This document shows, one piece after another, positions 1 to 64,000 of a DNA stretch of 64,000 nucleotides (its first letter is position 1; each line of letters begins with the position of its first letter). Location of the stretch: contig CAITOF010000006.1 in NCBI GenBank assembly GCA_903893945.1, forward strand, positions 1 to 64,000. The letters are read 5' to 3'. The translations under genes and the position numbers were made by a program. The notes below the pieces were generated by a model. It was given only the letters and a program-made list of their open reading frames with translations. It had not been told where the DNA came from and searched no databases. Source of the DNA: an uncultured Oxalobacteraceae bacterium. Its GTDB lineage: Bacteria; Pseudomonadota; Gammaproteobacteria; Burkholderiales; Burkholderiaceae_D.

Positions 1-42
1 CTGATGAAAGCAAATCAGGAACGGATAGGTGATTTATTATGA
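1..42 (+). CDS. 3' end of an upstream gene (partial)
   Basis: An open frame enters from the left edge in frame 1 and encodes the tail LMKANQERIGDLL before TGA at 40-42. The stop overlaps the ATG of the next gene (39-41) in an ATGA arrangement, which is typical of translationally coupled genes. Only 13 residues are visible, so the product cannot be identified. A KaiB-like protein or a sensor would suit the KaiC context, but that is a guess. Confidence 0.45.
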   Translation: MMKANQERIGDLL

Positions 43-464
43 CCATTCCCAACCTCGAACTGCACTTGGTCATTCGAAGAGCGGTGACCAAACGACCTGA
101 TGACCTGCTGGATGACGCGGCCCTACTGTGGGCGCGTTTTGAAGTTGAACTGATGCCGATCATAGGCGAGGGTGGTTTCCATTCTTTGTTTGTACGCAGC
201 GTTAACCTGACCGCGTCCACTTACGCATGGATGTCGGTAAAAGAATTAAGGCAGCCGGATCCTGTTTCATTTAAAGATCTGATGTCGCTCTTTAAAGATC
301 GTGAAGCAAACGAAGTCACGGAAGCCATCATCACACTGTTGATTGTTTTCACTGACATTTTAGCTACCTTAATTGGTCTCTCATTAACAACCAGAATTTT
401 ATGTTCTGCCTGGGGTGATGACGCTTTTGATTTATCCGTACCGGAGCAAAATAATGAACGATAA
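39..464 (+). CDS. small membrane protein next to KaiC-like ATPase
   Basis: This is a 141-residue protein of no family I recognise. The first 90 residues are soluble and acidic/aromatic. A hydrophobic stretch at about 95-122 (AIITLLIVFTDILATLIGLSL) can form one membrane segment, and a short acidic tail follows. An AGGTGA Shine-Dalgarno lies 8 nt before the ATG. The start overlaps the upstream stop by ATGA, and the end overlaps the KaiC-like gene by 11 bp, so the three genes are probably one translationally coupled operon. A membrane tether or partner for the ATPase is conceivable but not shown by sequence. Confidence 0.75.
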   Translation: MTIPNLELHLVIRRAVTKRPDDLLDDAALLWARFEVELMPIIGEGGFHSLFVRSVNLTASTYAWMSVKELRQPDPVSFKDLMSLFKDREANEVTEAIITLLIVFTDILATLIGLSLTTRILCSAWGDDAFDLSVPEQNNER

Positions 465-1908
465 AGTTACCATCACACGCTTGGCAACAGGCGTTACAGG
501 GTTAGATGATTTGCTGGGCGGTGGACTTCCGGAGTTTTCATTTAACCTGATTGCTGGCACGCCCGGTAGTGGAAAGACCACGCTGGCCCATCAGATCATG
601 TTTTCGCTGGCAAACCCGGATCGACGTGCCCTGTTTTTTACCGTGCTGGGTGAGCCGCCGTTGAAAATGTTGCGTTACCAGCAGCAATTCCCCTTTTTTG
701 ATATCAGCAAAATCAATAACTCCATTAAATTCGTCAATCTGGCGTCGGATATGCAAGACGGTGATTTTGAAGGTGTGCTGGCAAGAATTATCAGCGAAGT
801 GCAGAATTTCTCTCCCAGTCTGGTGTTTGTCGATTCATTTCGTTCTGTTGTTGAATCCATCAGGGCCAAAGATGCCATTGGAACCAGTTTGGCGCAGTTT
901 ATACAGCAGTTGGGCATGCAGATGACCAGCTGGCAGGCGACGTCGTTTTTGATTGGTGAATATCTGGTACCGGAAGAGGAATCCAGCCCGGTATTTACGG
1001 TCGCGGATGGCATCATCTGGATGTCGCAAATGGTGCACCGTGACGCCATGGTTCGAAAAATTCAGGTCGTAAAAATGCGTGGTCAGGCACAAAGCGCCGG
1101 TATTCACACCTTTCGGATTAATAATAGCGGCGTAGAGATTTTTCCACGGGCCGTTATCCAGTCGTCGACCAATGCACCGGTTCAATTCAGTGGTGATCAA
1201 CGCTTATCGATGGGCGTACCGCTGCTGGACGACATGATGGGTGGCGGATTGCCGGCGGGCTACTCTCTATTGGTGGTGGGCCCCTCGGGGTCAGGTAAAT
1301 CCGTTCTGGCCACCCAGTTTTTAGCCGAGGGAGCACGCGTTGGCGAGAAGGGTGTCATTGCCGCGTTTGAAAAAAGCCCCAATCAGTTGTTAAGCCATCA
1401 GATGAATGCCATGGTTAAACATGGGCAAATAGGTTTGATCAATACCCGTACACTGGATCTGTCCATCGATGAAATTTTACATGACTTGATTGCTTTAATT
1501 AACAGTATGCAGGCTAAACGTGTTGTTATTGATTCGTTATCCGGCTTTGAACTGGCATTGGCGCCTGTCTACCGTGAGGACTTTCGTGAAGCACTGTACC
1601 GCATGGTCGCCATACTTACCGGCATGGGGGTGACCGTGCTGATGACAGCAGAGCTGGAAGATCAATACACTGAACTGCGTTTCAGCTCGTACGGTAATGC
1701 ATTTTTAGCCGATGCCATTTTAATGCAGCGCTACGTTGAAATGAGCGGCCAATTAAGACGTGTCATGTCGGTCGTTAAAGTACGTGCCAGCGTACACAGT
1801 AAAGAGATCCGATTTTACGAAATCGGGGATGACCAGATTCGCATCGGTGTTCCCTTAACTGCCTATAAAGGCATCCTGTCCGGTCAGCTTGCTCTTGCCG
1901 ACGAGTAA
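454..1908 (+). CDS. KaiC-like RecA-superfamily ATPase, two domains
   Basis: A 484-residue protein with two tandem KaiC/RadA-type domains. Domain 1 has Walker A GTPGSGKT at about 35-42 and a Walker B-like SLVFVDS at about 122-128. Domain 2 has GPSGSGKS at about 275-282 and RVVIDS near 355. Each domain begins with the family's xTGxxxLDxxxGGGLP-type motif. I place the start at ATG 454 rather than the track's 415 because GGAG lies 7 nt upstream and the homologous region begins there. The paired catalytic glutamates of cyanobacterial KaiC are not intact: domain 1 has LGEP and domain 2 has FEKS. Family knowledge suggests an oligomeric ATPase acting in signalling. True clock function is unlikely, as no kaiA or kaiB is visible. 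Confidence 0.9.
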   Translation: MNDKVTITRLATGVTGLDDLLGGGLPEFSFNLIAGTPGSGKTTLAHQIMFSLANPDRRALFFTVLGEPPLKMLRYQQQFPFFDISKINNSIKFVNLASDMQDGDFEGVLARIISEVQNFSPSLVFVDSFRSVVESIRAKDAIGTSLAQFIQQLGMQMTSWQATSFLIGEYLVPEEESSPVFTVADGIIWMSQMVHRDAMVRKIQVVKMRGQAQSAGIHTFRINNSGVEIFPRAVIQSSTNAPVQFSGDQRLSMGVPLLDDMMGGGLPAGYSLLVVGPSGSGKSVLATQFLAEGARVGEKGVIAAFEKSPNQLLSHQMNAMVKHGQIGLINTRTLDLSIDEILHDLIALINSMQAKRVVIDSLSGFELALAPVYREDFREALYRMVAILTGMGVTVLMTAELEDQYTELRFSSYGNAFLADAILMQRYVEMSGQLRRVMSVVKVRASVHSKEIRFYEIGDDQIRIGVPLTAYKGILSGQLALADE

Positions 1909-1997
1909 TTAATCCGTGTTTTTCTCTGATAATGCCGAGGGAGTTAACCGACTAATTGCCTGTTAAACCATAAAAAAGCCTGAAAAGGTATGTCAGT

Positions 1998-2039
1998 GTG
2001 CGGTAACACACAGAGGAATTCTGGTTAAAAAATTACATT
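1998..2039 (+). promoter_or_regulatory. candidate Crp/Fnr operator and promoter (site A)
   Basis: The dyad GTGCGGTAACACAC (1998-2011) matches site B in 11 of 14 positions. Exactly 22 bp downstream is TACATT (2034-2039), a fair -10 box. A start site near 2046 would centre the dyad at about -41.5. It precedes the Crp/Fnr gene, which suggests autoregulation. The dyad, its copies and the spacing are read from the sequence. The regulator assignment is inference. Confidence 0.55.
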
Positions 2040-2115
2040 GCACCTGATGTTGGTCAGGAAGACGCTGACCAATTTGATAATGGTATTTAACTTAGTGATG
2101 GAATCGTACCGACTC

Positions 2116-2853
2116 ATGGTGGCTGAAAACAATCAAAATAAAATTCCAAACCCGAATCAGAATCATCTGTTGGCGGCACTCCAGGAATCGGTTTTCCGTA
2201 AGCTTGAACCGCACCTGGAGCTAGTGCCGATGTTGTTGGGTGATGTGATATGCGATTCCGGCGAAAAATTAAACTACGGCTATTTCCCGACCAGTTCCAT
2301 CATCTCCCTGCACTATTTGCTGGAAAATGGCGGGTCCTCTGAATTTGCTGGTGTGGGTAATGAGGGCGTGTTCGGCGTGTCGTTGCTCATGGGTGGCAAT
2401 ACCACACCCAGCCGTGCCATTGTACAGACGGGCGGGTTCGGCTATCGCATCAGAACATCGGTATTGATGGCCGAGTTTCAGTTGGGTGGGCAATTTCAGC
2501 AGTTATTGTTGCGCTATATTCAGGCATTGATCACGCAGATGTCGCAAACCGCGGTTTGTAACCGGCATCACTCGGTGGAACAGCAGTTATGTCGCTGGCT
2601 ATTGCTGACGCTTGACCGATTACCGACCAATGAATTCACCATGACACAGGAATTAATCGCCAGCATGCTCGGTGTGCGCAGGGAAGGCGTAACGGAAGCC
2701 GCAGGAAAACTGCAGGCTGCCGGTTATATCAGCTACCGACGAGGGCACATTACTGTGCTTGATCGCCTTGGCCTCGAAAAGCAGTGTTGTGAATGTTACG
2801 CCGTTGTTAAAAAAGAGTTCATTCGATTGTTATCAGATGTCCGGCAACGATAA
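2116..2853 (+). CDS. Crp/Fnr-family transcriptional regulator
   Basis: A 245-residue regulator with an N-terminal cyclic-nucleotide-binding-like beta-barrel (GYFPTSSIISL, then GNEGVFGVSLLMGG) and a C-terminal winged helix (MTQELIASMLGVRREGVTEAAGKLQ, within about residues 175-205). It lacks the N-terminal cysteine cluster of Fnr, and I see no clear cAMP phosphate-binding cassette, so the signal is unknown. The track start at 2038 would lie upstream of the predicted start site near 2046. ATG 2116 is preceded by GGAA and 2098 is an alternative. It lies 18 bp before a hybrid histidine kinase and response regulator, probably in one operon, so the kinase may modulate the same response. Confidence 0.9.
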   Translation: MVAENNQNKIPNPNQNHLLAALQESVFRKLEPHLELVPMLLGDVICDSGEKLNYGYFPTSSIISLHYLLENGGSSEFAGVGNEGVFGVSLLMGGNTTPSRAIVQTGGFGYRIRTSVLMAEFQLGGQFQQLLLRYIQALITQMSQTAVCNRHHSVEQQLCRWLLLTLDRLPTNEFTMTQELIASMLGVRREGVTEAAGKLQAAGYISYRRGHITVLDRLGLEKQCCECYAVVKKEFIRLLSDVRQR

Positions 2854-2871
2854 AAGTGGGATCGAGAATCT

Positions 2872-4809
2872 ATGAAAAACAATAAAACTCGCCTGACGAT
2901 GGCGCATGCTGTTCTGATTGGTCTGGGCCTGCTTTTTATTTCTATTTATGTCAATTACAGCATGAATGGAGTGGGATATCAAAAGACAATCACGCTGTCG
3001 ACCGGATCGGCGTTTTCCATCTTTTTGTTTCTGGTCGCTGGTATCTGTCTGGTCACATGGAACATCAGAACACTACGCAAGACAGTCAAAAAAGAGCGCC
3101 AGGAGCGCAACATTGCTGCAGAAATTAATGCTCTCACCGTCGCATGCCTGACCGAATTGCAGTTTTATACCCGGTCGTTGATTGATTCCAATATTGAATC
3201 AACCATGGTTATTGATAACATGGGCATTATTTTTGATGTCAATCGTGAAGCGGAACGGGCCCTCGGATTCCAACGCAATGAATTGATCGGCACGTCCTTC
3301 AGACAATATTGCACCGATGAGGAAAATGCGTTTGTTTCCTTGCTCAGTATTGTTAAAGAAGAAAAAATTAACGATGTTGAACTTTACTTCTGTAATAAAT
3401 TTGGCGTCATTATTCCTTTTGAATGTAATTCGGCCATTTTATATGACAGCCATGAAAAAATAATCGGGATTAATATTTCGATGCGCGATGTCACAAAACA
3501 GAAAAAATTCGAATCGCTGCTGGAAGAAAATAACCTGGAATTGCACAAGGCGATGGACATTGCCGAACGTGCCAATTTGGCGAAATCGACCTTTCTGTCC
3601 AATATGAGCCATGAACTGCGTACGCCCTTGAACGCGATTCTCGGTTTTGCTCAACTGATCGACACAGAAGAGCAAATTTCCAGAACCACGCAAAAGCTGT
3701 CCGTTAAACACATCCTGCAGGGCGGTTGGTATCTGCTTGACCTGATCAACGAAATTCTTGATCTGGCCTCAATAGAGTCAGGAAAAGTGAATTTAACAAA
3801 AGAAACCATTTCATTATTTGAGGTCATGACGGAGTGTCACACCTTGATTGCGCAGCAGGCACGTAAAAAAAATGTGAAGCTCTTTTTTCCGCAGGCAGAT
3901 CATTCTACAATGTATGTCAACGCAGATCAGACGCGGCTCAAACAGGTGCTGATCAATTTATTATCCAACGCAGTTAAATACAATCGCAGTGGTGGTGAAG
4001 TGTTGATCCAATGTGAAATGCGAAATGCCAATGTGGTTTGGGTCAGTGTAAAAGATACCGGCTTTGGCATGACGGCAGATCAGTTAAGCCATTTGTTTGA
4101 ACCATTTAACCGCCTGGGTAGGGAAAGCAGCATTGAGGACGGTACGGGCATTGGACTGGTCGTTACCAGGCAGTTAATTCAATTAATGAACGGCCGAATA
4201 GGGGTGGAAAGTCACATCGGTGTCGGCAGCACGTTCTGGTTTGAACTACCAGCGTCGCAAAACTCGCCACAGATCAGTGAAGTCACGCCCGACGTCATGA
4301 CTGATATTCCCTCGATTATTTACGCTAAACCCGGTAAATATAAACTGTTGTATGTTGAGGACAATCCAGTCAACCTGTCGCTGATTGAACAACTTATTCT
4401 GCCGCGCGGTGATATTGAATTGCACAGTGCCGTCACGGGTGCACAGGGAATACAGATGGCGTTGACCGAACTTCCGGACGCTATTTTGTTGGATATTAAC
4501 TTGCCGGACATGAATGGCTTTGACCTCATTCGGTCGCTAAAGCAATATCCTTCGACGATGCATATTCCCGTCATCGCGCTGTCTGCCAATGCAATGCGTT
4601 CGGACATCGAACGTGGTTTGCAGTCAGGGTGTCGTCACTATTTAACCAAACCTGTCAAAGTTATTGAGTTGATGGAAAAGCTGGATGAAACGTTAAGATC
4701 CGTATCTAAAGGCAATGCAACTCAACCAGACTCTGCGTCTGTTGTTGCGAACGAATTTATTCCCCAGTATGTTGAAGTAAAGAAAACTAAAGCCAATTTT
4801 TGGAAATAA
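2872..4809 (+). CDS. hybrid histidine kinase (TM-PAS-HisKA-HATPase-REC)
   Basis: A 645-residue membrane kinase. Two hydrophobic segments (about 11-30 and 44-62) bracket a very short periplasmic loop, so sensing is probably cytoplasmic or in-membrane. A PAS domain spans about 105-215. HisKA carries SHELRTPLN with the phosphorylated His near residue 247. The ATPase domain shows LINLLSNAVKYN, DTGFGM and GTGIGL. A receiver begins at LLYVEDNP (about 485) with phosphoacceptor Asp541 (LLDINLPDMNG). It is spaced 18 bp after the Crp/Fnr gene and ends two bases before the next start, so co-transcription is likely. With no Hpt domain present, phosphotransfer to the next gene's receiver would need one encoded elsewhere or direct transfer. 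Confidence 0.92.
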   Translation: MKNNKTRLTMAHAVLIGLGLLFISIYVNYSMNGVGYQKTITLSTGSAFSIFLFLVAGICLVTWNIRTLRKTVKKERQERNIAAEINALTVACLTELQFYTRSLIDSNIESTMVIDNMGIIFDVNREAERALGFQRNELIGTSFRQYCTDEENAFVSLLSIVKEEKINDVELYFCNKFGVIIPFECNSAILYDSHEKIIGINISMRDVTKQKKFESLLEENNLELHKAMDIAERANLAKSTFLSNMSHELRTPLNAILGFAQLIDTEEQISRTTQKLSVKHILQGGWYLLDLINEILDLASIESGKVNLTKETISLFEVMTECHTLIAQQARKKNVKLFFPQADHSTMYVNADQTRLKQVLINLLSNAVKYNRSGGEVLIQCEMRNANVVWVSVKDTGFGMTADQLSHLFEPFNRLGRESSIEDGTGIGLVVTRQLIQLMNGRIGVESHIGVGSTFWFELPASQNSPQISEVTPDVMTDIPSIIYAKPGKYKLLYVEDNPVNLSLIEQLILPRGDIELHSAVTGAQGIQMALTELPDAILLDINLPDMNGFDLIRSLKQYPSTMHIPVIALSANAMRSDIERGLQSGCRHYLTKPVKVIELMEKLDETLRSVSKGNATQPDSASVVANEFIPQYVEVKKTKANFWK

Positions 4810-4811
4810 AT

Positions 4812-5969
4812 ATGATTGAACTCTCTGAAGTATTGGATGCGAAAATATTGATTGTGGATGATCAGCAATCGAACGTGGTTCTGCTGGAAGAATTGCTTAA
4901 GCAGGAAGGTTACCGGTATTTCATGTCTACCATGAATCCGATGGAGGTTTGTTCATTGCATCTTGAGCACCATTTTGATTTGATCTTACTTGACCTGGAA
5001 ATGCCGGAAATGGATGGCTTTCAGGTCATGGAGGGTATAAAGGAGATTGAGCAAAAAAGCTATTCGCCCGTATTGGTGATCACGGCGCAGCCAAACCATA
5101 AATTGCGCGCGTTGAAATCCGGTGCAAAAGATTTTATCAGTAAGCCCATTGAAGCCGTTGAGTTTCAGACCCGTGTTAAAAATATGCTGGAAGTGCGTCT
5201 GTTGTATAAAAAGCTGGAAGAAATGAATGTCGTTCTAGAAGATAAGGTGCGCGAACGCACGGCTCAATTGACAGCCAGCGAAGCGCGCTTCAAAAACTTC
5301 ACTGAACTTACGTCAGACTGGTACTGGGAACAGGACGATAAAGGACAATTTACCACGGTGTCCGGGCCGGTATTTGAAATGCTCGGTATAGCAAGCGGGG
5401 AGGACAGTGATTTCCTCCCCATTGAACGCAACGAGCTTGAGCTGGCCAATCTGAAATACAATATTGCCAATCGCCGTCCGTTTATTGATTTTGTCTATAC
5501 TCTGCAAAAAGCCAACGGCAAGCAACAACGTTTGCAGGTGAGTGGCGAACCCATGTTTGACGGTAATTGTCGCTTCATCGGTTACAGAGGTGTTGGCGTT
5601 GAGATTACCGACCAACATTACACGTATCGAAGAGAATCCAATTTTCGTAAGGCCATCGATGTGATTGGAGCAGGTGTGTGCCTGATCAATTGCGGCACGA
5701 TGGCCGTTGTTGATGTGAATGAAAGAATGTGTGAATTCACAGGACACAGCCGCACAGACCTGGTTAAGTTATTATTAGCTGATTTGATTACGACAGGTTC
5801 AGAGCAAATTTCCGTCGTGTTTGATAGAGTGCGTATAGAGCAGGGTGGACAGCAACTGAGCACAGATTTAAAGTGCGCTGATGGTTCCACCCGCCAGGTA
5901 ACTATCGATTTTCATGGTTTCAATGACGATGAATCCTGGATCGCGGTTGCAAGCTTCTCAATCCACTGA
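4812..5969 (+). CDS. response regulator with two PAS domains, no output domain
   Basis: A 385-residue protein. An N-terminal receiver (KILIVDDQQSN; phosphoacceptor Asp61 in LLDLEMPEMDG) is followed by a linker coiled coil (about 135-155, KLEEMNVVLEDKVRERTAQL). Two PAS domains follow at about 160-265 and 275-385. The protein ends right after the second PAS, without GGDEF, EAL, kinase or HTH. ATG 4812 has GGAA 6 nt upstream. The track's TTG at 4800 overlaps the kinase stop and seems less likely. It belongs to the Crp-kinase operon. It probably works through protein contact, for example with the kinase or the KaiC-like ATPase. That is inference from the missing output domain. Confidence 0.88.
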   Translation: MIELSEVLDAKILIVDDQQSNVVLLEELLKQEGYRYFMSTMNPMEVCSLHLEHHFDLILLDLEMPEMDGFQVMEGIKEIEQKSYSPVLVITAQPNHKLRALKSGAKDFISKPIEAVEFQTRVKNMLEVRLLYKKLEEMNVVLEDKVRERTAQLTASEARFKNFTELTSDWYWEQDDKGQFTTVSGPVFEMLGIASGEDSDFLPIERNELELANLKYNIANRRPFIDFVYTLQKANGKQQRLQVSGEPMFDGNCRFIGYRGVGVEITDQHYTYRRESNFRKAIDVIGAGVCLINCGTMAVVDVNERMCEFTGHSRTDLVKLLLADLITTGSEQISVVFDRVRIEQGGQQLSTDLKCADGSTRQVTIDFHGFNDDESWIAVASFSIH

Positions 5970-5978
5970 ATCACTAAA

Positions 5979-6000
5979 GTGACTTACGAAAGTAAGTCAC
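5979..6000. terminator. perfect 9-bp hairpin with GAAA tetraloop
   Basis: GTGACTTAC (5979-5987) and GTAAGTCAC (5992-6000) form a perfect stem closed by GAAA, a GNRA tetraloop. It lies 10 bp after the response-regulator stop, between convergent operons. There is no T-tract, so it is either a weak or Rho-assisted terminator or a 3'-end stabiliser. Confidence 0.5.
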
Positions 6001-6040
6001 GAAAGTAAGTTACGACAATAAGTTACGACAATAAGTCACG
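5982..6040. repeat. 13-bp tandem repeat, 4.5 copies
   Basis: Units are ACTTACGAAAGTA, AGTCACGAAAGTA, AGTTACGACAATA (twice, identical), then partial AGTCACG. The array overlaps the last residues and the stop codon (6023-6025) of the ferritin-like gene on the minus strand, so the repeat encodes that protein's C-terminus. It probably arose by slippage. Confidence 0.8.
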
Positions 6041-6571
6041 CATATCCTCAGCGTGTTCTTCTTCCTTGGCCATGATCGCAATAAGCATATGCCGTGTGGT
6101 CAAATCGGATTCGCCAATCTCTGCTATCATGGTACGATAAGAATCAATAGCGACTCGTTCAGCAACCAGGTTGGCTTTGATCATGTCATGCAAAGTTTTA
6201 GAGTCGTCGTATTGTGCATGGCTGCGTTCGTGTAGTGTGGCTGGATTAAGATCAGGTTTGCCATTAAGCTGCACAATACGCTCTGCTATCTGATTGGCAT
6301 GTAACTGTTCTTCTCCGGCGTGTTTTAAAAATTCATTTCGGACCGGAATATTCGCCATGCCGCCGGCGGTGTAATAGTGACGCATGTATCGTAAATAGCA
6401 TACTAATTCAGTCGCCAAAGCACCATTCAACAAGGCCACAACCTGCTTCACATCAGCCTTGTATCCTGGCGTAACAGCACCATTAATAAAATGTTTGGTT
6501 TCAGATTTTAACAGTTTTTTATTGATCGCTTTACCGATACCATCGTGCATTTCTTTATGAGCTACTGGCAT
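6023..6571 (-). CDS. ferritin-like (bacterioferritin/Dps-type) protein
   Basis: A 182-residue four-helix-bundle protein. Diiron-type ligands appear in order: an ELVCYLRY helix at about 55, EEQLHANQIAER at about 88-98, AERVAIDSY near 137-145, and AKEEEHAEDM near the C-terminus. The ExxH pairs EEQLH and EEEH are the usual dinuclear iron ligands. The length suits bacterioferritin-like proteins. There is no signal peptide, so it should be cytoplasmic. It is the third gene of the lipoprotein-OmpA-ferritin operon, 36 bp after ompA-like. Iron storage or oxidative-stress protection is the family role. Its C-terminal codons lie inside the 13-bp tandem repeat. Confidence 0.85.
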   Translation of the reverse strand: MPVAHKEMHDGIGKAINKKLLKSETKHFINGAVTPGYKADVKQVVALLNGALATELVCYLRYMRHYYTAGGMANIPVRNEFLKHAGEEQLHANQIAERIVQLNGKPDLNPATLHERSHAQYDDSKTLHDMIKANLVAERVAIDSYRTMIAEIGESDLTTRHMLIAIMAKEEEHAEDMRDLLS

Positions 6572-6607
6572 ATTTTTCTTTCTGGTAATTGTAATGTCCG
6601 AGACCGG

Positions 6608-7498
6608 TTATTTTGCACTGACCATATTTCCGTTTGCATCCGACAAGGTAATTTCTACGCGACGGTTCATCTGGCGATTTTCTGCCGTATTATTATCCGC
6701 AACAGGACGTGTTTCGCCGAAGCCTTGCACCGTCACACGCTGATGGGCGACGCCAGCTGAGAGCAGGATGTCGGAAACCGAATTGGCTCGACGTTCTGAT
6801 AACCCCAAATTATAGGCAGCTGTTCCTGTACTGTCGGTAAATCCATCTATTGATACTGTACGCTGGGGATTCTCATTTAAAATGACGGCCACTTTTTGCG
6901 CCAGTGCCACACCGGAAGGCGTGAGATTAAACTTGTCCGTGTTAAAAAGGATGTCACCAAACGAAATAACGATACCATGGTCGGTTTTTTGTGCATGCAG
7001 GTCTTTCAGTTCCTGTTCAAACTTGTCTGCTCGCGCTTGAGCCAGTTGGGCATCACTTTGGGCAATGGTCGCCATTTCACTGGCCACCTCGGCATTGTTG
7101 TTTGCTTTTTCAGTATTGCTATTGGCTATATTGACTTCGTTGGTGCGCTGATTCAACTGAATCTGGGTGCGCCGTTTTTCTGAACTGGCGACCACCGCTT
7201 CAGCCGCTTTTTGTTTGGCAACATCTACAGTTATGCTGATTTTCTGCTTGGCCGCATAGGCCAATTCGTCAATTTTTTCAGATTTGTCGTGCGCTGCGGC
7301 CGCTGCATTGGCTTTATCAATCGCCTCAGCCGATTGGGTTAATTCAGTGGAGGCATACTTGCTGACATCAGGATTGTTTTTAGCGGCCTGATAGTCAAGA
7401 CGAGTCTGGTCTAATAATGTGGTTGAGGTGGGTGTGGTACTGCAGGCGGCCAGGGCAATTGCCGCTGAAATGATAGCCAACTTAAATGGGATGCGCAT
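6608..7498 (-). CDS. OmpA-family lipoprotein with DUF4398-like N-terminus
   Basis: A 296-residue protein. Its signal peptide ends in the lipobox LAAC (Cys about 19). An alanine/lysine-rich helical region of about 30-180 follows and resembles the DUF4398 protein encoded just upstream. The C-terminal OmpA peptidoglycan-binding domain (about 185-290) has SIDGFTDSTGTAAYN, LSERRANSV and NRQMNRRVEI. It should be anchored in the outer membrane and bind peptidoglycan, stabilising the envelope. It lies 36 bp after the DUF4398 lipoprotein gene and 36 bp before the ferritin-like gene, all on the minus strand in one apparent operon behind dyad site B. Confidence 0.92.
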   Translation of the reverse strand: MRIPFKLAIISAAIALAACSTTPTSTTLLDQTRLDYQAAKNNPDVSKYASTELTQSAEAIDKANAAAAAHDKSEKIDELAYAAKQKISITVDVAKQKAAEAVVASSEKRRTQIQLNQRTNEVNIANSNTEKANNNAEVASEMATIAQSDAQLAQARADKFEQELKDLHAQKTDHGIVISFGDILFNTDKFNLTPSGVALAQKVAVILNENPQRTVSIDGFTDSTGTAAYNLGLSERRANSVSDILLSAGVAHQRVTVQGFGETRPVADNNTAENRQMNRRVEITLSDANGNMVSAK

Positions 7499-7534
7499 GA
7501 TATATCTTCCTTGATCAAGTTTAATAACGAAATT

Positions 7535-7912
7535 TTACTGACTGCTTTTTCGATTCAATTCGTCCTGCAACACGCGATTACCGGAATTCAGTGCGTCTGC
7601 AGCGGCCTGGGCTTTGGTGGCATTGGCTTTACTTGTAGCGACTTTGGCGTCAGATTGTGCTTTGATGGCGAAATCATTGGCTTCCTGATATTTCTCGTCG
7701 GACATGGCCTTGTTGGCTTTACCTAAATTGTCGCGGGCAGAACTGATTTCAGCGGGCGCATATTTCCCGGCCTCGGCACTGTCAGCATTGTCAATGGCAT
7801 TTTTTGAAACAGCGATATTGGTGGTGGCCGGTGCTTTCATGCTGGTGCATCCTGTCAGAACAAGTGCCAGAGCACAGCAGGCAATGCCTAAAATATGGTG
7901 TAATCGTTTCAT
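7535..7912 (-). CDS. DUF4398-type lipoprotein
   Basis: A 125-residue protein with a signal peptide and lipobox LTGC (Cys about 22). The rest is a helical Ala/Lys/Asp-rich domain (SAEAGKYAPAEISSARDNL) that also appears as the N-terminal half of the next gene's product, so the two genes look like a duplication-related pair. GGGAG lies 6 nt upstream of ATG 7912. It is first in the operon, with a predicted start site near 7939 and a 26-nt leader. It is probably an outer-membrane periplasmic lipoprotein. The molecular function is unknown. Confidence 0.88.
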   Translation of the reverse strand: MKRLHHILGIACCALALVLTGCTSMKAPATTNIAVSKNAIDNADSAEAGKYAPAEISSARDNLGKANKAMSDEKYQEANDFAIKAQSDAKVATSKANATKAQAAADALNSGNRVLQDELNRKSSQ

Positions 7913-7945
7913 TCCATTCTCCCTATCTGTTGATGGTAAATTTGT

Positions 7946-7987
7946 ATTCTAGGGAAAGGGAACCTGCAGGTCTGTTCGGTAACGAAC
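7946..7987 (-). promoter_or_regulatory. candidate Crp/Fnr operator and promoter (site B)
   Basis: On the minus strand GTTCGTTACCGAAC (7987-7974) has perfect 5-bp arms GTTCG/CGAAC. Exactly 22 bp further is TAGAAT (7951-7946), a good -10 box. A start site near 7939 would centre the dyad at -41.5, the same geometry as site A. No recognisable -35 hexamer is needed at a class II promoter. It drives the DUF4398-OmpA-ferritin operon. The regulator identity is inferred. Confidence 0.6.
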
Positions 7988-8007
7988 TCTTTACAGGGAG
8001 TATTGCA

Positions 8008-11000
8008 TTAACGATAGACAATCATTTCAACATGATGTTCGACCTTGTCATCGACCAGCACCAGGGTGTTAGCCGATGGTGCGTTGTCATTCTTGTCCTG
8101 TTGTAGGACAGTGATGGTATAGACGGTGCTGAAATAGCGATAGCGCAGTTCGTATTTATCCCAGATCAAAGGAATGCACGGTTTGAGAGTGAGCTGGTTA
8201 CCGGTTCGGGTCAATCCCAGAAGTGATTCCAGAATAAACCGGAACATCCAGCCCGCCGACCCGGTATACCAGGTCCATCCACCGCGTCCAATGTGCGGTG
8301 CCATTGCATAAACATCGGCAGCCACCACATAGGGTTCTACCTTATAGATTTCACAGTCTGACTGCGTTACTGTGTGGTTGATCGGGTTGATGATATTCAT
8401 CAGTGCCCACGCGTTGTCACGGTCTCCCAATTTTGCAAACGCCATGGCAACCCAGATTGCCGCATGATTATACTGACCGCCATTTTCTCTGACGCCAGGT
8501 ACGTAGCCGCGGATGTAACCGGGATTCTGTGTCGAGATATCAAAGGGTGGGTCGAGCAATTTCACCACTTGATCCTTTTGGCTGACCAGGCGTTGTTTAA
8601 CCGATTGCATGGCACTTTCCGACTTTTTCAATTCACCGGCGCCAGATAATACCGACCAACTCTGCGGTAATGAATCGATCTGGCATTCCAGATTGGAAAT
8701 GGAGCCCAACAGCGTGCCATCATCAAAATACGCACGTCGGTACCATGCGCCATCCCAACCATTGGTGTTGATATTGACCGTCAGTTTCGCCGCTTCCGTC
8801 TTGCAATGTTCAGCAAATGTGTTGTCATTACGTTGGCTCGCTGTTAAGGAAAAGCGAGTTAATATGTCAACCAGGAAAAAACTCAACCAGACACTTTCGC
8901 CCTTGCCCTGGTCGCCCACTTTGTCCATGCCATCATTCCAGTCGCACGACCCAATGAGAGATAATCCATGGCTGCCGAAACGCAAGCCGCGTTCGATAGC
9001 GAGCTTGCAATGGTCATACAGGCTTGCTGTTCTGGTGGATACCGTGGGTGTGTCGTAGTACGAACTTTCCTGCTCGCTGAGCATTCTGCCTTCCAGGAAC
9101 GGAACAATTTCATCCAGCACGGTCTGGTCATCCGTGCAGGTGACATAGCGCAGTGTGGCCATAGGTAGCCACAGAAAGTCGTCACTGCATTTGGTGCGAA
9201 CGCCGCGATTACCGGGAGGGTGCCACCAATGTTGCACGTCACCTTCAACAAACTGATGCGAGGCGCAGCGTAGCAGATGACCTCGTAACAGTTGCGGCTC
9301 GGTATGCACCATGGCCATGCCATCCTGCAATTGATCGCGGAATCCGAATGCGCCACCAGACTGGTAATAGCCGCTGCGTGCCCACAGCCTGCAGGCAATA
9401 GTTTGATACATGAGCCAGCCATTGGCCAGCAGGTTAAGTCCAATATCTGGCGTTTTAACCTGCACAGCCCCTAACGTCGATTCCCAATAGTCTTTTACTT
9501 TTGCTAACGCGATGTCCGCGTGCAATGTGCCGTAATTCTGTTGTATCAATTCAGTCAGATTGGTCTGGCGCGTGTTTGCCATACCCAAGGTAAAGGTAAG
9601 CTGACGCTGATCCCCCGGTGATAAATCAAAGGGAACCAGTAGTGCAGCGCAGGGATCCAGGCCGGCGCCCACTTTGCCGGAGAGTCGCACCCGCTCCAAT
9701 GCCGCAGGGTGTTGTAATGAGCGATTTCGTCCAATGAATTCACCGCGGTCACAGGTAAAACTGGGGGACGTAGCATTCACCTGAAAAAACGCGACCCGGT
9801 CTGCAAAGTCGGTGTTGAAGGCATTTCGGGCAAAGATGCTGCCGCTCATTGACTCACATTCGGTGACAATATGCATAGCTGACTTAGAGCGCAGGTCACC
9901 CAACACCCACTCCGTATATCCCGTGACCGATAATTTCCTGACCTGTTCGGTGTTGTTCTGGATTTTAAGGATTGCGTATTTCACCGACGTATTGAGAGCG
10001 ACAAAAATGGTCAGCGTTGACGTTATTCCATCCTCGTCGTGTTCAAAAATGCTGTAGCCAAAACCGTGTCGTGTCGTATAAGGTCCGGTACCGCGGCATG
10101 GTAATGGTGTGGGCGACCAGTATTTGCCGGATTCTTCATCTCGTACGTAAAATGCTTCGCCGCTCAAGTCGCTGACAGGATCGTTGGCCCAGGGGGTGAG
10201 CCGATATTCGTGCGCGTTTTCACCCCAGGTATAGGCTTGCCCGCTTTCAGAAATGACGGTGCCGAATTGTGCATTGGCGATGACATTGGACCAAGGCGCC
10301 GGTGTGGTCTGGTTGGCGTCCAGATTGATTACATACTCCCGACCATCGGCACTGAAACCGCCAAAATGGTTTGCAAAGCCGGCCTCCGATTTAGCTGACG
10401 GAAAGGGTCTGCCAGCAGATTTGGCGGGATGAGTCGATGTGATTAAGCGAGGCGGTATGTTTTTGGCACCTTCACGCCGGTTAATCTGTTCTGCCAGTGT
10501 ACCTGCACCATCGTCTAGGATGATACGTGCGACAGACTGAAAGAGTACCCGGTCTTCGTGCGTAATCTGATCAGCAATCCGTACAAAGATGCTTCCTCGT
10601 CGTTCTGAAGGTTGGCGGTTAATTGTTGAAGAAACCAGACCCAGGATCTGGTCCTGCATAACCTGCCGGTAAATGGCATGGTCTTCATTCCATATCACCA
10701 GATCAACGGCAAGACCGCGCGAACTCCAATAGGAATGCGCCTGAACAAGTTGCTGTATCAGCACCATATTTTCTATGTTTTTAATCTGCACCAGAATAAT
10801 CGGCAAATCACCAGAAATGGTGTAGCTCCATAAACCCGACTGACCCCGTAAATTACGTTTCAGAATATGCGCATCAGCACGCAACGCAGGGTTAACAAAA
10901 ATAATTGAACTGGCTAACCGGTTGTAAAGTTGGGCATCGGCTTCGGTCGCATTGAGTTGCCGTAAGACGACCTGACTATGTGTCCATGCCAGTTCAATCA

Positions 11001-14000
11001 CCCGGTAAGCGGTATGGATATCCTGAAATTTATTGACCAGTTCCAGGCAGGTAGCACGAGACTCCGCAATTCCCGTAATCATGTCGACAGTAACGATCTG
11101 TTCCGCTTCCAGCGTAATCTGATACCGTATCGCTACGATCGGGTCTAACACGGAACCGTGGTTTCCGGATAATGGTCCACTATGTAACATAGCATCTGGC
11201 ATGGCGATGGTATTACCTCGTCCGATAAATTGATTTCGATCCGTTTCGTAAGAAACCTCATTTACCTTGGCACCGTGTGTTGAGACAAGGTGAAACAACC
11301 ATGGGTTCTTCTGGTCGGAAGCGCTGGGACGTCGTGTGCACAAGATGGCGTTACTGTCAGAAATAATTTCCGTCTGAATAAACAAATTGCTGAACGCAGG
11401 GTGCAATGCATCCGCATTGGCCGGTGCTAACACGACCTCTGCATAGCTCGTGAAATCAATTATTTTTACGTTACGACCGCGATTCGTAATCGTGGTTCTG
11501 CGCAGCTCCACATCGTCTTCAGGAGAAACTACAATTTCGGTATGGACGTCAAAGTTGTAGTCGGTACGCCGAAATTCGACGCGTCCTTCAGAGAATATGA
11601 CTTCGTATGTTTTGGAAGGAACCAATGCCGGTTGGAACGCGGTTGAAAAGAAATGACCATCATCAAGATTACGGATAAAGCCGAACGTGCCCCAGTTGTC
11701 GCGCGTGGTATCTTCGCGCCAGCGCGTGATGGCCAGATTATTCCACTGACTATAGCTGCCACCACCATTGGTCACCATCACGTGGTAACGACCATTGGAC
11801 AATAACTGGACATCCGGAACAGCCGAATCAGGCGTGGTTAAGATACGGGTATGCAAATTTTCTGTGGAGGACAGGGTTCGGATGTCCGCCAGTTCAGTCG
11901 TATTGGAATACGTCGAAGTCGCCTTGGGCACACGTTCCAGTAAAAGCGGTAGCGTAGCCTGAAAGTGGGAGTCGGACTCAAAGCGCTTTTGCATCGGCCG
12001 ATCCAGCAGGATGTAAGCGATCGCCAGAAAACTCATGGCCTGATGATGCGCCATAAACGAGTAAATGACAGTGTGGTCCTGGCCGCGCGACAGGCGTGCT
12101 GACGTAAAATCAATCGCCTCGTACAGACCGTATTGTCCCTCATAGCCCTGTGCGGATAGCACCATCAGATTCTGGCAGGCAAAGTCCGGCATGACCATCA
12201 GGGCCATAACGCTGGCATACGGTGCAATCACCAGATCGTCTCCGAGACCGCGCTTAAAGCCCAGACCCGGGACGCCGAAAGCACGGTATTGATAGTTTAA
12301 ATGACCGTCAAAATTCTGGTATCCGGATTCCGAAATTCCCCAGACTTTTCCGCGTTGCAGGCCGTATTCCATTTGTCGTTCTACCGCTGAGTGGTACGTC
12401 TGGTCAAGTAGCGTATTATTAAAGGTCGGCATGATCAGGAGTGGCATCAGATACTCGAACATGGAGCCACTCCAAGACAATAAAATCGGATTGCCGCTGG
12501 CAATCGTCAGTTGACGACCCAAGGCAAACCAGCTTTCCTGCGGTAACTGCCCCTGAGCAATAGCGACAAAGGTGGTCAAGCGTGCCTCGGACGCTAACAG
12601 GTCATAACAGCCTGAATCTCGACGTCGGTCGGTGACGTTATAGCCGATCGATAACAGGTGGGTTATCGGGTTGTACAGAAAGCCGTAATCCATCTGGGAA
12701 AAATCGGTCGTCATGGAGATTAGTTTTCCAATTTGCGACAGACGTGCCTTAACATGATCGATGCCCAAACTGACCGCGTTGAGCAGGGCATCATATTCAT
12801 CTTGTGGATGTTGATTCTTGAACGAGAGAAAATGATCTGAATCGAGCGAGGTTTCTGACAGCTTCTGCAGGGACGACGTATCAATATGCCGGACAAACTC
12901 GGCCTTCCATTCATTATTTTTAAGCAGTTCAAGCCACGGGAAAATAAAATTAAGTTCGTTTAGCACATCCTGACACTGCTTAGCCAGACTGGTGGCCCAG
13001 ATTCGCAACTGGGTCGCCTCTGTGGACGTCGCCGTGGTCTGATCCAGAAAGTAGTGTGAGCACCGTGCCAGTTGTTCGATATAGCCATAGGAAGAATTGA
13101 TATTGAGGGCGGGCAGCTGGCAGGCCGCATGCAGGGCATCTTCAAATTGTTGTAGACACAAGAGTAAGCGTGCTTCCGGCAAACTGATAAAAATAGCATA
13201 GGTATCTTTGATGCCGGCAAACAGTTGATCTGAACAGATTGAGTTGCGCGCTAAGTCGTGCAACCCGGAGCGCACAGTCAACAGATGCGCAGCAAGGTTG
13301 CCGCTGTCAACGGCGGACACGTAGCGTGGTTCCAGTGGTATTAAATCCAGCGTGTTGTACCAATTAAAAAAATGCCCCTCATAGCGCTCCAGCAACGACA
13401 GGGTGGTGAGAGTCGATTCGGTGCGTTCCAGCATTTTTCCCATGGATAAATAGCCGAAATCCCAGGCAGCAAAATTGGCGGTCAACAGAAGACCAATATT
13501 GGTCGGCGAAGTTCGGTGTGCTGTTGCGCCTATCGGTTTTTCCTGCATATTGTCGGGAGGAAGCCAATGGTCCTCAGGACCTACGTACGTCTCAAAAAAC
13601 AGCCAGATTTTTCGGGCGATTTTTTTTAAATAGGTTACCTGTATTTCTGACAGGTGAGCAACATGATGCAATACCGGTTTGCTGACCAGATAAGCAATTA
13701 AGGGCGATGCCCACCACAAAATAAGCAGGGGAGAGGCAATAATCAGGACCTGAATTCGATACACGACCAGGTAACTGGCGGTCAGCAGTGCGATTAACGG
13801 CGCAGAAAACATCAGTTGATAATAATAAAAACAGCTTTGCTGGTGCGACGGGTACCGGCTATCGGAGGGGCTCCACTGAAGCAGATGCTTGTGTGAGACC
13901 AGCAAACGCCAATGGGTGCGGATTATTGCATCCATGTTCACCCACGCTTCAAACGGCAAAAAACTCAACGTTAACGCGACATGGGCAAGATGAGTGGCAG

Positions 14001-16692
14001 CCGATTTCAGGACACTCATCAAATGCTGGCGGAAAAAAACGTTGTCCGGTTGATGAATGAGTTTGAAAATTAGAACACAGAGAATCGGGACGAAGTAAAT
14101 GCCGAAGGCTAAACAGGTCCATAATCCGGCATTGCCGGACGTGGCCCAACTGATGATCAATAAACCCGCCAGTGAAAATGAAACCAGACTGCGGCGCAGG
14201 TTGTCTGCTATCTTCCAGCGCGATAACATCGAAAGCGGGTTTTTGGAGCGGGTTCCGTCATAATCGGGGACGGTACGAGAGATCCATGAGGCGATCTGCC
14301 AATCACCCCTTATCCACCGATAGCGGCGACTTGTGTCCGCGCTGTAGTTGGAAGGATACTGTTCGTACAGGTGAATGTCACTGAGTAACCCGGCGCGGAT
14401 ATAACAGCCTTCGAGTAAATCGTGACTGAGTATGCGATTGTCCGGCATACGGTTATACAGTAGCTGGTCAAATACGTCCACGTCGTAAATGCCTTTACCT
14501 ATATACGATCCTTCACGAAATAAATCCTGGTACACGTCAGATACTGTACGTGTATAGGGATCAATACCTGCCTGACCACCACACAGCAATTCATAGAGTG
14601 ATGCGTCGGTGCCGGGCAGACACACGACAACACGGGGCTGCAATATCCCGTATCCGGCGCAGATCGATTTTCTATCCGGACTATACTGCGCCTGATTGAG
14701 CGGATGCGCCATCGTCGCGACAAATTTTTTGGCTGCATCACGTGGCAAATCAGTGTCCGTATCCAGAGTGATGACATATTTCACCTTGAATTCGGTAAGA
14801 TTGCCGATAATGAGAGAGAAGGCAGCGGTTATTCCGTGACACAATAAGGCATTCAGCTCAGTGAGTTTGCCGCGCTTTCTTTCGTGACCCATCCATATAT
14901 TGTCGTGACTGTTCCAGCTACGCGGACGGTGGAACAACATAAAATAATCAACTCCGAAGTGACGATAACGCAGATTCAGGTTATTGATGGCATTCTTTAT
15001 GTAATCTAGTAATTCATTATCGGTTGGCAGATGTTCTGTCTGTGCGTCGCCATAGTCCGTCAGCAGGCAAAATCGCAAATTATTGTCATGGTTGGCAAGA
15101 AACCGTACTTCCAGCGATTCGATTAAATGATCTGTGTTTTCCCGGGAAGTCAACATGGACGGGACCGCCACCAGTGTTCGGAACGCATCGGGAATCTGCT
15201 CGGAGAAATCCATGCGTGGCAACAGTTTTGGATGGGTGAAAAAAGTACTTAGCCAATTAACGATGGTCACAGAAAATTGACTGGTCGCGAGAAAACATAA
15301 TAGGGCACTGATTAAGAGCAATTCTAAATTCAGACTTTGTGATCGAATCATTACCTTCGCTGTCACCAATCCTGTTATACAAAAAATAGTACCCAGGTAG
15401 AGTGACAACGGGTTAGCTTTAATGGCAAGGTGAATTCTGTGCAAGTGGGCCAAGCACCAGTTTCGTTTGACACCAATTTTCTGTTCCAATTGGGGCAATC
15501 CTTGATCAATCAGATAAAACCCGACGTGTGCTGAACGATCCGCATTTCCTTTTGTTTCCACCTTGTCATTGGCAAGCTCGACGGAAAAAAGGGCGACGTT
15601 CACCTCAGATTGATTATTATCCCGGGCTATTTTTTCAACCGAGTGCCGGTATTGATCTCGGGTTGCAAAGTCCATTTTTTCATAAATCATTGCCGGATCT
15701 TTTATCAGTATCTGATTCACGACACTCATCTTCTCGACAAAATCCTGCCAATCCATCTTGCTTAAGAAGCGCAAGCTACTGATACTATTGCTTATCGACA
15801 CCTGATCGGCAGCCTGTTTCTGGGTTTCTAACTGAATAATATTGTCAATATGTTCACCCGACTCATTCAATCGTTGAGCGAGCCACGTTAATGGCAGAGA
15901 CAGGGTCGGTGATTCACCCTGCAGTCGCCGCACCAATTCAGCAACGAACGAGCTTTCCATCGGCGGATTGGACCGCGCCATATCCGCCACCAGCAAAATT
16001 AACTGGTTCGGATTGGTCAGAGCCGTTTCAATCATCTGCTGTGCCCATGAATCGGCCAGTTGTCGGTTATAACGATCCCGATTCAACCGTTCGGACACGC
16101 GCCGCAGATTTTCAATTAATGCCAGACGCAACATGATGGGAATGGCCCATAGTTCGCCAAGTTTCAAGGTGGTTACCCGTTGATATGCTTCCACAAAATG
16201 ACTTAAATTCTCCGGATCAACCCGACCGTCACCATGTGCAATCGCTTCCAAAGCAATGTCGTATACCCGTGGCCGGCCCGCAGTTTGCCCTTGCATAAGG
16301 CGCGGCAATTCTCTGCTGTAGTTTTTGGGTAAATGATGTTTGGCGGTTCGTATCTGTTCATCGATCAGATAGAAATTGTCGAGTAACCAGATGGCGGCGG
16401 GCGTGATTTGTTGACCCGCTTTTATTGATGCGGTCAGCTGGTTACAAGCGTCGGTGATAACATGCTCATTGTCAGCAAGGCGCGCCAGCAATTGATCTGA
16501 TTTATGTCCCGTGCAAAGCAGATGTGTTTGCGCCAGCACAGCCCCATGTTGTTGCATTTGGACTGCACTGAACAATTCCGAGCGTATCGGAATTATTTCA
16601 TTCAATGAATGGATCGTTTTTCTTCTATTCCAAAAAAATCGATTGCTGACGCTTTGTATTTTTTTGACAATAGTTGCTATGTGCGTATTCAA
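8008..16692 (-). CDS. cyclic beta-1,2-glucan synthase (NdvB/Cgs-like)
   Basis: A 2,894-residue giant membrane enzyme, close to the length of known Cgs/NdvB proteins. The N-terminal part is followed by a GT84-type glycosyltransferase region (TLDTDTDLPRDA near 640; RYRWIRGDWQ near 790) among several membrane segments (about 408-450 and 825-1000). The C-terminal half has the carbohydrate-binding and GH94 phosphorylase-type modules (SCDWNDGMDKVG near 2585), which in this family set glucan chain length. Synthesis uses UDP-glucose, and cyclisation delivers periplasmic glucan for osmotic and envelope adaptation. The start is TTG with GGAAG 9 nt upstream. It is monocistronic on the minus strand, and the next dyad (site C) is 255 bp upstream. 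Confidence 0.9.
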   Translation of the reverse strand: MNTHIATIVKKIQSVSNRFFWNRRKTIHSLNEIIPIRSELFSAVQMQQHGAVLAQTHLLCTGHKSDQLLARLADNEHVITDACNQLTASIKAGQQITPAAIWLLDNFYLIDEQIRTAKHHLPKNYSRELPRLMQGQTAGRPRVYDIALEAIAHGDGRVDPENLSHFVEAYQRVTTLKLGELWAIPIMLRLALIENLRRVSERLNRDRYNRQLADSWAQQMIETALTNPNQLILLVADMARSNPPMESSFVAELVRRLQGESPTLSLPLTWLAQRLNESGEHIDNIIQLETQKQAADQVSISNSISSLRFLSKMDWQDFVEKMSVVNQILIKDPAMIYEKMDFATRDQYRHSVEKIARDNNQSEVNVALFSVELANDKVETKGNADRSAHVGFYLIDQGLPQLEQKIGVKRNWCLAHLHRIHLAIKANPLSLYLGTIFCITGLVTAKVMIRSQSLNLELLLISALLCFLATSQFSVTIVNWLSTFFTHPKLLPRMDFSEQIPDAFRTLVAVPSMLTSRENTDHLIESLEVRFLANHDNNLRFCLLTDYGDAQTEHLPTDNELLDYIKNAINNLNLRYRHFGVDYFMLFHRPRSWNSHDNIWMGHERKRGKLTELNALLCHGITAAFSLIIGNLTEFKVKYVITLDTDTDLPRDAAKKFVATMAHPLNQAQYSPDRKSICAGYGILQPRVVVCLPGTDASLYELLCGGQAGIDPYTRTVSDVYQDLFREGSYIGKGIYDVDVFDQLLYNRMPDNRILSHDLLEGCYIRAGLLSDIHLYEQYPSNYSADTSRRYRWIRGDWQIASWISRTVPDYDGTRSKNPLSMLSRWKIADNLRRSLVSFSLAGLLIISWATSGNAGLWTCLAFGIYFVPILCVLIFKLIHQPDNVFFRQHLMSVLKSAATHLAHVALTLSFLPFEAWVNMDAIIRTHWRLLVSHKHLLQWSPSDSRYPSHQQSCFYYYQLMFSAPLIALLTASYLVVYRIQVLIIASPLLILWWASPLIAYLVSKPVLHHVAHLSEIQVTYLKKIARKIWLFFETYVGPEDHWLPPDNMQEKPIGATAHRTSPTNIGLLLTANFAAWDFGYLSMGKMLERTESTLTTLSLLERYEGHFFNWYNTLDLIPLEPRYVSAVDSGNLAAHLLTVRSGLHDLARNSICSDQLFAGIKDTYAIFISLPEARLLLCLQQFEDALHAACQLPALNINSSYGYIEQLARCSHYFLDQTTATSTEATQLRIWATSLAKQCQDVLNELNFIFPWLELLKNNEWKAEFVRHIDTSSLQKLSETSLDSDHFLSFKNQHPQDEYDALLNAVSLGIDHVKARLSQIGKLISMTTDFSQMDYGFLYNPITHLLSIGYNVTDRRRDSGCYDLLASEARLTTFVAIAQGQLPQESWFALGRQLTIASGNPILLSWSGSMFEYLMPLLIMPTFNNTLLDQTYHSAVERQMEYGLQRGKVWGISESGYQNFDGHLNYQYRAFGVPGLGFKRGLGDDLVIAPYASVMALMVMPDFACQNLMVLSAQGYEGQYGLYEAIDFTSARLSRGQDHTVIYSFMAHHQAMSFLAIAYILLDRPMQKRFESDSHFQATLPLLLERVPKATSTYSNTTELADIRTLSSTENLHTRILTTPDSAVPDVQLLSNGRYHVMVTNGGGSYSQWNNLAITRWREDTTRDNWGTFGFIRNLDDGHFFSTAFQPALVPSKTYEVIFSEGRVEFRRTDYNFDVHTEIVVSPEDDVELRRTTITNRGRNVKIIDFTSYAEVVLAPANADALHPAFSNLFIQTEIISDSNAILCTRRPSASDQKNPWLFHLVSTHGAKVNEVSYETDRNQFIGRGNTIAMPDAMLHSGPLSGNHGSVLDPIVAIRYQITLEAEQIVTVDMITGIAESRATCLELVNKFQDIHTAYRVIELAWTHSQVVLRQLNATEADAQLYNRLASSIIFVNPALRADAHILKRNLRGQSGLWSYTISGDLPIILVQIKNIENMVLIQQLVQAHSYWSSRGLAVDLVIWNEDHAIYRQVMQDQILGLVSSTINRQPSERRGSIFVRIADQITHEDRVLFQSVARIILDDGAGTLAEQINRREGAKNIPPRLITSTHPAKSAGRPFPSAKSEAGFANHFGGFSADGREYVINLDANQTTPAPWSNVIANAQFGTVISESGQAYTWGENAHEYRLTPWANDPVSDLSGEAFYVRDEESGKYWSPTPLPCRGTGPYTTRHGFGYSIFEHDEDGITSTLTIFVALNTSVKYAILKIQNNTEQVRKLSVTGYTEWVLGDLRSKSAMHIVTECESMSGSIFARNAFNTDFADRVAFFQVNATSPSFTCDRGEFIGRNRSLQHPAALERVRLSGKVGAGLDPCAALLVPFDLSPGDQRQLTFTLGMANTRQTNLTELIQQNYGTLHADIALAKVKDYWESTLGAVQVKTPDIGLNLLANGWLMYQTIACRLWARSGYYQSGGAFGFRDQLQDGMAMVHTEPQLLRGHLLRCASHQFVEGDVQHWWHPPGNRGVRTKCSDDFLWLPMATLRYVTCTDDQTVLDEIVPFLEGRMLSEQESSYYDTPTVSTRTASLYDHCKLAIERGLRFGSHGLSLIGSCDWNDGMDKVGDQGKGESVWLSFFLVDILTRFSLTASQRNDNTFAEHCKTEAAKLTVNINTNGWDGAWYRRAYFDDGTLLGSISNLECQIDSLPQSWSVLSGAGELKKSESAMQSVKQRLVSQKDQVVKLLDPPFDISTQNPGYIRGYVPGVRENGGQYNHAAIWVAMAFAKLGDRDNAWALMNIINPINHTVTQSDCEIYKVEPYVVAADVYAMAPHIGRGGWTWYTGSAGWMFRFILESLLGLTRTGNQLTLKPCIPLIWDKYELRYRYFSTVYTITVLQQDKNDNAPSANTLVLVDDKVEHHVEMIVYR

Positions 16693-16768
16693 GTATTGTT
16701 TCTTCCAATGTCGATTAATGACCAGTTGAACAACAAGTGCACATGGGACTGCTTACCAATGTCAGTGC

Positions 16769-16849
16769 TTAGCGGCTCAGTAGATAAATGGTGCTGAGCA
16801 CCAGCACGGGTGTTAGCAGAATCCATATTCCCATCAGTTTATTATTCAT
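16769..16849 (-). CDS. 26-residue single-pass membrane peptide
   Basis: Not in the ORF track. The frame reads MNNKLMGIWILLTPVLVLST then IYLLSR. It is almost entirely one hydrophobic helix with a positively charged end. AGGA lies 8 nt before the ATG. Size and composition resemble small inner-membrane regulatory peptides of the KdpF/MgtS kind, but no homology is claimed. It lies between the glucan synthase and dyad site C and could be transcribed from that site toward the synthase. Confidence 0.55.
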   Translation of the reverse strand: MNNKLMGIWILLTPVLVLSTIYLLSR

Positions 16850-16946
16850 GATCAGTTCCTTGTCAGATGGCCGGGTCACTGAATACAGTTCCAGCTGGTT
16901 TGTTTTATTAAGATTGTCAGTGTGGCTGATAAGGACCTCCAAGTAA

Positions 16947-16960
16947 GTGCGCTAACGAAC
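16947..16960. promoter_or_regulatory. candidate Crp/Fnr operator (site C)
   Basis: GTGCGCTAACGAAC matches site B's plus-strand form in 12 of 14 positions. It lies between leftward genes (26-residue peptide, glucan synthase) and rightward ones (52-residue ORF, SYLF gene). Forward -10 candidates are TATGCT (16980-16985, 19-bp gap) or GCTTAT at a 22-bp gap. Backward, CACACT sits at a 22-bp gap. Orientation is therefore unresolved and the site may serve both sides. Confidence 0.45.
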
Positions 16961-17071
16961 TTTGTCGGGTTGTGAGCGATATGCTTATGTGGTTTCGCGC
17001 ACAGAACAGAGTATCAAATTCGATTAATGTTGGCGGTGAAATTGAATTTTTAATAAATCAGTGAGGAAACG

Positions 17072-17230
17072 ATGAATATTGATCAGATGTCCGTGATGGC
17101 TTCCGGGATTGGCCATAAATTACAATCCGAATTTTTAAAATTATTCAGCAGCGAAATTGAACAAAGTGAAATCGATAAAAATCAACCTGAAAATGAGCCT
17201 GAAGCTCAAAAAAAGTTGAACCCTTTTTGA
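17072..17230 (+). CDS. 52-residue hypothetical protein
   Basis: A short ORF missing from the ORF track. The N-terminal half is amphipathic (MNIDQMSVMASGIGHKLQSE). The C-terminal half is acidic and polar (ENEPEAQKK). GAGGAAAC precedes the ATG at normal spacing. It lies 111 bp downstream of dyad site C and 88 bp upstream of the SYLF gene. No family is recognised. It is supported by its Shine-Dalgarno and position only. Confidence 0.5.
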   Translation: MNIDQMSVMASGIGHKLQSEFLKLFSSEIEQSEIDKNQPENEPEAQKKLNPF

Positions 17231-17318
17231 ATCGAAATTAATTTGTTCTGCACTTACTTTTGTACTTACTTTTTTAGTTACCATTTGTATCAACCCACCC
17301 TAACTTTAGGAAAATAAA

Positions 17319-17882
17319 ATGAATCACATTAAATCAACCATCAGTAAAATTTTATTATTGGCTGTGACGACGTTGTCACTGACTATGTTCAGTAGTCAGG
17401 CCAGTGCTACCAGCGAAGAGGAATTGCAGAAGACTTCAGCGATTGCGTTGCAACAACTGTATAAGACTAATCCCACAGCCGAAGTTATTGGAAAAAGCGC
17501 CCGCGCAATTCTGATTTTTCCCAGTATTGTGAAAGCAGGCTTTGTATTTGGTGGTGCTTATGGTGAAGGTGTGCTGAATAAGGGCTCGCAATTTGCTGGG
17601 TATTACAATTCGGTGTCTGCCTCGTGGGGTTGGCAGATCGGTGCTGAATCCTACGGCTATGTCGTCTTTTTGATGAATGACAAAGCGATCAAGTATCTGG
17701 ACAAATCGCAAGGCTGGGAAATTGGTGTCGGCCCGACAGTCGTTGTTGTGAATGAAGGCGTGGCTAAAAACCTGTCATCAACAACGTTAAAAGATGATGC
17801 TTATGCGTTTATCTTTGACCAAAAAGGATTGATGGTCAGTTTAAGTATTGAAGGCACCAAAATATCTCGCATTAAACACTAG
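17319..17882 (+). CDS. SYLF (YSC84)-domain secreted protein
   Basis: A 187-residue protein with a signal peptide cleaved after about residue 30 (SQASA). The rest is a single SYLF/YSC84 domain: ALQQLYKTNPTAEVIGKSARAIL, FPSIVKAGFVFGGAYGEGVL, GWQIGAESYGYVVFLM and a C-terminal KDDAYAFIFDQKGL. In bacteria this family is exported and binds lipid. The precise role is unsettled, with envelope or stress association common. AGGAAAA lies just before ATG 17319, and a strong terminator follows 44 bp after the stop. It is placed among other envelope-stress genes. Confidence 0.9.
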   Translation: MNHIKSTISKILLLAVTTLSLTMFSSQASATSEEELQKTSAIALQQLYKTNPTAEVIGKSARAILIFPSIVKAGFVFGGAYGEGVLNKGSQFAGYYNSVSASWGWQIGAESYGYVVFLMNDKAIKYLDKSQGWEIGVGPTVVVVNEGVAKNLSSTTLKDDAYAFIFDQKGLMVSLSIEGTKISRIKH

Positions 17883-17925
17883 GTCAATCAACAGTTAAGA
17901 TGCAGAGGCGGTTCGTGTAGTTAGG

Positions 17926-17964
17926 CAGGTCAGGTCAATCTTCGGTTGCTGACCTGTTTTTTTT
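17926..17964 (+). terminator. intrinsic terminator after SYLF gene
   Basis: CAGGTCAG (17926-17933) pairs with CTGACCTG (17949-17956) around an inner CAA/TTG stem with a CTTCG-type loop. TTTTTTTT follows at 17957-17964. Confidence 0.9.
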
Positions 17965-18174
17965 GCTTCTGAACGACAGCTTGATGCCGAATAAGTTGAA
18001 TAGATAACCGGGAATGCCCCGCCATTTGAAACGTCAGGATAGCAGGGTCTAGTAAGGGTAGGGCGACAAGGTAAAACCCCGCTGGCTCAATGGGATATTC
18101 ACTGACAGATTCACTGTAAGGTTCAAAGAGAAGCAGGGAAAGCAGTAATGCGCTGTTGTGTTGTACTGTTACTT

Positions 18175-18285
18175 TTAATCGCCCCAGTTGTCATCCCAAT
18201 CATGCCAGGCAGGCCGGATAACGAAGATGAAAAAGCCGGTCAGTAACAAACTGATTGTTAAGGCAAGTAAGATGTGATTTAGCAT
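18175..18285 (-). CDS. 36-residue membrane peptide with aromatic tail
   Basis: Not in the ORF track. It starts MLNHILLALTISLLLTGFFI, a single hydrophobic helix, then has FVIRPAWHDWDDNWGD, a Trp/Asp-rich tail. Its ATG lies 8 bp after the stop of the coiled-coil gene on the same strand, so translational coupling is likely, which fits the weak Shine-Dalgarno. No family is recognised. The opposite strand carries an overlapping 32-codon hydrophobic ORF (18148-18246), so strand choice rests on the coupling and the polar tail. Confidence 0.5.
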   Translation of the reverse strand: MLNHILLALTISLLLTGFFIFVIRPAWHDWDDNWGD

Positions 18286-18293
18286 GATATTGA

Positions 18294-18578
18294 TTAAACC
18301 TGTGACTTAAAGAAATTGTAGGATGTGATCAGAGCATGATAGATTTTTTCATACTCGTTGACCGTTTCGGTCCAGGCATTAGCACCCACCGTTTTGAGTT
18401 CAGAAAATTTTTCTGCTACCTTATTGGATTGGGTGATCAATTTGTTCATCTCGTCGCGATAAACCATCTGTGAAATGCCGACTTTCTTTTCGGTTGAGGC
18501 CTCCATCTCGTGTATGGATTTATTCATTTCGTCCAGAAGCGCCTTCATATTTTCTATGTATTGATCTTGTGCTGACAT
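18294..18578 (-). CDS. small coiled-coil stress-type protein (sll1863-like)
   Basis: A 94-residue, wholly helical, charged protein (DQYIENMKALLDEMNKSIHEME; EKFSELKTVGANAWTETVNEYE). The heptad-like pattern and the GANAWTE segment resemble the sll1863/phasin-like stress proteins. There is no signal peptide or membrane segment. AAGGAAAA lies upstream of ATG 18578. It sits 20 bp after the tryptophan-repeat gene and 8 bp before the 36-residue membrane peptide, suggesting a three-gene unit. The function is unknown beyond the weak family resemblance. Confidence 0.75.
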   Translation of the reverse strand: MSAQDQYIENMKALLDEMNKSIHEMEASTEKKVGISQMVYRDEMNKLITQSNKVAEKFSELKTVGANAWTETVNEYEKIYHALITSYNFFKSQV

Positions 18579-18598
18579 GATATTTTCCTTTGGGTAGA

Positions 18599-19516
18599 TT
18601 ACTTTTCTTTACGTTGTTCTTCGGAAGCCGGTGCGTGGTTATTCTGTGCCGGGCGTGGCGGTTCATGGGCTGGATGCTGACTTGGCTGCGGGTGTTGCTG
18701 CTGGACCGGTCGGGGACTATCCTGCTGTTTCTGATGGGATGGCGCTGGCTGGCTTCTGGCTGGCGCAGCAGGGCGAGAATTTTTATTGGCGTCGGCCCGG
18801 GTCGGTTCCACTTTAGGTGAATTGAACGAACTCGGTTCGGGTGTGGCTGCTATTTTGGGTGCCCCGTGGTTAGCAGACAGACGCAGATCCGGCTTGGCAC
18901 TTGCCTCGGCTTCATGCTGTGCCTGCGCGGGCGTTGCGTGATTGTGCGGCATGCTGTTAATCAGTTGATCGTTTTTTGACGCGGTCATCTGGACGCCGCC
19001 TTTACCGCCGTTAAAGCTGACGTGACTTCTTTCGTTTACAATAACGTTGGACGTATAAATATGGGTGATGCGCGTGTTGCTCACGTTATTCACGTTGCGA
19101 TTATAGTTAAAATTACCATGATCCCAGTAGCCGCCCTGGTACCCGACACCGGTATAGCCAAATCCATAATTAATCCCGCCGTAGTAGCCGATATGCTGAC
19201 CCCAATAGCCGTTGTTCCATGTATAACGGTTACCTTCAAATCCCCAATACCCCGGAGTCCAGAGTGCTCCCTCATAGGGTGCAAGAACCCAGGTGCCTGG
19301 TGTCCAGTAATAGTCATTGTCGTTGGCATTCCATCCCCAGTAGCCCGGAGTCCATAAATAACCATCCGAAGGAATGGCCGGTTGGGCATAGACGGGAAGG
19401 GGAGGCGGTGCGAGATCGATTGCCACAGAAATTTGTGCTTGCACCACTTGCGCCAGTGTGGCCATCGTAGTTGATATTGCTGCTGCGATGACCGTTTTAT
19501 ACAACGTGTTTTTCAT
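18599..19516 (-). CDS. secreted YXWGXW tryptophan-repeat protein
   Basis: A 305-residue protein. The signal peptide is MKNTLYKTVIAAAISTTMAT with cleavage near VVQAQ. I prefer this ATG (19516) over the track's 19528 because MKN begins the signal peptide and GGGA is well spaced. Between about residues 50 and 130 are repeats of the form WTPGYWGW, WTPGTWVL, WTPGYWGF, WNNGYWGQ, which define the YXWGXW (BcpO-related) family. Then comes a Gly/Tyr/Asn segment. A Pro/Gln/His-rich disordered tail ends the protein. It is an exported envelope or surface protein of unknown function, and is first in a unit with the coiled-coil and 36-residue genes. Confidence 0.85.
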   Translation of the reverse strand: MKNTLYKTVIAAAISTTMATLAQVVQAQISVAIDLAPPPLPVYAQPAIPSDGYLWTPGYWGWNANDNDYYWTPGTWVLAPYEGALWTPGYWGFEGNRYTWNNGYWGQHIGYYGGINYGFGYTGVGYQGGYWDHGNFNYNRNVNNVSNTRITHIYTSNVIVNERSHVSFNGGKGGVQMTASKNDQLINSMPHNHATPAQAQHEAEASAKPDLRLSANHGAPKIAATPEPSSFNSPKVEPTRADANKNSRPAAPARSQPAPSHQKQQDSPRPVQQQHPQPSQHPAHEPPRPAQNNHAPASEEQRKEK

Positions 19517-19528
19517 ACGAAGTCCCAT

Positions 19529-20000
19529 TAATCGCCTGAGGCGAATGCAGTTTCAGTTGAGTTGAACCTGCAGTATGGACTTGCTGAATGCGCCGTCTGT
19601 ATTCTGGCACACATAGTGTTGAAATTGAAATGAGTTGTGGCGGATAACGCGTCTGGCAACGTTTCTGTTACCTACGGGACCGACTTGACTGCGCCTTTTC
19701 GATACAGCATCCAGGTTGCTATCAGACCACACAACGCAGCAAACGACATACAGTATCCAGGCGATGCCTTGTCGTTGGTAAAGTGGATCAGTGTTGGACG
19801 AAACGTAAAAAAAATTACAAAATTCTTCACTTTTTCATCAAATTGTTTGATAATATTTTGATATTAGTCTATTTATAATATAAAAAGACAATATAATGGC
19901 TGATTTCAAAACAACTCACTCTGAGGTGAATTAACCACTACGCCGTTGACGCTCGTTGCCTGACTTCAGAAAAAACGTGGTTGTTCAGAGGGGAAACGAC
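19529..20000. other. gene-poor stretch, AT-rich 3' part
   Basis: I see no secure gene here. The track ORF 19637-19861(+) has no family features. On the minus strand, 19830-19672 has a 52-codon GTG frame with a hydrophobic stretch (MSFAALCGLIATWMLYR), possibly a small membrane peptide or transporter remnant, but its Shine-Dalgarno is weak. Positions 19800-19900 are markedly AT-rich, which would suit a promoter for the following genes. Confidence 0.4.
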
Positions 20001-20144
20001 ATGGCGGACCAACCCGCAGCGTTGAAACAAGCCCTCGCCGATGCCATGAAAGATTCAGTGAACATGACGGCTCGTTTGGAAGCGCTGCGGGATCCCTGGT
20101 GTGTGCAACAATGTCAGTTCGTTCAGGAAAATATAATAAATTAA
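20001..20144 (+). CDS. 47-residue hypothetical protein
   Basis: A small helical soluble ORF (MADQPAALKQALADAMKDSV, then NMTARLEALRDPWCVQQCQF) with AGAGGGGA 7 nt before the ATG. The Cys-Val-Gln-Gln-Cys motif near the end is noticeable. The track start at 19956 lacks a Shine-Dalgarno. No family is recognised. It stands alone between the AT-rich stretch and the permease gene, so it could be spurious. Confidence 0.35.
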   Translation: MADQPAALKQALADAMKDSVNMTARLEALRDPWCVQQCQFVQENIIN

Positions 20145-20409
20145 AGAACTATTTTAGATGGCAGCAGACGTGTTACCGCGCGTTCTTTTCTAATAGATGC
20201 AGTCGACCTGAATTGCGATCCAATTTCGTCGAATTTATGAAGGCAAATCATATAAAATAGCTCTGCTTTTGCTGGCTGCGTCACAGAGTTGCGCCGACTC
20301 TCGTTCCTTTTTTGAGTGCCGGAACGACTTCTGCGTGCTGTCTGAAACAGGCAAGCGTCAACGATGGTTTGCGCTGCCCTAAGAAGCCTAATTAATTCAG
20401 GAGACTTGG

Positions 20410-22062
20410 TTGAAAAATAAACACGTTCGTCATATCGGGCCGTTCGCATTGATGCTGACCGGTCTGGGTTCCATCATCGGATCAGGCTGGTTATTTGGTG
20501 CGGCACGAGCTGCAAATATTGCCGGACCGGCCGCTGTCGTGGCGTGGATCGGTGGAATGCTCATTATTTTGAGTATTGCCTTAAGCTATGCTGAACTGGG
20601 CGCCATGTTTCCGGAAGCCGGTGGCATGGTCCGGTATGCAAGATATTCGCACGGTTCCATGCTGGGTTTTATCGCAGCGTGGTCAAACTGGATAGCGATA
20701 GTCTCTGTTATTCCGGTTGAAGCCGAAGCCTCCATCCAGTACATGAGTACCTGGCCCTATCCCTGGGCCCACGGTTTATATGTGGATGGCGAGTTAAGTA
20801 CGCTGGGCCTGTTGCTTGCGGCGGTGCTGGTGGTTCTGTATTTTCTGATCAATTACTGGGGTGTTAAGCTTTACACCAGGGCCAATACCTATATAACCAG
20901 CTTCAAACTGGTCGTTCCTGCGCTGGCTGCTGGCGCCCTGTTTTACAGCGGCTTTCACGCTGAAAATTTTTCAACCGCGGTACCGGGCGGCTTTGCGCCG
21001 TATGGCTGGTCTGCTGTCATGACGGCCATAGCGACCAGTGGCATCGTGTTCAGCTATAACGGTTTTCAAAGTCCGATCAATATGGCGGGCGAAGCCATTC
21101 ATCCCGGGCGTAATGTGCCGCTGGGCGTGATCGGCTCAATATTGCTGGCCGCTGCTGTTTATATCGCGCTGCAGGTGGCTTTTATCGGCGCGCTCAGCCC
21201 GTCCGATCTGGTCAACGGCTGGCACGGCCTGAATTTCAGTTCGCCGTTTGCGCAACTAGCCATGGCACTGGGTTTGAACTGGTTGGTGTTTCTGTTGTAT
21301 GCAGACGCGTTCATCAGCCCGAGTGGCACCGGGGCGACGTATATGGCGACAACCACGCGCATGATTTACGGCATGGAACGTAATGGCACGATGCCCAAAA
21401 TTTTTGGACAGGTTCATCCTCTGTACCACATTCCGCGTCAGGCCATGTGGTTCAATCTGGCCGTTGCCTATGTTTTCCTGTTCTTCTTCCGCAGCTGGAA
21501 CGGGCTGGCTGCGGTAATTTCAGTGGCGACCGTGATTTCGTACTTGACCGGTCCGGTGTGCGTGGCGTCATTGCGTCGCACAGCGGCAGATCTTGAGCGG
21601 CCATTGAAATTGCCGTACCTTGATGGTCTGGCGCCGTTCGCCTTTGTGTTTTCTTCGCTGGTTTTATATTGGGCGCGCTGGCCATTAACCGGCAAAATCA
21701 TCCTGTTGATCATCGCCGCGCTACCCGTCTATTTCTGGTATCAGGCAAAAGAAGGCTGGCCCGATTTTCGGCGTGAAATCAAAGGTGCGCTCTGGATGAT
21801 GATTTACCTGTTTGTTATCGCTGTGCTTTCCTATTGTGGCAGCAGAGAGTTTGGTGGCACCGGATTGCTGCCGTATGGCACCGATATGGGCGTGGTCGCC
21901 GTGGTCTCGCTCGGCTTTTATTACTGGGGCGTACAAAGTGGCTGGCGTACCCGTTATTTGATTAATGAACATGATGCCCACACCCCCGGCGACGAGCTTG
22001 AAGAAGCGCTGCGCAGCAAGGAAGATCAGCTTGCAGGGCTGACGGGTGGTACCGCGCTGTAA
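20410..22062 (+). CDS. APC-family amino-acid permease
   Basis: A 550-residue protein with about 12 or more membrane helices. The N-terminal APC signature is LTGLGSIIGSGWLFGAARAANIAGP (about 13-40), where GSG binds substrate backbone in helix 1. A conserved YNGFQSPINMAGE lies in helix 6 (about 215-230). The overall character resembles the aspartate:proton symporter branch. The start is TTG at 20410 with AGGAG 6 nt upstream. The C-terminus is a hydrophilic tail (DELEEALRSKEDQLA). It stands alone and converges with pap. The substrate is not readable from sequence. Confidence 0.88.
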   Translation: MKNKHVRHIGPFALMLTGLGSIIGSGWLFGAARAANIAGPAAVVAWIGGMLIILSIALSYAELGAMFPEAGGMVRYARYSHGSMLGFIAAWSNWIAIVSVIPVEAEASIQYMSTWPYPWAHGLYVDGELSTLGLLLAAVLVVLYFLINYWGVKLYTRANTYITSFKLVVPALAAGALFYSGFHAENFSTAVPGGFAPYGWSAVMTAIATSGIVFSYNGFQSPINMAGEAIHPGRNVPLGVIGSILLAAAVYIALQVAFIGALSPSDLVNGWHGLNFSSPFAQLAMALGLNWLVFLLYADAFISPSGTGATYMATTTRMIYGMERNGTMPKIFGQVHPLYHIPRQAMWFNLAVAYVFLFFFRSWNGLAAVISVATVISYLTGPVCVASLRRTAADLERPLKLPYLDGLAPFAFVFSSLVLYWARWPLTGKIILLIIAALPVYFWYQAKEGWPDFRREIKGALWMMIYLFVIAVLSYCGSREFGGTGLLPYGTDMGVVAVVSLGFYYWGVQSGWRTRYLINEHDAHTPGDELEEALRSKEDQLAGLTGGTAL

Positions 22063-22173
22063 TTTTCGTCGGGTCGCAGAGGGCAGTTTCAGGCTCTCTG
22101 CGGATAATTCCGGGCCCCGTGAATTACGCCGGCATCGGCGTTGACCGATACCGCGACAGGGCCGATGTCGCAG

Positions 22174-23700
22174 TCACTTCGACAGCAATTTTTTGGAGCC
22201 AGCCAATTTCCCGTTCGGCTTGCCATTCAGTTCAGCCTCAAGGCGTTGACAAAGGTTGCGCAGAATTTTAATCCGCGCATAATTTTTATCATTGGCTTCC
22301 AGGAGTGTCCAGGGCGCGTTGCCCGTGCTGGTGCGCTCAACCATGTCACAGATGGCGTGCTGGTAGGTGGCCCATTTTTCCCGGTTACGCCAATCTTCCT
22401 GGGTGATTTTGAAACGTTTGAATTCGATTTTTTCGCGTTCCTTAAACCGCTTGAGCTGTTCTTCCTGACTTATCTGCAGCCAGAATTTGACAACGATGAT
22501 CCCCGCGTCAGCCAGTTCATGTTCGAAATCATTGATTTCTGCATAGGCGCGCAACCAGTCATTGTCGCTACAGAAACCTTCTACCCGTTCAACCAGGACA
22601 CGTCCGTACCAGGTGCGATCGAAAATCGCGACCCGACCGCGTCGGGGAATATGGCGCCAGAAACGCCAGAGATAGGGCTGATTGCGTTCTTCCTCGGTCG
22701 GCGCAGCGACGGGTATGATCTGGAACTGACGGGCATCCAGTGCCGCGCTGATGCGCCGGATGGCGCCTCCCTTTCCAGCTGCATCGGCACCTTCAAATGC
22801 GCAAACCAGTGCGCGATTTTTAAAACGTTCATCGCGAACCAGTTCCGACAACCGTCCCTGCCAGCGAGCCAGTTCAGTTTTATAAGGCTTGTCATCCAGT
22901 TTAAGTTTAAGGTTAATTTCGGTCAGCACATTCCGGCCATCGGTGTCGACGCGTATCATGGGCGTGACGGTGGTATCCGGTCTGATGCCGGCGTCCAGCT
23001 TTTTCTGCAGTGCTTCCAGAAGTATTTTTCCTACTGTTAATGACCGGTAACGATCATCGGTGCCTTCGACCACGACCCACGGTGCCCACGACGTGTTGGT
23101 CATGCGCAGAAAATGGCCGGCCGTGTCCTGCAATTTGTCGTAAGTCTTGAGCCGGTCCCAATTCCATTTGGTCACGCGCCAGGCAGTGGCCGGATTGGCT
23201 TCCAGTTCTTTCAGACGCTTTTTCTGGCCCTCCTTGGTCAGGTGAAACCAGAACTTCAGGACCAGTGCGCCTTCGTTGACAAGCATAAGCTCAAACCGGT
23301 TGATCTGGTCGGCGCGCGCATCGAGTTCCTTTAACGACAGCTCGCCCTGTATGCGCTGGCGTATCGGGTCGGAATACCACGATCCGGCAAAAATGCCGAT
23401 ACGTCCCTTGGGCGGCAGCGATTGCCAGTAACGCCACATGTTGGGTCGTTCGCGTTCTTCGTCTGACGGTTCAGTAAATGCCACCGTGGCAAGAAAGCGC
23501 GGATCCATCCATTCATACAGGACATTGATGGTTTCACCTTTACCGGCACCGTCCTGGCCGCTGATGAGGACGACAACCGGTATTTTCTTGTTTTCATGCA
23601 AGCGCACCTGGGCTTCGAGAAGGGCCGCCCGCAGCAGCGGGACGGCCTCACGGTAGGCACTTTTACTGATGACATGACCAATTTCTGCCGATTCGAACAT
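22174..23700 (-). CDS. pap: polyphosphate:AMP phosphotransferase (double PPK2)
   Basis: A 508-residue protein with two fused PPK2 domains, which defines the class II PAP enzymes. Domain 1 has Walker A SGQDGAGKGE (about 47-56), the basic Walker B-like segment FAGSWYSDP and lid residues. Domain 2 has EGADAAGKGG (about 304-313) and FDRTWYGRVLVERVEG. The enzyme transfers phosphate from polyphosphate to AMP, making ADP in the cytoplasm. In double-domain members the C-terminal half carries the activity. ATG 23700 (MFESAEIGH) is the family start. It is monocistronic and converges with the permease. Confidence 0.93.
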   Translation of the reverse strand: MFESAEIGHVISKSAYREAVPLLRAALLEAQVRLHENKKIPVVVLISGQDGAGKGETINVLYEWMDPRFLATVAFTEPSDEERERPNMWRYWQSLPPKGRIGIFAGSWYSDPIRQRIQGELSLKELDARADQINRFELMLVNEGALVLKFWFHLTKEGQKKRLKELEANPATAWRVTKWNWDRLKTYDKLQDTAGHFLRMTNTSWAPWVVVEGTDDRYRSLTVGKILLEALQKKLDAGIRPDTTVTPMIRVDTDGRNVLTEINLKLKLDDKPYKTELARWQGRLSELVRDERFKNRALVCAFEGADAAGKGGAIRRISAALDARQFQIIPVAAPTEEERNQPYLWRFWRHIPRRGRVAIFDRTWYGRVLVERVEGFCSDNDWLRAYAEINDFEHELADAGIIVVKFWLQISQEEQLKRFKEREKIEFKRFKITQEDWRNREKWATYQHAICDMVERTSTGNAPWTLLEANDKNYARIKILRNLCQRLEAELNGKPNGKLAGSKKLLSK

Positions 23701-24071
23701 GGCGTTGCTCCGGTAAAGGTCTGGCTCACCCCCGATAGCCGGGGTCAGCGCTGGTTTGTACCCATTTTCAAAGGGCCAATGGGCAGGCTTGATGAATTCC
23801 TGGCAGGTTGTCTTTTAATCATAAACGCCGGATAGAGGTCAACCCGAATTTAATATAGCTTACTCTGGACAGGGCATACAGGGTGAATACCGGGAAGCTT
23901 GATCAGCGTCAAACTTCCATCAGCCGAACTGCCGCTGGGCGGACACGCGCCGGATGCCAGCACCCGGCATCGTGCACCTGCCCTCGAGCTTGCCGGTAAA
24001 TTGTGCGACGCCAAGCGATGCCGGCGCCGGCGCGCGACAATGCCGGCGCTTTCGCGTGATGACGGCCACAG
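23701..24071. other. 371-bp gene-free GC-rich spacer
   Basis: No supported gene. It contains a short inverted repeat (GATGCC at 23953-23958 with GGCATC at 23966-23971) and a near-repeat of ATGCCGGCGC around 24018 and 24041. Composition is visibly more GC-rich than the surroundings at 23930-24060. The part nearest 23701 should hold the pap promoter, but I see no clear boxes. Confidence 0.45.
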
Positions 24072-25637
24072 TCAATCGATCCGTTTCAGGTCCAGGTCCT
24101 GAAAATCATAACTGAAATCAGTCAGGTCAGAGATTTTCTGCATCGTAAATCCGGTTGGCCTGCCATCGGTGCCAAGCGAAAAAATCGCATAGGCATCGGC
24201 CTGCATATAACGGTCATGCCATTTCAAGGCATAAGTAGTGCCTTTGTAGAAATACAGATCACCGTTTAGCCGGGGAGAATGTCTGGACCGAAAATTCAGC
24301 CGGCCATCTTTATAACTGATGTCCACGTCACCAAACCAGGCGTCGTGATAGCGGCCGGTAAACAGGGCGGGATCGGGTTTATAGGAGGTCGCATCCTTCT
24401 GGTTGGCTTCGACCGTTGCCCATACTGCTTTCACCGCTTTGTCATCGTCGTCGATTCTGTCGTTCAGGCTCTTGCTGTATTCATCCACCCGATCAACGTT
24501 GGGCATGCCAAGATAGCTGTCCTTGATCGTGTTTGTAATCGATGTAAATGCGGCACCCACCTGCTGATTGGTCAGTACCACGATGCCCAGTCTTAATTCC
24601 GGAATTAACGTCACCTGGGTAACCATGCCTGTCAGTCCCCCGGTGTGGCTGACCTGCTTGTATCCCTTCACGTCAGATAAACCCCAGCCCAGTCCATACG
24701 ATGCAAAATGCGTGTTGTACGGATTATTATCGCTTCCAACAGGTAATATGGTCTGTGGTGACCACATTTCGTGCTGCGATGCGGGTGTAAATAAATGCTG
24801 GTTCGTGCCATAGCTGCCACCGTTCAGTTGCAGGCGTACCCATTTGGTCATGTCATTGAGGTTGCTGCTGATACCACCGGCCGCATTGGAAACCTCGCCA
24901 ATCTGCGCATCGACGACCTGCACTTTCCCGTCGATTTCAACATGCGGATCTGCCATGTCAGAGCGATCTTTTACGCGCCGCACCGACGGGTAACTTTCAT
25001 TCATGCCGAGCGGTTCAAAAATGCGTTTTTGTATGAATTCTTCCCATGACATGCCCGACACGCGGGCGATTACTTCACCTGCAACGATATACAGATTATT
25101 GTCGTAATCGAATCTGGAACGAAAGCTGGATGTGGGTTTCAGGAAGCGCAGATTGTGGATGATTTCGCTGCGCGTCATGTCATTGTCTTCCGGCCATAGC
25201 ATCAAATCCCCGGCCCCCAGACCGAGACCGCTGCGATGCGTGAGCAGGTCGCGAATCGTAAATTCGCCGGTCACGTACGGGTTATACATTTTGAATTCAG
25301 GGATAATGTCGGTAACCCTGTCATCCCAGCTGATTTTTTTTTCGTCGACCAGAATCGCGAGCGCCGCCGTGGTAAATGCCTTGGAATTGGAGGCGATGCC
25401 AAACAGGGTGTGGTCGTCCACTTTCTGATGGGTATTGAGTGAACGTACTCCAAATCCTTTTGCATAAATTACCTTGTCGTCTTTAACCACGGCAACGGCA
25501 ATGCCCGGGACTTTAAAGGCCTTTATCGATTTTTGCACCAGTGTGTCGATTTCGTCTGGCGTGATGGGTTGCACCTCGGCCGCATGGGCGGTTGAAAAAA
25601 GTGCAACCAAGGTTACCGCGCAAAGATATTTTTTCAT
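24072..25637 (-). CDS. secreted serine hydrolase, beta-lactamase fold
   Basis: A 521-residue protein. The signal peptide (MKKYLCAVTLVALFSTAHA) begins at ATG 25637, four codons inside the track ORF. The class C beta-lactamase-type motifs are present: SxxK as SNSK (in GIASNSKAFTT, near 70), YxN as YDN (near 170) and HxG as HTGG (near 325). A C-terminal domain of about 120 residues resembles DUF3471. The family includes esterases, peptidases and penicillin-binding-like proteins, and the substrate cannot be read here. It lies alone on the minus strand downstream of groEL and is separated from it by a terminator. Confidence 0.88.
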   Translation of the reverse strand: MKKYLCAVTLVALFSTAHAAEVQPITPDEIDTLVQKSIKAFKVPGIAVAVVKDDKVIYAKGFGVRSLNTHQKVDDHTLFGIASNSKAFTTAALAILVDEKKISWDDRVTDIIPEFKMYNPYVTGEFTIRDLLTHRSGLGLGAGDLMLWPEDNDMTRSEIIHNLRFLKPTSSFRSRFDYDNNLYIVAGEVIARVSGMSWEEFIQKRIFEPLGMNESYPSVRRVKDRSDMADPHVEIDGKVQVVDAQIGEVSNAAGGISSNLNDMTKWVRLQLNGGSYGTNQHLFTPASQHEMWSPQTILPVGSDNNPYNTHFASYGLGWGLSDVKGYKQVSHTGGLTGMVTQVTLIPELRLGIVVLTNQQVGAAFTSITNTIKDSYLGMPNVDRVDEYSKSLNDRIDDDDKAVKAVWATVEANQKDATSYKPDPALFTGRYHDAWFGDVDISYKDGRLNFRSRHSPRLNGDLYFYKGTTYALKWHDRYMQADAYAIFSLGTDGRPTGFTMQKISDLTDFSYDFQDLDLKRID

Positions 25638-25760
25638 TATTGTTCCCATTGACGTCCCACCCGTGACTGGACCGTAACCGACCAGACCGGCTCCGGCACT
25701 GATTTATCAGGTGATTATGACAGAAAGGCGGCCGCTACAGTGATTGGACGTGATTGCAAC

Positions 25761-25788
25761 AAAAAAGCCCCATAATTTCTTATGGGGC
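25761..25788 (-). terminator. intrinsic terminator of groES-groEL
   Basis: On the minus strand GGCCCCATA-AGAAAT-TATGGGGC forms an 8-bp stem (25788-25781 with 25774-25767) followed by TTTTTT (25766-25761). It ends the groE operon. Confidence 0.92.
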
Positions 25789-25835
25789 CTGTTGACTCGT
25801 GGCTGATTCGTGGCTGAATCGCCAGCTGGTCGGTA

Positions 25836-27533
<1,698 letters not shown>

Positions 27534-27563
27534 TTAATTATTGTTCGTGTATCGGGGGCGTGA

Positions 27564-27854
27564 TTATTTCAGAACAATTGCCATGACGTCTTCTTCACGC
27601 ATCATCAGCAGTTCAACGCCATTGTCTTTAAACGCCTGGCCCGAGTATTTGCCAAACAGCACGCGGTCACCGACTTTTACGTCAAGGGGACGTACTTTGC
27701 CATCTTCCAGAATTTTGCCGTTACCAATGGCCAGAACTTCACCTTGGTCTGGTTTTTCAGCTGCTGCATCGGGCAGTAAAATGCCGGAGGCTGTTTTTGT
27801 TTCTGATTCCAGACGTTTAACGATGATGCGATCGTGCAAGGGACGAAGATTCAT
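27564..27854 (-). CDS. groES: co-chaperonin GroES
   Basis: A 96-residue co-chaperonin. It opens [20 protein letters not shown], has the mobile loop around [18 protein letters not shown] (21-38) and ends [16 protein letters not shown]. It caps GroEL. AGGAG lies before ATG 27854. It is first gene of the groE operon, about 120-145 bp downstream of the CIRCE element. Confidence 0.99.
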
Positions 27855-27972
27855 ACAAACTCCTTATATAAAATTCAATGGTTGTTACAGAGACGAATGA
27901 GAAAGCCGGTTGTTGTTAATGAAACAGGGTAATTTATTGTTGCTTTCATTAACCCGTACCCATTAAGCGTTG

Positions 27973-27999
27973 TTAGCACTCTCTCGTGTTGAGTGCTAA
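27973..27999. promoter_or_regulatory. CIRCE operator (HrcA binding site)
   Basis: TTAGCACTC-N9-GAGTGCTAA is a perfect match to the CIRCE consensus. It lies immediately downstream of the sigma-32 -10 box, where bound HrcA would block the groE promoter. Confidence 0.97.
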
Positions 28000-28000
28000 T

Positions 28001-28028
28001 TATAGGGGCGAGACCCTGAAATTTCAAG
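28001..28028 (-). promoter_or_regulatory. sigma-32 heat-shock promoter of groES-groEL
   Basis: On the minus strand CTTGAAA (28028-28022), a 13-bp spacer, then CCCCTATA (28008-28001). This fits the RpoH consensus CTTGAAA-N11..15-CCCCATNT. It directly abuts CIRCE, so the operon has both positive heat-shock sigma control and HrcA repression. Confidence 0.9.
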
Positions 28029-28244
28029 CATTAAGGACAAATAATAATTGTTCAAGTTGAATAACTCTTTGAATTGATTGGTATTGTTGAAAAACAGGAA
28101 AAGGATTCAGCAGCGTTTTTCTATTTTATTAACTTCTTTAACCATTTAAAGTATTGGCTTGCTGTATGATCCTGTTATCGGATCTGGTCAGGAACAATGT
28201 CGTGCTGTGCTTGCGGTTAACGTTATCTTTTTTATCCTAAATCG

Positions 28245-28883
28245 ATGAAACTTTATTCTTATTTTCGTTCATCTGCCGCATTTCGGGTTCGAATTGCGTT
28301 GAATTTAAAGCAACTCAGTTACGAAATGGTGCCGGTTCATCTGACCAAAGATGGGGGTGGGCAGAATTCAGCGGCATACAGGGCAGTAAATCCGATGGGA
28401 CTGGTGCCGAGTCTGGAATCCGAAGCCGGCCTGCTGACCCAATCCGGGGCCATCTGCGACTATCTGAATGAACTGCAGCCCGACCCGCCGCTTCTGCCTG
28501 CCGATATGGCGGAACGGGCATGGGTGCGGTCAATCTGCAATATCGTTGCATGTGACATTCATCCGGTTAATAATTTACGGGTATTGAACTACCTGACCAG
28601 AACGCTGGGGCATGACGAAGCACAGAAAATGACCTGGTATCGTCACTGGATTGCCGAGGGTTTTGACGGACTGGAAAAAATGCTGGCAAAAAAAGCCGGT
28701 CGCCATTGCTGGGGCGATTCCATTACCATGGCGGATATATTTGTGATTCCGCAGGTGATGAATGCGGTACGCTTTGCCTGTCCCATGGAAACCTACCCGA
28801 CGTTGCAGCGCGTCTATGAGAATGCAATGGCACTGGACGCGTTCCGGTTGGCGGCGCCGGGTGCCCAGCCGGATGCCGAATGA
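28245..28883 (+). CDS. maiA: maleylacetoacetate isomerase (zeta-class GST)
   Basis: A 212-residue glutathione S-transferase-fold enzyme. The N-terminal zeta signature SSAAFRVRIALNLK (9-22) carries the SSxxxRVR active site. VNPMGLVPSLE and LTQSGAICDYL form the glutathione site. The C-terminal domain is helical. It isomerises maleylacetoacetate to fumarylacetoacetate in tyrosine/homogentisate breakdown, or maleylpyruvate in the gentisate route. The ATG at 28245 follows a long leader. It stands 102 bp before the CoA-transferase genes, which would use acetoacetate, a product of the same pathway. That linkage supports the tyrosine route. Confidence 0.9.
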   Translation: MKLYSYFRSSAAFRVRIALNLKQLSYEMVPVHLTKDGGGQNSAAYRAVNPMGLVPSLESEAGLLTQSGAICDYLNELQPDPPLLPADMAERAWVRSICNIVACDIHPVNNLRVLNYLTRTLGHDEAQKMTWYRHWIAEGFDGLEKMLAKKAGRHCWGDSITMADIFVIPQVMNAVRFACPMETYPTLQRVYENAMALDAFRLAAPGAQPDAE

Positions 28884-28985
28884 TGCACCGCCTGACAGCA
28901 ACCAGGGCAGCGGATTTGAAGTGGCTTGGCGTGCAGTGGGTTGAAATACTTTTTATAATATCGGATTACCTTGTCAGGAGTAACT

Positions 28986-29717
28986 ATGAATAAGCTTTAC
29001 CCCAACGCCGAAACGGCTTTGCGCGATATTGTCAAAGATGGGCAGACCATTGCCGTGGGCGGTTTCGGTTTGTGCGGTATTCCGGAAGCGCTGATAGCCG
29101 CATTGCGCGATTCCGGTGTGCAGAATCTGACCGCCATTTCCAATAATGCCGGTGTGGATGGATTTGGACTGGGTCAGTTATTGACGACCCGTCAGATCAG
29201 AAAAATGATTGCCTCTTACGTCGGGGAAAACAAGGAATTTGAACGCCAGTACCTGGCTGGCGAATTGCAACTTGAATTTACTCCGCAAGGAACCCTGGCC
29301 GAAAAATTGCGCGCCGGCGGTGCCGGTATTCCGGCATTTTTTACCAAGACCGGTGTCGGTACGATGGTCGCTGACGGCAAGGAGATTCGCGAGTTCGACG
29401 GTCACCACTATGTGATGGAACGGTCGCTGGTGGCCGATGTGTCCCTGGTTAAGGCATTTAAGGCCGACAAGGCAGGTAATCTGGTGTACCGGAAGACCGC
29501 GCGCAACTTTAATCCCAACGTTGCGATGGCCGGTAAAATTACCGTGGCGGAAGTCGAACAGATCGTGGAGATCGGCGAGCTGGATCCGGACGAGATTCAC
29601 ACCCCGGGTATTTACGTACAGCGGATCGTCGTCAATGCCAGTCCGGAAAAACGCATTGAACAGCGCACATTAACCGTTCCGTCAAAAGCGGCAGATGCAA
29701 CCAAGGCAGGAGTATAA
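28986..29717 (+). CDS. scoA: 3-oxoacid CoA-transferase subunit A
   Basis: A 243-residue alpha subunit of a class I CoA-transferase. The glycine-rich motif [15 protein letters not shown] (about 22-36) is the family signature 1, and [20 protein letters not shown] is conserved near the end. I take ATG 28986, with AGGAG 6 nt upstream, over the track start 28971. It moves CoA from succinyl-CoA to acetoacetate or a similar 3-oxoacid. It is followed after 2 bp by subunit B, so the pair is translationally coupled. It forms a heterotetramer in the cytoplasm. Confidence 0.94.
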
Positions 29718-29719
29718 CC

Positions 29720-30361
29720 ATGGCATGGAATCGTGATCAAATGGCTGCACGGGCAGCGCAGGAACTGCAGGATGGCTTTTATGTCAATTTGGGCATTGGA
29801 TTGCCCACCATGGTTGCTAATCACGTGCCTGCCGGCATGGAAGTCTGGCTGCAATCGGAAAACGGGTTATTGGGTATCGGACCATTTCCGACCGAGGATG
29901 AAATTGATCCGGATTTGATTAATGCCGGCAAGCAAACAGTCACCACGCTGGCAGGTTCATCCATTTTCAGTTCAGCAGATTCATTTGCCATGATACGCGG
30001 CGGCAAAATTAATCTGGCGATCCTGGGTGCCATGCAGGTCAGCCAGAATGGCGATCTGGCGAACTGGATGATTCCGGGAAAAATGGTGAAGGGTATGGGT
30101 GGTGCCATGGATCTGGTGGCCGGCGTTGGTCGTGTTGTCGTGTTAATGGAGCATGTTGCCAAAGGTGATGCACATAAAATTCTGAAGACGTGCAACCTGC
30201 CGCTCACCGGCGTGGCTGTCATAAACCGGATCATTACAGATTTGGGTGTGATCGACATTACGCCCGAAGGCCTGAAACTGGTTGAGCTGGCGCCGGATGT
30301 GACAGTTGACGAAATCAGGAGAAAAACCGAACCGGTGCTCGATGTGACGGGTTTTGTTTGA
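29720..30361 (+). CDS. scoB: 3-oxoacid CoA-transferase subunit B
   Basis: A 213-residue beta subunit. It contains the catalytic glutamate motif [10 protein letters not shown] (about 47-56), where the Glu forms the acyl-CoA intermediate, and [19 protein letters not shown] (about 127-145). The gene starts 2 bp after scoA stops. Whether acetoacetate, 3-oxoadipate or another 3-oxoacid is used cannot be decided from sequence. The neighbouring maiA favours acetoacetate. A perfect 8-bp inverted repeat follows the stop at once. Confidence 0.94.
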
Positions 30362-30394
30362 CGGTTCAGGTTCGTGAAACAGTCACTGAACCGT
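30361..30394. terminator. 8-bp inverted repeat after scoB
   Basis: ACGGTTCA (30361-30368) and TGAACCGT (30387-30394) form a perfect stem with an 18-nt loop, starting on the last base of the scoB stop. There is no T-tract, so it may be an attenuating or RNA-stabilising structure ahead of the next gene, or an operator. Confidence 0.4.
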
Positions 30395-30417
30395 CATCGT
30401 CCATCAGCAGCCTGACT

Positions 30418-31209
30418 ATGCCAACCTTCAGACAGACCGGATGGAGCAGCGGTGTGGGACTGTTATGTTGCGTATGCGCTTTCTGCAGCCCTGCCGCTAT
30501 GGGGCAGGAATTGCATTCGGTCTCGGTCTGTTACGATCCGCCAACCGAAGACACTAGAAATAGTTCCGATCTGTCGACGGTCACATTTTTCAATTACGTC
30601 GTATCCGAAGCGTTTGCCCAGATAGGGGTCAAGGTCAATTTTGATCTCCAGCATACCTTTAAAGGCTGCATGGAGCTGGTGCAGAATGGCCGGATTGATT
30701 TTGTGCAGGGAGCCTATTACGATGAGGACCGGGCCAAAATTTTTGATTACTCAAATCATTACCATACGCTGACCCCACAGGTATTCTATCGCATCGACAC
30801 TCCCATCAAAGTGAAGCAACTCGGCGACCTCAGAAAATATCGGGGCTGCGGCATCTACGGTTCAAGTTATGCTCATTACGGATTGACCCAGAAGGATCTG
30901 GATCTGGGGCCGGGTTACGCATCGATGGTGAACAAACTGATGGCCGGACGATGTGATTATTTTGTCGAGGAACTCGAAGTGTTTTATGAAATGGGCGAGG
31001 AGGGGCGAACCGTGCTTGAAAATCACGATATTGTTCACATGGATGTTCCGGGCGCGAGTGCACCTTCCCGTTACCTGATCACCCGAAAAAACAGCCCGGC
31101 GTCCCGATTGCTGCCGAAATTTAATAAGGCATTGAGTCAGGTTATTAATAGTCCGCTTGCCAGGGAATACTGGATTCGGGACCACGGCACTGTCGCCTAC
31201 AAGCGCTAG
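30418..31209 (+). CDS. periplasmic solute-binding protein, family 3-like
   Basis: A 263-residue exported protein. The signal segment GVGLLCCVCAFCSPAAMGQ precedes a domain resembling SBP_bac_3 amino-acid-type binding proteins. It contains ELVQNGRIDFVQGAYYDEDRAKIFDYS, which corresponds to the usual LxxGxxD...T..R...FS pattern. C-terminal RKNSPASRLLPKFNKALSQV matches the typical last helices. The track start (TTG 30358) overlaps scoB. ATG 30418 gives a normal signal peptide but has no good Shine-Dalgarno. No ABC permease is adjacent. The next gene is a membrane diguanylate cyclase, so it may serve as an orphan sensor input. Confidence 0.7.
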   Translation: MPTFRQTGWSSGVGLLCCVCAFCSPAAMGQELHSVSVCYDPPTEDTRNSSDLSTVTFFNYVVSEAFAQIGVKVNFDLQHTFKGCMELVQNGRIDFVQGAYYDEDRAKIFDYSNHYHTLTPQVFYRIDTPIKVKQLGDLRKYRGCGIYGSSYAHYGLTQKDLDLGPGYASMVNKLMAGRCDYFVEELEVFYEMGEEGRTVLENHDIVHMDVPGASAPSRYLITRKNSPASRLLPKFNKALSQVINSPLAREYWIRDHGTVAYKR

Positions 31210-31322
31210 GCAGGTTGCCCGGGTCGCATCCTATTGTAAAAACTATCCCGATGTATATGATGTAAAAATTGGCGGACCCGGGACAGAACCGGTAAGTTTT
31301 TGACAACAATAACAGGTAACTG

Positions 31323-34300
31323 ATGATTTCAATGTCAGCAAATGCGATAAGGGCGCTTCGAAACGGGCTCTGGGTTGCCCTCTTGCTCGCTTTTACGTCG
31401 GGCAGTCGAGCTGACGTGGTGCAGGACAGCGTCCCCGCCAGTATGTCGGCCAAGGCATCGGTAAGCGAAGACTGGTTTCCGCTGTCGGACACAATTTTTG
31501 AACAGTTTGACCACGAACACGGACTTGCCAGTCGGGTCATTATTGCCATTGCCGAAGACGGCGATGGCTTTCTGTGGTTCGGCACCGAAGGTGGACTGGC
31601 ACGTTGGGACGGTTACCATTTCCGCAATTATTATTCGAACCTGAATGACCCGGGCAGTTTGCCGGTCAGCCGGATTCAAACGCTGTTTAAAGATCGTGCC
31701 GGGCGACTCTGGATAGGTACCCAGTCCGGTGGACTGGTGCGCTACGACGCCGCTCAGGAACGCTTTATCAGAATACCGGTTGGCCCCAATTCAATCAGTC
31801 ACGTCCATGTATCCGCAATTGCCGATGACGGAAAAGGCGGTATCTGGGTTGGTACCGACAACGGCCTTGACCACTTTGACCCGCAATCCGGTGCTGTAAC
31901 CCATTTGCGCAGCGAACCGCACAACCGGCATTCGCTGCCCGATAACGTGATTCAGGCACTGGAATACGCCGTGGACGGCACTTTATGGGTCGGTACCGCA
32001 AAAGGGCTGGTGAAAGTCGATCCGGAAGCCATGTCAGTCGAGGAAGTCGGTGTGCCAACTCCCGACGAAAGTGCACCCAGCATCGCAAGCCTGCATATCG
32101 CCAGCGATGGACGGATTTGGGTCGGTACGGCGAAATTCGGTGCGTTTGTGATAGACCCGGTCAAAAACAGCATCCGGTCGATCCGGCAAAAAGACGGTGC
32201 CGCGCACGGGACTGTCGGGGAATGGGTCCGCTCCATTGCCGAAATACGCCCGGGGCTCATCTGGCTGGGCACGGATGGTCATGGCATCGTCGAATTCGAT
32301 GTTGGCTCGGCAACCTTTCGAAATCTGCGTCACGATCCGAATGTGGCGGCAAGTCTTGCGGACAACACCGTGTGGGATATCAAACTGGACCGTGCCGGAC
32401 TTGTGCTGGTTGGCACACAGCGCGGCGTTTCCCGCTTTGATGCGTCGCACGACATGATACGAACAGTGACGGGTGGTAGCGGAAAATCACAGGTTATTTC
32501 GGATGCCGATGTCGAATCCGTGCTGTCTGCCAAGGATGGACGCCTGTGGCTGGGGCTGCGAAAAAATGGGATCGATATTCTTGACATTGCCGGACGTCAG
32601 GTCCAGACCATTCGCCCGGACCCCGCCCGGCCTGGTGCTGCGTTGCCGCAATCGACGATCAACGCGCTGGCGCAAATTGAGGACGGCCATGTTCTGATAG
32701 GTACCAATGACGGTCTGTATGAGGCAAATTCAGGCGCCACGACGATGTCACGCCTGGAGTTCGGCGGACGTGACCGGGACCTGCGCGTTGACACCTTGCT
32801 GGCCGACGGTAAGCGGCTCTGGTTAGGCAGCGTGGTGGATGGATTATGGCAGCTCGATGTCAGTGCAAAGGTAAGTGCCGTGCGTCCCGCCTGGGTGTCG
32901 AAATTATCTGACCAGCGGATTAACGATATTATTTCGGGGAAATCGGGTGGCTTGTGGATAGGGACCGATTATGGCCTGAATTATGTGCGTCCCGATGAAG
33001 GAACCGTCCTGCAATTCTTGCCCGTGATCGGTATCACTGATACGCTGACCTCGGGTGAAATCTCATCGCTGATGATTTCCCGTAACGGGCACCTCTGGAT
33101 CGGTACCTTCGGCGGGGGTATTAATGTGATTGAAAATCCGGAGCAGCAGGGTGGTAAGGCATTTCGGCATATCAGTACTGCTGACGGTCTGCCCAGCGCC
33201 AATATCGATCAGATGCTTGAAGACCGTGCCGGCCGGATCTGGGTCAGTACCGACAGCGGGCTGGCCGTGATTGAACCGGAAACGTACAAGGTGCGCGCGT
33301 TGCAGCGCGCCGACGGTGTTCCGATCAGCGATTACTGGTCCAATGCCGGAGCGATGACCCGCAAAGGTGATCTGGTGTTTGGCGGTCTGGGCGGAATTAC
33401 CGTGGTCCGGCCCCAGCGGCTGCAAACCTGGGACTACTCACCGCCTGTCGTGATAACCGATGTCAGGATCGGCGGCAGTCCGGTGCCGGCCAGCCGCTTT
33501 AAAGAGGGTGGTGATGTCAAAACGCCACTGACTATTGCGCCTGACCTGAACAGTATCTCGGTGGAGTTTTCGGCGCTGGACTTTTCCGAGCCTGAACAGA
33601 ACCGGTACGCGTACCGGCTTGTCGGCTTTGAGCGTGACTGGACTTACACCGATTCCAATCGCCGGATTGCTGCCTATACCAATCTGCCGCCGGGCGATTA
33701 CCAATTAAAATTGAAGGGGACAAATCGCGCAGGCAGATGGGCGGACCAGGAATTGAGCGTGCCCATTCGTGTGCTTCCGTCCTGGTACCAGACCTACTGG
33801 TTCCGGTCGCTGGAATTTCTGTTCGGGCTGGTATTCATTTATGGTCTGATCTGGTATCGGACCAAGCGGCTGCGCAGACAAAAGCACCAGCTGGAGGCCA
33901 TCGTTCTGGAGCGGACCAAGGCACTGGCCATCGCCAATATGGAACTGGAGCGGCTGGCGCATAATGATCCGCTCACCGGACTGGGCAATCGACGCTGTTT
34001 CTTCAAAATAGTCGGTGATCATCTGGCCAGCGCCCGCCGCCACCACCGGCCGTGCTGTGTGCTGATGGTGGATCTTGATCACTTCAAACAGATTAATGAC
34101 CGATTCGGTCATGGTGCCGGTGATGTAACCCTGGTGGCATCGGCACGTTGCCTGGTGTCATGTGTTCGCGAAATCGATGTGACTGCGCGATTTGGCGGCG
34201 AGGAATTTGCGGTATTTCTGCCAGAAACCGATATTTCCGACGCCCGTGAAGTGGCAGAACGGTTTCGTCGTTCGCTCGAAGCGCTCGACATTGAATTTGA

Positions 34301-34445
34301 AGGGCAAATAATTCGCGTGACGGCCAGTATCGGATTATCGGCCTGGCACGAAGACGAAATTGCCATCGAATCGGCGCTTGATCGTGCGGATATTGCATTG
34401 TATCGTGTCAAGGCATCAGGACGTAATGCAATCGCGGTCGCATGA
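31323..34445 (+). CDS. Reg_prop/Y_Y_Y sensor diguanylate cyclase
   Basis: A 1,040-residue membrane sensor. A signal/anchor (about 10-30) is followed by a periplasmic double beta-propeller of Reg_prop repeats (LWIGTQSGGLVRYD, IWVGTDNGLDHFD and similar, about 50-700). A Y_Y_Y domain comes next (about 725-800, ending NLPPGDYQLKLKG). A membrane helix (about 825-845) and a short coiled coil lead to a GGDEF domain (about 875-1038) with FGGEEF near 957. The allosteric I-site RxxD (REID) lies five residues before GGEEF, so product inhibition is expected. It makes c-di-GMP in response to an extracytoplasmic ligand. This architecture often senses polysaccharide or oligosaccharide. AGGT precedes the ATG. 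Confidence 0.93.
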   Translation: MISMSANAIRALRNGLWVALLLAFTSGSRADVVQDSVPASMSAKASVSEDWFPLSDTIFEQFDHEHGLASRVIIAIAEDGDGFLWFGTEGGLARWDGYHFRNYYSNLNDPGSLPVSRIQTLFKDRAGRLWIGTQSGGLVRYDAAQERFIRIPVGPNSISHVHVSAIADDGKGGIWVGTDNGLDHFDPQSGAVTHLRSEPHNRHSLPDNVIQALEYAVDGTLWVGTAKGLVKVDPEAMSVEEVGVPTPDESAPSIASLHIASDGRIWVGTAKFGAFVIDPVKNSIRSIRQKDGAAHGTVGEWVRSIAEIRPGLIWLGTDGHGIVEFDVGSATFRNLRHDPNVAASLADNTVWDIKLDRAGLVLVGTQRGVSRFDASHDMIRTVTGGSGKSQVISDADVESVLSAKDGRLWLGLRKNGIDILDIAGRQVQTIRPDPARPGAALPQSTINALAQIEDGHVLIGTNDGLYEANSGATTMSRLEFGGRDRDLRVDTLLADGKRLWLGSVVDGLWQLDVSAKVSAVRPAWVSKLSDQRINDIISGKSGGLWIGTDYGLNYVRPDEGTVLQFLPVIGITDTLTSGEISSLMISRNGHLWIGTFGGGINVIENPEQQGGKAFRHISTADGLPSANIDQMLEDRAGRIWVSTDSGLAVIEPETYKVRALQRADGVPISDYWSNAGAMTRKGDLVFGGLGGITVVRPQRLQTWDYSPPVVITDVRIGGSPVPASRFKEGGDVKTPLTIAPDLNSISVEFSALDFSEPEQNRYAYRLVGFERDWTYTDSNRRIAAYTNLPPGDYQLKLKGTNRAGRWADQELSVPIRVLPSWYQTYWFRSLEFLFGLVFIYGLIWYRTKRLRRQKHQLEAIVLERTKALAIANMELERLAHNDPLTGLGNRRCFFKIVGDHLASARRHHRPCCVLMVDLDHFKQINDRFGHGAGDVTLVASARCLVSCVREIDVTARFGGEEFAVFLPETDISDAREVAERFRRSLEALDIEFEGQIIRVTASIGLSAWHEDEIAIESALDRADIALYRVKASGRNAIAVA

Positions 34446-34533
34446 CATGGACAGCTTGCCCGACCGGGACGGTTGAGTCAAACCGGACCCAGGTAGCAGG
34501 ATATGACTTCCTGTTAATGCCAGGTAGTGTGCA

Positions 34534-34983
34534 ATGAAAGTTCTCGATATGGATTCAAAATTTCACCCCCATGGAAGCTACGAAGGAACAATAGACGGGC
34601 GACTGTTGATCAGCACGCACGGCGGTGCCTGGAATGTTGAAATGTATCAGAAAGCAGCACGCACCGCGCTGCCCTTGATCCGGGAATTGAATGCGACAGG
34701 CTACTGGGGAACACTGATTGTTCTGGATACGACGATGCTGAACCATCCGGATGTTTTTAAAGTGGGGCGTAACTGGGTCCTCAGTCCGGAGGTATCCAAT
34801 ATGGTGGGGGTGGCGTGGGTCATCTCGCCCAGACTGGAAGGTTACGCGTTTCTGATTCACCTTTACAGGGAACTCTATGAAGGTCTGGTTCAGTCTGCCA
34901 TTTTTGATACCCTCGAGGAGGCGCGCGACTGGATGCATCGCAAAATTGATGACAGGGTAAAATCGCATGAAGGCAAAACGTAA
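34534..34983 (+). CDS. hypothetical protein, STAS-like fold possible
   Basis: A 149-residue soluble protein with no family I can name firmly. Alternating strands and helices (GRLLISTHGGAWNVEMYQKA; YWGTLIVLDTTMLNHPD; VAWVISPRLEGY) and a C-terminal IFDTLEEARDWMHRKI recall SpoIIAA/STAS-like proteins, which share a final xFxxxEEAxxWL helix. There are two possible starts, ATG 34534 and 34549, neither with a strong Shine-Dalgarno. It follows the diguanylate cyclase by 88 bp on the same strand and may be co-transcribed. Confidence 0.65.
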   Translation: MKVLDMDSKFHPHGSYEGTIDGRLLISTHGGAWNVEMYQKAARTALPLIRELNATGYWGTLIVLDTTMLNHPDVFKVGRNWVLSPEVSNMVGVAWVISPRLEGYAFLIHLYRELYEGLVQSAIFDTLEEARDWMHRKIDDRVKSHEGKT

Positions 34984-35201
34984 GTCCAGGGGCGATTTTA
35001 TTCACCGTGGTCCGCCGGATTTCCAAAACAACCGGTCAATTTCAGCAATAATAGGTTGGACGAAGTCAGGTTGGCGGCATTTCGTCTTTGCTTTATTTCA
35101 TTAATTGCAATTTATTATTATTTATGTGATTATCAATTTTTTGTGCCCACTGATGACAAATTATCGGTCTGCTGATTAACCACGCTCACCTGAGGACTAC
35201 T

Positions 35202-36080
35202 ATGGCAAGGCTATCAAGCCAGATTCGGATCAAATCGGTGCAATGCATTTCGCCAGAAGGCTTGCATCACATGGCGTATAAGGAGTGGGGCGCCAGTGAT
35301 AACCGTAATGTGCTGATTTGTGTGCACGGTGTAACTCGTGTCTCTGATGATTTTGATGCGCTTGCAAGTGCATTGTCCGGCCGCTATCGTGTAATCTGCC
35401 CTGATATAGTCGGGCGTGGACGGTCGGACTGGTTCCGCAACCCGCAGCATTATCAGGTGCAACAGTATGCCAGTGATCTGGTAACGCTGATCGCCCGATC
35501 CGATGCGGACAGTATTTCTTACGTGGGTACCTCCATGGGCGGGATGATAGGCATGGGGCTGGCCGCCCTGAAAGAGAGTCCTATCCGGAAAATGGTGCTT
35601 AATGATATCGGACCGGTTTTGAATGTTTCTGCACTCGGCCGGATCGGACAGTATATCGGTCAACCCGTGACGTTTTCGTCGTATGCTGAAGCAGCCGGTT
35701 ACATCCGGTCCATTTCAGCCACCTTCGGTGAACATACCGATGAACAGTGGCACAAATTATGCAGTGATGTTTTAAAGCAGGACAAAGATGGCAGGTGGGT
35801 TAAACATTATGATATAAGTCTGGCGGTGCCGATGCAGGCAATAACGCCGGAGCTGGCCCAGGCGTCCCAGTTAATGTTATGGGCTGCGTACGACGCGATC
35901 ACCTGTCCGGTGTTGCTGCTGCGTGGGAAAGAATCGGACCTGTTGTCGCAGGAGACAGCGATTGAAATGACCGGTCGGGGTCCGCGGGCCAGATTGATCG
36001 AATTTGAAAAAGTCGGACATGCCCCCACCTTGGTGCATCCCGACCAAATTGCCGCGATTACCGGTTTTTTGCTGGAATAA
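35202..36080 (+). CDS. alpha/beta-hydrolase
   Basis: A 292-residue alpha/beta-hydrolase-fold protein. It shows the oxyanion region CVHGVTR (about 42-48), nucleophile elbow YVGTSMGGMIGM (GxSxG as GTSMG, Ser near 110), a catalytic Asp region LLRGKESDLLS (about 244-254) and His in EKVGHAPTLVHPDQ (near 273). There is no signal peptide. CTGAGGAC gives the Shine-Dalgarno before ATG 35202. It lies 48 bp upstream of a RidA-family gene and probably shares transcription with it. The substrate is unknown. Esterase, dehalogenase-like or C-C hydrolase activities are all possible. Confidence 0.88.
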   Translation: MARLSSQIRIKSVQCISPEGLHHMAYKEWGASDNRNVLICVHGVTRVSDDFDALASALSGRYRVICPDIVGRGRSDWFRNPQHYQVQQYASDLVTLIARSDADSISYVGTSMGGMIGMGLAALKESPIRKMVLNDIGPVLNVSALGRIGQYIGQPVTFSSYAEAAGYIRSISATFGEHTDEQWHKLCSDVLKQDKDGRWVKHYDISLAVPMQAITPELAQASQLMLWAAYDAITCPVLLLRGKESDLLSQETAIEMTGRGPRARLIEFEKVGHAPTLVHPDQIAAITGFLLE

Positions 36081-36128
36081 ACGCCCTCTGTTCATCAGGA
36101 AAGTGGACAGACCAATTTTTTAAGGACG

Positions 36129-36515
36129 ATGATGCAGAATCCGCAAACGCACGAAAAACACGCCATCAAACGGTACCATGTTGGTGCACGCATGTCCGAA
36201 ATGGCCGTCTATAACCGCACCGTTTATCTGGCCGGTCAGGTAACGTCCGATGACAAACTGGATATTGCCGGGCAAACGCGGGATGTACTGAACCAGATTG
36301 ATAAGCTGCTGGCAGAAGCTGGCACGGACAAATCACACATACTGATGTGTCAGATTTATTTGTCTGATCTTGCCAATTTTGCCGCGATGAATCAGGTATG
36401 GGATGCATGGGTAGCAGCTGGCAATACGCCACCTCGCGCGACTGTTCAGGCGTTGCTGGCCCGACCGGAGTGGCTGATCGAAATCGTTGTCACAGCAGCG
36501 TTAAAAGAAGTTTAA
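36129..36515 (+). CDS. RidA/YjgF family protein
   Basis: A 128-residue protein of the Rid superfamily: AVYNRTVYLAGQV near the start, QTRDVLNQIDKLLAEAGTDKSHILMCQIYLSD in the middle, and TPPRATVQALLARPEWLIEIVVTAAL at the end. The Arg in PPRATV is the conserved imine-handling position, and ExxVxA follows. RidA relatives hydrolyse reactive enamine/imine intermediates. The RidA subgroup cannot be settled by eye. It is spaced between an alpha/beta-hydrolase and relA on the same strand, 22 bp before relA. Confidence 0.9.
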   Translation: MMQNPQTHEKHAIKRYHVGARMSEMAVYNRTVYLAGQVTSDDKLDIAGQTRDVLNQIDKLLAEAGTDKSHILMCQIYLSDLANFAAMNQVWDAWVAAGNTPPRATVQALLARPEWLIEIVVTAALKEV

Positions 36516-36537
36516 TCATCAATCACGCCTTGATCTT

Positions 36538-38787
36538 ATGGTATCCGTCGCTGCCTCGAACATCGAAAATCTGGACATTTTAGTCGCAGGTCTTACGCAG
36601 GAAGATGCGCAACGGGTACTCAGCGCGCTGGAATTCGTTGCGCCCCACTACGAAAATGCGGTATTAATCACCGGCCAGAATGCACTGCAATTTGCTCGTG
36701 GTGTCGTTGTAACGTTAAGCGGCTTGCGCAGCGATGTGGATACCCGGATAGCCAGCATCCTGTTTGAACTGCCGCAAATTGACCCGCACGTTGCCGAGGG
36801 TATTGAGCCACGGTTTGGCAAGGAAATTGTTGATCTGGTCGGTGGGGTGCGCAGTCTGATGCGATTAAGTGCCCTGCACCTGATGCAGCAGGCCGCCCAA
36901 CCGGACACCGGGCGCAACAAGAACGCCGCACAGCAAGCGTCAACCCAGCTTGAGACCCTGCGCAAAATGCTGCTGGCGATGGCCTCCGACATGCGCGTTG
37001 TGATGGTGCGGCTGGCATCGCGTCTGACGACCCTGCGTTATTTTGCGGATCAGAAAAAGTTTGATGAAACCAGTCAGCAGTACGCGCGCGAAACCTTTGA
37101 TCTGTATGCGCCGCTGGCAAACCGGTTGGGTATCTGGCAGATGAAATGGGAACTGGAAGATCTGTCATTCCGGTTTCTGGAGACTGAGTCATACACCAAG
37201 ATTGCAAAAATGCTGGAAGAAAAGCGCACGGAACGGGAAGAATTCATCGCCAGATCGATCAAGCGCCTGCAGCAGGAAATGGATGCGGTTGGCATAAAAG
37301 CGGAAGTCTTCGGGCGCCCTAAGCATATTTACAGCATCTGGAATAAAATGCGCGGCAAGTCCATCAGTTTTGACGAGCTCAATGACGTGCGCGCTTTCCG
37401 CATCATAGTCGACGATGTCAAGGCCTGTTATACCGTGCTGGGCATAGTCCATAATATCTGGACGCCCGATCCCAGCGAATTTGATGACTATATAGCCCGT
37501 CCTAAACCCAACGGCTACCAATCGCTGCACACGGTCGTGATTGCCGAAGATCATCGCGGTTTCGAAGTGCAGATTCGCACGAAAGCCATGCATCATTTTG
37601 CCGAATACGGGGTTGCGGCACATTGGCGCTATAAAGAAGTCGGTAGCTCGAATTTCGCCGGACAGGAATATGATGAAAAAATTTCCTGGTTGCGCCAGTT
37701 GCTGGCCTGGAAATCGGATATCACCGAAGCGGTGGTCAACGATGAAAATTCGCAACGCGAATGGGTGGAGAAACTTAAATCAACCGCACTTGACGATCGT
37801 ATTTACGTGCTGACACCGCAGGCGCGCGTGATTGAACTGCCGAACAATGCGACCCCGATTGATTTTGCCTACAATTTGCACACCACGATCGGACATAATT
37901 GTCGTGGTGCGCGTGTCGATGGACTGATGGTTCCTTTGAGCACAGCGCTCAAAAACGGACAGACCGTTGAAATTATCACTGCCAAGGCGGGACTGGAAAC
38001 GGGCCCTTCGCGGGACTGGCTGAACCCGGAATATGCGGTGGGGACCCGTACCCGTTCAAAAATTCGCGCCTGGTTTAACGCGCTGGATCAGCAGGAAACC
38101 CTGAATAAGGGGCGCGCACATGTTGAAAAAACGTTGCAGCGCGAAGGAAAAACCGCCACGAATCTCGATGAACTGGCGCGTAAATGCGGATTCGATAAGG
38201 TCGATGACCTGTTTCTGTCGGTCGGTAAAGACGAATTCAGTCTGCGCCAGATTGAGCATGCCTTGCATGATGAAGCCATCGAAACAGTATCCGATGAAGT
38301 GCTGGTCAACAAAAGCCGTGCATCCAGCGTCATTCAGGGGGCCAAGTCCGGTGTCCTGGTGGTCGGCACAGAGGGATTGCTCACCTTGCTGGCAAAGTGC
38401 TGCAAACCCGCGCCGCCCGATTTGATCGTCGGATTTGTCACGCGCGGTAAAGGTGTTTCGATACACAGGGCCAACTGCAAGAACTTCGCCGAAATGCGCA
38501 AGAAATCGCCGGAGCGTGTCATTCTGACGACGTGGGGGGAATCAGGGCGTGAAACCGTGTACCCGGTCGACATTTACGTGCTGGCGCAGGATCGTCAGGG
38601 GCTGTTGCGCGACATTTCAGAAGTGTTTTCAAGGGAAAAAATCAATGTCATTGGCGTCAGTACGCAAAGTGCGAAGGGTCAGGCGCGGATGTCGTTCACG
38701 GCAGAAATTGGTTCTACTGCACAACTGCAGAAAGCCTTGACGGTGCTGCGCGACGTGAGCGGTGTACAGGATGTACGGCGCCAATAG
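36538..38787 (+). CDS. relA: GTP pyrophosphokinase RelA
   Basis: A 749-residue long RSH protein. The N-terminal hydrolase domain has lost the HD metal motif, having SILFELPQI where SpoT-type proteins have an HD-containing motif, so it is probably synthetase-only, like other RelA. The synthetase domain spans about 255-375 (GRPKHIYSIWNKM, DVRAFRIIV, RPKPNGYQSLHTVV). TGS follows near 415-475 (YVLTPQARVIELPNNATPIDFAYNLHT). A Zn-finger/helical region (AKCCKPAPPD) and a C-terminal ACT domain (about 675-749) complete it. It makes (p)ppGpp on starved ribosomes. It lies 22 bp after the RidA gene and upstream of the tRNA-Val and thrS cluster, as in other Burkholderiales. Confidence 0.95.
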   Translation: MVSVAASNIENLDILVAGLTQEDAQRVLSALEFVAPHYENAVLITGQNALQFARGVVVTLSGLRSDVDTRIASILFELPQIDPHVAEGIEPRFGKEIVDLVGGVRSLMRLSALHLMQQAAQPDTGRNKNAAQQASTQLETLRKMLLAMASDMRVVMVRLASRLTTLRYFADQKKFDETSQQYARETFDLYAPLANRLGIWQMKWELEDLSFRFLETESYTKIAKMLEEKRTEREEFIARSIKRLQQEMDAVGIKAEVFGRPKHIYSIWNKMRGKSISFDELNDVRAFRIIVDDVKACYTVLGIVHNIWTPDPSEFDDYIARPKPNGYQSLHTVVIAEDHRGFEVQIRTKAMHHFAEYGVAAHWRYKEVGSSNFAGQEYDEKISWLRQLLAWKSDITEAVVNDENSQREWVEKLKSTALDDRIYVLTPQARVIELPNNATPIDFAYNLHTTIGHNCRGARVDGLMVPLSTALKNGQTVEIITAKAGLETGPSRDWLNPEYAVGTRTRSKIRAWFNALDQQETLNKGRAHVEKTLQREGKTATNLDELARKCGFDKVDDLFLSVGKDEFSLRQIEHALHDEAIETVSDEVLVNKSRASSVIQGAKSGVLVVGTEGLLTLLAKCCKPAPPDLIVGFVTRGKGVSIHRANCKNFAEMRKKSPERVILTTWGESGRETVYPVDIYVLAQDRQGLLRDISEVFSREKINVIGVSTQSAKGQARMSFTAEIGSTAQLQKALTVLRDVSGVQDVRRQ

Positions 38788-38898
38788 AATTGTTTCAGCG
38801 AAATAATAAATCAGGGATGGCGGACAATTGTTGGCGGCGGCAAGAGTGCATTACCGCAAGCAGTACCGCTTCCCGAGTAGTTCGTTTTTTGGAGAACG

Positions 38899-39669
38899 AT
38901 GCGTATGACCTTGATAGTTCAACATCCTTTTGCCCTGTTTGTGTTCGCTGTCGTGCTGATCAGCGCGGCCGCCGTGCTCGGCCTGCGCCTGCGCACGCTG
39001 TCTGCCGGTATGGAAGACGATGCCCATCAGGATGTCGATCTGATTATCGGCGCGACCCTGACGTTACTGGCTCTGATTATCGGTTTCAGCTTTTCAATGG
39101 CGATCAGCCGTTATGACCAGCGCAAGAACTATGAGGAAGAAGAAGCCAATGCCATCGGTACCGAATATGCTCGCGCGAGCCTGTTGGCCAATGCGGCTGA
39201 TACGGTGCAGCTGCATAGCCTGCTAAAGCAGTATCTCAGGCAGCGCATTGCATTCTATGAAACCACCGACAGGGAGAAATTGGTTGCGACAGGTAGGGAA
39301 ACGGCGGAATTACAGGACGCGATGTGGAAAATTGTCAGTGATAACGCCAGAGCGCAGGGTAATCCTGTCAGCGTGTTAATTGCCTCGGGCATGAACGATG
39401 TGCTTAACACGCAGGGCTATACCCTGGCAGCGTGGCTCAACTGCATTCCGACGGCTGCTTGGGCGTTGATGCTGCTGATTGCCGCTTTGGGCAATGCTCT
39501 GGTTGCTTACGGGATCCATAGCAAAAAGGTCAGTGTTTTACGCCTGACCATTCTGCCTTTGATACTCGGTTTGGCACTGTTTGCCATTGCCGACATTGAT
39601 AGCCCGAGAAATGGCATCATTCTGGTTCAGGCGCAGAATCTGCAGATACTGGCGCAGTCGTTAAAATGA
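38899..39669 (+). CDS. DUF4239 membrane protein
   Basis: A 256-residue inner-membrane protein with four predicted helices. The first is at about 10-28, then about 48-66 (LIIGATLTLLALIIGFSFSM). After a cytosolic helical domain (about 70-180) come two more near 185-205 and 212-232. The ISRYDQRKNYEEEEANAIGTEY segment after helix 2 is characteristic of DUF4239 (bestrophin-like). The function is not established. GGAG sits 5 nt before ATG 38899. It stands alone between relA and tRNA-Val. Confidence 0.85.
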   Translation: MRMTLIVQHPFALFVFAVVLISAAAVLGLRLRTLSAGMEDDAHQDVDLIIGATLTLLALIIGFSFSMAISRYDQRKNYEEEEANAIGTEYARASLLANAADTVQLHSLLKQYLRQRIAFYETTDREKLVATGRETAELQDAMWKIVSDNARAQGNPVSVLIASGMNDVLNTQGYTLAAWLNCIPTAAWALMLLIAALGNALVAYGIHSKKVSVLRLTILPLILGLALFAIADIDSPRNGIILVQAQNLQILAQSLK

Positions 39670-39762
39670 CGTTTGTTGTCCCTGGCGTCGACAGAAACGA
39701 AACCCGCGCCAGGCCTGCTATTAAAAATTCAACATGAAATTGGCGATTTTTCTTGAAAATGC

Positions 39763-39791
39763 TTTACGCTAAACATGAATTTTGCTATAGT
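39763..39791 (+). promoter_or_regulatory. sigma-70 promoter of tRNA-Val
   Basis: TTTACG (39763-39768), a 17-bp spacer and TATAGT (39786-39791) precede the tRNA by 13 bp. A GC-rich discriminator (CTCCCGTC) follows the -10 box, typical of stringently controlled stable-RNA promoters. Confidence 0.75.
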
Positions 39792-39804
39792 CTCCCGTCT
39801 TTCG

Positions 39805-39881
39805 GGGCGGTTAGTTCAGCTGGTTAGAATACTTGGTCGACATCCAAGGGGTCGGGGATTCGAATTCCTCACCGCCCACCA
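39805..39881 (+). tRNA. tRNA-Val (anticodon GAC)
   Basis: A complete 77-nt cloverleaf. The acceptor stem is GGGCGGT/ACCGCCC. The D-arm is TTCAGCTGGTTAGAA. The anticodon stem CTTGG/CCAAG encloses loop TCGACAT with anticodon GAC. The T-arm holds GATTCGAATTC. CCA is encoded at 39879-39881. It lies between the DUF4239 gene and thrS. Confidence 0.97.
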
Positions 39882-39932
39882 ATCATTATTATTGACACAC
39901 TTCTTTTTAAGAGCGAGAAAGGCATCCTGGTT

Positions 39933-39974
39933 ATGACACCGCGAACTACCACCTTACCTGGTATGCGACGCTAG
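39933..39974 (+). CDS. putative threonine leader peptide of thrS
   Basis: A 13-codon ORF absent from the track: [13 protein letters not shown] then TAG. Four of 13 residues are Thr (ACA, ACT, ACC, ACC), three of them consecutive. AAAGG lies about 10 nt upstream. It lies after tRNA-Val and 28 nt before an intrinsic terminator that precedes thrS. The layout matches ribosome-mediated attenuation: low Thr-tRNA would stall the ribosome and change RNA folding before the terminator. The peptide and terminator are visible; the mechanism is inferred. Confidence 0.55.
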
Positions 39975-40002
39975 TCGGGGATCTTTTTCGTTTGTCAATC
40001 TG

Positions 40003-40032
40003 AAAAAGCGCGGCTGGTCCGCGTTTTTTTTT
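40003..40032 (+). terminator. intrinsic terminator/attenuator before thrS
   Basis: CGCGG-CTGGT-CCGCG (40009-40023) is preceded by AAAAA and followed by nine T. A competing 7-bp pairing exists between CTTTTTC (39983-39989) and GAAAAAG (40002-40008), which overlaps the A-tract flank. The left arm CGCGG can also pair with CCGCG (39939-39943) inside the leader peptide ORF. Confidence 0.8.
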
Positions 40033-40086
40033 ACCTTTTTTATATTGTTTCCTTTTTTGCAGCCTTTATCATTTTTGGAGAACATG

Positions 40087-41994
40087 ATGATTTCAGTCCG
40101 ATTACCCGATGGTTCAGAGCGTCAGTTTGATGCGCCCCTGACTGTCGCACAGATCGCCGCCAGTATCGGGGCAGGTCTTGCCAAGGCCGCATTGGCCGGC
40201 AAGGTAAATGGTCAACTGGTGGATACCTCGCACCTGATCAGCACGGACGTGGAACTGTCGATCATCACGGATAAAGATCCCGAGGGCCTCGACGTGATCC
40301 GCCATTCGACAGCGCATTTGCTGGCCTATGCCGTGAAGCAGCTTTACCCTGACGCACAGGTAACCATAGGTCCGGTCATCGACAACGGTTTTTATTATGA
40401 TTTTTCCTATAAACGCCCGTTTACGCCGGATGATCTGGTGCTGATCGAAAAGAAAATGGTCGAGCTGGCCAGAAATGACGAGCCGGTGACGCGCAGCGTC
40501 CTGCCACGCAATGAAGCAGTGAGCTATTTCAGATCGATAGGTGAAGCCTATAAAGCGGAAATCATTGAATCGATTCCGGCCGATCAGGAGGTTTCGCTGT
40601 ACAGCGAGGGCAACTTTACGGACCTGTGTCGCGGACCCCACGTGCCATCCACCGGCAAGCTGAAGGTATTCAAACTCATGAAGTTGGCCGGCGCTTATTG
40701 GCGCGGCGATTCCAGCAATGAAATGCTGCAGCGTATTTATGGTACCGCCTGGGTTAAAAAAGAAGATCAGGAGGCCTACCTGTTCATGCTGGAAGAAGCG
40801 GAAAAACGCGACCATCGTAAATTGGGCAAGGCGCTGGACCTGTTTCATATGCAGGAAGAGGCGCCCGGCCTGATTTTCTGGCATGCCAAAGGGTGGACCA
40901 TCTGGCAGGAAGTTGAACAGTACATGCGTCAGGTCTATCGGGATTGCGGTTATCAGGAAGTAAAAACGCCGCAGATTCTGGATCGCAGTCTGTGGGAAAA
41001 AACCGGTCATTGGGAGAACTATCGTGACAACATGTTTGTCACCGAGTCGGAAAGCCGCAATTACGCGCTGAAACCCATGAATTGTCCGGGCCATATCCAG
41101 ATATTCAATACCGGCCTGCGCAGCTATCGTGAATTGCCGCTGCGCTTCGGTGAGTTCGGTCAGTGTCACCGCAATGAAACCTCCGGTGCATTGCACGGCA
41201 TTATGCGGGTGCGCGGCTTTACGCAGGACGACGGCCACATATTCTGCACGGAAGAACAGATCGCCCAGGAAGTGATGGTGTTTCATCCGCAGGCGATGAA
41301 AGTCTATTCGGACTTCGGCTTCAAAAATATCGATATTAAAATAGCAACCCGCCCTGAAAATCGTATCGGCACCGAAGAAGCCTGGGATCGTGCCGAGGAA
41401 GCGTTGCGCTCGGCGCTGCGAGCCTGCGGGCTGACCTGGCACGAATTGCCGGGTGAAGGGGCGTTTTATGGCCCTAAAATAGAATACCACCTGAAAGACA
41501 GTCTGGGACGTTCCTGGCAGGTCGGCACGTTTCAGATCGACCCCTCCATGCCCAGCCGCCTGGGAGCCGAATATGTCGCGGAAGATAATTCGCGGAAAGT
41601 TCCAATGATGCTGCATCGGGCCATTGTTGGCTCAATGGAAAGATTTATTGGTATTTTGATAGAAAATTATGCCGGGACCTTGCCGTTATGGTTGTCACCT
41701 GTACAAATTGCCGTTACTAATATTTCCGCCGCTCAGGCTGATTATGCCCAATCCGTGGCCGAAAACCTAAAAAAACAAGGGTTTAGAGTTAACCTCGATT
41801 TGCGTAATGAGAAAATAACCTATAAAATACGGGATCATTCTGTTCAGAAAATCCCTTATATAATTGTCATCGGTGATAAAGAGCGGGATGCGAATACAGT
41901 GGCCGTGCGTACGCGAGGCAACCTTGATCTGGGCGTGATGCCCATTTCGGCTTTAGTTGAGCGACTGAACCAGGAAATCGCAACTAAAGTGTGA
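40087..41994 (+). CDS. thrS: threonyl-tRNA synthetase
   Basis: A 635-residue class II synthetase. An N-terminal TGS domain is followed by the editing domain, which has [14 protein letters not shown] (HxxxH) near 76-90. The catalytic core has motif 1 around residue 300. The zinc-binding Cys is in KPMNCPGH, motif 2 is [21 protein letters not shown], and motif 3 lies near 515-530. An anticodon-binding domain ends the protein. I prefer ATG 40087 over adjacent ATG 40084 because GGAG is then 6 nt away. It charges tRNA-Thr. It is first of the thrS-infC-rpmI-rplT run and is preceded by a Thr-rich leader ORF and terminator. Confidence 0.98.
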
Positions 41995-42052
41995 CGGATG
42001 CCAAGTGCGACAGAGCACGGCCTGTTTATTTGAATTTTAAAAGGAAACTACA

Positions 42053-42577
42053 ATAGCTACTGACAAGTCAACACATCGTATCAACGGCGAAATTACAGCA
42101 CCCGAGGTGCGTCTGTCCGGCGTTGAAAATGAGCCACTGGGAATCGTGAAAATAGCTGAAGCAATCCGGTTATCAGAAGAAGCGAACGTGGACCTGGTTG
42201 AAATAGCCCCCAATGCGGTACCACCCGTATGCCGCTTAATGGATTATGGCAAGTTCAAGTACCAGGAGCAAAAGAAAGCGCATGAAGCCAAACTGAAACA
42301 GAAAGTTGTTCTGGTAAAAGAAGTGAAGTTCCGCCCGGGCACCGATGATGGTGATTACAGCATCAAGTTGCGTAATCTCATCAAATTTCTGGATGACGGC
42401 GATAAAACGAAAATCACCTTGCGGTTTCGTGGACGTGAAATGGCGCATCAGGACATCGGTATGCGTATGCTGGAACGATTGAAAGTTGATCTTGATCCTT
42501 ACGGACAGGTAGAGCAGTTTCCGAAAATGGAAGGCCGCCAGATGGTGATGGTACTGGCGCCCAAGAAGAAAAAATAG
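42053..42577 (+). CDS. infC: translation initiation factor IF-3, ATA start
   Basis: A 174-residue IF-3. The ORF track begins only at 42107, but the conserved N-terminus ([20 protein letters not shown]) continues upstream in frame to ATA at 42053. AAGGAAAC lies at ideal spacing. IF-3 genes characteristically begin with AUU, AUC or AUA, which IF-3 itself discriminates against, giving autoregulation. Family motifs [17 protein letters not shown] and [12 protein letters not shown] are present. It binds the 30S subunit and checks initiator tRNA. It lies 58 bp after thrS. Confidence 0.95.
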
Positions 42578-42718
42578 TACAGAATTTGTCTGATGCGCAG
42601 TGAGTTGGCTCTGCACCAGATTAAATAGCGATAGACTCGATTCTATTGCTTTATATAAGTAAGAGCAGGCATCCAAGAGTAACGAGTTCGTTGCCACCTG
42701 CAATTACGTTAAAAATGG

Positions 42719-42740
42719 AACTGTCCTAAACCGACAGGTT
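42719..42740 (+). promoter_or_regulatory. hairpin covering the rpmI ribosome-binding site
   Basis: CTGTC (42721-42725) pairs with GACAG (42733-42737) around a 7-nt loop, extended by AA/TT with one bulged G. The 3' arm contains the AGG Shine-Dalgarno of rpmI. In other bacteria L20 represses rpmI-rplT through leader RNA, and this hairpin is a candidate switch. Confidence 0.4.
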
Positions 42741-42744
42741 TGTT

Positions 42745-42942
42745 ATGCCAAAGATGAAAACCAAAAGCTCTGCCAAGAAACGCTTTCGCGTTCGCCCAGG
42801 TGGAACAGTAAAATGTGGTCACGCTTTCAAGCGCCACATTCTGACTAAGAAAACCACCAAAAATAAACGCCAGTTGCGTGGTATTACTAACGTTCATGCT
42901 GCAGACGTCGTATCCGTGCTGCGCATGATGCCAAGCGCTTAA
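42745..42942 (+). CDS. rpmI: 50S ribosomal protein L35
   Basis: 65 residues, highly basic, opening [20 protein letters not shown] with [16 protein letters not shown] in the middle, as in bL35. It lies 167 bp after infC and 28 bp before rplT. The AGG ribosome-binding site sits in a hairpin. Confidence 0.99.
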
Positions 42943-42970
42943 CCTCATACTCAATTATTAAGGAGTTATC

Positions 42971-43330
42971 ATGCCTAGAGTGAAACGTGGGGTTACAGCT
43001 CGTGCCCGCCATAAGAAAGTTCTCGATTTAGCCAAGGGTTACCGTGGTCGTCGCAGCAAAGTGTATCGTATCGCCAAGCAAGCAGTTATGCGCGCGGGTC
43101 AGTACGCCTACCGCGATCGCCGTAACAAGAAGCGCGTGTTCCGCGCACTGTGGATCACCCGTATCAATGCCGCATCCCGCTCGCACGGCATGACGTACAG
43201 TGTCTTCATGAATGGTCTTAAAAAGGCTGCTATCGGTCTGGATCGCAAGGTCCTCGCTGATATGGCTGTGATGGACAAGCCGGCGTTCGCCGCAATTGTC
43301 AATCAGGTCAAGGCTACCCTGGCTGTGTAA
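42971..43330 (+). CDS. rplT: 50S ribosomal protein L20
   Basis: 119 residues, basic, opening [20 protein letters not shown] with [30 protein letters not shown], the 23S-binding N-terminal extension of bL20. AAGGAG lies 6 nt before the ATG. It binds 23S rRNA early in assembly and is the usual repressor of its own operon. A strong terminator follows. Confidence 0.99.
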
Positions 43331-43374
43331 CGTTATCCGCAATGTTCGCGTAGTTCTGATCATTGTATTAGAGA

Positions 43375-43409
43375 CAGGGCAAAGGTCATACTTTGCCCTG
43401 TTTTGTTTT
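43375..43409 (+). terminator. strong intrinsic terminator between rplT and pheS
   Basis: CAGGGCAAAG/CTTTGCCCTG is a perfect 10-bp stem (43375-43384 with 43391-43400), loop GTCATA, followed by TTTTGTTTT. In E. coli the pheST attenuator occupies this place with the Phe-rich pheM leader. Here the only preceding mini-ORF is ATG-TTC-GCG-TAG (43342-43353), too weak to claim attenuation. Confidence 0.93.
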
Positions 43410-43489
43410 CAGTCATGCGGATATCGGGGCGCGCGCCCAGACAGCAGGCAGTAATTTCAGGTAATAACAATAAGCGCAGGAAAAACGGC

Positions 43490-44506
43490 ATGAATTCATT
43501 AGAGCAACTGGTCGCCGAGGCCAAATCCGACTTCGCTGCAGCGGAAGAAGGTGCGGCATTAGAAAATGCCAAAGCCAGATATTTAGGCAAAACCGGTCAG
43601 ATTACCGAATTGATGAAAGGCATGGGTAAATTGTCACCCGAGGAGCGTAAAACGCAGGGTGCGCTCATCAATTCAATTAAAGTGCAGATCGAAGATCTGC
43701 TTGGGGCGCGACGCGCGCAGCTCGCGAACGCACAAATGCAGGCGCGCCTGAACGCCGAGGCGATCGATATTACCCTGCCGGGACGCGGACGAGGCAAAGG
43801 GGGAATCCATCCTGTCATGCGGACCTGGGAACGAATCGAAGAAATTTTCCGGTCGATTGGTTTTGATGTGGCCGATGGCCCTGAAATTGAAACTGACTGG
43901 ACAAATTTCACGGCGCTCAACAGCCCGGAAAATCATCCCGCACGCTCGATGCAGGATACCTTTTATATTGATGGCAATGACACAAGCGGCAAACCGCTAT
44001 TGTTGCGAACACACACAAGCCCGATGCAGGTGCGCTATGCGCGCATGAATTCAGCACCGGTCAAGGTCATTGCGCCGGGACGAACCTATCGGGTTGACAG
44101 CGACGCCACTCACTCGCCGATGTTTCACCAGGTTGAAGGATTGTGGATCGACAAAGACATCAGTTTCGCCGACCTGAAAGGCGTGTATCTGAATTTTGTC
44201 AGAGCGTTCTTTGAAACGGATGATCTGCAAGTTCGCTTTCGGCCTTCCTATTTTCCATTCACCGAGCCTTCGGCCGAAATTGATATTGCCTTTGGCAGTG
44301 GCCCGTTGAAAGGGCGCTGGCTGGAAGTGTCCGGTTCGGGCCAGGTCCATCCTGCCGTTATCCGGAATATGGGTCTGGATCCGGAAAAACATATCGGTTT
44401 CGCCTTCGGCTCCGGACTGGAGCGGCTCACCATGCTGCGCTACGGCATCAATGATCTGCGATTGTTTTATGAAGGCGACCTGCGTTTTCTAAAACAATTC
44501 AACTAA
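43490..44506 (+). CDS. pheS: phenylalanyl-tRNA synthetase alpha subunit
   Basis: A 338-residue class II catalytic subunit. The N-terminal coiled coil spans about 1-90. Motif 1 is followed by [21 protein letters not shown], and motif 2 is [15 protein letters not shown] with FHQVEG. Motif 3 is [18 protein letters not shown]. The start is ATG 43490 ([14 protein letters not shown]) with AGGA 9 nt upstream. The track's 43403 start lies in the terminator. It pairs with PheT as a heterotetramer charging tRNA-Phe. Confidence 0.97.
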
Positions 44507-44528
44507 GCTAAATTCAGACGACAAAATT

Positions 44529-46955
44529 ATGCAATTTTCAGAAAACTGGTTACGTACTCTGGTGAATCCGGCAATGGATTCCAAGGCATTGGCACATTTA
44601 CTGACCATGTCAGGGTTGGAGGTTGAAGAAACCGAAACAGTGGCGCCGCCTTTCAGTCACGTCGTTGTTGCCGAAGTGATTGCACTTGAAAAACATCCCA
44701 ACGCGGATCGTTTGAATGTGTGCAAAGTTGATGCAGGCAGCGGAGACATCTTAACCATCGTCTGTGGTGCCCCCAACGTGCGCGCCGGTATGAAGGTGGC
44801 TTGCGCCAGGGCGGGTGCGGTATTGCCACCCGGCGCAGACGGTAAGCCGTTTGAAATTAGAGTGGGTGAATTACGCGGCGTGTCATCACAGGGCATGCTA
44901 TGTTCTGCGCGAGAATTGAAACTGTCGGAAGATCACGGCGGTTTGCTTGATTTGCCTGCCGATGCACCTGTCGGACGTTCACTTCGTGAGTACCTGGATC
45001 TGGATGACCTTAAATTCACCATCAAATTGACCCCGAATAAGGCCGACTGCCTGTCGGTAGTTGGCGTCGCACGCGAAGTGGCGGCATTGACCCAGGCACC
45101 ATTGAATCTGCCACCAGTCACGACGGTGCCGGTAACGCTGACGGACATCCTTCCTGTCACAATCTCGGCGCCTGATTTATGCGGCCGATTTACTGGTCGT
45201 GTGATTCGTGGCGTCAATGCGAAAGCAGCCACACCCGAATGGATGAAGCAGCGCCTGGAACGCGCCGGTCAACGTCCCATTTCTGCGCTGGTGGATATTT
45301 CAAATTACGTCATGCTTGAAATGGGCCAGCCCAGTCATGTGTTTGATCTCGACAAACTCAGCGGTGGTATCGAGGTTCGATGGGGCAGGTCGGGTGAAAC
45401 CATCCAATTATTGAATGGCAATACGGTGTCGGTCGATCCCTGGGTAGGTGTTATTTCGACGACGGATGAACCGCCCATTTTAGAGTCACTGGCGGGAATT
45501 ATGGGTGGAAATGCGACAGCGGTCTCCCTCGAAACAGAGCATATTTATCTGGAAGCGGCTTTCTGGTGGCCGGGCGCGATTCAGGGTCGTGCGCGTCGCT
45601 ATAATTTTTCAACCGACGCGGCGCATCGATTTGAGCGTGGCGTCGATTTTGCAATGACCGTGCAGCATCTCGAACGCATCACCGGTTTGATTGTTTCAAT
45701 CTGCGGTGGTGCAGCAGGACCGGTCGATGACCATATAGTGAATTTGCCTGCCCGAACCGCTGTGAAGCTGCGTACTGCGCGTGCAGTGAAGGTCATCGGT
45801 GTCGACATACCGGAAGCGCAGATCGCCGACATATTCAGTCGCCTGAATTTGCCCTTTACCCGGACTGATGACGGCTTCCTTGTCACACCGCCGTCGTACC
45901 GATTTGACATCGAAATTGAAGAAGATTTAATCGAGGAAATAGCCCGGGTCTATGGCTTTGAAAATATACCTGCGCTGCCTCCGGTGGCAGCGTCGGCAAT
46001 GCGCGTACCCCCGGAAAATACGCGATCGCTGTTTAAGGTGCGTCGACAGATGGCGGATCTGGATTATCAGGAAGTCCTGAATTACAGCTTCGTCGATGCA
46101 GCATGGGAAACCGATTTCGCCAAAAATGAGCATCCGATCAGAATACAGAATCCGATTGCCAGTCATATGAGCGTAATGCGCTCGAACCTGATCGCCAGTC
46201 TGGTGTCTAATCTGCGCTACAACCTGAATCGCAAAGTAAGCCGTATCAGGCTGTTTGAAATTGCATCCATTTATTTACGGGACGACTCGGTGGTCGACGG
46301 CAGTCTGACCGTAGCCGGTTTCAATGAACCCAAAAAACTGGCGGGTCTGGTTTATGGTCCGAATGTGGACGAGCAATGGGGACAGGCGCATCGACAAGTG
46401 GATTTTTTTGATGCAAAAGCGGATGTGGAAGCATTGTTTGCGCCAAAGTCATTGCGATTCAGCAAGGTAGTCCATCCGGCATTGCACCCCGGACGATCGG
46501 CGCAGATAGACTATGAGGGAAAAGTCGTTGGTATTATTGGCGAACTGCACCCCGCGTTACAGCAAAAATACGACTTGCCTCTTGCGCCTGTTGTTTTTGA
46601 AATTGATGCTATTGCTCTCCAATCAATAAATGTTCCGGTTTATCAAGAAATTCCCAAGTATCAATCGGTAACCCGCGATTTGGCATTGTTAGTCAATCAC
46701 GCCTTGCCCGTACAGGATATTCTGGACGTCCTTATGCAAGAACGATACGCGAACCCGGTTTGTCAAAGTGTGCAAGCCATTGTTTTATTTGATGAATATC
46801 GTGGTAAAGGGTTGCAAAATGATGAAAAAAGTCTTGCTTTCCGATGCACCTTACAAGATACTCATTCTACTTTGCAAGATGACGAAATTGAAGCCGTGAT
46901 GGCTGCCCTGGTAGCCGCTGCAACGAAAAAATGCAGTGCCCGATTACGCGGTTGA
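44529..46955 (+). CDS. pheT: phenylalanyl-tRNA synthetase beta subunit
   Basis: An 808-residue subunit with the expected order. The EMAP/OB tRNA-binding domain is at about 40-150 ([15 protein letters not shown]). B3/4 editing, B5 (near 405-475) and the class II-like core (about 490-690) follow. The C-terminal anticodon-binding FDX-ACB domain (about 715-807, [18 protein letters not shown]) ends it. It lies 22 bp after pheS and upstream of ihfA. The length is normal. Confidence 0.97.
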
Positions 46956-47006
46956 CATGACGGCAGGCATGGCTCTCAGGTAAATGAAGTGAAATTATCA
47001 GAATAA

Positions 47007-47459
47007 ATGGAATCAGATGTGGAACAGGTAAGAAATCAAATCGGAAACGCAATGTCAGTTGCGCCGCAAAATGAACTGGATGTCAATCTGAGCCGCGCGA
47101 TGCAGCAGGCGCGTGCCCGTCTATTGGCCGAAAAACAGTTATCGACGCTGACCAAAGCAGAGTTGGCCGAGCTTTTATTCGAGCAGGTCGGACTGAACAA
47201 GCGTGAAGCAAAAGATATGGTTGAAACGTTTTTCGATGAAATCCGGAATGCATTGGAGCGGGGTGAATCCGTCAAACTGTCCGGGTTCGGCAATTTTCAA
47301 TTGCGCGACAAGCCTCAGCGTCCGGGAAGAAATCCCAAAACGGGTGAGGAAATTCCGATCTCGGCACGACGTGTCGTGACCTTCCATGCCAGCCAGAAAA
47401 TGAAAGTCATGGTCGATGAAATGTCAGGTCAATCCAATTTACATGATACTGCTTCCTAG
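47007..47459 (+). CDS. ihfA: integration host factor alpha subunit, N-terminally extended
   Basis: 150 residues. The canonical IHF-alpha core ([55 protein letters not shown] with the DNA-intercalating Pro) starts only at about residue 47. The first 46 residues are an extra, partly helical extension, as in some Burkholderiales homologues. The Shine-Dalgarno at 47007 is weak. ATG 47052 (MSVAPQNEL) with GGAAA is an alternative that still keeps an extension. It forms a DNA-bending heterodimer with IhfB. It lies downstream of pheT, as in E. coli. Confidence 0.93.
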
Positions 47460-47479
47460 TTAGGTAACGGATACAGGCA

Positions 47480-47869
47480 ATGAACGTTACGTTGAATAAA
47501 GACGAACCAGCTGCATTACCGGCTATCCCTGCAAAACGTTATTTCACGATTGGTGAAGTCAGCGAATTGTGTGGCGTGAAGGCCCATGTCCTGCGTTATT
47601 GGGAACAGGAGTTTTCACAGTTGAAGCCGGTCAAGCGACGTGGCAATCGTCGTTATTATCAGCATCATGAAGTGCTTTTAATTCGACGTATCCGCGAGCT
47701 GCTCTATGACAAAGGCTTTACGATCAATGGGGCGCGTAATCAATTGGGCGGGCAATCCAGTGTCGAGGTCAAGGTGCCAAAACCGGCGCCAGTCTCCGAG
47801 GCATCCACAAATAAAATTCAGCTGCTCAGAAAAGAGTTGATGGAAATACAGCAATTGTTGCGTTTATGA
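47480..47869 (+). CDS. MerR-family transcriptional regulator
   Basis: A 129-residue regulator. The winged-helix MerR domain (about 20-90) shows RYFTIGEVSELCGVKAHVLRYWEQEF and GNRRYYQHHEVLLIRRIRELL. A short helical C-terminus (NKIQLLRKELMEIQQLL) probably dimerises it. There are no metal-binding cysteines, so it is not a classic metal sensor. It lies 20 bp after ihfA, its conserved place in gamma- and betaproteobacteria. The target and signal are unknown. Confidence 0.92.
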   Translation: MNVTLNKDEPAALPAIPAKRYFTIGEVSELCGVKAHVLRYWEQEFSQLKPVKRRGNRRYYQHHEVLLIRRIRELLYDKGFTINGARNQLGGQSSVEVKVPKPAPVSEASTNKIQLLRKELMEIQQLLRL

Positions 47870-48072
47870 TAGTGAAATGGGTGTTTTTACCAATAAAGTC
47901 GCGAAATAAAAATTATTTGTGAGAAATAGCTAGCTGGTCATTAACGTTTATGCAGTATAATTAAATTTATCGTTGAAATTCTAGGTAGTAGTGCAGTATC
48001 AGTCTGTCATTTCTTACTTGGTTGAAACGATCTAACGAGCATTCGCTCACTTAACTGAAATAGGAAATTGTA

Positions 48073-48276
48073 ATGGCAACAGGTATTGTAAAATGGTTCA
48101 ATGATTCAAAAGGTTTTGGTTTCATTACTCCAGACGAAGGTGGTGAGGACTTGTTCGCTCACTTCTCAGCTATCCAGTCAGCTGGTTTTAAAACTCTGAA
48201 AGAAAACCAACGCGTTTCTTTCGAAGTTACAACTGGCCCTAAAGGCAAACAAGCTTCGAATATCCAAGGTATTTAA
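48073..48276 (+). CDS. cold-shock protein (CspA family)
   Basis: 67 residues with RNP1 KGFGFITP and RNP2 DLFAHFSAI, opening [12 protein letters not shown]. It is a single cold-shock OB-fold that binds single-stranded RNA/DNA and melts RNA structure. ATAGGAAAT precedes the ATG. The approximately 200-bp upstream gap (47870-48072) could hold a long structured leader as in cspA genes, but I cannot identify a cold box. A strong terminator follows. Confidence 0.97.
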
Positions 48277-48306
48277 TTTACTCTGGTAGCAAGTTTGTTG
48301 AAAAAT

Positions 48307-48330
48307 CCCCGCATTCGCGGGGTTTTTTTT
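48307..48330 (+). terminator. intrinsic terminator of the csp gene
   Basis: CCCCGC-ATTC-GCGGGG (48307-48322) followed by eight T. Confidence 0.93.
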
Positions 48331-48420
48331 GTCCTGATTTTTCCTCGAGTCAGTGCGGGTGCAGTAATCGTCAAACGGCATTCAGAGTGACCCGCCCGGA
48401 CCCGTGCGAGTGCCGGCGTA

Positions 48421-49338
48421 TTATTTGTCGGCGTCATTTTTCTGCCAATAATTGGCTGAATTGTAGACGTGTTTCAAAAAGTCAATAAATAAACGGGTAC
48501 GCAGAGGTAAATGGCGGCGTTGCGGGAAGATGGCGTAAATATCGTGGTCCGGTGCCGTATAATCGTCGAGCAGTGAGACCAGTTTGCCAGAGGCAATTTC
48601 CGACCCGACTTCCCACATGGAACGCCACGCGATCCCTTTGCCTGCCAACGCCCAGTCGTGCAATACTTCGCCGTCATTGCACACCATGTTACCGGACACT
48701 TTCACCGTGATTTTTTTTCCATTTTCGAGAAAGGTCCAGCCTCGTTGACTGCCATCATTGTTGAAGGCCAGACAGTTATGGTGCGTCAGGTCGGCAATTT
48801 TTTTCGGTGTGCCGTACCGTTTCAGGTAGGATGGCGATGCGACTACCACGCGCTGATTATCGGCCAGTTTGACACCCACCAGGCTGGAATCATTTAACGT
48901 GGCGATTCGTATGGCAACGTCGATGTTGTCGCTGATCAGGTCGACGAAGCGGTCATTGAGGCTCAGTTTTATTTGCACCTGCTGGTGTTCGGCCAGAAAC
49001 GACGGGATCAGCGGTGCCACATGCTGGCGGCCAAAGCCAGCGGGTGCGGAAATGATTAATTGGCCGGTTGGACTGGCATTGCGTTCAGACACAGCGGCCT
49101 CCGCTTCGTCCAATTCGGCCAAAATGCGTTGACAGTGGTCCAGAAAGGCAACACCCTCATTGGTCAGTACAATTTTTCGGGTCGTGCGCTGCAGCAGCTT
49201 GACCCCGAGGCGCTGTTCCAGGGCGTCGATCCGGCGTCCGATCATCGATGCCGCCACACCTTCGGCGCGGGCGGCCGCAGACAGACTGCCTTTGCTGGCC
49301 ACTTCAGTAAAGGTGGATATTTGTTTAAACTGGTCCAT
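48421..49338 (-). CDS. LysR-family regulator divergent from aceB
   Basis: A 305-residue LysR regulator. The N-terminal HTH reads FTEVASKGSLSAAARAEGVAASMIGRRIDALEQRLGVKLLQRTTR (about 9-54), followed by the substrate-binding co-inducer domain (about 90-295). It is transcribed away from aceB across a 126-bp gap holding a long palindrome (49362-49407), the usual layout for a LysR protein controlling its divergent neighbour and itself. The effector is unknown. Glyoxylate-cycle or acetate signals are plausible by context. Confidence 0.92.
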   Translation of the reverse strand: MDQFKQISTFTEVASKGSLSAAARAEGVAASMIGRRIDALEQRLGVKLLQRTTRKIVLTNEGVAFLDHCQRILAELDEAEAAVSERNASPTGQLIISAPAGFGRQHVAPLIPSFLAEHQQVQIKLSLNDRFVDLISDNIDVAIRIATLNDSSLVGVKLADNQRVVVASPSYLKRYGTPKKIADLTHHNCLAFNNDGSQRGWTFLENGKKITVKVSGNMVCNDGEVLHDWALAGKGIAWRSMWEVGSEIASGKLVSLLDDYTAPDHDIYAIFPQRRHLPLRTRLFIDFLKHVYNSANYWQKNDADK

Positions 49339-49361
49339 AGGGCAGAGTAGCGACGTTAAAG

Positions 49362-49407
49362 AGCTAATTTATCACTATATTGCACAGATGATGTGATAAA
49401 AGTAGCT
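49362..49407. promoter_or_regulatory. palindromic operator in the LysR-aceB intergenic region
   Basis: TTTATCAC (49368-49375) and GTGATAAA (49393-49400) are perfect 8-bp arms 17 bp apart. They are flanked by AGCTA (49362-49366) and TAGCT (49403-49407). The aceB -10 candidate TATAAT (49430-49435) lies downstream with a poor -35, consistent with activation. The arm spacing suits LysR tetramers. Confidence 0.65.
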
Positions 49408-49464
49408 ATTTATCGCATTTTGTATCGAATATAATGCCACATAAGTTAATTTTGGAGAATCCAC

Positions 49465-51051
49465 ATGACGCAGATACACCTACCAGCCGGTATGGAAATA
49501 CTCGGCGAGATCAAGCCCGGATTTGATTCTATTCTGACACCGGACGCCTTGGCCCTGGTTGCAAAATTGAGCCGTACGTTCGAGTCACGCCGCCAGGAAC
49601 TGCTGGCCGATCGTGTTACCCGGGCAGCGCGGCTGGATGCGGGTGAGCGCCCTGATTTTTTACCGGAAACGGCGCACATCCGCGCAGGGAACTGGAAAAT
49701 CGGGCCGTTGCCCAAGGCACTGGAATGTCGTCGCGTTGAAATTACCGGGCCGGTCGAACGCAAGATGGTGATCAATGCGTTCAACTCAGGGGCGGATGCG
49801 TACATGACCGATTTTGAGGATTCGAATACGCCGAATTGGGATAATCAGATCACCGGTCAGATCAATCTCTTTGAAGCCGTTCGTCGTACCATACGCTTGG
49901 AACAGAACGGTAAGACTTATCAATTGAATGACAAGATCGCGACATTGATTGTTCGGCCTCGTGGCTGGCATCTGGAAGAGAAGCACATACGGGTCGACGG
50001 CAAGCGGATTTCGGGCGGGATCGTCGATTTCGCCTTATTTTTCTTTCATAATGCCAAAGAACAGTTGGCACGCGGTCAGGGACCTTATTTTTATTTGCCC
50101 AAAATCGAATCGCATCTGGAAGCACGATTGTGGAATGATATTTTTATCATGGCCCAGGACGAACTGGGTATTCCACAAGGTACCATTAAAGCGACCGTCC
50201 TGATCGAAACGATTATTGCGGCATTCGAAATGGATGAAATTTTATATGAGCTGCGTGAGCATAGTTCCGGATTAAATGCCGGTCGCTGGGACTATATCTT
50301 CTCCTGCATCAAGAAATTCAAAAACGACAAAAACTTCTGCCTGGCGGATCGCCCCAAGGTGACCATGACGGCTCCGTTCATGCGTGCTTATGCGTTGCTG
50401 CTCCTAAAAACCTGCCACCACCGGAATGCGCCGGCCATGGGCGGTATGGCAGCGTTGATTCCGATCAAGAATGACCCCGCCAGAAACGAGATAGCAATGG
50501 ACGGTGTGCGCGTTGATAAAGCGCGTGATGCCACCGATGGCTATGACGGTGGCTGGGTCGCTCATCCGGGATTGGTGGATTTGGCCATGACTGAATTCAC
50601 GAAGGTGCTGGGCGATAAACCGAATCAGATTGAAAAACAGCGCCCGGATGTGCACGTGGTTGCTGCGGATCTGCTTGACTTCCAGCCGGAAACGCCGATC
50701 ACTGAAGCCGGATTGCGTTATAACATTAACGTGGGCATTCATTATCTGGGCGCGTGGTTGGCGGGCAATGGTTGTGTGCCGATCCATAATCTCATGGAAG
50801 ATGCAGCGACGGCCGAAATCAGTCGTTCCCAGGTCTGGCAATGGATACGATCAACCAAAGGTGTGCTGGATGACGGACGAAAAGTCACCGAGACGATGGT
50901 GAAATTGATGATTCCGGAAGAATTGGCGAAAGTCAAAGCTCTGGTCGGAAACGGTGCCACTTATGACAGAGCCGCCCAGATTTTTTCGGATATGTCGACC
51001 GCATCTCATTTTGAAGAATTTCTGACGTTGCCATTGTACGAAGAAATCTGA
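49465..51051 (+). CDS. aceB: malate synthase A
   Basis: A 528-residue enzyme condensing acetyl-CoA and glyoxylate to malate in the glyoxylate cycle. Family motifs are GADAYMTDFEDSNTPNWDN (near 110), LIVRPRGWHLEEKH (near 157), RWDYIFSCIKKF (near 275) and DATDGYDGGWVAHPGLV (near 352). The length is typical of the A isoform. GGAG lies before ATG 49465. No isocitrate lyase gene is in the window. It is probably controlled by the divergent LysR gene and ends in a bidirectional terminator. Confidence 0.96.
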   Translation: MTQIHLPAGMEILGEIKPGFDSILTPDALALVAKLSRTFESRRQELLADRVTRAARLDAGERPDFLPETAHIRAGNWKIGPLPKALECRRVEITGPVERKMVINAFNSGADAYMTDFEDSNTPNWDNQITGQINLFEAVRRTIRLEQNGKTYQLNDKIATLIVRPRGWHLEEKHIRVDGKRISGGIVDFALFFFHNAKEQLARGQGPYFYLPKIESHLEARLWNDIFIMAQDELGIPQGTIKATVLIETIIAAFEMDEILYELREHSSGLNAGRWDYIFSCIKKFKNDKNFCLADRPKVTMTAPFMRAYALLLLKTCHHRNAPAMGGMAALIPIKNDPARNEIAMDGVRVDKARDATDGYDGGWVAHPGLVDLAMTEFTKVLGDKPNQIEKQRPDVHVVAADLLDFQPETPITEAGLRYNINVGIHYLGAWLAGNGCVPIHNLMEDAATAEISRSQVWQWIRSTKGVLDDGRKVTETMVKLMIPEELAKVKALVGNGATYDRAAQIFSDMSTASHFEEFLTLPLYEEI

Positions 51052-51059
51052 TTTAACCC

Positions 51060-51090
51060 AAAAAAAACGCGCTGTTAGCGCGTTTTTTTT
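51060..51090. terminator. bidirectional terminator aceB / HTH-like gene
   Basis: CGCGCT-GTT-AGCGCG (51068-51082) is flanked by an A-run on the left and eight T on the right, so it can end transcription from both converging genes. Confidence 0.9.
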
Positions 51091-51101
51091 GGCAGGGCCG
51101 G

Positions 51102-51866
51102 CTAATCTTTATCCTTCCAGATATCATCCTTCAACCGTTCATTGCCATCGCTGTCTATGATGACGCTCCAGTCCTCAAATTGTTTGCGTCGTATTCCTGG
51201 CATGGCAATCTGAAATTCGTTATCGTCAATCTGGTAAAAAACGATGTTATTCACCGATGCTTCTTCCGGTTTCTGTATGTGGTAAATACTGAACAGATGG
51301 TCTTCAAATAAATAAAGTTTAAAGCGTGAACTGATTGAATTCGGATTGGAATGTGATATCGCGCGCCAGTAACCCAGGACGGCATTCATGCTGGAATGTT
51401 CATTGATGAAGACCCAGGCATTATCTCTGGCAGCGTCAAGGTGATGAATCGGTTCAAATTTCAGCGGACCGGCAATATCTTCCGGATCGACCAGGTTTGA
51501 CAGGGTATAACCGGCAATGCCGGGTAAGCCCGTGCGGCCTGGTTCGTTGTCCTGCTTCCTGAGCGAGCTTGACCGGTACAGGGTGGGAAAGCGGAATTGA
51601 TATTTTTCACAGTATTTTCCGGGTACGGCTTCGGAAAAAGTGCCGGTATGGATATGGAAAAAATTCGCCGATTTTTTTTCCTGGATCAGATTGTTTATCT
51701 TCTCGTGTATGAATTCTGAAAGTTCAACATAGCCTTGCCGGTCTTCCGGCAATAACCAGGCATTGACGGTGTATTCGCTGGTATTTAATTTGATTGCCAA
51801 TGCATTTTTTGTTAAGCCAAGATATTCCATGGCTTCGACTAGAAATTCTTGCTGGGGTTGCGGCAT
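51102..51866 (-). CDS. unrecognised protein with HTH-like N-terminus
   Basis: A 254-residue soluble protein of no family I can name. Residues about 8-60 (FLVEAMEYLGLTKNALAIKL, NTSEYTVNAWLLPE) look like a Cro/XRE-type HTH: Gly-Leu-Thr-Lys-Asn-Ala-Leu-Ala then Ser-Glu-Tyr-Thr-Val-Asn-Ala-Trp. The remaining 190 residues are mixed alpha/beta and rich in aromatics (YWRAISHSNPNSISSRFKLY, LFEDHLFSIYHI), perhaps a ligand-sensing domain. It stands alone, converging on aceB. A perfect 12-bp palindrome and a strong hairpin lie upstream of its start and could be its own operators. Confidence 0.7.
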   Translation of the reverse strand: MPQPQQEFLVEAMEYLGLTKNALAIKLNTSEYTVNAWLLPEDRQGYVELSEFIHEKINNLIQEKKSANFFHIHTGTFSEAVPGKYCEKYQFRFPTLYRSSSLRKQDNEPGRTGLPGIAGYTLSNLVDPEDIAGPLKFEPIHHLDAARDNAWVFINEHSSMNAVLGYWRAISHSNPNSISSRFKLYLFEDHLFSIYHIQKPEEASVNNIVFYQIDDNEFQIAMPGIRRKQFEDWSVIIDSDGNERLKDDIWKDKD

Positions 51867-51937
51867 AGTTTTCTCTGAATAAAAATTTATGGCATTTATT
51901 ATATTAATTTAAACTTAACATGAAAAGACTATTCTAT

Positions 51938-51949
51938 CGTTAATTAACG
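51938..51949. promoter_or_regulatory. 12-bp palindrome CGTTAATTAACG
   Basis: A perfect palindrome 72 bp upstream of the HTH-like gene's ATG (51866), nearly extended by TAT/ATA and CGAT flanks, set in an AT-rich stretch. It is a candidate autoregulatory operator for the HTH-like protein. This rests on symmetry and position only. Confidence 0.4.
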
Positions 51950-51986
51950 TCGATAAAACAACTAATCCGCACAAAACGTGTCATTT

Positions 51987-52012
51987 AAGCGGCGCTCCAA
52001 ATTGCGCCGCTT
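51987..52012. other. strong unexplained hairpin
   Basis: AAGCGGCGC (51987-51995) pairs perfectly with GCGCCGCTT (52004-52012) around an 8-nt loop TCCAAATT. There is no T-tract on either strand. It lies between two divergent genes, 118 bp upstream of the diguanylate cyclase start, where no terminator is expected. Confidence 0.55.
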
Positions 52013-52129
52013 GCCCTGTTGAGTGCTGGTAAAGTGCCGCGTTGCCAACTACTATGTAGTCAGGCGTCACCCACGACCCGTTTCAATTTTCCCTGAATCT
52101 GCCCTGCGCTCCGTTCTTAACGAGGAATT

Positions 52130-54664
52130 GTGGAATTATTTGCCAATATCTATGAATCGGAAAAACTTGAACAGCAACTGGCGGAGTCAAGGGGGCATGC
52201 TCGTTTGCCAATATTGATCGCGCTGGCCTGGCAACTGCGGCAGAGTGATACCGAAAATGCAATTGAACTGTCAAACGAAGCCGAACAGTTAATCAATGAC
52301 GTTCTGCAGTTTGGTGGTGATACTTCTGCAATGAAGGCGCGGCTGTACCTGATTCGCGGCGAAGCAATGCTGCTGTACGGCGATCGCCTGACTGCCCAGG
52401 AACTTGTCAATAGTGCCCGCCAGCTGTTCGAGTCGACCCAGGATAACCTTGGATCAGGGGACTGCTGCTGGCTGGATGCGTCGCTGTCCCTGGATTGCGG
52501 TGATTACCCGAAACTCGATGCCGACCTGTTGCGTGCGGTGCATTACTACACACAGGGGGGTGACAGTCTGCGTGCGCACATGGCGTCGGTCAGAAAATTA
52601 TATTACGCGGCTTCGAGCGAACCGGAAATGGCGCGTGACTACGTACAGAACAATGAACTGTTCCAGCCTGCATCGGAATCTCATCCGGCCCTGGCCACAT
52701 GGATAGAGTCACTGCGGGCCTGTCTGGCTCCGCGCGGCAGTGAGGTGATATTGCACTGGCAGTTTGTGTATGAACTGGCGTTAAAAAGCGGTCAGTTGCG
52801 ACAGGCCATTCTTGCCACGATGAATATGGCAGAACAGTTCGTCGACATACACGATGCGAATTCGGCGCTTGATATTGCCGGACGCGGGCTCGATCTGGCA
52901 CGTCGCGCCAACTGGCCATCGGTGGTGGGAATTTGCCTGTTGCAGATGGGTGACGTATTCCGGAGTCTGGGGCGCTTTCAGGATGCCCAGGAATTTATTG
53001 AAGAGGCATTGCCCAAATTTTCGACCGGTTCGCAAGCCAGTGCCAACGGACTGCTTAACCTTGGTAAAGTGGCGATGGAAATGAGCGACTGTGAACTGGC
53101 ATTGCAACGCTTTATCGAAGCGGAACACTGCTTTGACCAGATACTTTCCTTCGAAGGTCGGATACGGTCCCATCTTGGGCAGGCGCAGGCCTTGCTGCAG
53201 CTCGGCTATTTTGACAAGGCGTATCAAATGATAGGTATCGTTCAGGCCGAAGCCGACCGGTACGAAATGAGTGATGTCAGTGTTGAGATTTTGCGCCTGC
53301 TGGCCAATCTGTCGCGCTTTACCGGCCATCCGGATGACCAGAGCAAGGACCGGCTGAATTATTTGCTGAAAGCGCTGGCGAAGGCAAAATCGATCGACAA
53401 TTTTATGGTGCCGGACTCCCTGCTGGAAGATATTGCTGGCGAGTATGCCAGTAACGAGGATTATTTTAAGGCTTATCATTTTGCCCTGGAAGCCGGGAAA
53501 GCCAGAATGCGCCTGCACAGGCTGGACAAGAGTTTGCGTGCCATTTCCCTCAACATGCAAAAGGAAACCGAAAAATTAATGATAGATTCGAAGCACCATA
53601 AGCTTTTGATGGAAAGTGAAGCGAAACGTGCCGATGAATTATCGTCCGCCAATTCAATCCTGGAGTTGCTTGGAACAATAGGCCAGGAAATAACGGCAAG
53701 CCTGAGTTCGGACGCGGTTTTTAACGCCCTGGATCAGCATCTTCATTCATTACTGGATGCATTTTCCATCGTTATCTATCAGATGAATCCCGCGCAGACC
53801 GAATTGCAGCTGGCGTTTGGCGTCGAAGAGAATCGCTCGATACCTTTTCATCGTATCGCTGTCGATGACGCGGAAAGTAAAATTGCCTTCTGTGCCCGCG
53901 AGCGCCAGATGTTAATGCTGAGTATCAAGGATCCGGTGGTGCACGTGCTACCCAGAACCGTGATGCCGTTAAGCAGGATGTATTCGCCGTTAATGGTTGG
54001 TGAGATGTTGCTGGGTGTGCTGTCGATACAGTCGCTGAAACCGTATGCCTATGGCAAGCGCGAGCAATTGATTTTTCGCACTCTGTGTGCCTATAGCGCC
54101 ATTGCCCTGTCCAATTGCAGCGCGCTGTCGGCGTTGCATCAGGCGCAAACCGAATTAATACAGAAGAATCTGGAGTTTGAAAAGCTGGCCATGGTCGATG
54201 GACTGACAGGCCTGTTCAATCGGCGTTATATTGATTGGAGCATGAAACAGCAGATTGCCATAGGGCAGAGATATCGAACGCCGTTTTCAGTGATTTTGCT
54301 CGACATCGATCTTTTCAAACTGGTCAATGACACATTTGGCCACCAGAGCGGCGATGTGGTGCTGTGCCATGTTGCCGACATTATTAATAAACGCTCGCGT
54401 GAAAGTGACATTCCAGGGCGCTGGGGCGGCGAGGAATTCATGATCATATGTCCCAACTGTAATCTGGACGGGGCAAAAATGTTTGCCGAAATTCTGAGAA
54501 GATTGATTGAACTGTATGCATTTCCTGGTGTCGGTTCATGCACAGCCAGTTTTGGCGTCGCTGAATTCATACAGGGGGATACAGAGTCAAGCATACTGAT
54601 CCGCGTCGATAAATCGTTATATGCGGCCAAGTCACAGGGGCGAAATCAGGTCGTCGCCTTATGA
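52130..54664 (+). CDS. TPR-GAF diguanylate cyclase
   Basis: An 844-residue cytoplasmic protein (no signal or membrane helix). TPR-like helical repeats span about 20-480 (LLNLGKVAMEMSDCELALQRF and similar). A short coiled coil near 480-515 and a GAF-type domain (about 520-670) follow, and GGDEF is at about 690-844. The active site is GRWGGEEF near 770. The I-site RxxD (RESD) sits five residues before it, so feedback inhibition is expected. The start is GTG with GAGGAA 5 nt upstream. It makes c-di-GMP. TPR repeats imply a protein partner. The last 6 bp overlap the convergent thioredoxin-like gene. Confidence 0.92.
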   Translation: MELFANIYESEKLEQQLAESRGHARLPILIALAWQLRQSDTENAIELSNEAEQLINDVLQFGGDTSAMKARLYLIRGEAMLLYGDRLTAQELVNSARQLFESTQDNLGSGDCCWLDASLSLDCGDYPKLDADLLRAVHYYTQGGDSLRAHMASVRKLYYAASSEPEMARDYVQNNELFQPASESHPALATWIESLRACLAPRGSEVILHWQFVYELALKSGQLRQAILATMNMAEQFVDIHDANSALDIAGRGLDLARRANWPSVVGICLLQMGDVFRSLGRFQDAQEFIEEALPKFSTGSQASANGLLNLGKVAMEMSDCELALQRFIEAEHCFDQILSFEGRIRSHLGQAQALLQLGYFDKAYQMIGIVQAEADRYEMSDVSVEILRLLANLSRFTGHPDDQSKDRLNYLLKALAKAKSIDNFMVPDSLLEDIAGEYASNEDYFKAYHFALEAGKARMRLHRLDKSLRAISLNMQKETEKLMIDSKHHKLLMESEAKRADELSSANSILELLGTIGQEITASLSSDAVFNALDQHLHSLLDAFSIVIYQMNPAQTELQLAFGVEENRSIPFHRIAVDDAESKIAFCARERQMLMLSIKDPVVHVLPRTVMPLSRMYSPLMVGEMLLGVLSIQSLKPYAYGKREQLIFRTLCAYSAIALSNCSALSALHQAQTELIQKNLEFEKLAMVDGLTGLFNRRYIDWSMKQQIAIGQRYRTPFSVILLDIDLFKLVNDTFGHQSGDVVLCHVADIINKRSRESDIPGRWGGEEFMIICPNCNLDGAKMFAEILRRLIELYAFPGVGSCTASFGVAEFIQGDTESSILIRVDKSLYAAKSQGRNQVVAL

Positions 54665-55228
54665 CAACAGCGGATCCAGCACGCGATGAAACCGCTCCTG
54701 GTTCCAGACGGGTTGGTCATCTTTCCAGCCGTTGTCAACGAGCCGTCCACGGCGATCAATTACAAAACTGACCGGCATACGCCAGATACGACCATAGTCG
54801 CCTGCATAGGGTGAACCCAGAAATCCCACGGGAAAGCTTAATGTCCTGGCGATTCTGGTCACCTCGTCGATGTTATCAGGCGGGTCGATACAGAAGCCAA
54901 GCACTTCAAGTCCGGAATGTTTATGGCTACCAGCATATTCAGAAAGTGCGGGCAGTTCTTCCCGGCACGGATCGCAATAGCTGGCCCAAAAGGTGACTAC
55001 CACGATTTTTCCTGTCAGATCGGTGGTGGTAATGTGACGTCCATCCAGCGTATTCAGTGTTAATGGTGGAGCAGGCTGACCCAGCACCAGATTGCCGGCC
55101 TGTGCCGGTGCTGCAAGCAGTGTAGTACTCGCCGACAACCCGAGTGCCAACGAACGGACCATGAACGAGCGGCGTCGCGCATCGGTCAGCAGGTTAGTCG
55201 GGGCTGCAGGCGGTTTTGAAGTGTGCAT
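54659..55228 (-). CDS. exported TlpA-like thioredoxin-fold protein
   Basis: 189 residues. The N-terminus has RRRSFMVRSLALGLSAS with AQAG cleavage, resembling a Tat signal. The redoxin domain (about 45-188) has FWASYCDPCREELPAL, with redox-active Cys-Asp-Pro-Cys near 85-88, and the cis-Pro region RMPVSFVIDRRGRLV. The fold and export point to periplasmic disulphide reduction or cytochrome-maturation-type roles. It overlaps the convergent diguanylate cyclase by 6 bp. No cytochrome biogenesis genes are nearby, so its partner is unknown. Confidence 0.88.
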   Translation of the reverse strand: MHTSKPPAAPTNLLTDARRRSFMVRSLALGLSASTTLLAAPAQAGNLVLGQPAPPLTLNTLDGRHITTTDLTGKIVVVTFWASYCDPCREELPALSEYAGSHKHSGLEVLGFCIDPPDNIDEVTRIARTLSFPVGFLGSPYAGDYGRIWRMPVSFVIDRRGRLVDNGWKDDQPVWNQERFHRVLDPLLS

Positions 55229-55330
55229 AGTGGTTATTTTACCCGATGGGACCCTGCAGGTGCGATCAGACCCGGTCGCAGTTTATTTATTGATTATTCA
55301 AAATGGCAATATTGGACGGGTGACAGGCTG

Positions 55331-56185
55331 TTACCAGTTGATTTCCACATCGGTGCGGTTCAGATCCTGCAATATGGTGGTTGCGATTTCTTCAATTGAT
55401 TTGGCCGTTGATGATAACCATCGTATGCCTTCGCGCTTCATCATGGCTTCTGCCTCGTTGACCTCATAACGGCAGTTTTCGATTGCTGCATATTTGCTGC
55501 CAGGGCGACGCTCGTTGCGGATTTCAGAGAGCCGTTCCGGCGCAATGGTCAGACCAAAAATTTTGCCTTTGTAGGAGTAAAGCGCGGAGGGTAATTTACC
55601 GCGTTCAAAATCGTCGGGAATTAAAGGATAATTGGCGGCCTTGATCCCGAACTGCATGGCCAGATACAAACTGGTCGGTGTTTTGCCGGAGCGAGATACA
55701 CCCACCAGGATGACATCGGCACCAACCAGGTTTTTATGCGACTGGCCATCGTCATGCGCCATGGAAAAATTGATTGCTTCAATCCGGTTCTGATACGCCT
55801 TGGTGTCAGACATGTTGTGGCTGCGCCCGACGGTATGGGTGGATTTCACGCCCAGTTCTTTTTCCAGCGGCTCGACGAAGGTCTGAATCAAATCCATATG
55901 CAACGCTTGCGATTGCCGGATGATGTCTGCGAGTTCCGCCTTGACCAGAGTAGAAAAAACGATGGGACGCAAACCCTGTTCTGCGTAAGCGTCATTGATT
56001 CTCTTATAGGCTTCATAGGCCTTTTCTTTATTGTCGATAAAGGGCAGACGGATCTGTTTGAAACGCAGGTCAAACTGGGTCAGCACCGAGTGGCCAAATG
56101 TTTCCGCCGTAATACCCGTTCCGTCCGAGACAAAAAACACGGTATGACTATCGAGTGGCAACGGGGCATGAGGTAAATCTGACAT
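55331..56185 (-). CDS. ppsR: PEP synthase regulatory kinase/pyrophosphorylase
   Basis: A 284-residue protein of the DUF299/PSRP family. It has the N-terminal [19 protein letters not shown] and the P-loop-like GVSRSGKT at about 162-169, followed by PTSLYLAM. It phosphorylates and dephosphorylates a threonine in PEP synthase using ADP, switching it off and on. I choose ATG 56185 (MSDLPHAPL) because the family begins there. The track's 56248 adds a leader without family similarity. It is divergent from ppsA, its target. Confidence 0.95.
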
Positions 56186-56407
56186 GATTTTTATCTGGAA
56201 TAGTGATGGACAGAAACGCAATATATCACTTAAATTATTTCGCAGCATGTAAAATAGATCGTGCTTCAGGTTTGCCTTGCATGGGACATATATGTTCTAA
56301 TTGATAACTCATTGTCCACTCACGGGCAACCTGGTTACCGGCGCGATAAAAATATTAAAAATAGGCGCGGTAATGGCACCGGTTTTTTTATCATCAAAGA
56401 GGTTGTT

Positions 56408-58876
56408 ATGTCTAACAGTACTTATGGGAATGCGGAAACACGACGAAACGAAGAGAATCAGATAGACGATGGCAGCTACGTTGTTTCATTCGAACAGTTA
56501 AGAATGAGCGATGTTGATATTGTGGGCGGCAAGAACGCATCACTGGGTGAAATGATCAGCCAGTTAGCCGGCGCAGGTGTTCGTGTACCCGGCGGGTTTG
56601 CAACGACGGCAAAGGCCTTTCGCGATTTTTTGTCACACAGCGAGGGCAACGATACCTCCCTGGCCCAGCGGATTGCCGCAAGACTTGAAAGTCTTGACAC
56701 GAATGATGTGCGTGCGCTGGCCAAGGCAGGTGCAGACATCCGGCAATGGATACTGGATACCCCATTTCAGGCCCGTTTGCTGGAAGAGATTCGGCAGTTC
56801 TATCAGCAGTTGGTCAATGACTCGGTCGGTGAAGTGTCATTCGCCGTGCGTTCGTCGGCTACCGCCGAAGATTTGCCGGATGCGTCGTTTGCCGGACAGC
56901 AGGAAACCTTCCTGAATGTGGTTGGCATTGACAATATTCTGGAAGCCATGAAGCATGTTTTTGCATCGCTATATAATGATCGTGCCATTTCATACCGGGT
57001 GCATAAAGGCTTTACACATGCAGAGGTCGCATTATCGGCCGGTGTGCAGCGCATGGTGCGCTCGGATTTGGGCGCCGCCGGTGTCATGTTCACGATCGAT
57101 ACTGAATCAGGATTTGAAGATGTGGTGTTTATTACCTCAAGCTACGGCCTCGGCGAAACGGTGGTTCAGGGCGCGGTAAATCCCGACGAATTCTACGTTC
57201 ACAAACCGATGTTGGCATCCGGAAAACTGCCGGTGATCCGCCGGAATATCGGTTCCAAATTAATCAAGATGGAATTTACCGACGAAGCAAAGGCCGGTCG
57301 TTCCGTTCGCACAGTGGATGTGTCTGTTGAACAGCGCAATCGCTATTCACTGACGGATACGGAAGTGGTTGAACTGGCCAAATATGCCGTCATTATCGAA
57401 CAGCATTATGGCCGTCCGATGGATATTGAATGGGGTAAAGATGGCCGCGATGGCCGTTTATATATTTTGCAGGCACGTCCTGAAACGGTCAAGTCGCAGA
57501 ACCGGAACGACATACAGCATCGCTACAAGCTCAAGGGCAGTGGTACGGTCCTGGTATCCGGTCGGGCTATCGGCCAGAAAATTGGCGCGGGGCGGGTGCG
57601 CGTTGTGCATAACGCGTCCGAGATGGAACTGGTTCAGCCCGGCGATATTCTGGTCGCCGACATGACCGATCCCAATTGGGAACCCGTGATGAAGCGTGCT
57701 TCTGCCATTGTCACGAATCGGGGCGGCCGCACCTGTCATGCCGCCATTATTGCCCGTGAATTGGGTGTTCCCGCGGTGGTGGGTTGCGGTACGGCGACCG
57801 ACGTGCTTAAAAACGATACCCTGGTGACGGTATCGTGCGCAGAAGGTGATGAAGGCAAGATTTACGATGGCTTGCTGGAAACTGAAATTTCCGAGGTTGC
57901 AAACAGGGCGTTACCCGATATTCCGCTTAAAATCATGATGAATGTGGGTAATCCGCAGATGGCCTTCGAGTTTCAGTCGATCCCGAATTCGGGCGTTGGT
58001 CTGGCCCGTCTGGAATTCATTATCAATAACAATATCGGCGTGCATCCAAAAGCGATTCTGGAATACCCGAATATTGATCCGGCGCTGAAAAAGGCGGTTG
58101 AATCGGTGGCACGCGGACATGCGTCGCCCAAGGCATTTTACGTCGATAAATTGGCCGAAGGAATTGCGACGATAGCCGCTGCATTCTGGCCAAAGTCGGT
58201 CATAGTGCGACTGTCTGATTTCAAATCCAATGAGTACATAAAATTGATCGGCGGTTCACGTTACGAGCCTGAAGAAGAAAATCCGATGCTGGGCTTCAGG
58301 GGCGCAGCGCGTTACCTGTCTGCGGATTTTGCCGAATCGTTTGAAATGGAATGTTCAGCCATGAAACGTGTGCGCAATGACATGGGCTTAACCAATGTGG
58401 AAATCATGGTTCCATTTGTGCGTACGCTGGGTCAGGCGGAAAAGGTGGTGAACCTGTTGGCGAAAAATGGATTGCGTCGTGGCGAAAACGGTCTGCGGCT
58501 GATCATGATGTGCGAAGTGCCATCCAATGCGATTTTGGCCGATCAGTTTCTTGAACACTTTGATGGCTTTTCAATTGGTTCAAATGACCTGACGCAGTTA
58601 ACACTTGGCCTGGATCGCGACTCGGGCATGCCCCTGCTGGCCGCTGATTTTGATGAGCGTGATCCCGCAGTACTGGCCTTGTTGTCACGGGCAATTTCGT
58701 CATGCCGCAAATTGGGCAAGTATGTAGGCATATGTGGTCAGGGTCCGTCTGACCACCCTGATTTGGCCAAATGGCTGATGGAAGAGGGGATAGCCTCCAT
58801 TTCGTTAAATCCGGATAGCGTCGTCGATACCTGGCAACTGCTCGGAAAAATGCAGGGCAATGCGGAAAATCAGTAA
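56408..58876 (+). CDS. ppsA: phosphoenolpyruvate synthase
   Basis: An 822-residue enzyme making PEP from pyruvate and ATP for gluconeogenesis. The ATP-grasp domain (about 35-360) has [11 protein letters not shown] and [20 protein letters not shown]. The phosphohistidine domain (about 385-490) has [18 protein letters not shown] with the catalytic His and the regulatory Thr two residues before it. The PEP-binding barrel (about 510-820) ends [15 protein letters not shown] 56408 has AGAGG upstream. The track's first 49 residues precede the family start. It is divergently paired with ppsR. Confidence 0.97.
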
Positions 58877-58940
58877 AAACCGCTTGTAATTGTTTCGTGA
58901 AGGCGTATGCTCACAAAACGTTCACGGATGTAGTTAGTTT

Positions 58941-58973
58941 GCCCCACATGGCCGTGCCATCTGGGGCATTTTT
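58941..58973 (+). terminator. intrinsic terminator of ppsA
   Basis: GCCCCA-C-ATGGC-CGT-GCCAT-C-TGGGGC (58941-58967) is a long nested hairpin followed by ATTTTT. It ends only 13 bp before the nfeD start. Confidence 0.85.
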
Positions 58974-58986
58974 GTTGGAGATGCGA

Positions 58987-59457
58987 ATGGGTGACTGGAT
59001 AAATTGGCTGGTTTTTGCGGGGGTTGTGGTTGTGCTCGAGCTGTTCAGCGGCACCTTTTACCTGTTAATGATTGCGCTGGGCCTGGGGGCCGGATCATTA
59101 GCTGCGTTTTTGGGTTGTTCCATCGAATTGCAGCTGATTGCCGCTGCCGCGGTGGGTTCCGTTGCGACAGTGGCGTTACGCAAAAGCAGGTTTGGCAGCC
59201 GAAACAGGGTCGATGCGACCCGTGATCCGAACGTTAATCTGGATATCGGCCAGACAATACAGATTGATGAGTGGAAAGCGGCCTCAAACGACCTGTACGC
59301 GGCACGTGCCATGCATCGTGGCGCACAGTGGGATGTTGAATGTTCAACGAACGGTGTTCCGCCCCCCGGTGCTTATAAAATCATTGAAATTCGCGGCAGT
59401 CAGTTAATCGTGCAGGCAGTTAATCAGGGCCTGAATGGGTCATTGGAAAGGAAATAA
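58987..59457 (+). CDS. NfeD-family membrane protein
   Basis: A 156-residue short NfeD. Two or three membrane helices (about 5-70, INWLVFAGVVVVLELFSGTF) are followed by the soluble OB-fold NfeD domain (about 85-150, IQIDEWKAASNDLYAARAM, QWDVECSTNG). I choose ATG 58987 because GGAG then sits 6 nt upstream. The in-frame ATG 58981 touches it. It stops one base before the SPFH gene. NfeD partners with SPFH proteins in membrane-microdomain organisation. Confidence 0.9.
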   Translation: MGDWINWLVFAGVVVVLELFSGTFYLLMIALGLGAGSLAAFLGCSIELQLIAAAAVGSVATVALRKSRFGSRNRVDATRDPNVNLDIGQTIQIDEWKAASNDLYAARAMHRGAQWDVECSTNGVPPPGAYKIIEIRGSQLIVQAVNQGLNGSLERK

Positions 59458-59458
59458 A

Positions 59459-60379
59459 ATGGAATTGGATTTCGGCGGATTCGCATTCATTGTTTTTGTT
59501 ATTGCTCTGGTTTTTGTATTTAAAACGATTAACGTCGTACCGCAACAGCATGCCTGGATTGTTGAGCGTCTCGGTAAGTATCATGCAACACTGGCGCCCG
59601 GATTGAATATTGTGCTACCTTTTATTGATCGCATCGCCTACAAACATATACTCAAGGAAATTCCGCTCGATGTGCCCCCGCAGGTTTGCATTACACGCGA
59701 CAACACGCAACTTTCCGTGGATGGCATTTTGTATTTTCAGGTCACTGACGCGATGCGCGCTTCGTATGGCTCGTCCAATTATGTGGCTGCTATTACCCAG
59801 CTGGCGCAAACCACGCTGCGTTCGGTCATCGGCAAGATGGAACTTGATAAAACCTTTGAAGAGCGTGACCATATCAATACCAGTATTGTCAATGCGATTG
59901 ATGAATCAGCGGCCAACTGGGGCGTGAAAGTGCTGCGTTACGAAATTAAGGATCTGACTCCGCCCAAGGAAATCCTGCATGCCATGCAGGCGCAGATTAC
60001 CGCTGAACGGGAAAAACGTGCGCTGATCGCGGCGTCCGAGGGCCGTAAGCAGGAGCAGATTAATATCGCTACCGGTGAACGCGAAGCGTCGATTGCAAAA
60101 TCCGAGGGCGAAAAACAGGCGTCGATCAATCGTGCGGAGGGACAGGCTGCGGCGATTCTGTCGATAGCCGAAGCAAGTTCGGAAGCAATACGAAAAACAG
60201 CCGCCGCAATTCAGTCACCCGGCGGGTCCGATGCGGTGAATCTGAAGGTGGCTGAGCAATATGTGAATGCGTTTGCGCAATTGGCAAAAACCAATAATTC
60301 GATCATCATTCCGGCGAATATGGGCGATATAGGCGGTTTGATTGCGACAGCCTTACAGGTTGTGAAGTCGCAGAAGTAA
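59459..60379 (+). CDS. SPFH/stomatin-family protein (QmcA-like)
   Basis: A 306-residue protein with an N-terminal membrane helix (about 5-25). The SPFH domain (about 26-190) has VVPQQHAWIVERLGKYHATLAPGLN and TLRSVIGKMELDKTFEERD. A charged coiled coil (about 190-245, EREKRALIAASEGRKQEQIN) and a hydrophobic C-terminus follow. ATG 59459 follows AAAGGAAATAAA and lies next to the nfeD stop, so the pair is co-translated. It scaffolds membrane domains and may modulate proteases such as FtsH. Confidence 0.93.
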   Translation: MELDFGGFAFIVFVIALVFVFKTINVVPQQHAWIVERLGKYHATLAPGLNIVLPFIDRIAYKHILKEIPLDVPPQVCITRDNTQLSVDGILYFQVTDAMRASYGSSNYVAAITQLAQTTLRSVIGKMELDKTFEERDHINTSIVNAIDESAANWGVKVLRYEIKDLTPPKEILHAMQAQITAEREKRALIAASEGRKQEQINIATGEREASIAKSEGEKQASINRAEGQAAAILSIAEASSEAIRKTAAAIQSPGGSDAVNLKVAEQYVNAFAQLAKTNNSIIIPANMGDIGGLIATALQVVKSQK

Positions 60380-60396
60380 TCGGCGGCGTTGCGCTG

Positions 60397-62118
60397 TCAG
60401 AACTCCTCCCAACCCTGATCACTGGTATTGTCCCCGGATTGTTGTTTCAGCATCGGTGCAGCCGGTTTTTTTTCAGTGATCTGTGCTGATTTGGGCACGG
60501 TCTTTACCACTTTGGGGGCGGCGCGAAGGGGTGCGACATTGCTGCGCGGTTTTTTCAGGATTGCACCCGATCCGCTGTTAATTTTAAACACATCCACCAC
60601 GTGCATCAGGTTTTGCGATTGATCCTGCATGGACGATGCTGCTGCGGCCGCCTGTTCAACCAGTGCTGCATTCTGCTGTGTCACATTATCCATCTCAACG
60701 ATGGCCGTGTTAATCTGGTCTATTCCTTGTGACTGTTCCTGACTGGCGGAGGTAATTTCGCCCATAATGTCGGTGACCTGCTTGATACTGGTGACCACGT
60801 TATCCATGGTTGCCCCGGCTTCGTTGACCTGCTTACTGCCTATCTCGACTTTGTCCACCGAATCATTGATCAATTCCTTGATTTCTTTTGCTGCAGCGGC
60901 GGAACGTTGCGCCAGATTACGAACTTCCGAGGCAACCACGGCAAAACCTCGTCCCTGTTCGCCAGCGCGTGCCGCTTCGACGGCGGCATTTAATGCCAGA
61001 ATATTGGTCTGGAAAGCGATACCGTCAATGACGCTGATAATATCGACGATTTTCTTTGATGAATCGTTGATGGCCGACATGGTTGTCACCACCCGTGACA
61101 CGACGTCGCCCCCGCGACTGGCAATATCTGAGGCCTGTTGTGCCAGTTTATTCGCCTGCCGCGCATTGTCCGCATTCTGTTTGACGGTGCTGGTCAGCTC
61201 TTCCATGGATGAGGCGGTTTCTTCCAGGGCGCCTGCCTGGGCTTCGGTGCGTGAGGAAAGATCCATATTGCCCGACGAAATTTCGGCTGAAGCGGTCATG
61301 ATGGTTTCGGTCCCTTTTCTCACTTCGGAGACGATGCCGACCAGACTGTCATTCATATTTCTTAACGCGCCCATCAACTGACCGGTTTCATCCTGGTAGT
61401 CACTGACAATATGCGTTGTTAAATCACCCGAGGCAATGGTCTGCGCAATGGTGACGGCCTGATTAATGGGGCCGGTGATCGATTTGGTGATCCACAGGGC
61501 GGCTGCGGCACCGATGGCGATTGTTATCAGGCTCAGAATCAGTATGATATTGCGCGAACTGCTGTAATTCTGTTCGGACCGGATGGCGTTTTCATCAAAA
61601 ACCCTGGTTTGGAAATCAATCAGCTCGCGAAGGTTATCGGCAAATGCATGCAGGTTGACATACGATTCGCCCAATGCCAGAGCCATTGCCTCATCCCGCT
61701 TATTTTCGGCCAACAGGGAGTAGACCTTGTTGGCGGAATTTTCGTAACGGGTGCGACTTTCTTTGATCTTGGCGATGAATTCCTTGGCTTCGGACCGGTG
61801 CAGCATCGGTTCAAGTTTGCCAAGCGCGTCACCCATGGCATCCATATTTTTCTGGAAACTTTCGCGGGCTTTGGTCGATTCGGCGGCATCAGTTAATAAA
61901 ACAGCCTGAAAAATGCGTGCGCTGCTGCCGCGCAGATTGTCCAGAGTCTTGTTGGCCAGCTGGATTTTTATATAATCCACTTTTGTCAGCACCTGGGTCG
62001 TGTCATTTAAGGATGACAAATTACTAATGCCAATCAGCGTGATGATGACCAGCAAGAGCAGCAACAGCGACGACTCAATCAACAATCGCGTTCCGATTCT
62101 TAAATTATAGACATTCAC
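60397..62118 (-). CDS. methyl-accepting chemotaxis protein
   Basis: A 573-residue chemoreceptor. TM1 is at about 10-32, a periplasmic four-helix-bundle sensor at about 35-190, TM2 near 191-213 and HAMP to about 265. The signalling domain has the hairpin tip IDGIAFQTNILALNAAVEAARAGEQGRGFAVVASEVRNLAQRS. The C-terminus ends GWEEF, a xWxxF pentapeptide that tethers CheR/CheB. The start is GTG 62118 with AAGGAGGAG just upstream. The track's 62163 start would put the Shine-Dalgarno inside the gene. It is monocistronic and the ligand is unknown. Confidence 0.95.
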   Translation of the reverse strand: MNVYNLRIGTRLLIESSLLLLLLVIITLIGISNLSSLNDTTQVLTKVDYIKIQLANKTLDNLRGSSARIFQAVLLTDAAESTKARESFQKNMDAMGDALGKLEPMLHRSEAKEFIAKIKESRTRYENSANKVYSLLAENKRDEAMALALGESYVNLHAFADNLRELIDFQTRVFDENAIRSEQNYSSSRNIILILSLITIAIGAAAALWITKSITGPINQAVTIAQTIASGDLTTHIVSDYQDETGQLMGALRNMNDSLVGIVSEVRKGTETIMTASAEISSGNMDLSSRTEAQAGALEETASSMEELTSTVKQNADNARQANKLAQQASDIASRGGDVVSRVVTTMSAINDSSKKIVDIISVIDGIAFQTNILALNAAVEAARAGEQGRGFAVVASEVRNLAQRSAAAAKEIKELINDSVDKVEIGSKQVNEAGATMDNVVTSIKQVTDIMGEITSASQEQSQGIDQINTAIVEMDNVTQQNAALVEQAAAAASSMQDQSQNLMHVVDVFKINSGSGAILKKPRSNVAPLRAAPKVVKTVPKSAQITEKKPAAPMLKQQSGDNTSDQGWEEF

Positions 62119-62240
62119 TTTCTCCTCCTTCAGCGGGGTGGACCAGGTGGTGACAGAGACCAAGTATGAACTGTAGTAATTTTTGTTAATTATTCAAGAA
62201 ATATTTGCAAAACCGGCATGTCAGACCGGATCTGTTCATG

Positions 62241-63986
62241 TCATTTGCTGAGCTCCGGTGCAATGACCGGCAGCTTGATACTAAATTTGGTCCCGGCGCC
62301 TTTCGTGCTTTGTATGGATATGCTTCCGCCGAGCACACTGACCACCAGGTTATGCACTATGCTCAATCCCAGTCCCGAGCCTCCCTGACCCAGCCGGGTA
62401 GTGAAGAAAGGGTCGAATACATGATGGATATTTTTTTCATCGATGCCATTTCCATCGTCGGCATAATTGATTTCGACGACGTCCTCACTGATGAGGCGCG
62501 TTCCAAGAAACATCATTCCCTGATCCCTGCCGTGAAACCCGTGCATTAACGAATTGGAAACAAAGTTGGTGATTATCTGGCCAAGAGGGCCAGGAAAACT
62601 GTCCATGACAATCCCGGGTGTTAAGACGAGATTCATTTTGAACGGTGTTTTTTTATACATCGGACCTATCGTAACCACGTCCTGCTCGAGCACGCGCTGC
62701 AAATCGAACCTGCGTCGCTGATTGCTGGTCTGATCGACGGCGACCTGCTTGAAGCTCTGAACCAGCATGGCGGCACGCGCCAGATTCCTTACCAGTATTT
62801 CATTGCCATTTTCAATATCGGTCAAAAATTTCTCCATATCGGACCGACGAACTTTATTCAATCCCATATTCGCGGCAAACGATCTGGCCTGCTCCTGCAA
62901 TGTACTGGCCAGGCTGACGCAGTTGCCAATTGGCGTATTCATTTCATGGGCAACACCGGCAACCAGGCTGCCGAGTGAGGCGAGTCGTTCTGAGTCGACC
63001 ACTTTTTCCCGTGACTGTTGCAGTTCGCGGGTCCTGGTGGCAACGCGTTCTTCAAGTTGTTCGTTGAGTTTCAGCATCGCCGTTTCGGCGTTTTTCTGTT
63101 CGGTGATATCACGGAAAAATGCACCAAACAGTTCTTCTGAGGTCCCTGAGATGCGCCAGATACTCATTTCAACAGGGAATTCGTGACCGTCCCGGTGCTG
63201 TGCCTTGAATTCATAGCGCTTGTTGACGGCCTTGTTTTTGCTGTTGGCGACAAAATTGTTCTGTTCCTGCAAGTGTGCTTCGCGGTTTCGCACAGGAACA
63301 AAGATATCAACAAACTGGTGGCTGATGACCTCTATCCGCTCCCAGCCAAATAGCGCAGTGGCCTGCTGATTCCAGTCAAAAATGGTGCCTTTGTCGTCCA
63401 TGCAGATAAATGCTTCATAAGCGCTTTCAATAACACTGCGCATTCTCAAGTCACTTTGATAGAGTTCCTCCTGTGTTCTGCTGTGTTCGATGGCAGTTTC
63501 GGACAGGATAAGAGACAGCGATGAAACTTCTCTGGTCTGTTCATCAATGCGGCAGGCCAATAACGAATTCTGTTCTTCCAGTTTCTTGCGCATGGAATAC
63601 AGCTCGCTGAAGACATTGACCTTGCTTTTCAGGACCACACTTTCTATCGGTTTTACGATGTAATCAACCGCCCCCAGCTCATAGCCCTTGAACAGGTCGA
63701 CGTTATTGCCGATTGCTGCGGAAATAAAAATGATCGGGATGTGTCGTGTCTTCGGATTGGTGCGCAATAATTCGGCCGTTTCAATGCCATTCAGATCGGG
63801 CATTTGCACATCAAGAATAATCAGGGCAAATTCGTGCTTGAGCGTCTGTTTAACAGCTTCACTGCCCGATGATGCTTTAACTAATTCGAAATCAATATCC
63901 ATTTCCTTCAGAATTCTCTCTAAAGAAGCGAGACTCTCCGGTGTGTCGTCAACCAGGAGCAGGGGAATTTTGAGCGATGCTGTCAT
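62241..63986 (-). CDS. REC-PAS histidine kinase
   Basis: A 581-residue soluble sensor kinase. The N-terminal receiver (LLLVDDTPESL, phosphoacceptor Asp59 in ILDVQMPDLNG) is followed by a coiled coil (about 130-170), a PAS/PAC domain (about 175-300) and another coiled coil. HisKA carries LVAGVAHEMNTPIGN (His near 345). HATPase has IITNFVSNSLMHG, DDGNGID and GGSGLGLSIVHN. Having no membrane helix, it likely acts within a phosphorelay. It lies 122 bp upstream of the chemoreceptor on the same strand. Any gene before it is outside the window. Confidence 0.92.
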   Translation of the reverse strand: MTASLKIPLLLVDDTPESLASLERILKEMDIDFELVKASSGSEAVKQTLKHEFALIILDVQMPDLNGIETAELLRTNPKTRHIPIIFISAAIGNNVDLFKGYELGAVDYIVKPIESVVLKSKVNVFSELYSMRKKLEEQNSLLACRIDEQTREVSSLSLILSETAIEHSRTQEELYQSDLRMRSVIESAYEAFICMDDKGTIFDWNQQATALFGWERIEVISHQFVDIFVPVRNREAHLQEQNNFVANSKNKAVNKRYEFKAQHRDGHEFPVEMSIWRISGTSEELFGAFFRDITEQKNAETAMLKLNEQLEERVATRTRELQQSREKVVDSERLASLGSLVAGVAHEMNTPIGNCVSLASTLQEQARSFAANMGLNKVRRSDMEKFLTDIENGNEILVRNLARAAMLVQSFKQVAVDQTSNQRRRFDLQRVLEQDVVTIGPMYKKTPFKMNLVLTPGIVMDSFPGPLGQIITNFVSNSLMHGFHGRDQGMMFLGTRLISEDVVEINYADDGNGIDEKNIHHVFDPFFTTRLGQGGSGLGLSIVHNLVVSVLGGSISIQSTKGAGTKFSIKLPVIAPELSK

Positions 63987-64000
63987 GATGTCTGGGATGT

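Follow-up and report, generated by a model that had tools for sequence, protein, structure and literature searches.

The window, meaning the whole 64,000-nt stretch of DNA analysed here, carries on its forward strand a tRNA-Val gene, a short ORF rich in Thr codons, an intrinsic terminator and thrS. Both this order and the coordinates given in the initial annotation are borne out by the sequence and by ARAGORN. The features are as follows.

39763..39791, forward strand: candidate promoter site 5′ of tRNA-Val (consensus matched at 9 of 12 positions, spacer of 17 nt, TG preceding the second hexamer)
39805..39881, forward strand: tRNA-Val(GAC) (ARAGORN; Rfam RF00005)
39910..39932, forward strand: outer part of segment 1, AGAGCGAGAAAGGCAUCCUGGUU, including the SD-like GAGAAAGG (39915-39922); near-invariant among relatives
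39933..39974, forward strand: leader ORF of 13 codons plus the stop codon TAG, its frame recurring in 110 distinct homologous ORFs
39936..39938, forward strand: additional Thr codon, ACA, codon 2 (read from the ORF)
39945..39953, forward strand: Thr run ACT ACC ACC, codons 5-7 (read from the ORF)
39970..39989, forward strand: segment 2, GCUAGUCG (39970-39977) plus CUUUUUC (39983-39989), predicted to pair with segment 1 or 3 according to ribosome position
40002..40018, forward strand: segment 3, terminator left arm and loop by folding, GAAAAAG CGCGG CUGGU, also written GAAAAAGCGCGGCUGGU; its CGGCUGGU (40011-40018) pairs with GCUAGUCG
40019..40032, forward strand: segment 4, terminator right arm CCGCG and T tract; stem conserved
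40002..40030, forward strand: intrinsic terminator stem, starting 27 nt after the end of the ORF, with a T tract to 40032
40084..41994, forward strand: thrS, threonyl-tRNA synthetase, 636 aa, with a TGS domain (40093-40269) over the Pfam cut-off

The leader ORF, 51 nt from tRNA-Val, reads ATG ACA CCG CGA ACT ACC ACC TTA CCT GGT ATG CGA CGC TAG and thus contains, within 39933-39974, the three consecutive Thr codons and the fourth nearby that had been reported for it; the SD-like GAGAAAGG ends 10 nt 5′ of its ATG. The promoter-like site before tRNA-Val is weak, with about 0.7 such sites expected by chance. It is the sole site of this kind between 39600 and 40300, so tRNA-Val may be co-transcribed with the thrS leader. 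The closest named relatives of the encoded ThrS belong to the Oxalobacteraceae (82% identity to ThrS of Undibacterium fentianense), and thrS is followed in its gene row by pheS and pheT.

We consider it very likely that this leader controls thrS by ribosome-mediated transcription attenuation in response to Thr-tRNA charging, and its control probably extends to the genes behind thrS. The basis for this reading is the sequence itself, its conservation, selection on Thr codons, mutually exclusive pairings and the match between pairing partners within each genome. A short, putatively translated ORF with an SD-like element, its frame kept in 110 distinct homologues, carries selected codons for the relevant amino acid; an intrinsic terminator stands between this ORF and thrS; and folding and partner-swap tests predict an antiterminator that excludes the terminator and depends on ribosome position. 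We infer translation of the leader ORF, ribosome stalling and a change in read-through in the cell. In the proposed mechanism, RNA polymerase would transcribe the leader while a ribosome initiates on MTPRTTT. When Thr-tRNA is scarce, the ribosome would stall at codons 5-7 and cover segment 1, leaving segment 2 to pair with segment 3, which would prevent terminator formation and allow thrS transcription. When Thr-tRNA is ample, the ribosome would reach the stop codon and mask segment 2, or would leave the RNA so that segment 2 pairs with segment 1; in either case the terminator would form.

Attenuation of thrS had been proposed in the initial annotation, and the conservation of frame, Thr codons and terminator, with synonymous drift, supports it. 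Three Thr codons in succession occur in 13 of the window's 2438 short ORFs, counting nested starts; this sequence by itself shows no rarity, and the run stands above chance because it is conserved in relatives. Aligned leaders keep the Thr codons while these drift synonymously, the opposite of homologues from which the Thr run or the ORF is missing. For codon statistics, homologous ORFs were picked by the GGTT preceding the ATG and not by Thr content. Among the 110 distinct ORFs, the share with Thr is 100% at codon 5, 73% at codon 6, 69% at codon 7 and 34% at codon 8, and all four Thr codons (ACC, ACG, ACA, ACT) occur at codon 6, where the entropy of the three positions is 0.75, 0.97 and 1.86 bits. 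From codon 6 onward these ORFs hold 222 Thr codons, compared with 62.6 ± 7.2 in shuffles, and the count is 222 of 795 in frame versus 16 of 795 and 75 of 795 in the other two frames. Along the thrS tree of 60 loci, 20 synonymous and 15 non-synonymous changes fell at Thr codons 5-7, where about one third would be expected to be synonymous without selection; this is modest evidence, as the events are few.

The start of the leader is conserved in a different manner. The core GGUUAUGACACCGCGAAC is nearly invariant in nucleotides, with codons 2-5 and the preceding GGUU nearly frozen even at synonymous sites, which is beyond what Thr sensing alone requires; pairing of the core with segment 2 accounts for part of this freezing, and in some lineages only. 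Such invariance would be expected if the leader were instead a structured RNA bound by, for example, ThrRS, a ribosomal protein or a metabolite, with the ORF incidental or merely opening the structure. We regard that explanation as decidedly unlikely: Thr codons past the core are conserved as codons with the third position free, Rfam gives no family match at E≤1, and Bordetella, Achromobacter and others have lost the core but kept RTT(T) in the ORF (loci L075, L078, L172, L234 and L235 among them). It is extremely improbable that MTPRT(T)T acts through nascent-chain or context-dependent arrest, with stalling that answers a signal other than Thr-tRNA. M-T-P-R-T is indeed conserved far beyond the Thr run, even where Thr codons are few, but several lineages have lost MTP while keeping R-T-T, Thr codons are over-represented and drift synonymously, and a chain of five residues barely enters the ribosome exit tunnel. 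Some lineages keep the MTPRT core with two Thr residues only, as in MTPRTFLLKR (L237) and MTPRTCKASEPRR. An attenuator with two inputs, Thr-codon stalling and a second signal read by the core GGUUAUGACACCGCGAAC, would explain both the synonymous freezing and the retention of the core with two Thr codons; we think it unlikely. Possible second inputs are ThrRS or uncharged tRNA binding to the core RNA, or arrest on M-T-P-R-T.

A ribosome-mediated attenuator further calls for alternative RNA structures, and the stop-codon region supplies them. As in a classical attenuator there are four segments, the first of which takes in the ribosome-binding site, the start codon and the Thr codons. In folding of ribosome-free RNA, the outer part of segment 1 (39910..39932) pairs with sequence past the stop codon. 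The stretch GCUAGUCG...CUUUUUC has two possible partners, the leader start (1:2) and CGGCUGGU with GAAAAAG (2:3, the antiterminator), such that 1:2 excludes 2:3 and 2:3 excludes the terminator (3:4). The complementarity between CTTTTTC (39983-39989) and GAAAAAG (40002-40008) had already been pointed out, together with the remark that the visible pairings did not give a complete classical switch; the former holds, and the switch is completed here by GCUAGUCG:CGGCUGGU as the alternative to pairing of GCUAGUCG with the leader start. A second pairing that had been suggested, between CCGCG in the ORF (39939-39943) and the left arm of the terminator, is real as complementarity but probably has no role in the mechanism. 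It was rejected on the grounds that the ORF segment stays unchanged where the stem changes (L093, L103, L105, L115, L121). The terminator stem is conserved in relatives, with a compensatory change in a few sequences.

Effects of ribosome position were modelled by masked folding, which removes the ribosome footprint and assumes that this extends 16 nt ahead of the P site. For the window RNA, the predicted probability of the terminator is 1.00 when ribosome-free, drops to 0.14 when a ribosome occupies the Thr run and is again 1.00 when it stands at the stop codon; the stalled state has 13.7 expected 2:3 pairs. The comparison with and without a stalled ribosome that had been recommended for this leader comes out as attenuation predicts. 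Over 143 leaders, the mean number of expected 2:3 pairs before segment 4 is made was 3.5 in free RNA, 13.8 in the stalled state and 6.1 at the stop codon. The terminator probability fell below 0.5 in 29% of real stalled RNAs versus 4% of controls with a shuffled spacer, and stalled-state 2:3 pairs numbered 14.2 versus 10.8 in the same comparison. In many lineages the terminator stays the more stable predicted fold despite a stalled ribosome, so antitermination there would be kinetic.

RNAalifold on a MAFFT alignment recovered the terminator and a small hairpin only, because the variable spacer misaligns, and the arms were therefore tested by comparing pairing energies of each genome's own partners with those of partners swapped between genomes. 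Own partners were the more stable for 2:3 (-16.2 versus -14.3 kcal/mol) and for 1:2 (-23.0 versus -20.7 kcal/mol), with 0 of 5000 permutations reaching the observed value in either case, for 145 leaders that included related sequences. When each lineage contributed a single representative (n=43), P was 0.0005 for 2:3 and <0.0001 for 1:2. Matched lineage-specific forms include GUCGAGG:CCUCGAC in Pandoraea, UCGAGG:CCUCGA in Burkholderia, the 2:3 pairing GUUCGCGC:GCGCGGAC in Acidovorax, GCUAGCUG:CGGUUAGC in L176, GCUAGACGCG:CGCGCCUGGU in Massilia and the 1:2 pairing CGCACGAA:UUCGUGCG in Achromobacter. Contiguous 1:2 pairs, when counted directly, were modestly in excess (3.60 versus 3.16). In a 30-sequence alignment of the close family, 2:3 columns were paired in 92.5% of cells, and their covariation was no higher than in shuffles because the region is too conserved. 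Three leaders (L173, L194, L195) have AGC (Ser) at codon 6, and their ORF sequence ACTAGC pairs perfectly with GCTAGT of the stop region, an apparent trade-off of a Thr codon against a stronger 1:2 helix.

The proximity of tRNA-Val, 51 nt 5′ of the ORF, and the position of the sole promoter-like site before the tRNA would also suit a terminator that merely ends the tRNA-Val transcript, with a thrS promoter further downstream and an ORF that is noise. Noise, however, would not yield a conserved frame, conserved Thr codons and an antiterminator, and the leader is kept in L092, L096, L098, L099 and L100, loci whose 585-700 nt of upstream sequence contain no tRNA according to ARAGORN. Simple tRNA termination is therefore exceedingly unlikely.

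Of 210 upstream regions of thrS, nearly all from Burkholderiales and drawn from named genomes and from genomes of the window's family, 161 have a homologous leader; the leaderless regions belong largely to groups further removed or to lineages in which the leader has apparently been lost. A covariance model built from the leader was searched in the window's genome and in 399 genomes of the order. The window's own genome gave one strong match, at thrS (8.8e-27), the next having a value of 0.09. The model matched 106 of the 399 genomes, from many families, at E≤0.01; roughly 55 of these fell below 1e-5, and weak matches are unreliable. All 20 matches checked in other families of the order lie before thrS, and further leaders among them include MSFRTTTTGTLYLG, MQLNRTTTTS and MLRTTTSVVG.

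Several relatives depart from this arrangement. The leader ORF is lost in members of the family (L183, L184, L186, L187, L198, L200 and L203-L207), in which a terminator-like hairpin mostly remains; several of these genomes are small (about 2-2.5 Mb). In L086, from a genome of the window's genus (G042), the leader ORF and antiterminator are absent and AAGAGCGAGAAAG abuts CGCGGCTGGTCCGCG and the T tract, reflecting either misassembly or natural deletion of the stretch between two A-rich repeats; a real deletion would predict unregulated termination or a new promoter. L012 and L117 have an insertion of about 80 nt, with hairpins of its own, between the leader stop codon and the terminator.

Ribosome-mediated attenuation is an established principle. 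The E. coli pheST attenuator, with its pheM leader, senses Phe and controls pheST; the window leader shares with it attenuation of a synthetase operon but has Thr codons, although pheS and pheT follow thrS. The enterobacterial thrABC leader thrL, a regulator of biosynthesis with both Thr and Ile codons, likewise has Thr codons in a short ORF before a terminator. In the Rfam search, neither the threonine operon leader (E≤1) nor the T-box covariance model matched at the window leader, and the only match other than tRNA was a sub-threshold DapZ at 43329. In Streptomyces lividans, a thrL has been proposed upstream of thrS and read as attenuation (PMC8079986). It resembles the window leader as a Thr-codon leader peptide directly before thrS, but it is MKRVRPFLETTPGFVPAR, leaderless and unrelated in sequence, and its authors found no clear terminator (PMC8079986). 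The text of a survey devoted to premature terminators makes no mention of thrS (PMC2965389). Our literature search, with most subscription journals outside its reach, found no description of a thrS attenuator in Betaproteobacteria. If the reading is correct, many genomes contain a regulatory RNA that annotation has missed, and the leader offers an in vivo reporter for Thr-tRNA charging.

In E. coli, thrS is subject to a textbook case of translational autoregulation, in which ThrRS binds an operator that mimics tRNA-Thr. The same gene is regulated there, but at the level of translation and through ThrRS binding. The operator hairpin of E. coli K-12, GUGAUCUUUCGUGUGGGUCACCACUG, has relatives before thrS in other genomes. 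A simple CACCACTG pattern, rather than a full model, placed a box near the thrS start in 19 of the 40 genomes that belong to the class but not to Burkholderiales. It did so in none of the 211 members of the thrS set, which accordingly yielded no E. coli-type operator in the form of a CACCACTG hairpin by the thrS RBS. Should the attenuator be confirmed, Burkholderiales would regulate thrS at the same place as E. coli by another principle, transcription attenuation by a stalled ribosome, and attenuator and E. coli-type operator would largely exclude each other between lineages. Many of the loci L242-L279, outside Burkholderiales, have a conserved hairpin like GTGATCTCTCGTANNGATCACCACTG just 5′ of the thrS RBS, as in E. 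coli K-12. Three other loci outside Burkholderiales, L080, L081 (Rehaibacterium) and L269, encode tiny Thr-rich ORFs (MSTTPI, MKTTTLR and MSTTTAQR) ahead of a terminator-like hairpin and then thrS, possibly representing an independent or distant Thr attenuator, Xanthomonadales included.
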